Assembly: GCA_002784045.1 (NCBI GenBank)
Contig: PFJX01000146.1
Span: forward strand, 1 to 35,207
Direction of reading: 5' to 3'
DNA from: Hydrogenophilales bacterium CG_4_10_14_3_um_filter_63_21
GTDB lineage: Bacteria > Pseudomonadota > Gammaproteobacteria > Burkholderiales > Thiobacillaceae
DNA length: 35,207 bases
Under the pieces are notes generated by a model that saw only the letters and a list, made by a program, of their open reading frames with translations, was not told the origin of the DNA and ran no database searches. Numbering within the stretch: position 1 is the stretch's first letter; every line of letters starts with the position of its first letter. Positions 1 through 35,207 of the stretch are shown here, one piece after another. The position numbers were made by a program, and so were the translations under genes.

Positions 1-109
1 TTCAGCCACTTCGTTGCCTCCATGACTACTCCAGTTGCTTCCGGCCGGAGCGAAAGTGGCCGGGCGGGCTTCGCACCCGCTGGACAAACAGCGCCTTTGC
101 ACGGCGCAC
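1..109 (-). mobile_element. 5' end of a putative group II intron (continues beyond window)
   Basis: Read on the minus strand, the sequence starting at 109 opens with GTGCGCC, which fits the GUGYG 5' end of bacterial group II introns. It is followed by small hairpins typical of domain I: GTGCGCC pairs with GGCGC within about 20 nt, and AGCGGGTGCGAAGCCCGC forms another stem. The upstream side (110-254) is an IS3-type transposase reading frame that stops matching its family exactly here, as expected at a 5' exon-intron junction. The intron-encoded reverse transcriptase would lie left of base 1 and is not seen. Short open frames here (for example 22-246 on plus) look non-coding. The call rests on the 5' motif, the hairpins and the interrupted exon; another inserted element is possible. 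Confidence 0.5.
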
Positions 110-254
110 TGGAATCTAGGTTAAAGATTTCCGGCTTGCCGTGGATGCGCAGCGCATCCTCCAGGCAATCGACGCAGAACACCGCTTCCATGCTGTTGCT
201 GGTCCGCCAACTCAGCACCCTTAACCGGGCCACTTTACGGCCATAAACATCCAT
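110..254 (-). pseudogene. IS3-family transposase (OrfB, DDE/rve domain) remnant
   Basis: The minus frame from ATG 254 encodes about 48 residues containing VLSWRTSNSMEAVFCVDCLE and GKPEIFNLD. These match the stretch of IS3-family OrfB integrase-core transposases that normally reads VLSWRLSNTM..FCV..L then GKPEIFNTDQGSQ, just before the second catalytic Asp. Only this internal piece remains. Its N-terminal half is missing, with the cytochrome terminator directly upstream, and the frame is cut after the Asp by the intron-like sequence at 109. It is a non-functional remnant marking an old insertion site downstream of the cytochrome gene. Family assignment is by motif recognition only. Confidence 0.7.
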
Positions 255-255
255 G

Positions 256-281
256 AAAAACGGGCTCCCTCGGAGCCCGTT
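256..281 (-). terminator. Rho-independent terminator of the multihaem cytochrome gene
   Basis: A perfect 10-bp stem (259-268 with 272-281, AACGGGCTCC pairing with GGAGCCCGTT) has a 3-nt loop. On the minus strand it is followed by a run of five T (260-256). It lies 25 nt past the stop of the minus-strand cytochrome gene. Confidence 0.8.
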
Positions 282-305
282 CTTCATTTCAGCCCTGTCA
301 AAAGG

Positions 306-2272
306 CTAATGCATCGTGGTATAGCCCAGCAGCGCCAGGGTCAGCAGGCTAAGGCCGATGAAAATCAGCAACGTAGTCAGTGCCGTCGCGCCGATGTCCA
401 CCCTTCTGCTTGGGCGCTTGACCAGATACTTGTCCAACTCCCCGCTGGCCAGCAGGCGCTCGTACTCCAGCCGGTGCTCATGCTTGAACTCTTCCAGCGG
501 CACCGCCCCGGTGAAGATGGTGGTGTTCATCGGGAATTTGTCCGGCCGGAAGTGCACGTTGAAGAAGTGCACCGAGAACAGGAACACGGTCGCCAGCAAC
601 GCCTCTTCCGCATGCACGATGGTCGCGATGTTGAACACCCAGCCCGGCAGAAGGGTCGCCGTCACGGTTGGGAAGAACAGCATCAGGCCGGAGAAGCCAA
701 TGATCGCGGCACCCCAGAAAGGCGCCCAGTAATCGAACTTCTGCCAGTAACTCCAGCGGTCGAAGCTCGGGCGCGGTGAGCGTCCAAAGAACCAACTGAA
801 CATGTGGCCGATGTCGCGCAGATCCTGCAAGGAGGGCACCAGGGAGGTGGGGCCGAACCACTTGAAGGTCTTGCGAGTGCGCCAGATATTGCTCACGGCG
901 AACACGAAGTGGGCAAGGAACACCGTCAGCCAGATAGTCGCGGCCGTGCGGTGGATGATGGCTTCCACCTTCGGCCCGCCAATCAGGGTAATGACCGCCT
1001 TGGCCCACTCGGTGTGCGAGAACAACAGGGTGGTGCCAGTCAGCACCAGGGTCATGGTGCTGACCGCGAACAGCAGGTGCATCCAGCGCCAGGTGGCACT
1101 AAAGCGGCGGAAGTACACCGTTTCGGGCCTCGCCAGGTCTTCCATGTAGCCCTTGCCAGCCAGGCGGTCCATGAATTCACGGTAGAACCACAGAATGACG
1201 TGGCTCCAGAAGAACAGGAAAACGCCGAAGATCAGTGCCTGCATGAACTTCTTGGCGATGAACATGGCCGGGTACTTCTGGTAATCGTCAGCATTGCCGT
1301 GGGTATGGAAGCTGAGGAAGTTCTCGGTTGCGTTCTTGTGGCAGGTATTGCAGGTCTTCAGGCGGTTGTTCGCGTGCACCGAGGAAGTCGGGTCGTCGAT
1401 CTTTTTGACGCCGTGGCCGCCATGGCAGTCATAGCACTTGGCGGTGTTGGTGAAGCCCAGCCGGTTGACCTGGCCGTGGTAGGAAGCGAAGTAGGTTTTC
1501 TGCGCGTCCTGGTGGCAACTGCCGCAATTTTGGGTAATAGCTAACTTCATCGGGTCACCCTTGGGCGAGCCGATGTTGTGCGTGGTGTGGCAGTCGGAGC
1601 AGACCGCGGATTTGGCGTCCTTCTTCTCCACAATCGCCTTGCCATGGACGGAAGCAAGGTAGGCGGCCTTCTCTTTCTCGTGGCATCTGCCGCACACCTC
1701 GGGGTTCTTCAGGCGGTGCTCGGCGCGCTGCAGGCTGCCCAATGTGCCGATGTTGTGGGCGTCGTGGCAGTCGTGGCAGGCGGCGTTGGTTTTCGACAAG
1801 TCTTTCTTGTTGGGGAGGGCATGGACGGAATGCATGTAGCTTTCCATCTGCTGCACCACCACGCCCAGGCGCTTGTATTGCGGGTCCGGATTGTCCTTTT
1901 GCGCCTCCCACTTCTGCTTGTGGCACTCGATACAACCGATGCTCTTGGGCAACGGTTCGGATGTGGCAACTTGGCGACGTTATTGTGGCAGCCGGTGCAC
2001 GGCTGCTTGCCGTGGACACTATGCTCAAACACCTGGGAGTCGATGAAGATGAAGTTGCGGCTGCCATCGCGGCGAACCTTGACCTTCTCCTCCGGATCGG
2101 CGTGGCAACGCAAACAGCGGTAATTGGCGATGGCCGGTTTTGTTTCCTGTCCGCCCCCCGCCGCGACGGTATCGACGGTAGCGGCGACCGTGGCGTGCGC
2201 GAACGTGGAAAGCGATAGACAGATCACACCCGCTATCACGGCTGCAAGCGACTTCCAGGCAATTCTTGCCAT
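306..2272 (-). pseudogene. Nine-haem cytochrome c / cytochrome b fusion protein, frameshifted
   Basis: The gene reads from ATG 2272 (signal peptide, cleavage after about SLSTFAHA) to TAG at 306, but needs one frame change near 1953-1960. The upstream frame runs ...KLPHPN and the downstream frame resumes LPKSIGCIECHK; one extra base in CCGAACCGTTGCCC would restore about 655 codons. Across both frames nine CXXCH sites are visible: CLRCH, CTGCH, CIECH, CHDCH, CGRCH, CSDCH, CGSCH, CYDCH and CNTCH. The C-terminal half has about five membrane segments with histidines, resembling cytochrome b561 / formate dehydrogenase gamma. The likely role is electron exchange between periplasmic haems and the quinone pool. 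It is divergent from fccAB, so it may handle electrons from sulfide oxidation (inference). Both sides of the break are well conserved, so the shift is recent or a sequence error. Confidence 0.8.
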
Positions 2273-2653
2273 TTTTGTGTCTCCTCATGGGCGATGGTGC
2301 TGAACCGGCAAGAATCCAACCGTCCTCTTGCCGAAGTGGTTACCCGAAATGACCTTTTCACTCCATCATTTTCGGTACGTTTCTACCAAATCCGTGCCAT
2401 AGACTACGAGGAAGAGAGGGGCATCGCAATCCCATCCAGAAAATTAAGCAATCAAGAATGTTATTAAATATCAATATGTTGTAGCGCTCAAAGCGTGCGC
2501 ATTGCTGCTTGCTTAATCAATCTCGCCGGGTTAAAAGTGCACAAAGCCATTATGTTGAGAGGGGTCGTGGTAAGGACCTCGCTGGCGTTTTGTAAGTGAC
2601 GAGGAAAAAGCAATTCCTCGTTTTTTTTATTCCCTGAGCAAAAGGAGGAGACG
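2273..2653. other. Divergent intergenic region between cytochrome gene and fccAB
   Basis: These 380 bases hold no convincing gene and must contain the promoters of both divergent transcripts. I could not define -35/-10 pairs with confidence. A 15-codon frame, ATG 2552 to TGA 2599 (MLRGVVVRTSLAFCK), ends at the base of a terminator hairpin (2599-2628) that lies only 25 nt before fccA. That layout resembles a leader or attenuator, but no ribosome binding site is evident for the short frame. Confidence 0.5.
2599..2628 (+). terminator. Intrinsic terminator hairpin in the fccA leader
   Basis: An 8-bp stem, ACGAGGAA (2599-2606) with TTCCTCGT (2614-2621), has a 7-nt AT-rich loop and is followed by eight T (2621-2628). 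It points toward fccA, whose Shine-Dalgarno lies about 15 nt downstream. No upstream plus-strand gene of normal size exists for it to terminate, so it may act as an attenuator or end a short leader or small RNA. Confidence 0.65.
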
Positions 2654-3223
2654 ATGCGCAAGGGAGCAATGGCCGTAGCCCTATTTTGGGCGGCCGGTTC
2701 GGCGATGGCGGCGATGGATATTGAGGTTCTGGCCCGCACTTGCAACAACTGTCATGGCGTGGGCGGCATCAGCGCCGGAACTTCCATGCCATCCATTGGC
2801 GGGCTGCCGAGAGACTATTTGAAGAACGTCATGAAGCAGTGGAAGTATGACGAACGCGGCGCGGCCACCATGAACCGCATCGTCAAGGGTTTCAGCGATG
2901 ACGAGATCGACGCCCTGGCCACGCATTTCTCGAAGAAACGCTGGGTGCCGGTTCCGCAGAAAACCACCGCCGCGCTAATGAAAAAAGGCAAGTCGGTGAC
3001 CTTTGAAAACTGTGAAGACTGCCACGGCGCCAAGGGCGACGACCCGGACGAGGATGCGCCGATGATCAACGGCCAGTGGGCAAAATACATGACACTCGAA
3101 CTCGAGAAGTACCGCGACGACGGCTTCAAGATGCCGCATCGGAAAATGAAAAAGAACACCCGCAAGCTGAAACAAGCCGACATCCCCGCCGCCGCGCATT
3201 TCTTCGGCGCGCAAGGCCAATGA
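2654..3223 (+). CDS. fccA: Flavocytochrome c sulfide dehydrogenase, dihaem cytochrome subunit
   Basis: This 189-aa protein has an N-terminal signal peptide (cleavage near SAMA-A, residue about 20) and two CXXCH haem sites, CNNCH at about residue 32 and CEDCH at about residue 118. Two-domain class I cytochromes of this kind form the electron-accepting subunit of periplasmic flavocytochrome c, passing electrons from the FAD subunit to soluble cytochromes. The ATG at 2654 is preceded by AGGAGG at good spacing. The stop overlaps a possible ATG (ATGA at 3220) and the next gene is the matching flavoprotein, so the two are co-translated. The partner gene makes the assignment strong; SoxE is the alternative name for related subunits. 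Confidence 0.88.
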   Translation: MRKGAMAVALFWAAGSAMAAMDIEVLARTCNNCHGVGGISAGTSMPSIGGLPRDYLKNVMKQWKYDERGAATMNRIVKGFSDDEIDALATHFSKKRWVPVPQKTTAALMKKGKSVTFENCEDCHGAKGDDPDEDAPMINGQWAKYMTLELEKYRDDGFKMPHRKMKKNTRKLKQADIPAAAHFFGAQGQ

Positions 3224-3237
3224 GCGAGGAAACAGCC

Positions 3238-4581
3238 ATGAACGCATTTGATCGCCGTACTTTCATCAAGGCCCTCGCCGCCGCTTCCGGCGCTTCCATC
3301 CTGAGCATCCCCAATGCCCATGCCGCCAAAACCCGTGCCCGCGTGGTCGTGGTCGGCGGCGGCTACGGCGGCGCCACCGCCGCAAAATACCTGCGACTGC
3401 TGGACGCCAGTATCGATGTCACCCTGATCGAACGGGAAACGCGCTACACCTCCTGCCCGCTTTCCAACGAAGTCATTTCCGGTGAGCGCGAAATAAAGAC
3501 CCTGCAAGTTGGCTACAAGGGCTTGCTGAAGCACGGGGTCAAGGTGGTGCATGACGAAGTCACCGAGGTCGACCCGGCCAAGAAAATCGTTACCACCGCC
3601 GGCGGTAAGCACTTCGCTTATGACGCGCTGGTGCTCTCGCCCGGGGTCGACTTCAACTATGCCGCCGTGGAAGGCTATTCCGAGCAACTGGCACAGACCA
3701 AGCTCCCACATGCCTGGAAAGCCGGTCCGCAAACCCTGCTGCTGAAGAAGCAACTGCAAGCCATGCCGGATGGCGGCAAATTCATCATCGCCGTACCCAA
3801 AGGCCCGTTTCGCTGCCCACCCGGGCCCTATGAACGCGCCGCCCAGGTCGCCCTGTATTGCAAATACCACGGCAAGAAAAAAGCCAAGGTCTTGATCCTC
3901 GACGCCAACGACTCTTTTTCCAAAAAACCGTTGTTCGAGCAGGCCTGGAAAGAACTCTACGGCTACGGCCCGGACGGCATGATCGAATGGACCTCCGCCG
4001 CCAACGACGGCGCGGTGACCCGCGTCGACGCCGAAAGCATGACCTGCTTCACCGGCTTCGGCGACCACAAGGGCGATGTCATCAACCTCATCCCCCCCCA
4101 CCATGCCGGCAAAGTCGCCAAGAACCTGGGCCTGGCCACCTTCAAGGACAAGTGGTGCGAGGTGAAGCCGGAGAGCATGGAATCAACCAAGCAGAAAGAC
4201 ATTTACGTGATCGGCGACGCCTGCGTGGGCGGCGAACTGGCGACCAACAACGCCTTCCCCAAGTCCGCGCACATGGCGATGACCCAGGCCAAGGTGGTCG
4301 TCGCCAACCTGATCGCCAAGTTCAACGGTCTGCCACCGCCCGTGCCGGTCTATACCAACACCTGCTACAGCGTGGTGGCACCCGACTGGGGCTTCTCCGT
4401 GGTGCACCTGTATCGGGTGGAAAACGGCCAGTGGGTCTACATCAAGGCCGGCAGCGGTATCTCACCGGTGACCTTCGGCACCAAGGAAGCGCCGCTACCG
4501 GTGCCACGCATCTACCGCAAGCTGGAAGCGGAATATGCCGACGGCTGGCTGCGCAACGTATTGGCGGATGCCTTCGCATAA
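3238..4581 (+). CDS. fccB: Flavocytochrome c sulfide dehydrogenase, FAD-binding subunit
   Basis: This 447-aa protein oxidises sulfide at FAD in the periplasm and hands electrons to the FccA haems. The N-terminus carries a twin-arginine signal (DRRTFIK, then a hydrophobic stretch to NAHA), fitting export of a folded flavoprotein. A GGGYGG dinucleotide-binding loop starts near residue 37. Cysteines in TSCPLSNE and NTCYSVVAPDWG correspond to the redox-active disulfide of the family, and the C-terminal part matches the FCSD flavin-binding domain. I chose ATG 3238 because GCGAGGAA precedes it at good distance; ATG 3220, overlapping the fccA stop, would add six residues before the Tat motif and is also possible. 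Confidence 0.9.
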   Translation: MNAFDRRTFIKALAAASGASILSIPNAHAAKTRARVVVVGGGYGGATAAKYLRLLDASIDVTLIERETRYTSCPLSNEVISGEREIKTLQVGYKGLLKHGVKVVHDEVTEVDPAKKIVTTAGGKHFAYDALVLSPGVDFNYAAVEGYSEQLAQTKLPHAWKAGPQTLLLKKQLQAMPDGGKFIIAVPKGPFRCPPGPYERAAQVALYCKYHGKKKAKVLILDANDSFSKKPLFEQAWKELYGYGPDGMIEWTSAANDGAVTRVDAESMTCFTGFGDHKGDVINLIPPHHAGKVAKNLGLATFKDKWCEVKPESMESTKQKDIYVIGDACVGGELATNNAFPKSAHMAMTQAKVVVANLIAKFNGLPPPVPVYTNTCYSVVAPDWGFSVVHLYRVENGQWVYIKAGSGISPVTFGTKEAPLPVPRIYRKLEAEYADGWLRNVLADAFA

Positions 4582-5447
4582 GCGGTCACTTCCCGGTGGG
4601 GTCTCCCACGATGAAACGTTGATAACCGCCGGGAAGTTCAAACAGCTCCGCCCGCGTCGCGCGGGTTTCATGGCCTTGATAGACCCGGCTATGGCCGCAC
4701 CCAGTAGTGTATCGCCAGAGGTAACCTGCTGATATTCCAGCCCCGCCTCTCGACATCCAAGACCAGTGAACAGGGTGAGCGCAGCACCTCCAGCATGGCG
4801 TTCCAGGCTAATGCCTGATTGCCGGCCAGGCGGCGGAAACCGCGCAACAGGCACGCCTCGTCTTTCAGGATCGTTCAACCGCACCTGAACCGAGGCATTA
4901 CCGGCGCTAGTCTGATGTTCCTGGAAAAGCTTCCAGCCTGTCGACCAGGCCACCGTTTTCGCCACCGATTTCATCGACTGCGCGGGAATACCGGTGAGGC
5001 GAAGGTTTGAATCTCACACCGACTCTCCTTCTTCCCCAAAGCAAACCCCAAGTTTTCCGCTTCATACCGGCTGTGTTTCATGTGTTGCGAAAGTTCAATA
5101 GCCACCTGTGTTGATGCCCGGATGGCCTTTTTTTTCGTGAAGGTATATTAGAAATAGGTTATATTGCTAGCCAGTCAGGCGCCTAAGTAATTCTACCGCG
5201 TCATGACGGATGAACATCGACCGAATCTGGCGAATCTGGCAAATCTTGAACAATACTGCCGACATTCCACCAGGGTATTGTGTAGTTTTTATTATTTTTA
5301 ATATTTTTATTATTTTAATCAGTTGGTTACAGATTTACCCCGGCAGATTATGGCGGCATGGCAATTGCTTGATCTGAATGCCACCCAATTGGCGACCTTT
5401 ACCGCGCCATGAGGGGTGGGACATCAACCCAAAAGAGCCAACACATC
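4582..5447. other. Long intergenic region with decayed sequence
   Basis: About 866 bases follow fccB without a convincing intact gene. Small open frames lack ribosome sites and family resemblance. 4660-4960 on the minus strand shows integrase-like motifs in shifting frames (separate entry). 5280-5335 is a strikingly AT-rich tract (TTTTTATTATTTTTAATA and similar), and 5145-5165 has TATATT-like sequences that could be promoter elements for the small gene at 5448. No strong terminator for fccAB was found here. Confidence 0.5.
4660..4960 (-). pseudogene. Possible decayed tyrosine recombinase (integrase) fragment
   Basis: On the minus strand one frame reads ALTLFTGLGCREAGLEYQQV, which resembles the box I region of phage-type integrases (LLLFTGLRRxEAxGLRWxDV), including the Arg-x-x-Glu pattern. 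A neighbouring frame just upstream reads LRGFRRLAGNQALAWNAM, resembling the segment that precedes it in such enzymes. The match is short, spread over frames, and lacks the catalytic HxxR and Tyr boxes. It would be a relic only. It could equally be chance similarity in non-coding DNA. Confidence 0.25.
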
Positions 5448-5765
5448 ATGAAATCATTCGCATTGATTATTTGGTTGCTCACCGGGAATGGCGGGCATGA
5501 GGTCATCGCTACGCAGCACGTCGATAGCGCGGCGACCTGCGCGGCAACCGCCAAGGTTCTGGTCGACCAGCAGACGGCGCAAGGAAAGCAGGTGCGCTTT
5601 CTATGCCATGCGGTCGTGCCCGAGATCGCGGAAGTGGATGAAAATGGCAACGCTGTAACACCGGAGTACGACACCGTGAAATCGGTGCTCGCGGAGGGTC
5701 ATTCGCGGAAGCCTTCCACCTCGATCACCAATTTCACTTCGTCGCCGATCAGGGGAATGCCGTAA
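5448..5765 (+). CDS. Small hypothetical secreted protein
   Basis: ATG 5448 gives about 105 aa with a hydrophobic N-terminus (MKSFALIIWLLTG) that looks like a signal or membrane segment, then a polar region with two cysteines (ATCAAT and RFLCHAV). The body from HEVIATQHVDSA to EYDTVKSVLAEGH has natural composition. The last 22 residues overlap the 3' end of the convergent YceI gene (5699-5765), so the true C-terminus or frame there is uncertain. No family is recognised. An earlier ATG at 5409 is in frame but would put a polar extension before the signal. Confidence 0.5.
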   Translation: MKSFALIIWLLTGNGGHEVIATQHVDSAATCAATAKVLVDQQTAQGKQVRFLCHAVVPEIAEVDENGNAVTPEYDTVKSVLAEGHSRKPSTSITNFTSSPIRGMP

Positions 5766-6256
5766 TTCATCCCGAAATCGGAACGTCGGATCGTGGTATG
5801 GACATCCGCGCCGCACAGCGGGCGAAGCGTTAGAAATTGCCGGGTGCAGGTGTAATCACGGATTTCCAGGATGACCGGCCGGGTGGCGCCGAGCAGTGTC
5901 AGATTGCCGCTGGCTGAAACCGGCTTACCGTCCCTGAATGCCACTTCATTGGATACGAAGCGTATCTCCGGAAACTGAGCGGTGTTGAAGAAGTTGCTGC
6001 CCAGCAACTTCTGATTGAGGCCGTCGTGGCCAGTATCGCCGGAACTCGCGTCCACCCTCACTTCGATGTGGCTGGCCGGCCCGCTTGGGTCGAGCACCAC
6101 ACGCCCTTGGCTGCGGTTGAATTTGCCACGCATCAGGGAAACGCCGTGATGGCGAATCTCGAAACTGGGAAAGGTATGGCCGGGATCGAGGACAAAGTCT
6201 TCCGCCGCCAAGGCGGGAGCGCAGGCGCACAGCAGACAGGCGAATAGCTTTTTCAT
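5699..6256 (-). CDS. YceI-family periplasmic lipid-binding protein (second copy)
   Basis: This 185-aa protein has a signal peptide (MKKLFACLLCACAPALA) and the YceI lipocalin-like fold signature: LDPGHTFPSFEIRHHGVS at the start of the mature part, the FNRSQGRVVLDP strand, and late GTRPVILEIRDYTC-type strands. YceI proteins bind polyisoprenoids such as ubiquinone precursors in the periplasm. AAGGATTCGCC precedes ATG 6256. It is the last gene of a tightly packed minus-strand operon, 9 nt after another yceI paralogue and downstream of a cytochrome b561, a pairing common for this family. The specific ligand is unknown. Confidence 0.85.
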   Translation of the reverse strand: MKKLFACLLCACAPALAAEDFVLDPGHTFPSFEIRHHGVSLMRGKFNRSQGRVVLDPSGPASHIEVRVDASSGDTGHDGLNQKLLGSNFFNTAQFPEIRFVSNEVAFRDGKPVSASGNLTLLGATRPVILEIRDYTCTRQFLTLRPLCGADVHTTIRRSDFGMNYGIPLIGDEVKLVIEVEGFRE

Positions 6257-6265
6257 GGCGAATCC

Positions 6266-6808
6266 TTATGGCAGCAACAACAGGCTGAAACGCACTTCCA
6301 GGCCATCAGCCACCACGTCGGCCCAATCGCCGCCGCCGATGTCGTAGGCACTGCGTTTCAAGGGGAAGCGGCCCTCCGCCCGCCAGCCACCCGCCTGGCG
6401 GATGAGCGTGAAGGGTGCCGTGAGCGCGTGGCTCTGGCCTTTGATGCCGAGATCGCCGAAGGCGGTATAACGACCCTCCGCCTCACGCCGCACGCTCCTG
6501 GCGATGAAGGTCGCCTGGGGATATTTTTTCGCATCAAACCAGGCCGGCCGTTTCACTTCGTCGTCGCCCTCGGCCGATCCGGTATCGATACTGGCCGTAT
6601 CCACATCAACACGGAAACGCCCGGCTTCCGGCCTGGCGGGGTCGAAACTGGCCCGCGCGGTGAAACGCCGGAAGCCACCCTCGGTCGGCACGTTCATCTG
6701 TTTGATGATGAAGTGGACCTGGCTTTTCCCGGCATCCAGCTTCCAGTCCTGCGCCGAGACCGGCAACGACAGGGTCAGGCTTATCAGTAAAGTAACCAAA
6801 CTTTTCAC
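6266..6808 (-). CDS. YceI-family periplasmic protein (first copy)
   Basis: This 180-aa secreted protein has a signal peptide ending near PVSAQ. The mature start WKLDAGKSQVHFIIKQMN and the motif KKYPQATFIARSV are typical of YceI. It likely binds an isoprenoid or quinone-like lipid in the periplasm. It begins with GTG at 6808 that overlaps the TGA of the upstream cytochrome b561 gene (GTGA), preceded by GAGGAG, so translation is coupled. It differs substantially from the neighbouring YceI, indicating an old duplication with divergence. Confidence 0.85.
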   Translation of the reverse strand: MKSLVTLLISLTLSLPVSAQDWKLDAGKSQVHFIIKQMNVPTEGGFRRFTARASFDPARPEAGRFRVDVDTASIDTGSAEGDDEVKRPAWFDAKKYPQATFIARSVRREAEGRYTAFGDLGIKGQSHALTAPFTLIRQAGGWRAEGRFPLKRSAYDIGGGDWADVVADGLEVRFSLLLLP

Positions 6809-7344
6809 GGCTTGCTCCTCAACCAGGGAACCATGCGGGCCAGCACGCCATCATGGCGGAAATGCTGGTGATACAGGGCCGCCGTCGCGTGCAGGACAAC
6901 CAGGGCCAACAGAAGATTCACCGAGCCGGCATGGAGTCCCTTGAGAATTTCCGCCAGCGCCCTATCTTTTTCCACCAGATCCGGCAGTGGCAGCGCGCCG
7001 AACCAGACTACCGGGAACCCCGCCGCCGAGCTTTGCAGCCAGCCCAACAGCGGCGCCGCCAGCAGCAATAGATATAGCGCGCCATGCATCGCCGCCGAGG
7101 CGCGCGCCTCCCAGGGGAACAGGCCGGCGGTGGAGTCGAGGCGATCGGTCAGCCGCAACAGCAGGCGCCACGGCAGCAGAAACAGCACGAGCATCCCCAG
7201 CCACTTGTGCCAAGCGTAGAGCTTCAATTTAAGCGGCGACAGCGTCATGTCTTCGAGCAAACTGCCGATCACATAGGCCACCACAATCAACAGTAGGGTC
7301 AACCAGTGCAGTCCCACCAAGGGCCAGCGATAACCTTGTTTCAT
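6805..7344 (-). CDS. Cytochrome b561 family membrane protein
   Basis: This protein of about 179 aa has four hydrophobic segments with the spaced histidines of the bacterial b561 (CybB) family: GLHWLTLLLIV near the N-terminus, WHKWLGMLVLFLLPWRL, HGALYLLLLAAPLLGW, and LHAGSVNLLLALVVLHATAALYHQHF. The family exchanges electrons with quinones via two haems b. ATG 7344 follows AAAGGATGATTG; a TTG three bases earlier is also possible. It sits directly upstream of the two yceI genes, overlapping the first by 4 nt, so the three are probably one functional unit. Confidence 0.87.
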   Translation of the reverse strand: MKQGYRWPLVGLHWLTLLLIVVAYVIGSLLEDMTLSPLKLKLYAWHKWLGMLVLFLLPWRLLLRLTDRLDSTAGLFPWEARASAAMHGALYLLLLAAPLLGWLQSSAAGFPVVWFGALPLPDLVEKDRALAEILKGLHAGSVNLLLALVVLHATAALYHQHFRHDGVLARMVPWLRSKP

Positions 7345-7363
7345 CAATCATCCTTTTCAGCAA

Positions 7364-7831
7364 TCACAACCAGCGCCGCACGCGCGCCTTGTAATCACGG
7401 TATTCGTCGCCGAAGTGCGCTTCCAGGTGGCTTTCTTCATGGGCGATGACCATGAAACGCATCACCAAAAACACCAGCGGCGCCAATAGCAGCGGCCAGG
7501 CCGTCCGCAATAGCACCATGGCACCGGCATAGACAAACCAGTCGAAGAGGTAGATGGGATTGCGCGAGTAGCGGAACGGCCCGCGCGTCACCAAATTGGA
7601 CGCCGCCTTGTAGGGATTGACCGTGGTGCGATGTCCCCAGATTGCCGCCAGTGCCCAAGCGAAGCCGGCCAGGCCGATGCCAATCAAGGTCCAGCCCAAC
7701 GGTCGCGCCAGTTCGCCGAGGTCCAGCGTCAGCGGCAACCGCCTCTGTAGCCACCAGGCCGCGAACAGGGCAATCGCGTAGACCAGCGGCGGCGGGATCA
7801 GGGTGCGCGGGCGGATCGCCGGGTCGCGCAT
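7364..7831 (-). CDS. Isoprenylcysteine carboxyl methyltransferase-like membrane protein
   Basis: This protein of about 155 aa has hydrophobic segments and the ICMT/PEMT-type signature RGPFRYSRNPIYL in the middle and HEESHLEAHFGDEYRDYKARVRRWL at the C-terminus. That signature marks the SAM-binding region of small membrane methyltransferases. The bacterial substrate is unknown. ATG 7831 overlaps the folE stop (TGATG); a GTG at 7834 is also in frame. It lies within the overlapping operon upstream of cytochrome b561. Confidence 0.8.
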   Translation of the reverse strand: MRDPAIRPRTLIPPPLVYAIALFAAWWLQRRLPLTLDLGELARPLGWTLIGIGLAGFAWALAAIWGHRTTVNPYKAASNLVTRGPFRYSRNPIYLFDWFVYAGAMVLLRTAWPLLLAPLVFLVMRFMVIAHEESHLEAHFGDEYRDYKARVRRWL

Positions 7832-8472
7832 CACTTCAGCCCCGTCGTTGAAATGGCGCGCATGAACTCGTTGCGCAACTGCGCGTCATCGCGGAAGCAG
7901 CCGGCGAAGGCCTGGGTCACCACCCGCTCGTCGCCGCGCCGGTCTTCGCCCAGCAACAGACACAGCTGTTCGGCCTCGATGATGCACGCGGCACCCTTGG
8001 CCTTGCCGTGGTGAATCAGGGCTTCCGCCACATCGCGGGTCATCCATTCCTGATAGGTGAAGCGGTGGCCAATTGCGTCCACCAGGCGCGCAATGCGGCC
8101 GAAGCCGTGCAGGCGCCCGCCCGGCACATAGGCTACATGTGCCACCCCGCGAAATGGCACCAGATGATGCGGACACACCCCATGCACGGCGATACCGCGC
8201 ACCACCACCATGTCCTCGCGTGGGTCATTGAATCCTTCGCCCAGCGCCTCACCGGGGTCGATCTCATAACCGCCCAGGAGGCGCCGCTCCCACAATTCCC
8301 GCACGCGCCGCGCGGTGCGCCCGGTATGCTCGGAATCCGGCGCCACGCCGCATGCGAGCAACAGATCAGTCACCGCCTGCTCGAACGCCTCAGGATTGAA
8401 TTTTCCGATGCGGGGAATACCCGGATGGCCAGGTTCCGGGGGGGGGCAATCGTGATCGCAGCAATCGCTCAT
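7831..8472 (-). CDS. folE: GTP cyclohydrolase I-like protein with altered active site
   Basis: This 213-aa protein belongs to the T-fold GTP cyclohydrolase I family, which converts GTP to dihydroneopterin triphosphate. The order of motifs is preserved: TGRTARRVRELW near residue 48, CPHHLVPF near 100, GFGRIARLVD, the guanine-binding YQE, EQLC with the third zinc Cys, and LRNEFMRAI. Compared with the E. coli enzyme, the zinc ligands (C110, H113, C181) and H112 are kept. The position of H179 is Gln, R185 is Gly, K136 is Arg and E111 is Pro. The N-terminus has an additional CCDHDC cluster. It overlaps both neighbours (ATGA with yjdF, TGATG with the methyltransferase). Normal catalysis is doubtful, so the symbol indicates family only. 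Confidence 0.75.
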   Translation of the reverse strand: MSDCCDHDCPPPEPGHPGIPRIGKFNPEAFEQAVTDLLLACGVAPDSEHTGRTARRVRELWERRLLGGYEIDPGEALGEGFNDPREDMVVVRGIAVHGVCPHHLVPFRGVAHVAYVPGGRLHGFGRIARLVDAIGHRFTYQEWMTRDVAEALIHHGKAKGAACIIEAEQLCLLLGEDRRGDERVVTQAFAGCFRDDAQLRNEFMRAISTTGLK

Positions 8473-9077
8473 GGGCGTTCCGATAAGAGAAGCGCCAACT
8501 GGCGGTCATGCCAGCGGCGCAACAGAAGTTGTGAGGATAACGCGCCGAGCAAGGCCAGGAACATGTCCCACTGGGTATCCCAGACATCGCCCTGGGTCGC
8601 CAGGAAGGCCACCGCCTGATCGCCGGAACTCTCCGCCACCCACCATTCGATCAATTCATAGCACGCGGAAATCGCCAGACATACGCAAGTGACCACGAAA
8701 AACAACCACTTGCCCGGCCGTAGCGGTGAGCGTCGCAGCAAAATTTCGCGCGCCACGATAGCCGGGATGAAGCCCTGGGCGAGGTGGCCGAGCCGGTCAT
8801 AGTGGTTGCGAGAAAGTTCGAAGACGTCGCGCAGCCAGTTGAACAGCGGCATCTCGGCATAGGTGTAATGCCCACCCACCATCAATATCGCCGCGTGCCC
8901 GGCCATCAACCCATAAGCCAGCGACGTGAAGGGAAAGCGCTGGCGCGTGGCCAGCAGCAGTGGCAGCGCAATCAGCACCGGCGCCACTTCAAGAAACCAG
9001 GTGAAACGATCCTTGGGGGCAAAGCCCGACCAGGCCAGCATCATCAGAACGGCAAGCAACAACCAGCGCGGATTCAT
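8469..9077 (-). CDS. YjdF-like DUF2238 integral membrane protein
   Basis: This protein of about 202 aa has roughly six hydrophobic segments. The conserved motifs FELSRNHYDRLGHLAQGFIPA and ISACYELIEWWVA...GDVWDTQWDMF are hallmarks of the DUF2238/YjdF inner membrane family, whose function is unknown. I chose ATG 9077 (MNPRWLLL) because it begins at the first membrane segment and has GGGAG just upstream; the longer frame to 9134 adds an unlikely N-terminus. It is the first gene of the six-gene minus-strand operon ending at 5699. Confidence 0.83.
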   Translation of the reverse strand: MNPRWLLLAVLMMLAWSGFAPKDRFTWFLEVAPVLIALPLLLATRQRFPFTSLAYGLMAGHAAILMVGGHYTYAEMPLFNWLRDVFELSRNHYDRLGHLAQGFIPAIVAREILLRRSPLRPGKWLFFVVTCVCLAISACYELIEWWVAESSGDQAVAFLATQGDVWDTQWDMFLALLGALSSQLLLRRWHDRQLALLLSERP

Positions 9078-9176
9078 CGCGGCTCCCACCAGGGAAAGCT
9101 CGCACTCTGCCACAATCCCAACGCGAAACCCCACGTGATCAATACAGCGCTACGCTTGTATAGTTGCCAAACTGCT

Positions 9177-9250
9177 CAAGTCGTTCGCCGGGCAGCCCCA
9201 AGAACGACTTGGCCCCCTTGGGGGGGCGGCTTGGGCGTTTTTTCCAAGCC
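9177..9250. repeat. Three consecutive stem-loops in a divergent intergenic region
   Basis: A 10-bp stem CAAGTCGTTC (9177-9186) pairs with GAACGACTTG (9202-9211). It is followed by CCCCC-TT-GGGGG (9213-9224) and then GGCTTGG (9228-9234) with CCAAGCC (9244-9250), whose loop contains six T. It lies between the divergent yjdF and Sel1 genes, so it is not at a normal terminator position. It could be a mobile repeat, an sRNA, or a leader structure. Confidence 0.6.
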
Positions 9251-9309
9251 GGGGGCGCAACATATCTTTCCCGACCCATAAACCAATCCACCCCGACGAG
9301 GAGAACCCC

Positions 9310-9819
9310 ATGAAATCATTCTTGTTACTCGCGGCATTCGCCGCCAGCCTGTCCACCCCGGCCACCGCGCTGGCCCTCGACTCACTCACGCCAACGCAGG
9401 GTCAAGAGGTTTACGACAAGGCACTGCAATCTTATAGCTGCACCGATTACGAAAAGGCGCTGGGCATATTCAAAACCAATGCCGAGGCCGGGCACGGACT
9501 CTCCCAATACATGATGGGCATCATGCTGGAGCAGGGCCAGGGCACTGAAGCCGATGTCGCGGCGGCATTCAACTGGTACATGAAAGCGGCCAAGCAAGGC
9601 CTTGCTGACGCCTATTACGCGCTCGGCGACATGTACAGCCGCGGTATATCGGTGAGCAAAGACGCGGTACAAGCCTATGCCTGGTTCGACCTGGCTGATC
9701 GCGGCGGCCACAAACTCGCCAATGACATGAAGCAGAGCGCGGCCGCGCGCCTGCAATCCGAGCAAATCGAAAGCGCAAATAAAATAGCCACTGACTGGCT
9801 CGCAAAACTGGGCCGCTGA
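9310..9819 (+). CDS. Secreted Sel1-like repeat protein
   Basis: This 169-aa protein has a signal peptide (cleavage near ATALA) and about three Sel1-type TPR repeats, seen as AEAGHGLSQYMMGIMLEQGQG, AFNWYMKAAKQGLADAYYALGDMYSRG, and AYAWFDLADRGGHKLA. Sel1 repeats mediate protein-protein contacts; the partner is unknown. GAGGAG precedes ATG 9310. It precedes an OmpA-type protein by 36 nt, so both may be an envelope-related pair. Confidence 0.85.
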   Translation: MKSFLLLAAFAASLSTPATALALDSLTPTQGQEVYDKALQSYSCTDYEKALGIFKTNAEAGHGLSQYMMGIMLEQGQGTEADVAAAFNWYMKAAKQGLADAYYALGDMYSRGISVSKDAVQAYAWFDLADRGGHKLANDMKQSAAARLQSEQIESANKIATDWLAKLGR

Positions 9820-9855
9820 TTTGCTGGCTAACCCACCCACCTCCCGAGGCAACCC

Positions 9856-10929
9856 ATGAAACTTCGCGCACTCGTCCTGGCGCTCGCAAGCGCGAGCACC
9901 GCGCTGCCGAACAGCGCGCATGCAGCCGATGATTTATGCAGCCGCTTGATCGTCCAGGCAGTCAACCAGTTCTGCCAACTGCTGCCCAATGGCTTGAATC
10001 TCTGCCAACCGGTCGCTCTGGTCGGCCCCGGCCCGGAGTGCGCCATGCCGGAACGGCAGGCCCTGGTTCCGCTGGGGCCACCGGCCTTGCAGCCGCTGGC
10101 GCCCTGGGCCGCGCCCTACGCAAGCCGTCCCTGGCCAGCAAACCCGATGACGAGCTTGCCGCCCTGGAAGCCAGCGTGGACCAGCCCGGTAGCCCCGGCG
10201 GTGACGGCCCCGCCCCCACCCGCGCCCCCACCCGATCTGCCCCGCATCATGGCCGAAATGCCCAAACCGATCATCGCGACAGCGCCAGCACCGCTCAGCG
10301 CGCCAGCCACAACCGCGACAACGGTAGAGGCCAAAGCGCCCCTTCCGCCGCTAGCCGGCCCCGCCGCGGCAACGACGGCAACCGTAGTGATGGCTCCCCT
10401 CCCCGCGGCGGCCGTTGCGGCAACCCCGGTGCCATTCATTACGCCAGTGGCCGCGCCAGTTCCGGCCGCCGCGGTGGCCGAACCCGCGCCCGCGACAGTG
10501 GCAATGGCGGTCACGCCAGTCCCCGCCAATGTGCCGCAAGCCGATCTCGCCGCAACCCAGCCGGCCACCCCAGGGGTGGAAGCCGCGGCGGTGGATGCAC
10601 TCGCCCATTTCGACTTCGACAGCGCCAACCTGACCGTGGCCGGCCGCGCCGTGCTCGACGCCTGGCTGGCCGAAGCCCCCAGGGACAAGCCCGTGCGGGT
10701 CAGCGGCCATGCCGACCGCCTCGGCCCCGTGCCCTACAACCTGAATCTATCCTTGCGCCGCGCCGAGGTGGTCAAGCAATACCTCGTCGGCAAAGGCATC
10801 GACTCACGCACCATCCAGCTCGAAGCCAAGGGGGAATCGGAGCCGGTGAAACGCTGCAAGGGCGGCGCAACGCCGACCGCCAAGGCCTGCCTGGCACCCA
10901 ACCGCCGGGTCCAGATCACCCCAGAATGA
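9856..10929 (+). CDS. OmpA-family outer-membrane / peptidoglycan-binding protein
   Basis: This 357-aa protein has a signal peptide (cleavage after NSAHA) and a short cysteine-containing N-terminal region (DDLCSRL, NQFCQLL, NLCQP). A very long Ala/Pro/Val-rich low-complexity linker (about residues 60-245) leads to a C-terminal OmpA domain: AHFDFDSANLTVAGRAVLD, VSGHADRLGPVPYNLNLSLRRA, and RRVQI at the end. The C-terminal domain binds peptidoglycan non-covalently and the linker probably spans the periplasm. No beta-barrel is evident, so it is not a classical porin-like OmpA. GAGG lies upstream of the ATG. Confidence 0.88.
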   Translation: MKLRALVLALASASTALPNSAHAADDLCSRLIVQAVNQFCQLLPNGLNLCQPVALVGPGPECAMPERQALVPLGPPALQPLAPWAAPYASRPWPANPMTSLPPWKPAWTSPVAPAVTAPPPPAPPPDLPRIMAEMPKPIIATAPAPLSAPATTATTVEAKAPLPPLAGPAAATTATVVMAPLPAAAVAATPVPFITPVAAPVPAAAVAEPAPATVAMAVTPVPANVPQADLAATQPATPGVEAAAVDALAHFDFDSANLTVAGRAVLDAWLAEAPRDKPVRVSGHADRLGPVPYNLNLSLRRAEVVKQYLVGKGIDSRTIQLEAKGESEPVKRCKGGATPTAKACLAPNRRVQITPE

Positions 10930-11016
10930 AGCCATGTCCCACACCTTCCGCATGGCCTCGCACTGCCCCCTCGCCACTTGGAACCCTTGAAAACCATCAA
11001 CAACCTGGAGCCCTCG

Positions 11017-11214
11017 GTGAACGACCCGCAACACACTTCCAATTTCTGGCTGGGCAATACGCTGCTGGGCTTGTCCCTGTTCATGCTGATTTTCATGGGT
11101 AGCTTGTGGGAATCACTTGGCATCTGGGCGATGGTGCTATGGATGGGCCTGGCCGCCGGGGGCATCTACCTGGTGATGAAGGACAAGGGTCCGTCGTCCA
11201 ACCTGCCGGATTGA
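11017..11214 (+). CDS. Small two-helix membrane protein
   Basis: From GTG 11017 (preceded by CTGGAG) the product is about 65 aa with two hydrophobic segments, [19 protein letters not shown] and [20 protein letters not shown], and a polar tail [14 protein letters not shown] 10978 would give 78 aa. No function is recognised. It sits 60 nt before recQ and after the OmpA gene. The clean hydrophobic pattern and clear composition argue for a real gene. Confidence 0.65.
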
Positions 11215-11276
11215 AGCTGCGCCGGGGCGGATCGGAGATTCCACCGCCCCCGGCAGACTCGACAGCTCATCACCCC

Positions 11277-13466
11277 ATGTCCCACACCCGTACCAGCGCC
11301 TTATCCCTGCTTAACGACGTCTTCGGCTACCCCGCCTTTCGCGGCCACCAGGCGGCGATCATCGAGCATGTCGTGGGCGGCGGCGATGCACTGGCATTGA
11401 TGCCCACCGGCGGTGGCAAGTCGCTCTGCTATCAAATTCCCTCCTTGCTGCGGCAGGGCGTCGGCGTCGTCGTCTCACCCCTGATCGCCCTGATGCACGA
11501 CCAGGTCGCGGCACTCACCGAACTGGGGCTACGCGCCGCCTACCTCAATTCCTCCCTGAGCATGGAACAGGCCAACGCCGCCGAGCGTACCCTGCTGGCG
11601 GGCGGCTACGACCTCGTCTACGTGGCGCCGGAGCGCCTGCTCATGCCGCGTTTCCTGAACCTGCTTGAGCGGCTGCGGGAAAAACCCGGCATCGCCCTGT
11701 TCGCCATCGACGAGGCGCATTGCGTGTCGCAATGGGGCCACGACTTCCGCCCGGAATACATTCAGCTTTCCATTCTCTCCGAACGCTTCCCCGGCATCCC
11801 GCGTATCGCGCTCACCGCCACCGCCGATAGCGAAACACGCGCCGAGATCATCGAGAAACTGAGCCTGCAAACGGCATGCCAGTTCGTTTCCAGCTTCGAC
11901 CGCCCGAACATCCGCTATCGCATCGTCGACAAGGCCAACGCCCGCGCCCAGTTGCTGGAATTCATCCGCGACGGCCACCAGAATGAGGCCGGCATCGTCT
12001 ACTGTTTATCGCGAAAAAAGGTCGAGGAAACGGCACAGTTTCTCAACGCCAACGGCATCACCGCCCTGCCTTACCACGCCGGCATGGACGCGGCCACTCG
12101 GCGGCGCAACCAGGACCGTTTCCTGCGTGAAGACGGCATCGTCATGACCGCCACCATCGCCTTCGGCATGGGGATCGACAAACCCGACGTGCGTTTCGTC
12201 GCGCATCTCGACCTGCCCAAGAGCATCGAAGGCTATTACCAGGAAACCGGCCGCGCCGGGCGCGACGGCGAGCCGGCCGACGCCTGGATGGCCTATGGCC
12301 TCTCTGACGCCGTGCAGCAACGCCGCATGATCGAGGAAAATGATGCCGACCTCGCCTTCAAACGATTGGCCCACGCTCGCCTGGACGAACTGCTGGCCCT
12401 GTGTGAATCCGCCACCTGCCGGCGCCAGCGCCTACTCACCCACTTCGGCGAAGCCAGTGAACCCTGCGGCAACTGCGACCTCTGCCTGGACCCGCCAGAA
12501 ACCTGGGATGGCACCGAAGCCGCGCGCCAGGCGCTGTCCTGTGTCTACCGCACGGAACAGCGCTTCGGCGCCGTCCACGTCATCGAAGTCCTGCTCGGCC
12601 ATGACACCGAGCGCATCCGCCAGTGGGGCCACGACAAGCTTTCCACCTGGGGCATCGGCAAGGCGCTATCGGAACAGGAATGGCGCGCGGTGTTCCGGCA
12701 ACTGGTGGCGCTGGGCTACCTGGAAGTAGATGTGGGTGGCTTCGGCGCCCTGAAACTCGCCGCCGCCGCCCGCCCGCTGCTGAAGGGCGAACAGACCCTG
12801 GCCCTGCGGCGCCAGGTGGAAAAGAAACGGGTGAAGGAAACCCGCCGCGCCGGACCCGCGCAAGCCCTGGATGCCGCCGGCCAGAGGCTGTTCGAACGCC
12901 TGCGGGCCTGGCGTGGCGAAACCGCGAAAGCGCACGGCGTACCCGCCTACGTCATCTTCCACGATGCCACCCTGGCCTGCATCGCCGTCGCCTGTCCGCG
13001 CGACATTGGGGCGCTCCGCCGCATCCCCGGCATCGGCGCGAAGAAACTGGAACACTACGGCGACGCCCTCCTGGAACACTGTCAGGCGCACGCGGCGGAA
13101 CACGCCTTGCCGGAAGTGGCGGTCGTTGCCCCTGACCCGCCGCCGTCCACCCCCGCCTACCCTGGTCTAAGCGACACCGCCAGCCTCACCCTGAGCCTGC
13201 TGGAAGCCGGCCTTTCCATCCCGGAAATCGCCACCCGCCGCGGGATCAAGGAAACCACCCTCTACAGCCACTGCGCCGAAGCCATTGCCCAGGGCCTGCT
13301 CGACCCCCAGGACGTGATCAGCCTCGACCCGGCCGAAGTCGAACCCATTCTCGAAGCCCTGCGCGAACAACAGGCAAGCGGGGAAATGCGCCTGAAGCCG
13401 GTGTTCGAACGTTTCGAAGGCCGCTACGACTACGGGTTGCTGAGGTGCGTGGCGGCGTTGCTGTAG
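11277..13466 (+). CDS. recQ: ATP-dependent DNA helicase RecQ
   Basis: This protein of about 729 aa is a 3'-5' DNA helicase involved in recombination and fork repair. Helicase motifs are all visible: the Q-motif area FRGHQ, Walker [24 protein letters not shown], the aromatic loop [23 protein letters not shown], and the [10 protein letters not shown] motif VI. The zinc-binding RQC cysteines appear as [12 protein letters not shown] and CGNCDLC. RQC winged helix and HRDC ([15 protein letters not shown]) follow. The C-terminal extension after HRDC (about residues 640-729) contains a second helix-turn-helix-like region ([21 protein letters not shown]). ATG 11277 begins the family's usual N-terminus. 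Confidence 0.94.
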
Positions 13467-13505
13467 TGCCAGCCAAGATTTAACACGCCGCTTTTCGCGC
13501 GTTCC

Positions 13506-13511
13506 TATAAT
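13506..13511 (+). promoter_or_regulatory. Putative -10 box upstream of the decarboxylase
   Basis: A perfect TATAAT lies 44 nt before the decarboxylase start, within the only 89-nt intergenic space after recQ. A convincing -35 at standard spacing is not seen, so this rests on the -10 alone. Confidence 0.35.
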
Positions 13512-13555
13512 CCGCGCGCTTGTTCGTCCCATCCTTGTCTCCCAGGAGTCCCACC

Positions 13556-15805
13556 ATGCGTTTCCGCTTTCCCGTCGTCATCATCGACGAAGACTTCCGT
13601 TCCGAGAACGCCTCCGGACTAGGCATTCGCGCCCTGGCCAAGGCGCTGGAAGATGAGGGCATGGAGATACTCGGCGTCACCAGTTACGGCGACCTTTCCT
13701 CCTTCGCGCAGCAGCAGAGTCGCGCTTCCGGTTTCATTCTGTCGGTGGATGATGAGGATTTCTCCTCCGGCGAGACCGAGGAAACCATCGCCGAGCTGCG
13801 TTCCTTTGTGAAGGAAATCCGCCACCGCAACACCGAAATCCCGATCTTCCTTTATGGCGAAACGCGCACCAGCCGCCATATCCCGAACGACGTACTGCGC
13901 GAACTGCACGGCTTCATCCACATGTTCGAGGACACGCCGGAATTTGTCGCCCGCCTGATCGTGCGCGAGACCAGGTCGTATCTGGATTCGCTAGCGCCGC
14001 CGTTCTTCCGCGCGCTGACCCATTACGCGGCGGATGGCTCCTACTCCTGGCACTGCCCTGGGCATTCCGGCGGCGTCGCTTTCCTGAAGTCGCCGGTCGG
14101 CCAGATGTTCCACCAGTTTTTCGGCGAGAACATGCTGCGCGCCGATGTCTGCAACGCGGTGGACGAACTTGGCCAACTGCTCGACCACACCGGCCCGGTC
14201 GCCGCCTCGGAACGCAACGCGGCGCGCATTTTCAAGTGCGACCATCTGTTCTTCGTCACCAACGGCACCTCCACCTCGAACAAGATTGTCTGGCACTCCA
14301 CAGTCGCGCCGAACGACATCGTGGTGGTCGACCGCAACTGCCACAAGTCCGTCCTGCACGCCATCATCATGACCGGCGCCATCCCCGTGTTCCTGATGCC
14401 GACGCGCAATAACTACGGCATTATCGGGCCAATTCCGCGCTCGGAATTCAACTGGGAAAACATCAAGAAAAAGATCGCCGCGCACCCCTTCGCCCCGGAC
14501 AAGAACGCCAAGCCGCGTGTACTCACCATCACCCAGAGCACCTACGACGGCATTCTCTACAACGTGGAAGAGATCAAGGCGGAACTCGACGGCAAGATCG
14601 ACACCCTGCATTTCGACGAGGCCTGGCTGCCGCACGCCACTTTCCACAGCTTCTATCGCGGCATGCACGCCATCGGCTCGGACCGCCCGCGTTGCAAGGA
14701 TTCGATGGTGTTCGCCACGCAATCCACGCACAAACTGCTGGCTGGCCTCTCGCAGGCCTCGCAGATCCTGGTGCAGGAATCCGAGACTCGAAAACTCGAC
14801 CGCGATGTGTTCAACGAAGCCTTCCTGATGCACACCTCCACCAGCCCGCAGTACGCCATCATCGCCAGTTGCGACGTGGCGGCGGCGATGATGGAAGAAC
14901 CTGGCGGCACCGCCCTGGTGGAGGAATCCATCGCTGAAGCCCTGGATTTCCGCCGCGCCATGCGCAAGGTGGGCGCGGAAATGGAAGCGGATGCGGGCAG
15001 CGACTGGTGGTTCAAGGTCTGGGGCCCGGACGAGCTGGCCGAGGAAGGCATGGGCTCTCGCGCCGACTGGATGCTGCGCGCCGGTGAACGCTGGCACGGC
15101 TTCGGCGACCTGGCGCCGGAATTCAACCTGCTCGACCCGATCAAGGCCACGGTCATCACCCCTGGCCTGGATGTCGACGGTGACTTCGCCGACTGGGGCA
15201 TTCCCGCCGCGATCCTGACCAAATACCTGGCCGAACACGGCATCATCGTCGAGAAAACCGGCCTCTACTCGTTCTTCATCATGTTCACCATCGGCATCAC
15301 CAAGGGCCGCTGGAACACCATGGTCACCGAGCTGCAACAGTTCAAGGACGACTATGACCGCAACCAGCCACTCTGGCGGATCATGCCCGACTTTGTCGCC
15401 GCGCATCCGTTCTACGAACGCATTGGCCTGCAAGACCTGTGCACTGAAATCCACGAGGTCTACAAGGCCAACGACGTGGCGAAGCTGACCACCGAGATGT
15501 ACCTGTCCGAGATGATCCCCGCCATGCGCCCCGCCGACGCCTTCGCCCGCATGGCGCATCACGACATCGAACGGGTGGAAATCGACGCCCTGGAAGGTCG
15601 CATCACCTCCATCCTGCTCACCCCCTACCCACCCGGTATCCCGCTGCTGATTCCGGGCGAGCGCTTCAACGAGACCATCGTCCGCTTCCTCAAATTTACC
15701 CGCGAATTCAACGAGAAATTTCCCGGTTTCGAAACCGACGTGCACGGCCTGGTCAAGGACAAGGACAACGGCAAGACGCGCTATTTCGTGGATTGCGTGG
15801 CGTAG
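13556..15805 (+). CDS. Biodegradative arginine/lysine/ornithine decarboxylase
   Basis: This 749-aa protein is a PLP-dependent fold-type I decarboxylase that removes CO2 from a basic amino acid to give a polyamine, usually for acid resistance or polyamine supply. An N-terminal receiver-like wing domain (residues about 1-130) is followed by the large domain with HCPGHSGG, the NGTSTSNK segment, DRNCHKSVLHA, and DEAWLPHA. The PLP lysine sits in STHKLLAGLSQAS, near residue 393. A C-terminal domain (TPYPPGIPLLIPGER) completes it. The length matches AdiA/LdcI/SpeC types; choosing among arginine, lysine and ornithine needs residue comparison. ATG 13556 has CAGGAG upstream; the in-frame ATG at 13520 adds an unlikely leader. 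Confidence 0.9.
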   Translation: MRFRFPVVIIDEDFRSENASGLGIRALAKALEDEGMEILGVTSYGDLSSFAQQQSRASGFILSVDDEDFSSGETEETIAELRSFVKEIRHRNTEIPIFLYGETRTSRHIPNDVLRELHGFIHMFEDTPEFVARLIVRETRSYLDSLAPPFFRALTHYAADGSYSWHCPGHSGGVAFLKSPVGQMFHQFFGENMLRADVCNAVDELGQLLDHTGPVAASERNAARIFKCDHLFFVTNGTSTSNKIVWHSTVAPNDIVVVDRNCHKSVLHAIIMTGAIPVFLMPTRNNYGIIGPIPRSEFNWENIKKKIAAHPFAPDKNAKPRVLTITQSTYDGILYNVEEIKAELDGKIDTLHFDEAWLPHATFHSFYRGMHAIGSDRPRCKDSMVFATQSTHKLLAGLSQASQILVQESETRKLDRDVFNEAFLMHTSTSPQYAIIASCDVAAAMMEEPGGTALVEESIAEALDFRRAMRKVGAEMEADAGSDWWFKVWGPDELAEEGMGSRADWMLRAGERWHGFGDLAPEFNLLDPIKATVITPGLDVDGDFADWGIPAAILTKYLAEHGIIVEKTGLYSFFIMFTIGITKGRWNTMVTELQQFKDDYDRNQPLWRIMPDFVAAHPFYERIGLQDLCTEIHEVYKANDVAKLTTEMYLSEMIPAMRPADAFARMAHHDIERVEIDALEGRITSILLTPYPPGIPLLIPGERFNETIVRFLKFTREFNEKFPGFETDVHGLVKDKDNGKTRYFVDCVA

Positions 15806-15859
15806 GGCGCATCCAAGCAATTACAGTCCGGGCGGCAGGGGCGGAGTTAATAACACACC

Positions 15860-16952
15860 ATGATCGCAGCCTGCCTCCCCGATTTCACCTCGCATTGGCA
15901 ACGCATTCGCCGCGTCATGCCAGCCGTAGCTTTCTCGGCGGTTTCCTGTGGGATGCGATTACGCTTGGTCGCAAGGTTGGCACAGCAGATCTATGGATGC
16001 TGGCCGGTTATCTATTGGCGGGGCGGGCATCCTCTGGTTTCTGGGCCGGCGCGAAGCCCTGATGACGATTCAGCCGACACCGGATGCGGGCGCCGAAGCA
16101 CCGCCCTGGTGGCGCGTATCCGGCCCCTATCTGGCGCTCCAGTTCTGCTTTGGCGGCCTGTTTTCCGCCTTGTTCATCTTCTATTTCAAGAGTTCCAGCC
16201 ATTTCCTGGCCATCCTGTGGGCCTTGGGCCTGGGGGTAATTCTGGTCGCCAACGAATTTCTCGAAGACCGCTATCGCCGTTTCGCGCTAACCTGGGCCTT
16301 GTTCGGTCTATGCGCAATGCTGTTGCTGAACTTCGTCGTGCCCCATGTGGTGGGCAACATTTCCGCGATCTGGTTCTACCTTAGCACCTTGGCCGGCGCC
16401 GGGCTGGCGCATCTGCTGCACCTGAAGACGCCGGGCCAGCCCGGCCGCATCAAGCCGGTATGGGGCATCGCGGCAGGCTTGATTCTGGCCTATCTGGTGG
16501 ATGCAATTCCGCCGGTGCCGCTGGTGAATCAGGATATCGCGGTCGGCCACGCACTGGTCAAGGCTAACGGCGAATACCGCCTGCAACAGGAGAAAGCACC
16601 CTGGTGGATTTTCTGGCGCAAGACCGAAAACGAGATTCATCTGGCGTCCAGCGAACCGCTGTTCTGCGTCGCCGCCATCTTCGCGCCCACCGGCCTCGAT
16701 ACCCGCCTCTATCACCACTGGCGGTATTACAGCGAAAAACAGGGTTGGGAGACGCGCTCGCGTATCGGCTTCAATTTGTCCGGCGGCCGCCAGGGCGGCT
16801 ACCGTGGCTATTCCTTCAAGCGCAATCTTGCGCCCGGAAAATGGAGCGTCGCAGTGGAAACTGAAGATGGCCGCACGGTGGCCATACACCGCTTCGTCAT
16901 AGCCGATGCACCGCTCGCAATCGATGCGCCGATGTGGTTGCAGTCGCTGTAA
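15860..16952 (+). pseudogene. DUF2914 membrane protein gene with two frameshifts
   Basis: Three reading frames succeed each other. 15860-15925 encodes an N-terminus ending RRVMPAVAF. A second frame then gives FLGGFLWDAITLGRKVGTAD (to about 16020). From about 16020 the third frame runs GGAGILWFLGRREALM to the stop at 16952. Two missing single bases, one before TCGGCGG (about 15931) and one in the G-rich TTGGCGGGGCGGG (about 16013-16025), would restore a protein of about 364 aa. The third frame shows several membrane helices and a C-terminal DUF2914 domain (PLFCVAAIFAPTGLDTRLYH, then YRGYSFKRNL). Function unknown. An independent start within the third frame (15948 or later) would yield a protein lacking the first helix. 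Confidence 0.72.
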
Positions 16953-17029
16953 ACCGACGCCACACCAAAGCCCCCTCAATCTCCGCCGCGGAAATCGCCT
17001 CTAATTGCTTGCTCTCCGCATAGTCAATT

Positions 17030-17133
17030 CCGTGCTTATCCGGTTGCCACAGATAAAACGCTGCAGGTGGTGTCATAACCATGGTCGATGCCCCTATGAA
17101 TAGCGTCCCTCTGTGCTAACCGGATAAGCACGG
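17030..17133. mobile_element. 104-bp MITE-like element with terminal inverted repeats
   Basis: The left end CCGTGCTTATCCGGTT (17030-17045) is the exact reverse complement of the right end 17118-17133. Allowing two mismatches, the repeat extends to about 24 bp. The element is flanked by direct repeats TCAATT (17024-17029 and 17134-17139), a 6-bp target duplication. It contains no gene. Removing it with one TCAATT copy restores a short in-frame ending of the diguanylate cyclase (…HAQELTMRRASN, stop 17001), which supports a true insertion. The parent transposon is not recognised. Confidence 0.75.
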
Positions 17134-18052
17134 TCAATTCTTGTGCATGTACGCAGTTGCGGCCTGCATTTTTGGCGGCGTAGAGCTGTTTGTCGGCAGC
17201 CTGCAGAAGATGGTGATAGGTCAGCGTCGAAGTGGGGCGGGGACAGGTGCTGGCACAGCCGACGCTGATGGTGACTTTCCGGAAGCCGTCATGGCGGGGA
17301 TGGGAAATATTCATATCCGCTATAGCGTCGCACAGCCGCCCCCCGATCAGGCGGGCGCCATCCAGTTCCGTTCCGGGCAGGATGACAGCGAATTCTTCAC
17401 CGCCGTAGCGGGCCAGCAGATCGCCAGGTCGGGTCAGTTCCTGGGTCATGGCGCCAGCCACCCGACGCAGACACTGATCGCCTGCGCAGTGGCCATAGCG
17501 GTCGTTATATTGCTTGAAGCAATCCACATCCACCATCAGCAGCGACAGCGAATTGCCATCCCGCATCGCGCGCCGCCATTCGGCATCCAGCGCCAGATCA
17601 AAGCGGCGCCGGTTGGCAACGTTGGTGAGACTGTCCTGATTGGCATAGCGCTCCAGCATGTCGTTATTGATCTTGAGCCGAACCTGATTGCTAATGCGAG
17701 CTTTGACCACGTCATGATTGAACGGCCGGATGATGCAATCGACCGCACCCAACTGCAGACCGCGCACCTCATCCTCGGCATTGTCACGCTGGGTGAACAG
17801 CATGACCGGCACGGACTGGGTCATCGCATCCGCCTTGAGCTGCCGGCAGATCTCGAAGCCCTCGCGCATAGGCGGCCTGACATCAAGCAGAATCAGGTCG
17901 GGCATCTGGTCAGTGCGCCGGGCTGCGTCCAGGACCTGGTTGGCATCCACGGCGCGCCGAACCTGGTACTCGGCGGCCAGCATTCTGGTCAGAATGCTGG
18001 CCGAGGCAAGTTCGTTGTCGTGGATGAGAATGTGGGGTTTGTTAAACACCAT
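17036..18052 (-). CDS. Receiver-GGEEF diguanylate cyclase
   Basis: This protein of about 338 aa likely synthesises cyclic di-GMP. The N-terminal receiver domain (about 1-125) has the phospho-acceptor in LILLDVRPPM, but the usual acidic pair reads HDNE and the invariant Lys is Arg (CIIRPF), so it may not be phosphorylated normally. The C-terminal GGDEF domain has DSLTNVANRRRFD, DVDCFKQYNDRYGH and active-site RYGGEEF. An RPGD five residues before GGEEF is an intact inhibitory c-di-GMP I-site. ATG 18052 is preceded by AAAGGAGG. The last 20 or so residues (VLIRLAQRDAIH... to the stop at 17036) are encoded by the MITE-like element. It is divergent from the kinase operon. Confidence 0.88.
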   Translation of the reverse strand: MVFNKPHILIHDNELASASILTRMLAAEYQVRRAVDANQVLDAARRTDQMPDLILLDVRPPMREGFEICRQLKADAMTQSVPVMLFTQRDNAEDEVRGLQLGAVDCIIRPFNHDVVKARISNQVRLKINNDMLERYANQDSLTNVANRRRFDLALDAEWRRAMRDGNSLSLLMVDVDCFKQYNDRYGHCAGDQCLRRVAGAMTQELTRPGDLLARYGGEEFAVILPGTELDGARLIGGRLCDAIADMNISHPRHDGFRKVTISVGCASTCPRPTSTLTYHHLLQAADKQLYAAKNAGRNCVHAQELTVLIRLAQRDAIHRGIDHGYDTTCSVLSVATG

Positions 18053-18512
18053 AGAAACCTCCTTTCGACTGTACAGATCAAAGTGGTTGGTAGTTTTACG
18101 TTCAGGGAATCCGAAAAGCTGACCGAGCCAGCCGACATCGATAGCAAAACCCTGAAAGGACCCAGCGCCCCTCCCAGACCGCCGACTTGATCTATTTCCG
18201 GACAGAACAGCAACGCTACTGTCCGGAAGCGCTTCCATCATCAACTGGAAGTTGGTTTAAGGGTATTAGAGGAATCTTTAGTCCGCCGGTGGGTGCATTC
18301 GATTTGACCTTGAAAGGGCAGTTGGACGCGTAGCGCGCTTACCCTATGGGTGAGGGTTATCGAAGGCGCAAACATCAGATGGTATGGGGCCTCGCGAGGG
18401 TTAAGGAGCGGTCAACTGCTGTTTCAAGGTCGAATTGCCACGGCCCGAAACCCGGTGAATAATCCGCGCACTTGTTCTGGGCAAGGCCACACCAGTTGGA
18501 CCAACCAAAGGG
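18053..18512. other. Divergent intergenic region, cyclase / hybrid kinase
   Basis: About 460 bases separate the start of the cyclase from that of the hybrid kinase. Open frames here lack family resemblance or plausible starts. The region must contain divergent promoters, but no -35/-10 pair is convincing. A short inverted motif is present near 18190-18235, where GGACAGAACAGCAACGC is followed by CTACTGTCCGGAAGC. Confidence 0.4.
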
Positions 18513-20968
<2,456 letters not shown>

Positions 20969-20972
<4 letters not shown>

Positions 20973-23167
20973 AATTGCCTGGACACTGGTCGACTCGGGC
21001 GCCCACCATCGATCGGGTGGTGCAGCTCGATGTCCGGCGCCTCGTGGCGCAGACTTTGCTGTTCGGCGTGGTGTTTTCCATTTTGCTGGCCATTCCAGTT
21101 GCGATCTATCAGCAGGCCGAAACGCGCAACCTCTTGAGCCTGCGTCAGGCGGAACAGGAACGGGTGATCAAGCTCTCGGCGCAAACCATCCACCAGGAAA
21201 TGGATGCCGTCTTGTCCGATCTGCGCTATCTGTCACAACACAACGAAATCAGAAGTTACCTGGAGAACAACGACCAAGGCCACCGTCGCAACCTTGCCCT
21301 TGAATATCTCGGCTTGGCCAGGCAGAAGCGCCTCTACGATCAGATCCGTTTCATCGGCCTCGACGGCATCGAGGAAGTGCGTGTCGATTTTGCCGGCGGC
21401 AAGCCGAAAATCGTTGCTGAGCAAGACCTGCAAGACAAACACGATCGCTACTATTTCCAGGAAACGCAGTGGCTCTCACCCGGGCAAATCTATGTGTCTC
21501 CCTTCGATTTGAACGTTGAACATGGCATCGTCGAACAGCCACTCAAGCCGGCCATACGCTTCGCCGTGCCGGTGGCCGATAGCCAGGGCCTGATACGCGG
21601 CATGGTGGTGCTCAATTATCTGGGACAGCGCCTGATCGACAAGCTGGGCCAGCTGACTGGGCAAACCGGCAAGGTCTGGCTACTTGACGCAGACGGACAA
21701 TGGCTCATCGGCCCCACGCGGCAAGACGCGTGGCGGTTCATGTTTCCACGACAACCACACGCCAATGCCCCCGCGCTTTTTGATGCCTTCAGGCAGCAAA
21801 CGATACTGGAAAAGTCAGGGCTCTATCGCAGCGAAGACAACTGGATACGGTTCGAGCGGATTTATCCGCTGACCGGCGGCATTCCCTATTCGAACATGCT
21901 CGACGTTGCCCAGCCAGAGGCGGCGGATCGCTATTACTGGACGCTGGCCGTCGCCCGCTCGCCGTCGCCCCCGCAGACATCGAATGCCTTCGTGCAGCGA
22001 GATCGGTGGGCGATTTACGGCACTTTATCGCTATTCGCCTTTCTGGCCGCCGCCGGGCTCGCCTTTGCGATCAATCGCAACCAGGCGCTGGCACAGTCAC
22101 TGGAAAAGGTGATCGACAGCCTGCCGGTCCTGGTCGCCTACGTCGATACGGAACAGCGCTACCGCTTCAACAACCAGGCCTACGAGGGATTTTTCGGACT
22201 AAGTCCAGGGCAAATCTACGGCAAGACGGTATGCGAGGTGCTGGATGAAGCCGCGTATCGGGAGGTGCGGCCCTATGTGGAACAGGCCCTAGCCGGGAAA
22301 CCGGTGACCTTCGAGCGTCAGTTCAGCTATGAGGGAGAGGGAATACGCGACATGGTGGTCACCTTTCTGCCAGACACTTCCCCGCAAGGCGAAGTGCGCG
22401 GTTTTTTCGTGGTGGCCAACGACGTCAGCCTGGTCAAACAATCAGAACAGCGCGAACGCCAGCACATGCAGGAACAGGCCCATGTTTCGCGTCTGGCCAG
22501 CATGGGTGAAATGGCCACCGGTATCGCCCATGAGATCAACCAGCCCCTGGCCGCCATTGCCATGTATAGCGCGGCAGGCGTGCGCACCCTGCAAGGCGAG
22601 TGTGACCGCGGCCAGATGAAGACCTGGCTTGAAGCGATCAACGCCCAGGCAAAACGAGCCAGCGAAATTGTGCAGCGGGTGCGCCATTTCATGCGGAAGG
22701 GTAAACCTCAATTCGGCCCGGTGGACCTGAATCAGGTTGCCCGCGAGGCGGCGGCACTCCTGCGTCATGAGGCCCAGTCGCAGGGCGTGGAGATCGCTTT
22801 GCAACTGGTGGGAAACCTGCCGCCGGTAGAAGGGGATGTCATCCTGCTGGAACAGGTGGTTTTCAATCTGCTGCGCAACGCCCTGGAGGCTTTGCTGCCG
22901 CAGCCCAACGGGCGCAGGATCACACTGCATACCTCGTTCGATGCGGAACAGGTCTATTTTGAGGTCGGGGATACCGGCCCCGGTGTTGATCCGGCTATCG
23001 CCGAACATGTTTTCGACTCATTCGTGAGCAGCAAACAGGAGGGAATGGGAATGGGCTTGGCCATCAGTCGTTCCATCATCGAAGCCCATGTTGGCAAATT
23101 GCGCTATACCGCCAATCCCGAGGGTGGCACCACCTTCATGTTCTGCCTGGCCCGGAAAGCTGTGTGA
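20969..23167 (+). CDS. Membrane-bound PAS sensor histidine kinase (FixL/DctB-like)
   Basis: From GTG 20969 (GTGA overlap) the product is about 732 aa. A first membrane helix (LLFGVVFSILLAIPVAIYQ), a periplasmic sensor region of about 300 residues resembling double-Cache sensors, and a second helix (GTLSLFAFLAAAGLAFAI) come first. A PAS domain (VIDSLPVLVAYVDTEQRYRF) is followed by an HK4-type kinase core: H in ATGIAHEINQPLAAIAM, NLLRNALEAL, GDTGPGVDP, GMGMGLAISRSI. The core resembles FixL, TodS and DctB. It immediately precedes and overlaps a FixJ-like regulator gene, its obvious partner. The upstream frame beginning at 20816 overlaps the hybrid kinase and is not credible as coding. Confidence 0.88.
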
Positions 23168-23553
23168 TGAAACCGCTATCGCCGTTCTCATCACCAACCG
23201 TTTATATCGTCGATGACGACGATGCGGTATGCGACGCGCTGGGCGCTTTGCTCGGCTCGGTACGTTTGGGTTGTGAAGCCTTCGCCACGGCGGAGAATTT
23301 CCTCGCCGTGGCGAATCGGGAGATGCGTGGTTGTCTCCTGCTCGACGTGCGCATGCCGGGCATGAGCGGGCTGGAACTGCAACGCAAACTTCAAGAACTG
23401 GGCATCATGTTGCCGGTCGTCATCATTACCGGGCACGGTGATGTAGCCATGGCGGTGCGGGCATTGAAGGCCGGTGCGGCCGACTTCATAGAGAAACCGT
23501 TCAACGAGCAGGATATGCTCGACCGCATCCAGAAATATCTGAAGCAAGACTAG
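23167..23553 (+). CDS. Response regulator receiver domain (FixJ-like, amber-truncated)
   Basis: ATG 23167 overlaps the kinase stop (TGATG). It encodes a 128-aa receiver with VDDDD, the phospho-acceptor in LLLDVRMPGMSG, TGHGD, and the Lys in FIEKPFNEQ. It ends at an in-frame TAG (23551-23553). The same frame then continues into a LuxR-type DNA-binding domain (next entry), so this is a FixJ/TodT-type regulator interrupted between its two domains. As written, only a stand-alone receiver would be made. It is co-transcribed with the FixL-like kinase. A GTG three bases earlier is also in frame. Confidence 0.8.
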   Translation: MKPLSPFSSPTVYIVDDDDAVCDALGALLGSVRLGCEAFATAENFLAVANREMRGCLLLDVRMPGMSGLELQRKLQELGIMLPVVIITGHGDVAMAVRALKAGAADFIEKPFNEQDMLDRIQKYLKQD

Positions 23554-23802
23554 GATTTCTCGCAAACCCGCCAGGCCCGGGACGAAGCGACAGCACGTTT
23601 TGTCCAACTCACACCGCGCGAGATGGCGGTGATGGAATTGATCGCGGCAGGCGGCCACACCAAGCGCATCGCGGCGCAACTCGAAATCCAGGCCCGTACC
23701 GTAGATGTCCATCGCTTCAACATCATGCGCAAGGTCGGCGTGCGCACGCTGGCCGAGTTGCTGCAATTCTGGTCCATTGCCCAGCAACTGCCTCAAATCT
23801 GA
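23554..23802 (+). pseudogene. LuxR-type HTH half of the FixJ-like regulator, cut off by TAG
   Basis: Reading on in the same frame after the amber codon gives 82 residues ending at TGA 23800-23802. They include LTPREMAVMELIAAGGHTK, RIAAQLEIQARTVDVHR and NIMRKVGVRTLAELLQF, a complete GerE/LuxR helix-turn-helix as in FixJ. No start codon with a ribosome site lies between the stop and the domain. The domain is well conserved, so the nonsense change is recent, a sequencing error, or is read through. Fused length would be about 211 aa, normal for FixJ. Confidence 0.8.
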
Positions 23803-24069
23803 GATTTCGCCGCTGTAGCAGTCAGTCTTAGGTTGAAGCACGCGCCTCTTTCGCGCTGCGTCCGACATTGCCCGGCCACGACGCTAAAGATTTCTTTATA
23901 TCAACTAAATAACTCGGATATTTTCCGGACGCTCCATTCCAACTAGTCTCCATCAAACCACCTCTCAGGCCGACCCGGGCAAACGATCCGGGCTGAGAAA
24001 CAAGGTGCCTGTCCCCGATGTACGCCGTGATCGGGAAATTCAGACAGAAGACATGAGGAGTGAGACGTT

Positions 24070-24354
24070 ATGCAAAAAGTAGAGACGAAATCGTCCCCGG
24101 TAGGGCATGTTCCTGCGACATTCGCCGGGCTGGCCATCGTGGCCATATCGGATGGCAATCGCAAATTGGGTCTGTACCGCGTCAAACAGGCCGGGGCGCG
24201 GACCCTGGTGCTCGGCCAAGGGGCGATTTCCTTCCCAGTGGGCACACACCTGGATATCGAGGATTTCAAATACCTGAACTCGAATCCCGCTTCTTTCCAT
24301 CAACGCGCCACCGTCGTCGAAAATAGCCGCGACGGCATCCGGCTGGTTTGGTGA
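24070..24354 (+). CDS. Small hypothetical protein, possibly PilZ-like
   Basis: This 94-aa protein starts at ATG 24070 with GAGGAGTGAG upstream. The sequence has a beta-rich pattern: GLAIVAISDGNRKLGLYRV, ISFPVGTHLDIEDFKYL, and the ending RATVVENSRDGIRLVW. The last part resembles the end strands of PilZ-type c-di-GMP domains, but the RxxxR and D/NxSxxG signature is not clear, so c-di-GMP binding is not claimed. It precedes another small unknown gene by 22 nt. 267 bases separate it from the FixJ-like gene. Confidence 0.6.
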   Translation: MQKVETKSSPVGHVPATFAGLAIVAISDGNRKLGLYRVKQAGARTLVLGQGAISFPVGTHLDIEDFKYLNSNPASFHQRATVVENSRDGIRLVW

Positions 24355-24376
24355 TTCAGGCCTGGGAGCGCAAACC

Positions 24377-24850
24377 ATGCAAACCCAGCCACTTGGAAAA
24401 GGGCGTAAGACCGTTCTGCGAATCCCTGCGAAGACGAGCATTGCTGGCAATGGCGTATTGCTGGCGCTGGATGGGCACTGCCTGGAACGTCCTGCGTTGT
24501 CGCGCGTACTTCAGCTTTGCAGACAGACCGGGAAACGCCTGGACATCCTGCTACTCAATGCGCCGAAGCCGGCGACATTGATGCTCGGGCGACTTCTGCA
24601 ACAACTGGAAAAAGAAGGCATCGACTATCGCCTGACCAGTGGCGAAGGCGAGATGGTGATTGAACTCCCGCTTTACCTCCACCGCTTCAAACACATCGCT
24701 TTCATCCTAATGCATTGCCTCGACAAGTGGGAAGCGATGGTAGATCCGGCGCTGACTACCTTGCGTCAGGAAGGCTACAAGGTACTGTCGCTACTTGATC
24801 GCGGAAATGAACTCTCGATCTGCGACGCGGAATGGCAGAGCACGACATGA
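24377..24850 (+). CDS. Hypothetical protein with alternating alpha/beta pattern
   Basis: The protein is 157 aa, soluble, without signal peptide. Predicted strand-helix alternation is visible: NGVLLALDG, RPALSRVLQLCRQTGKRLDILLLNA, LMLGRLLQQLEKEGIDYRLTSGEGEMVIELPLYL, FKHIAFILMHCL, GYKVLSLLDR. This recalls universal-stress-protein or Rossmann-like folds, but no family motif is secure. It follows the small gene at 24070 and its stop overlaps ATG 24847, so it is probably in one transcript with both neighbours. Confidence 0.6.
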   Translation: MQTQPLGKGRKTVLRIPAKTSIAGNGVLLALDGHCLERPALSRVLQLCRQTGKRLDILLLNAPKPATLMLGRLLQQLEKEGIDYRLTSGEGEMVIELPLYLHRFKHIAFILMHCLDKWEAMVDPALTTLRQEGYKVLSLLDRGNELSICDAEWQSTT

Positions 24851-25275
24851 CGACGGACATGCGTGAGATCGGCGCCCGTATCAAAAGCTTCTGCCTGGCT
24901 CTGCTGCTGGAGCGCACAGCAGCCGTGCTCTACAACCTCCTGGATCACCGTTTCATGCGTAACCTGATCGACTGGAGGGGGGCGCGCTGCCATGTCCCCG
25001 GCGGGCGTATGCCGATATGTTTGCCAGATGCGCACTTCTGCACCGCCTGGACAGCTGGAACCAGCCATACGGGCGCCACGCCAATCGGGCTGGACTCCGC
25101 GCAGTTTCCATTTACGTCACCCGAGGTATCCCCCCATGAGTTTTTCAATGCAGAGTTTGCCGCGGTTAGTCGGTCTGTTTATCGCCATGATACCGCTCGT
25201 TACAAACGCCGATTCGGGACAGGTCGCAGAACAGACCGTTTGCCCAAGCCTGCTGATGGAGCAGGAGTGCCATGA
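24847..25275 (+). CDS. Doubtful open frame overlapping its neighbours
   Basis: An ATG at 24847 overlaps the previous stop (ATGA) and the first 45 residues (MREIGARIKSFCLALLLERTAAVLYNLLDHR) look protein-like. After about residue 45 the composition becomes irregular, and the frame overlaps the better-supported small gene at 25136 by 140 nt. It may be a genuine short protein whose 3' part is frameshifted, or chance. No family is recognised. Confidence 0.25.
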   Translation: MTTDMREIGARIKSFCLALLLERTAAVLYNLLDHRFMRNLIDWRGARCHVPGGRMPICLPDAHFCTAWTAGTSHTGATPIGLDSAQFPFTSPEVSPHEFFNAEFAAVSRSVYRHDTARYKRRFGTGRRTDRLPKPADGAGVP

Positions 25276-25468
25276 CTACCAGGTGGCGCGGCGTCAGGCT
25301 CAATCAGAAGCGGAACGGGGCTTGCTTGATGACAAGTATGCGGCGCTGTTGATAGAACGTTCACGACTGTGCCCGTGTTCCATCAGCCCGGGCGAGGCCG
25401 AGGAGACCAAGAATAGCCCGCACAAGACACCGCCCCGACATTTCGCAGGACGAAAAGTCAGCATGTAG
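25136..25468 (+). CDS. Small hypothetical secreted protein
   Basis: ATG 25136 (GAGGTA upstream) gives about 110 aa with a signal peptide (LPRLVGLFIAMIPLVTNA) and a charged mature part. Four cysteines (VCPSL, QECHD, RLCPCS) could form disulfides or bind metal, and a helical stretch VARRQAQSEAERGLLDDKYAALL follows the first pair. No family is recognised. It ends 109 nt before the convergent DsrC-like gene. The longer frame from 24992 lacks a better start. Confidence 0.5.
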   Translation: MSFSMQSLPRLVGLFIAMIPLVTNADSGQVAEQTVCPSLLMEQECHDYQVARRQAQSEAERGLLDDKYAALLIERSRLCPCSISPGEAEETKNSPHKTPPRHFAGRKVSM

Positions 25469-25577
25469 TTTCGGGGTCCAAGCTTTTGGTCAATATTCTG
25501 TCTGCACCGGCAACAATGTGGCCCGGGCCAGAGTTGCCGCGTCTGTACCCGAAATTCAGCCGGCCGCGGCATACGGA

Positions 25578-25895
25578 TCACAAGTAAGCCTTGGCTTCTT
25601 CCCCCGGATTGGGCAGACCGGCAATACGCCAGGCTTCACGCGCATCGGGAAAAAGGCGGGTCATGCAGTCAGCGCCGAAGCCGCCCAGATGGCAGACGTG
25701 AGCCCAGGCGGGCAGTGCGCCCATGCGCCGATAGCTGGCGCGAAGGTTGCGTAGCAGGGCGATCTGCCGTTCATCCAGATCGCCTACGCCGTCCAGGCGG
25801 GCGATCCGCCTCGCTGTCGCCTCGTCCCAATCATCCAGTTCCCACATAAATCCGTCCGCGTCGAATGACGGTATTGCAATAGACAGGTTGTTCAT
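25578..25895 (-). CDS. DsrC/TusE-family protein lacking both C-terminal cysteines (RspA-like)
   Basis: This 105-aa protein matches the DsrC/TusE family: DGFMWELDDWDEATARRIA at the N-terminus, RNLRASYRRMGALP in the middle, and TRLFPDAREAWRIAGLPNP near the end. DsrC carries two redox cysteines on its flexible C-terminal arm (ACKIAGLPKPTGCV). Here the first is Trp (AWRIAG) and the last is replaced by the tail GEEAKAYL. Two other Cys exist (HVCHLGG, GADCM) at non-canonical places. It therefore cannot form the known trisulfide with sulfur and resembles the cysteine-less group for which the name RspA (regulatory) has been used. It lies 30 nt downstream of dsrA on the same strand with AAAGGAGAG before ATG 25895, implying an operon. 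Confidence 0.8.
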   Translation of the reverse strand: MNNLSIAIPSFDADGFMWELDDWDEATARRIARLDGVGDLDERQIALLRNLRASYRRMGALPAWAHVCHLGGFGADCMTRLFPDAREAWRIAGLPNPGEEAKAYL

Positions 25896-25925
25896 GACTA
25901 CTCTCCTTTGCTTGCTGCATATCCA

Positions 25926-27254
25926 TTACGCCGCCTGCTTCAAGTCGTTGCCGGAACGCTCCGCTTCGGCCGCCTTGCGCGCAAACCATTTCGCGGCTTC
26001 CTCGTCCCAGTCGTCGGTGCGGATGTAGGGATTGGTGCGGGGATGGATGATCATGTTGGGGTCAATCTCCACGCCGATGCCTTCCAGGAAGTTGACCAAA
26101 CCGATGCGCTCGATCATCTCGCCGGTGCGCTCGTGTTCCAGCGCATTCTCGGCGAAGAAATCGAGCACGCCGCGCGCCAGATCGTTGAGCTTCTCGAAGT
26201 CCGCATCCGACTCCAACTTCATGAACGGGATGATCACCGTGCCCATCGTAGCGCCGATCTTCAATACACCCTTGCCGCCGATCAGCACTGTTACGCCCTT
26301 GTCCTTGCCCGGCAGCAGCGCGCCCGGCATCACGTTCAGGCAGTGCATGCAGCGCACGCAGTTGTGGTTGTCGATCACCATCTCGCTATCCAGGCCGATG
26401 CGCAGCACGGATTCATGCACTTTCGCGGGGGTTCCGTAGTCGCGTAGCGTGATCGCCTTGGTCGGGCACAGGCTGACCACCATGTTCACCACGTCGTTGA
26501 TACTGTGGCTGTCCATCCATTCCTTGGCGACCGTCTCGTTGGTCTGGATGTTGTCACGCCAGGTGCCGATGGTGGCCATGTCGGAACGCTGGATGGCGTT
26601 GACGCAGTCGTTCGGGCAGCCGGAGAACTTGAATTTGAACTTGTACGGCAGGCTGGGCCGGTGCATGTCGTCGATGTTGTTGTTGATCACGGTGCGCAGG
26701 GCGCGCGCCTCGTCGTAATTGGACATTTCACAGCGCGCCGCGCCAACGCAGGACATCGAAGTACGCAGCGCCGGCCCGGCGCCACCCATGTCGAATCCCA
26801 GCGCATTGAGGTTATCGAACGCTTTCTGCACGTTTTCGCTCTTGATGCCCTGGAACATGATGTCGCCAGATTGGCCGTGGAAGGCGATCAGCCCGGAGCC
26901 GCCGGATTCGACCCAGGTATCCGCCAATTTGCGCAGCAGGTCAGAGGTGTAGTGCATGCCGGCCGGCGGTTGCACACGCAGCGTGTGGAATTCCGCCGCA
27001 TCGGGAAACAACGGCTTGCCGTTTTCGTCTTTCAGTTCGGTAAAGCGCGGAATGATGCCGCCACCATAACCGATAACACCGACCGTACCGCCTTTCCAGT
27101 AGCCTACCTTGGTCCGATACGAGGTTTCCAGTTGGCCGAGCAGACCCCCCATCATCGAGTTGTCCGCGGCAAGACGTTTGAGACCGGTAACGAAAGACGG
27201 CCACGCGCCGGATTCCAGTTCGTCAAGAAAGGGAGTGTCTGGCAATGGGTTCAT
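25926..27254 (-). CDS. dsrA: Reverse-type dissimilatory sulfite reductase, alpha subunit
   Basis: This 442-aa protein is the alpha subunit of siroheme sulfite reductase, which in sulfur oxidisers runs in reverse, oxidising DsrC-bound sulfur to sulfite in the cytoplasm. The start FLDELESGAWPSFVTGLKRL and end PRTNPYIRTDDWDEEAAKWF match DsrA. CVGAARC (CX5C) and CPNDC (CX3C) are the siroheme/[4Fe-4S] ligands, with the HRPSLPYKFKFKFSG core between. A ferredoxin insertion has NCVRCMHCLNVMP and LCPTKA. Sequence character fits the oxidative (rDsr) type. I chose ATG 27254 (AACAGGAGAAC upstream); the open frame extends to 27437 without homology. dsrB, normally next, is absent. The dsrA gene is divergent from sufB, whose product supports Fe-S supply. 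Confidence 0.9.
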   Translation of the reverse strand: MNPLPDTPFLDELESGAWPSFVTGLKRLAADNSMMGGLLGQLETSYRTKVGYWKGGTVGVIGYGGGIIPRFTELKDENGKPLFPDAAEFHTLRVQPPAGMHYTSDLLRKLADTWVESGGSGLIAFHGQSGDIMFQGIKSENVQKAFDNLNALGFDMGGAGPALRTSMSCVGAARCEMSNYDEARALRTVINNNIDDMHRPSLPYKFKFKFSGCPNDCVNAIQRSDMATIGTWRDNIQTNETVAKEWMDSHSINDVVNMVVSLCPTKAITLRDYGTPAKVHESVLRIGLDSEMVIDNHNCVRCMHCLNVMPGALLPGKDKGVTVLIGGKGVLKIGATMGTVIIPFMKLESDADFEKLNDLARGVLDFFAENALEHERTGEMIERIGLVNFLEGIGVEIDPNMIIHPRTNPYIRTDDWDEEAAKWFARKAAEAERSGNDLKQAA

Positions 27255-27599
27255 GAGATGTTCTCCTGTTGAAATTGGACGCAGTCGGCGCATGAAATGG
27301 TTAAACCCCTGTTTTCCGAGGCCTGAATAAAATCCTAGTAAATTACTCAAGTTTTGCCATCCTTTTTTTGGATGCGTCCGGCTGACAGCAGCCCGCTTCC
27401 AATCCGATCCCGATGAGCAGGCGTAACCAACTGCCAAATAGTTGACTATTTTTGTATGCTATAAAGAACGCATGCGGACAAGCACGTGTTGGCCTGTTCA
27501 ACTTTATCGCGAGGTTTTCATGCTGCGACCCACAATTACCAAGTGAGGCGCACCTGACCAGACCTTGCGAAAACGGGCGACACCCAAGAAGGAGGAAAC
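27255..27599. promoter_or_regulatory. Divergent dsrA / suf intergenic region
   Basis: This 345-base divergent region holds promoters for both transcripts. Besides the IscR-type site (27438-27462), it contains a short hairpin CATCC-T7-GGATG (27364-27376 area) and AT-rich sequence between 27330 and 27365 upstream of dsrA. sufB has AAGGAGGA right before its ATG. No small gene is supported here. Confidence 0.5.
27438..27462. promoter_or_regulatory. Putative IscR type 1 binding site upstream of suf
   Basis: The 25 bases match the E. coli IscR type 1 consensus (remembered as ATASYYGAC TRWWWYAGT CRRSTAT without the spaces) at 22 positions, including the complete first 15. It includes TTGACT, which could be a -35, and a palindromic AAATAGT-TG-ACTATTT overlaps it. 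It lies 138 nt upstream of sufB and 184 nt upstream of dsrA. Rrf2-family IscR represses Fe-S assembly genes by sensing Fe-S status. No iscR gene is in the window. Confidence 0.6.
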
Positions 27600-29039
27600 A
27601 TGAGCAACCTGGACTTGCAACGGCAGATCGACAGCGAATATCGCTGGGGCTTCGTCACCGACATCGAACAGGAGCCGTTCCCCCAAGGGCTGGACGAGTC
27701 GGTGATCCGGCGCATTTCGGCGCAAAAGGGTGAGCCGGCGTTTATGCTGGAATGGCGGCTGAAGGCTTATCAACACTGGCTGACACTGCACGAGCCAACT
27801 TGGGCGACGGTGCATCACCCGCCGATCGACTATCAGAAGATCTATTTCTACGCCGCACCCAAAATGGGCAACCGGCCGAAGAGCCTGGCGGAGGTGGACC
27901 CGCAACTGCTGGCGACCTATGAGAAATTGGGCATTCCGTTGCAGGAACGCGAGGCGCTGGCCGGTGTCGCGGTCGACGCGGTGTTCGATTCGGTGTCGGT
28001 GGCGACCACCTTCAAGGACAAGCTGGAGACGTTGGGCATCGTGTTCTGTTCCTTCTCGGAGGCGGTGCGCGAGCACCCGGAACTGGTGCGTCAGTATCTC
28101 GGCTCGGTGGTGCCGTACACCGACAACTTCTTTGCCAGCCTGAATTCGGCGGTATTTTCCGACGGCTCCTTCGTCTATGTGCCGAAGGGCGTCAACTGCC
28201 CGATGGAGCTGTCAACCTATTTCCGCATCAACGCCAGCAACAGCGGCCAGTTCGAGCGCACGCTGATCATCGCCGACGAGGGCGCCAGCGTGAGTTATCT
28301 GGAAGGCTGTACCGCGCCCCGGCGCGACGAGAACCAGTTGCATGCCGCCGTGGTCGAGTTGATCGCGCTGAAGGACGCCCGCATCAAGTATTCCACGGTA
28401 CAGAACTGGTATCCCGGCGACGCCGAAGGGCGCGGCGGCATCTACAACTTCGTCACCAAGCGCGGCGAGTGCCGCGGCGACAACGCGCACATCTCCTGGA
28501 CCCAGGTGGAAACCGGATCGGCCATCACCTGGAAGTATCCGAGCTGCATCCTGCGTGGCGACAACTCGGTCGGCGAGTTCTATTCCGTGGCGCTGACCAA
28601 CCATCATCAGCAGGCCGACACTGGTAGCAAGATGATCCATATCGGCCGCAACACGCACAGCACCATCGTTTCCAAAGGCATTTCTGCCGGCCACGCCAGC
28701 AATGCCTATCGCGGCCTGGTCAAGGTGCTGGCCGGGGCGGATAACGCCCGCAACCACACCCGCTGCGACTCGCTGCTGATGGGGCCTGATTGCGCCGCGC
28801 ACACCTTCCCGTACATCGAGGTGAAGAACCCGAGCGCGCGGGTCGAACACGAGGCGTCAACCAGCAAGATCGGCGAAGACCAGTTGTTCTACCTGCGCAG
28901 CCGCGGCTTGAGCGAGGAAGACGCGGTCAACCTGATCGTCAACGGCTTCTGCAAGGAAGTGTTCAAGGAACTGCCCATGGAGTTCGCGGTGGAGGCGCAG
29001 AAATTGCTGGCCGTCAGCCTCGAAGGCGCCGTGGGATGA
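27600..29039 (+). CDS. sufB: Fe-S cluster assembly scaffold protein SufB
   Basis: This 479-aa protein is the scaffold of the SufBC2D complex, where Fe-S clusters are built. Conserved blocks include [40 protein letters not shown], and the C-terminal [10 protein letters not shown] with the Cys equivalent to E. coli C405. [22 protein letters not shown] contains the catalytic Glu. The final [14 protein letters not shown] is typical. AAGGAGGA precedes ATG 27600. It heads an operon sufB-C-D-U-T-Rieske, with overlapping or short junctions throughout. Confidence 0.95.
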
Positions 29040-29055
29040 GCAAGGAGTACACACC

Positions 29056-29835
29056 ATGCTGCAAATCCGCAATCTGCATGTCGCCATCGGCGGCAAACCC
29101 ATTCTCAAGGGCATCGACCTGACCATTCATCCCGGCGAAGTGCATGCCATCATGGGGCCGAATGGCTCCGGCAAAAGCACGCTGGCGCAGGTTCTGGCCG
29201 GGCGTGACGGCTATGACATTACCGCCGGCAGCGTGCAATACCTGGAACGCGATCTGCTGCCGCTGACGCCGGAAGAACGCGCCCGCGCCGGCATCTTCCT
29301 GGCCTTTCAGTACCCGCTGGAGATTCCCGGCGTCGCCAACGTGCAACTGCTGCGCACGGCCCTCAACGGCCAGCGCCGCTCACGCGGCGAAGCCGAGATG
29401 GATGCCATCGATTTTCTCGACTATGTAAAGGACAAGCTGGCTCTGCTCGGCATGGACGACAGCTTCCTGTATCGCTCGGTCAACGAGGGCTTCTCCGGCG
29501 GCGAGAAAAAACGTAACGAGATACTGCAGATGGCCGTACTGGAACCACGCCTGGCGATCCTGGACGAGACAGACTCGGGCCTCGACATCGACGCTTTGCA
29601 CCTCGTCGCCGATGGCGTCAACAGCCTGCGCAGACCGCAGCGCGCCATCATTCTGGTGACCCACTATCAACGCCTGTTGAACTTCATCGTGCCGCACCAG
29701 GTGCATGTTCTGGCCGGTGGCCGCATCGTCCGCTCCGGCGGTCGTGAACTGGCCCTGGAACTGGAAGCAAAGGGTTACGCCTGGCTCAGTGAGGAGATAA
29801 GCGACGCAGCCGATTTTATGGAGACTTACCTATGA
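29056..29835 (+). CDS. sufC: Fe-S cluster assembly ATPase SufC
   Basis: This 259-aa ABC-type ATPase drives conformational change in the SufBC2D scaffold. Walker A GPNGSGKST, Q-loop LAFQYPLEIPGV, signature FSGGEKKRNEI, Walker B LAILDETDSGLDIDAL, and the H-loop THYQRLLNFI are all present. The SufC-specific ETDSGLD motif confirms identity. AAGGAG lies upstream; its stop overlaps the sufD ATG by four bases (ATGA). Confidence 0.96.
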   Translation: MLQIRNLHVAIGGKPILKGIDLTIHPGEVHAIMGPNGSGKSTLAQVLAGRDGYDITAGSVQYLERDLLPLTPEERARAGIFLAFQYPLEIPGVANVQLLRTALNGQRRSRGEAEMDAIDFLDYVKDKLALLGMDDSFLYRSVNEGFSGGEKKRNEILQMAVLEPRLAILDETDSGLDIDALHLVADGVNSLRRPQRAIILVTHYQRLLNFIVPHQVHVLAGGRIVRSGGRELALELEAKGYAWLSEEISDAADFMETYL

Positions 29836-31091
29836 TCCCCCCCACTGCCTATCTCGACGCCCTGTCCCACATTGACGCTCCAAGCAACATCACTGCAGCG
29901 CGTCAGGATTTCCTCGGGAAATTTTTGCAAGCCGGTTTGCCCGACAGCCATCAGGAAGACTGGCGCTATACCTCCCTGGCGCATCTGGAGCGGATGCCGC
30001 TACACGCCCCGGAAGCAATGCCCGAGACGCTGCCAGCGCTGGAGGACTATCCAGGCGCCTTGCTGGCCTATTCGGATGATCGCCTGGTCTGGCAGGACAC
30101 GACTTTGCCCGCAACCGTGCTGAGTACGCTCTCAGATGCAATTGGCAGCGGCATGCCGGCAGCATTCGGCAGCCTTGCCGGCAACGGCTCTCTGACCCAG
30201 CTCAACGCCGCCCTCTGGCGCGAAGGCGCCTGCCTACGCGTGCCAGCCGGAGAGCGCCTGCGCCAGCCGGTGTTCCTCCGCTTCGCCGCCGCCGAACCCG
30301 ATGCGATGCTGTATCCGCGCGTCTTCATCCACATGGCCGTAGGTTCGGACGCCATCCTGGTGGAAAATTTTCTCGGCGATCCCGGCATCGAATACTGGCA
30401 AAACCCGGTCACGGAAATCATCCTGGAAGCCGGCGCGCGACTGACGCATCTGCGCATCATCGAAGACAGCAAGCTGGCCACCCACACCGGCCTCACTGCC
30501 GTGCATCAGGCCAGCGACAGCAGCTACCGCGCGCTCAACCTGACGTTGGGTGGGCAGGTTGCCCGCCACGAACTCAAACTCACGCTTGCGGGCGCCGGCG
30601 CGGAAGCCCGACTCGATGGGGTATTCATCGTCGAGGGCCGACGCAGCGCCGAGCAACATCTGCGCATCGTCCACCTGGCGCCGCGTGGCAACAGCCGCAC
30701 CTTCTACCGCGGCCTGGCCGACGGGCGCGGACGCGGCGTGTTCGATGGCCGCGTGGAAGTGCGCGCGCATGCCGACGGCAGCGACGCTCAACAATCCAGC
30801 CGCAACCTGCTGCTCTCACCGCACGCTGAGATCGATGCCAAACCGCAACTGGAAATCTACGCCGACGACGTGAAATGCAGTCACGGCGCTACCGTTGGCA
30901 GCCTGGACGAAGACGCCCTGTTCTACCTGCGCAGCCGCGGCATCGACAGCGAAACAGCCCGCCGGCTGCTATTGGAAGCCTTCGTCGGCGAGGCGCTGGG
31001 GCTGCTGGATGACACCGGCCTGCGCGACTGGATGATGCCGCGGCTGTTGGCCCGCATGCCGCGCAGCCACTCAGAGGAATCCCGGCCATGA
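29832..31091 (+). CDS. sufD: Fe-S cluster assembly protein SufD
   Basis: This 419-aa protein is the SufB paralogue in the assembly complex. N-terminal QEDWRYTSL is the usual start region. The C-terminal core has HLRIVHLAPRGNSRTFYRG, QQSSRNLLLSPHAEIDAKPQLEIYADDVKCSHGAT and [15 protein letters not shown], including the Cys and His at the interface with SufB. The start overlaps sufC and the stop overlaps the sufU ATG (ATGA), so sufS, often placed between these genes, is absent here. Confidence 0.94.
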   Translation: MIPPTAYLDALSHIDAPSNITAARQDFLGKFLQAGLPDSHQEDWRYTSLAHLERMPLHAPEAMPETLPALEDYPGALLAYSDDRLVWQDTTLPATVLSTLSDAIGSGMPAAFGSLAGNGSLTQLNAALWREGACLRVPAGERLRQPVFLRFAAAEPDAMLYPRVFIHMAVGSDAILVENFLGDPGIEYWQNPVTEIILEAGARLTHLRIIEDSKLATHTGLTAVHQASDSSYRALNLTLGGQVARHELKLTLAGAGAEARLDGVFIVEGRRSAEQHLRIVHLAPRGNSRTFYRGLADGRGRGVFDGRVEVRAHADGSDAQQSSRNLLLSPHAEIDAKPQLEIYADDVKCSHGATVGSLDEDALFYLRSRGIDSETARRLLLEAFVGEALGLLDDTGLRDWMMPRLLARMPRSHSEESRP

Positions 31092-31564
31092 ATCCGCAAA
31101 CTCGCGATCTCTACGAACAAGTGATCCTGGAGCACAACCGCCACCCGCGCCATTACCCAGAAAACCCGCCAGGCAGCAACCATCACGCGCACGGCTTCAA
31201 TCCCCTGTGCAATGACGAAGTCAGCGTCCATCTCAAGGTCGAAGATGGTGTGATCCAGGCCGTGGGCTTCGAAGGCGCCGGTTGCGCCGTGTCGATGGCC
31301 TCGGCTTCGATGATGGCCGAGGCCATCCAGGGCAAGACCCTGGCGGAAGTCAGCGGTTTGTTCGCCAAAGTCCACGCCATGCTGGCCGAGGATGGCTCGG
31401 CGGAAGGGGTGGGCAAGCTCAAGGTGCTCGCCGGCGTAAAGGAATTTCCGATGCGGGTGAAGTGCGCCACGCTGCCCTGGCACACGCTGCAAGCTGCGCT
31501 GGAAAACCACGCCGACACCGTCAGTACGGAAGAAGCCGCGCCGTCTTGTCCACAACCGGCATGA
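31088..31564 (+). CDS. sufU: SufU-type Fe-S assembly scaffold/sulfur transfer protein
   Basis: This 158-aa protein belongs to the IscU/SufU family. The three ligand cysteines are seen in NPLCND, GAGCAVSMASASMM and VKCATLPWHTL. The region between the second and third Cys holds the extra loop typical of SufU rather than IscU. The first motif reads CND instead of the usual CGD, keeping the Asp. SufU in Gram-positives accepts sulfur from SufS through zinc; which enzyme supplies sulfur here is unknown because no desulfurase gene lies beside it. Confidence 0.88.
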   Translation: MNPQTRDLYEQVILEHNRHPRHYPENPPGSNHHAHGFNPLCNDEVSVHLKVEDGVIQAVGFEGAGCAVSMASASMMAEAIQGKTLAEVSGLFAKVHAMLAEDGSAEGVGKLKVLAGVKEFPMRVKCATLPWHTLQAALENHADTVSTEEAAPSCPQPA

Positions 31565-31571
31565 GGTTGCC

Positions 31572-31913
31572 ATGAACATTCTGCAACGGCTCGGCCACAA
31601 ACTTGTCGAAGAAGGGCTGCGCGAGCGGGTTATTGAGGCGCTGCGCCAGATCCGCGATCCGGAGTTGCCGCTCAACATCTACGATCTTGGCCTGATCTAC
31701 GGCCTCGACATAGACGCATCGGGCCGGGTCGATATTCGCATGACGCTGACCGCCCCCGCCTGCCCGCTCGCCCAGTCTTTCCCGGCGCAGGTGGAAGCTG
31801 CGGTGGATGCGGTATACGGCGTCAGCCAGGCGCATGTCGAAATGGTCTGGGAACCAGCCTGGAAAAAAAGTCGCCTGAGCGAAGCAGCGCGCCTGCAACT
31901 GGGGCTGATCTGA
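31572..31913 (+). CDS. sufT: MIP18/DUF59 Fe-S maturation protein (SufT-like)
   Basis: This 113-aa protein has the DUF59 core DPELPLNIYDLGLIYGLDI, TLTAPACPLAQSFPAQV with the conserved Cys, and VEMVWEPAWKKSRLSEAARLQLG, as in SufT/YitW/PaaD-type proteins. Family members help insert Fe-S clusters into target proteins. It begins 7 nt after sufU and its stop overlaps the next ATG (TGATG), consistent with operon membership. Confidence 0.9.
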   Translation: MNILQRLGHKLVEEGLRERVIEALRQIRDPELPLNIYDLGLIYGLDIDASGRVDIRMTLTAPACPLAQSFPAQVEAAVDAVYGVSQAHVEMVWEPAWKKSRLSEAARLQLGLI

Positions 31914-32233
31914 TGTCCGATTGGGTCAAAGTGGCGCCGGTTAGCGACTTTCCCGTCGACACGCGACGAGTGATTGAAGTGGAAGGGGTCCGTGTCGCCG
32001 TGTTCCATCTTGACGACGGTTTTTACGCCGTCGAGGATGCCTGTACGCATGACGGCGGCGAACTCGCCAGCGGTGAACTGGTCGGCTGTGAAATCACCTG
32101 CCCACGCCACGGCGCCCGCTTCAACCTAAAAACCGGCGCAGTGACCGCACCGCCGGCCTATGAAGCGTTGGCGGCGCTGCCACTCAGACTTGCCGGCGAC
32201 TGGCTGGAAGTATGCGACGACCGCTGGGATTGA
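31913..32233 (+). CDS. Rieske-type [2Fe-2S] ferredoxin
   Basis: This 106-aa protein is a single Rieske domain with CTHDGGEL and CPRHGARF, giving the two Cys and two His [2Fe-2S] ligands, followed by NLKTGAVTAPPA. Such small Rieske ferredoxins pass electrons to oxygenases or other partners and often close SUF operons, where their role is not settled. Translation is coupled to sufT by TGATG overlap. It is the last gene of the operon. Confidence 0.9.
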   Translation: MSDWVKVAPVSDFPVDTRRVIEVEGVRVAVFHLDDGFYAVEDACTHDGGELASGELVGCEITCPRHGARFNLKTGAVTAPPAYEALAALPLRLAGDWLEVCDDRWD

Positions 32234-32574
32234 GTTCTACTCGCATTTGTCTCGATGCGACTCGGGCAGATCAAATTTGTCGCACCTGACAAACCTTCTG
32301 AATCCATACATGAGCCAAGTCCCGGCTGTTTGTAGTCGACACAGCTCCAAAGACTTCAAACATGAATTTATAGCCTCTATGCACTGCCGCGTTCAGCATT
32401 GCAACAAATCAACTTCGATAAATGTTTCCTATCTATCTGATTTCCAATACAATCCAGCGCCTCTCCGGGCCTGCTCTGGGGTGTGCTGTTAAAAGCGCCC
32501 CCAAGCGGACTTGGTTTTTTCGCCTTGCCCTACCCCGGACGCACGGGGAGGGCCACAGACCAAAAGGAGTTTCA
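32234..32574. other. Intergenic region between suf operon and rpsF
   Basis: About 340 bases without a supported gene. A hairpin with T-tract (32501-32520) is present near its end, and TACAAT at 32448-32453 may be a -10 element for the ribosomal operon. The rpsF leader often carries an S6:S18-binding RNA structure in bacteria, but I could not identify its conserved CCG element here. Confidence 0.4.
32501..32520 (+). terminator. Terminator-like hairpin upstream of rpsF
   Basis: CCAAG (32501-32505) pairs with CTTGG (32510-32514), with a 4-nt loop, followed by six T. The stem is short. It could end the suf transcript or act in the rpsF leader, 54 nt before the rpsF start. Confidence 0.4.
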
Positions 32575-32973
32575 ATGCGCCACTACGAAATCGTATTCAT
32601 CGTCCATCCCGACCAGAGCGAGCAGGTGCCCGCCATGGTCGAGCGATACAAAGCCCTCATCACCGCCAAGGGCGGCCAGATTCACCGCATGGAAGACTGG
32701 GGTCGCCGCCAGTTGGCCTACACCATCCAGAAAATGCACAAGGCCCACTACCTGCTCATGAACATCGAAATCGACCAGGCAACGCTGGACGAACTGGAGC
32801 ACGGCTTCCGCTTCAACGATGCCATCTTGCGCCACCTGACCATCGTCCGCGACGAGGCGGTCACCGCTGCTTCGCCGATGATGAAGGAAGAGAAGGCCCG
32901 CAATCTGCTGGCCCCGCAGCCTGCACCGTCGGAAGCATCGGCCCCGGTCGCCGAAGTCGAGGCCGCGGCCTGA
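32575..32973 (+). CDS. rpsF: 30S ribosomal protein S6
   Basis: This protein of about 132 aa starts [19 protein letters not shown], with [22 protein letters not shown] and [11 protein letters not shown], the S6 core that binds 16S rRNA as a dimer with S18. The tail after residue 100 is acidic and Ala/Pro-rich ([19 protein letters not shown]), as is common. AAAAGGAG precedes ATG 32575. The stop overlaps the proposed start of priB. Confidence 0.96.
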
Positions 32974-33290
32974 GCACGCCCACGGAAGGCTGCAACCGAT
33001 TCGAGTTGATGGTGCGCCTGGCCGGCAGTGACGGCCTCCGCCACACCCCATCCGGCTTGCCCACCCTCCGCTTGCGCGTGGCCCATGGCTCGCAGCAACA
33101 GGAAGGCGAACGTAGCCGAGCGGTCGAGATCGAAACCGAGGTCGTCGCATTCGGTGACACAGCGCAAAGACTGGCCCGCTTGCCACTAGGCGAACAGGTC
33201 AGGCTCTCCGGCTTTCTCGACCGCAAGGGCGTGAAGTATCCGACGCTCGAATTGCACGTAACCGACTTTGTTGTATGTAACCAAATTTGA
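32970..33290 (+). CDS. priB: Primosomal replication protein N (PriB)
   Basis: This OB-fold single-strand DNA-binding protein takes part in replication restart with PriA. It sits in the conserved place between rpsF and rpsR. The PriB-like start is [12 protein letters not shown], with [11 protein letters not shown], and later [21 protein letters not shown] and LELHVTDF. No ATG/GTG/TTG lies in frame before the essential N-terminal strand. CTG 32970, overlapping the rpsF TGA (CTGA), gives about 106 aa; ATG 33009 would give 93 aa but cut the first strand. The start is therefore uncertain, the gene is not. Confidence 0.8.
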
Positions 33291-33333
33291 ATTGTTCAGC
33301 CCGCGGTGAGCGGGCCCGATTAAGGAGTTGAAA

Positions 33334-33606
33334 ATGGCGTTCATCAAACGTAAACCCCGTCCCAAGAACCCGAATGGCGCGGCCCTGTTCCGCCGCCGTA
33401 AATTCTGCCGTTTCACCGCCGAAGGCGTGAAAGAGGTCGATTACAAAGACATCGAAGTGCTCAAAGACTTCATCAACGAGAACGGCAAGATCATTCCGGC
33501 GCGCATCACCGGCACCAAATCCAAGTTCCAGCGCCAGCTTTCCGTGGCCATCAAGCGCGCCCGCTTCCTGGCGCTGATGCCCTACACCGACCAACACAAC
33601 GACTGA
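33334..33606 (+). CDS. rpsR: 30S ribosomal protein S18
   Basis: The 90-aa product has [21 protein letters not shown] and [42 protein letters not shown], the canonical S18 core that pairs with S6 on the small subunit platform. AAGGAG (33322-33327) sits before ATG 33334; the TTG two codons earlier is less likely. The N-terminal arm is longer than in E. coli ([11 protein letters not shown]), as in other betaproteobacteria. Confidence 0.96.
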
Positions 33607-33623
33607 GATCGGGAGACAAGAAC

Positions 33624-34073
33624 ATGGAAATTATCCTGATGGACAAAGTGGCCAACCTGGGCAACCTGGGCGACGTGGTCAATGTGAAAAACGGCTACGC
33701 GCGCAACTTCCTGATTCCCATGGGGCTGGCCAAGCGCGCCAACAAGGCCAACATCGCCGCCTTTGCGGAGCGCAAGGGTGAACTGGAAAAAGTCTCGGGC
33801 GAAAAGCTGGCGGCCGCCCAGGCCCGCGCCGAAAAACTGGCCGGCTACACCGTGCAGATCAGCCAGAAGGCGGGGGTGGACGGCCGCCTGTTCGGTTCCG
33901 TGACCAACAGCGACATCGCCGAAGCGCTGACCGCACAGGGTTTCCCCGTCGCGCGTGGCGAAGTGCGCCTGTTGGACGGCCCGTTCAAGGTCGTGGGTGA
34001 CTACCCCATCACCCTGGCGCTGCACAGTGATGTCTCGGTGGAAATCACCGTCGCGGTGCTGGGCGCGCAGTAA
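33624..34073 (+). CDS. rplI: 50S ribosomal protein L9
   Basis: This 149-aa protein is a typical two-domain L9: N-terminal [32 protein letters not shown] binding 23S rRNA, a long connecting helix ([28 protein letters not shown]), and a C-terminal domain ending [23 protein letters not shown] precedes the ATG. It ends the ribosomal operon, followed 18 nt later by a strong terminator. Confidence 0.97.
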
Positions 34074-34091
34074 GCCTCACCCGCTAGACGT

Positions 34092-34119
34092 GACAAAGGC
34101 CGCGCAAGCGGCCTTTGTC
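34092..34119 (+). terminator. Terminator after rplI
   Basis: A perfect 12-bp stem (34092-34103 with 34108-34119) has the loop GCAA; the core is AAAGGCCGC/GCGGCCTTT. It follows rplI by 18 nt. The core is nearly identical to the hairpin after higA (34833-34864). Confidence 0.85.
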
Positions 34120-34171
34120 GTTTCTGCTCTACCGTTTGTCGTTACTATTGGGTAGCGATACTATCGGAATC

Positions 34172-34489
34172 ATGATCAAGTCATTCGCCGACAAGCAAAC
34201 CACAGCGGTCTTCGCGGGTTTCCAGGCCAAGCGGCTTCCGAACGAGATTCAAGCCACGACGCGACGCAAGCTGAAACAGATCGACGCGGCGGCCAGCATC
34301 GACACGCTTCGAGTCCCGCCTGGAAACCGACTGGAGCAACTGAAAGGCGACCGCATCGGACAATGGAGCATTCGCATCAACGACCAGTGGCGCATCTGCC
34401 TCAAGTGGTCGAGTGGCGATGCGACCGACGTCGAGATCGCGGACTACCACCAGGAGAGCAGAGCATGGCCATTGCACGCGAACAACTGA
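34172..34489 (+). CDS. higB: HigB-type mRNA interferase toxin
   Basis: This protein of about 105 aa belongs to the RelE/HigB superfamily of ribosome-dependent mRNA endonucleases. MIKSFADKQTTAVFAG, RRKLKQIDAAASIDTLRVPPGNRLE and GQWSIRINDQWRICLKW are characteristic, and the usual end VEIADYH is followed by 12 additional residues because the frame runs into higA. ATG 34172 is the family start. The antitoxin gene follows with a 25-nt overlap. The toxin-first order is typical of higBA. Confidence 0.93.
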   Translation: MIKSFADKQTTAVFAGFQAKRLPNEIQATTRRKLKQIDAAASIDTLRVPPGNRLEQLKGDRIGQWSIRINDQWRICLKWSSGDATDVEIADYHQESRAWPLHANN

Positions 34490-34818
34490 AAGACATGGAT
34501 TTCCGGGATGTCGCCACGGGAATATTGTTGGCGCCCGTTCATCCCGGCGAAGTACTCCTGCAAGACTTCATCGAACCGCTGGGGCTCACCCGCTACAAGG
34601 TGGCCAAACTGGCTGGCGTGCAACAGCGCCGCATCGACGAGATTTGCGCTGGCACCCGCGGTGTCACGGGAGATACCGCGCTGCGCCTGGCCCGCCTGTT
34701 CGGCACGGATGCGGCGTTCTGGGTCAACCTGCAAGCCCAGTACGATCTGGAAACAACTTATCGCGCCCTGCATGAGCGGATTGAAGCCGAGGTGACGCCG
34801 CTGGCATTGGCGGCTTGA
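34465..34818 (+). CDS. higA: HigA-type XRE antitoxin
   Basis: This 117-aa helix-turn-helix protein neutralises HigB and represses the operon. The HigA signature HPGEVLLQDFIEPLGLTRYKVAKLAGV, then RRIDEICAGTRGVTGDTALRLARLFGTDAAFWVNLQAQYDLE, is complete. It carries about 20 extra N-terminal residues (MAIAREQLKDMDFRDVATG) before the usual start. CAGGAG precedes ATG 34465, which lies inside the 3' end of higB. Confidence 0.93.
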   Translation: MAIAREQLKDMDFRDVATGILLAPVHPGEVLLQDFIEPLGLTRYKVAKLAGVQQRRIDEICAGTRGVTGDTALRLARLFGTDAAFWVNLQAQYDLETTYRALHERIEAEVTPLALAA

Positions 34819-34832
34819 AGTCCTGAATGAAC

Positions 34833-34864
34833 ATGTAAAAGGCCGCTCACGCGGCCTTTTACAT
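34833..34864. terminator. Terminator after higA (bidirectional)
   Basis: A perfect 14-bp stem (34833-34846 with 34851-34864) has the loop TCAC, with A and T runs inside the stem (GTAAAAGGCCGC / GCGGCCTTTTAC), so it can work in both directions. It also faces the PEP-CTERM tail on the minus strand. Confidence 0.88.
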
Positions 34865-34895
34865 TCTGCGGTGGCGACAGACACGCCGTGGAAAG

Positions 34896-35006
34896 TCAGG
34901 CCAGACGCCGACGCGCGGCAAAGCCCACCAACCCCAGGCCGGCCAGCATCAGGGCGTAGGTTTCGGGTTCGGGGACGGCGGCGATCGGCGCGGTATTAAC
35001 CCACAT
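34896..35006 (-). pseudogene. C-terminal PEP-CTERM anchor left from an interrupted gene
   Basis: On the minus strand the frame ending at TGA 34898-34896 reads VPEPETYALMLAGLGLVGFA then ARRRLA: a complete PEP-CTERM sorting signal with VPEP motif, hydrophobic helix and basic tail, recognised by exosortase/EpsH systems. The only upstream start, ATG 35006, gives just 36 residues and is preceded at once by an in-frame TAA. The exported domain is missing. Sequence to the right belongs to an IS1634-type element, which most likely cut the gene. GGGGAGG before ATG 35006 could allow expression of the mini-protein. Confidence 0.75.
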
Positions 35007-35151
35007 TTAACAACCTCCCCCTCAATTACCATTGAATTCCACTCGTAGCCCATTGATTCCAGGTTTTTGCCGCCCGAAAAACCTCATGTAGTGCCTTACG
35101 ATTTTTTAGCACTCCCCCGCAAACCCCTTGCCAGACGCTATCCCTTTCGGC

Positions 35152-35207
35152 ATGTTCATCCGCCGCACCCCCACCCGCCGCAATGCCGATGGCGCCGCCT
35201 ACCACAC
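35152..35207 (+). CDS. IS1634-family transposase, N-terminal fragment (runs off window)
   Basis: From ATG 35152 to the window end the frame reads MFIRRTPTRRNADGAAYHT. This matches the very conserved start of IS1634-family transposases (MFIRRT.TR....GE.Y.T). Only 18 to 19 codons are visible. The 5' non-coding end of the element would lie between about 35000 and 35151, next to the truncated PEP-CTERM gene. Its terminal repeat cannot be confirmed without the other end. Confidence 0.65.
   Translation, partial: MFIRRTPTRRNADGAAYH

What the first reader, a model, noticed from the sequence alone, without database searches (positions are those of the whole stretch)
25578..27254. dsrA paired with a cysteine-less DsrC-like gene and no dsrB
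rDsrA is normally encoded as dsrAB followed by dsrEFHC and others, and the enzyme is an alpha2beta2 complex. Here a full-length dsrA with all siroheme/Fe-S ligands is followed 30 nt later by a DsrC-family protein in which both redox cysteines of the C-terminal arm are replaced (AWRIAG and GEEAKAYL), then by convergent unrelated genes. This could be a second, specialised DsrA module (sensing or regulatory, with RspA-like partner), or a split dsr locus whose dsrB lies elsewhere.
Basis: partly seen in the sequence, partly recalled or inferred. Interest (0 to 1): 0.8.

Follow-up and report, generated by a model that had tools for sequence, protein, structure and literature searches.

The report
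Extra solo sulfite-reductase alpha gene
A sulfur-oxidising bacterium carries a second copy of one half of its key sulfur enzyme without the other half; such solo copies were already known in a relative, but this one, like many others, sits behind what looks like a switch for the cell's iron-sulfur sensor.

Summary
Observation confirmed: 25926-27254(-) is an intact rDsrA gene with no dsrB beside it, followed 30 nt later by a DsrC-fold gene lacking both tail cysteines. The genome (Thiobacillaceae neighbours) has one ordinary dsrA-dsrB cluster elsewhere, so this is a true second, solo dsrA (76-77% identical), not a relocated one. Solo dsrA is already in print for Thiobacillus denitrificans (Loy 2009, citing Beller 2006). 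Here at least 30 of 117 family genomes hold one, in four places of the DsrA tree; no genome shows two complete dsrB genes. Cofactor and substrate residues are kept and selection is purifying. The DsrC-like gene is not a conserved partner: it adjoins a solo dsrA in only two genomes. New is the control region: in three of four groups, the window's included, an IscR type-1-like site lies within 150 nt of the start (31 of 31 scored), against 0 of 77 canonical dsrA and 0 of 6 in the fourth group. Two such sites fill the gap between dsrA2 and the divergent sufBCDU genes. Best reading: an Fe-S-status-controlled alternative alpha subunit that borrows the single DsrB. IscR binding and the pairing are inferred, not shown.

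The parts
25926..27254 (-). solo dsrA (dsrA2), complete rDsrA alpha subunit, 442 aa
25578..25895 (-). DsrC-family gene without the two tail cysteines, conserved GEEAKAY tail; incidental neighbour, possibly co-transcribed here
27330..27354 (.). IscR type-1-like site proximal to dsrA2 (19 of 25 consensus matches; iscR-trained matrix 19.9)
27438..27462 (.). IscR type-1-like site on the sufB side of the gap (22 of 25; matrix 18.9)
27600..29039 (+). sufB, divergent from dsrA2
29056..29835 (+). sufC
29832..31091 (+). sufD
31088..31564 (+). sufU

Best explanation
dsrA2 encodes an alternative alpha subunit of reverse dissimilatory sulfite reductase, transcribed on its own under an IscR-type (Rrf2-family) Fe-S-status switch shared with iscR and, in this genome, with the divergent suf genes. 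Its product assembles with the DsrB made from the single main dsr operon, giving a second form of the enzyme when Fe-S clusters are short or damaged and isc/suf are derepressed. Shown by sequence: a second intact, constrained alpha gene; one dsrB; IscR-type sites at the solo genes and at iscR. Inferred: that IscR (or the SUF regulator) binds there, the direction of control, pairing with DsrB, and the benefit. Why alpha and not beta is duplicated is not explained.
For: One dsrB over the cut-off and two dsrA in the genome; at least 30 of 117 family genomes with a solo dsrA, while dsrB gives one match per genome in 96 of 98 matching genomes. Eight cluster cysteines in all 36 solo copies and in 2 undecided ones checked; substrate-binding positions kept in 39 of 39 solo or undecided rows (K205 38 of 39, one gap). 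dN/dS 0.06-0.17 in 10 solo pairs. About 190 of 194 canonical invariants kept. A matrix trained only on 17 iscR promoters finds a site within 150 nt upstream in c1 10 of 10, c3 20 of 20 scored and L129, against 0 of 77 canonical dsrA above -1.4. Own IscR identified by TIGR02010 with its own site 66 nt upstream. Solo dsrA is divergent from sufB in the window and from a SUF regulator (TIGR02944) before sufB in G021 and G012. Structures place the functional siroheme cluster on DsrB, with DsrA's own site inactive (PMC10229431, passages), so DsrA needs a DsrB. Phages carry dsrA but no dsrB was found in them (PMC8190135, passages).
Against: No expression, binding or complex data. Solo group c2 (6 of 6) lacks the site, so Fe-S control is not general to solo dsrA. 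16 of 77 canonical clusters score 7 or more within 300 nt, mostly at about 235-250 nt upstream, so IscR-like control may not be special to solo genes. Sites inside one group are one inherited event, so the independent cases are two or three. Own-genome consensus search at 3 mismatches gives only 5 places, some near-perfect palindromes that may be terminators. Three Rrf2 proteins exist in the genome, so the regulator is not certain.
Confidence: 0.5

Rival explanations
1. Plain dosage: DsrA2 is equivalent to DsrA1 and only adds alpha subunits; the IscR-like site has little consequence.
For: Residues and invariants kept; phages also supply dsrA alone.
Against: The copy has diverged to 76-77% identity, has its own conserved control site and group-wide changes such as Asp33 (78 of 78 canonical; replaced in 19 of 39 solo or undecided).
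Confidence: 0.2
2. DsrA2 works without DsrB, as a homo-oligomer with its own siroheme chemistry, or with another partner.
For: No linked dsrB; complete cluster cysteines and substrate residues. Fsr shows that a homo-oligomeric sulfite reductase of this fold exists (PMC10229431, passages).
Against: DsrA's own centre is described as inactive; Ser129, at the position of the conserved DsrA Thr as I map it, is the same in 39 solo or undecided and 78 canonical rows; invariants kept over the whole length, N-terminal part included.
Confidence: 0.12
3. Sensing or regulatory module: DsrA2 acts with the cysteine-less DsrC-like protein as an RspA-type regulator.
For: 30-nt gap, likely co-transcription in the window; same-strand neighbours in G012.
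Against: Only two genomes share the pair; the DsrC-like family occurs in 71 of 117 genomes and in the 15 other loci read lies apart from dsrA; G021 has dsrA2 without it.
Confidence: 0.08
4. A redundant copy on the way to loss.
For: G015 holds only a decayed remnant; patchy presence, at least 7 of 23 in the window's genus.
Against: Open frames; dN/dS 0.06-0.17 in all 10 solo pairs tested (12 canonical pairs 0.006-0.11, so somewhat relaxed); conserved promoter site.
Confidence: 0.05

Closest known systems
Solo dsrA copies of Thiobacillus denitrificans (Loy et al. 2009, PMC2702494, passage seen; Beller et al. 2006, not held)
   Same: Extra dsrA not linked with dsrB, beside a canonical dsrAB in the same genome; same family.
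   Different: The window's copy belongs to a separate group (c1), beside the canonical dsrA of another genus in the tree; next to suf genes and a DsrC-like gene.
Phage-borne dsrA (PMC8190135, passages seen)
   Same: dsrA (with dsrC) carried without dsrB.
   Different: One viral scan found two relatives, 56-59% identical, one of them with a dsrB; the window's copy is chromosomal and groups with Thiobacillaceae DsrA.
DsrC / TusE / RspA family (RspA name recalled)
   Same: DsrC fold by Pfam; tail cysteines absent as in the RspA type.
   Different: Conserved tail GLPNPGEEAKAY (exact in 13 of 17 aligned, near-exact in 16) and two mid-protein cysteines in 15 of 17; below the NCBIfam cut-off.
IscR regulon (type-1 sites)
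   Same: 25-bp site like those at iscR of the same genomes; best sites score as high as bound Pseudomonas sites of 68-76% identity (PMC6599224, passage).
   Different: Target is a sulfur-oxidation enzyme subunit; binding untested.

Membership tests
Reverse-type DsrA (alpha subunit) | TIGR02064 over its curated cut-off | tested here: met
   483 against 392.85 bits
Reverse-type DsrA (alpha subunit) | siroheme-[4Fe-4S] and ferredoxin-domain cysteines | tested here: met
   8 of 8 in the window copy and in the solo copies checked
Reverse-type DsrA (alpha subunit) | substrate residues R, KxKxK, R, HeR (motif from PMC8190135) | tested here: met
   R93, R164, K205/207/209, H374, R376 (positions mapped by me)
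DsrAB alpha2beta2 enzyme | dsrB next to dsrA | tested here: not met
   no dsrB in the window; one on contig C33
DsrAB alpha2beta2 enzyme | DsrA2 binds DsrB | not testable with these tools
Functional DsrC | two redox cysteines of the C-terminal arm | tested here: not met
   Trp and a cysteine-free longer tail
DsrC superfamily | Pfam DsrC over its cut-off | tested here: met
   48.3 against 24.9 bits; NCBIfam cut-off not reached
Conserved DsrA + DsrC-like module | recurrence of the pair in relatives | tested here: not met
   2 of 36 distinct solo dsrA
IscR regulon | type-1 site near the start codon | tested here: met
   19 of 25 and matrix 19.9 for the window
IscR regulon | IscR binds and regulates | not testable with these tools
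   needs a gel shift and transcripts
Pseudogene | broken frame or relaxed selection | tested here: not met
   open frame; dN/dS 0.107 for window against G021

The most novel reading that the evidence does not exclude
Thiobacillaceae repeatedly evolved an IscR-governed spare alpha subunit, so that the sulfite reductase changes its alpha subunit on a shared beta according to Fe-S supply: a stress form of a core energy enzyme made by swapping one subunit.
Probability: 0.4. Interest if true: 0.68.

Novelty: new variant of a known kind. Interest (0 to 1): 0.52.

Why it matters
Solo dsrA copies have been noted without explanation since at least 2009 and complicate dsrA as a marker gene, since counting dsrA overstates dsrAB. 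A shared Fe-S-sensor-like site gives many of them a testable control and would tie energy-yielding sulfur oxidation to Fe-S homeostasis. It also bears on the question raised in PMC8190135 of why dsrB has not been found in phages that carry dsrA. In the held library I found no paper that links IscR with dsrA (searches; the IscR passages of three papers listed were opened and concern other things).

Tried and rejected
Split or relocated dsr locus: rejected, the dsrB elsewhere has its own dsrA. Assembly break: unlikely, dsrA2 and the DsrC-like gene are same-strand neighbours in G012 too; solo copies of the handle genomes lie at least 2,239 nt from the downstream contig end. Phage origin: one viral scan gave 2 relatives, 56-59% identical; not supported. 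FNR-like TTGA-N6-TCAA: none upstream of any group. An apparent frameshift in both G050 dsrA copies is N-masked sequence; both were dropped. Nine partial or masked DsrA rows were dropped before the tree. One-origin test for groups c1 and c3: the protein tree does not reject it (p-AU 0.161; one search was the unfinished first run), the codon DNA tree on 43 chosen rows does (p-AU 0.005); separate origin is likely, not certain. The first iscR matrix had 5 of 17 promoters in the wrong orientation; redone, which alone is used. In one search some DsrC reference strings were translated on the wrong strand (the loci of C150:6573, C55 and C2); hits to them are ignored.

Full report
What is there. On the minus strand at 25926-27254 lies a complete rDsrA gene (TIGR02064 483 bits against a cut-off of 392.85). 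The DsrC-like gene 25578-25895 follows after 30 nt. Its upstream arm cysteine is Trp and the penultimate cysteine is gone, in a tail reading GLPNPGEEAKAYL. Divergent from dsrA2 are sufB, sufC, sufD and sufU.

Second copy, not a split locus. The window is contig C107 of a 3.03-Mb assembly rated 99.92% complete. Contig C33 carries the ordinary cluster: dsrA (77% identical; 75.6% over 431 aligned columns), dsrB, and further on a two-cysteine dsrC; the names dsrL, dsrP and dsrN there are my reading of the ORFs. dsrB is over its cut-off once; DsrC-family matches number seven. Named relatives in GTDB contigs are mostly Thiobacillus, Hydrogenophilales and unplaced betaproteobacterial bins; no call names the window's own taxon, and Thiobacillaceae is my inference.

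How common. Of 117 family genomes 103 match DsrA at E 1e-60 and 98 match DsrB. dsrB gives two matches only in G105 (two pieces at contig edges) and G137 (one full copy plus an edge piece, so a second copy there is not excluded). I fetched flanks for the genomes with more than one dsrA and for some others, not for every genome. In these, 30 of the 117 hold a solo dsrA; one search lists 31 genomes, the extra one, G050, being from another family with masked copies. Of the 30, all but G104 (82% complete) have a dsrB match. Among the 80 loci kept (a capped list), 15 had no dsrB within 1.5 kb downstream. Loy et al. 2009 state that T. denitrificans has, besides its dsrAB, two dsrA copies unexpectedly not linked with a dsrB, citing Beller 2006 (passage). 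The oddity is therefore known.

Origins. Of 146 full-length copies (94 with dsrB, 49 solo, 3 undecidable near a contig end; 9 partial rows dropped), 117 distinct ones were kept: 78, 36 and 3. The quick protein tree needs at least five changes of the solo label. Solo copies form c1 (the window's: 9 solo and one undecided, beside the canonical dsrA of genus g11), c2 (6) and c3 (20 and one undecided), both Thiobacillus, and L129 alone. A codon DNA tree of 43 chosen rows gives c1, c2 and c3 each as one clade at 100 and rejects c1 with c3 as one clade (p-AU 0.005); the protein test does not (p-AU 0.161). The DsrB tree keeps the g11 cluster near its usual kin, so the nearest outside relatives of c1 are alpha subunits that do pair with a DsrB.

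Constraint. All eight cluster cysteines are in the 36 solo copies and the two undecided ones checked; substrate residues are kept. Mean losses among 194 positions invariant in canonical DsrA are 3.4 (c1), 1.5 (c2) and 1.5 (c3); 11 canonical rows tested the same way lose 0-5. Ten solo pairs have dN/dS 0.06-0.17, twelve canonical pairs 0.006-0.11. Asp33, in 78 of 78 canonical copies, is replaced in 19 of 39 solo or undecided ones, over three groups; its meaning is unknown.

The DsrC-like neighbour. 71 of 117 genomes have a match at E 1e-12. Of 17 aligned, 13 end in the exact GLPNPGEEAKAY motif and 16 nearly so; 15 keep two mid-protein cysteines. In 15 other loci read, neighbours vary (gyrA-, mutY- and ilvE-like by eye) and none is dsrA. 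Only the window and G012 pair it with a solo dsrA.

The regulatory clue. The published IscR type-1 consensus (PMC6599224, passage) was scored in the 150 nt before the start codon. At 18 of 25 or more: c1 9 of 10, c3 19 of 20 (one of 21 lacks upstream sequence), L129 1 of 1, c2 0 of 6; canonical dsrA, in 120 nt, 0 of 77. An independent test used a matrix trained only on the best site of each of 17 iscR promoters (own genome plus 16 relatives, in all of which IscR was found). Scores: c1 12.2 to 26.9 (10 of 10), c3 14.5 to 29.6 (20 of 20), L129 26.9; c2 at most -6.4 (6); canonical at most -1.4 (77). Of 1,011 other ORF upstreams 12 score 11.4 or more, some being the same sites seen from the divergent gene or a truncated solo dsrA. 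In the whole window three sites score over 8; two lie in the dsrA2-sufB gap (27330-27354 and 27438-27462), the third at 5242-5266. In G021 and G012 a SUF regulator (TIGR02944) lies between dsrA2 and sufB. A c3-like pattern with one mismatch gives 0 to 2 places per strand in each of 14 genomes, control 0, and in seven of them one is the solo dsrA.

Against uniqueness. 16 of 77 canonical clusters score 7 or more within 300 nt, mostly 235-250 nt upstream; genes of DsrC paralogues also carry such sites; group c2 has none. Sites within one group are one inherited event.

Mechanism. Best reading: holo-IscR holds solo dsrA down; when Fe-S clusters run short it is released with isc and suf, and DsrA2 joins DsrB from the main operon. 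In E. coli the holo form prefers type-1 sites; the direction here is inferred, and IscR can also activate suf (reference title). DsrA needs DsrB because the functional centre is described on DsrB (PMC10229431, passages). The phage case, dsrA without dsrB (PMC8190135, passages), suggests alpha is the subunit worth adding.

Limits. No structure, complex, binding or expression result was obtained. Which Rrf2 protein acts (three in the genome) is open.

Noticed in passing
L054 about 5923-6071 (G015:C22): Short in-frame scraps of a dsrA2-like gene, a decayed solo dsrA.
   Followed up: partly
window 20816-23553: Sensor kinase and FixJ-like response regulator (named by eye); similar genes and a 94-aa ORF lie beside the DsrC-like gene of G067 (L215) where no dsrA was found.
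   Followed up: no
G000:C150:6955-6979; G017:C27:591-615 (L243); G022:C21:23298-23322 (L242): IscR-like sites just upstream of DsrC-paralogue genes, two of them cysteine-poor in the tail as far as read.
   Followed up: partly
L228 (viral contig): Two dsrC-like matches followed by dsrA with no dsrB in the 10 kb held; 59% identical to DsrA2.
   Followed up: partly
L049 (G010): Solo dsrA lies between genes that look like nifV and nifS/nifU/iscA (by eye), again Fe-S or nitrogenase assembly.
   Followed up: no
DsrA position 33: Asp in 78 of 78 canonical copies, replaced in 19 of 39 solo or undecided copies over three groups.
   Followed up: no
L100, L109, L112, L151, L157, L172 upstream: Group c2 solo dsrA share another upstream element rich in ATCGTTTGTTAA / AAACTATCTTT, unlike IscR sites.
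   Followed up: no
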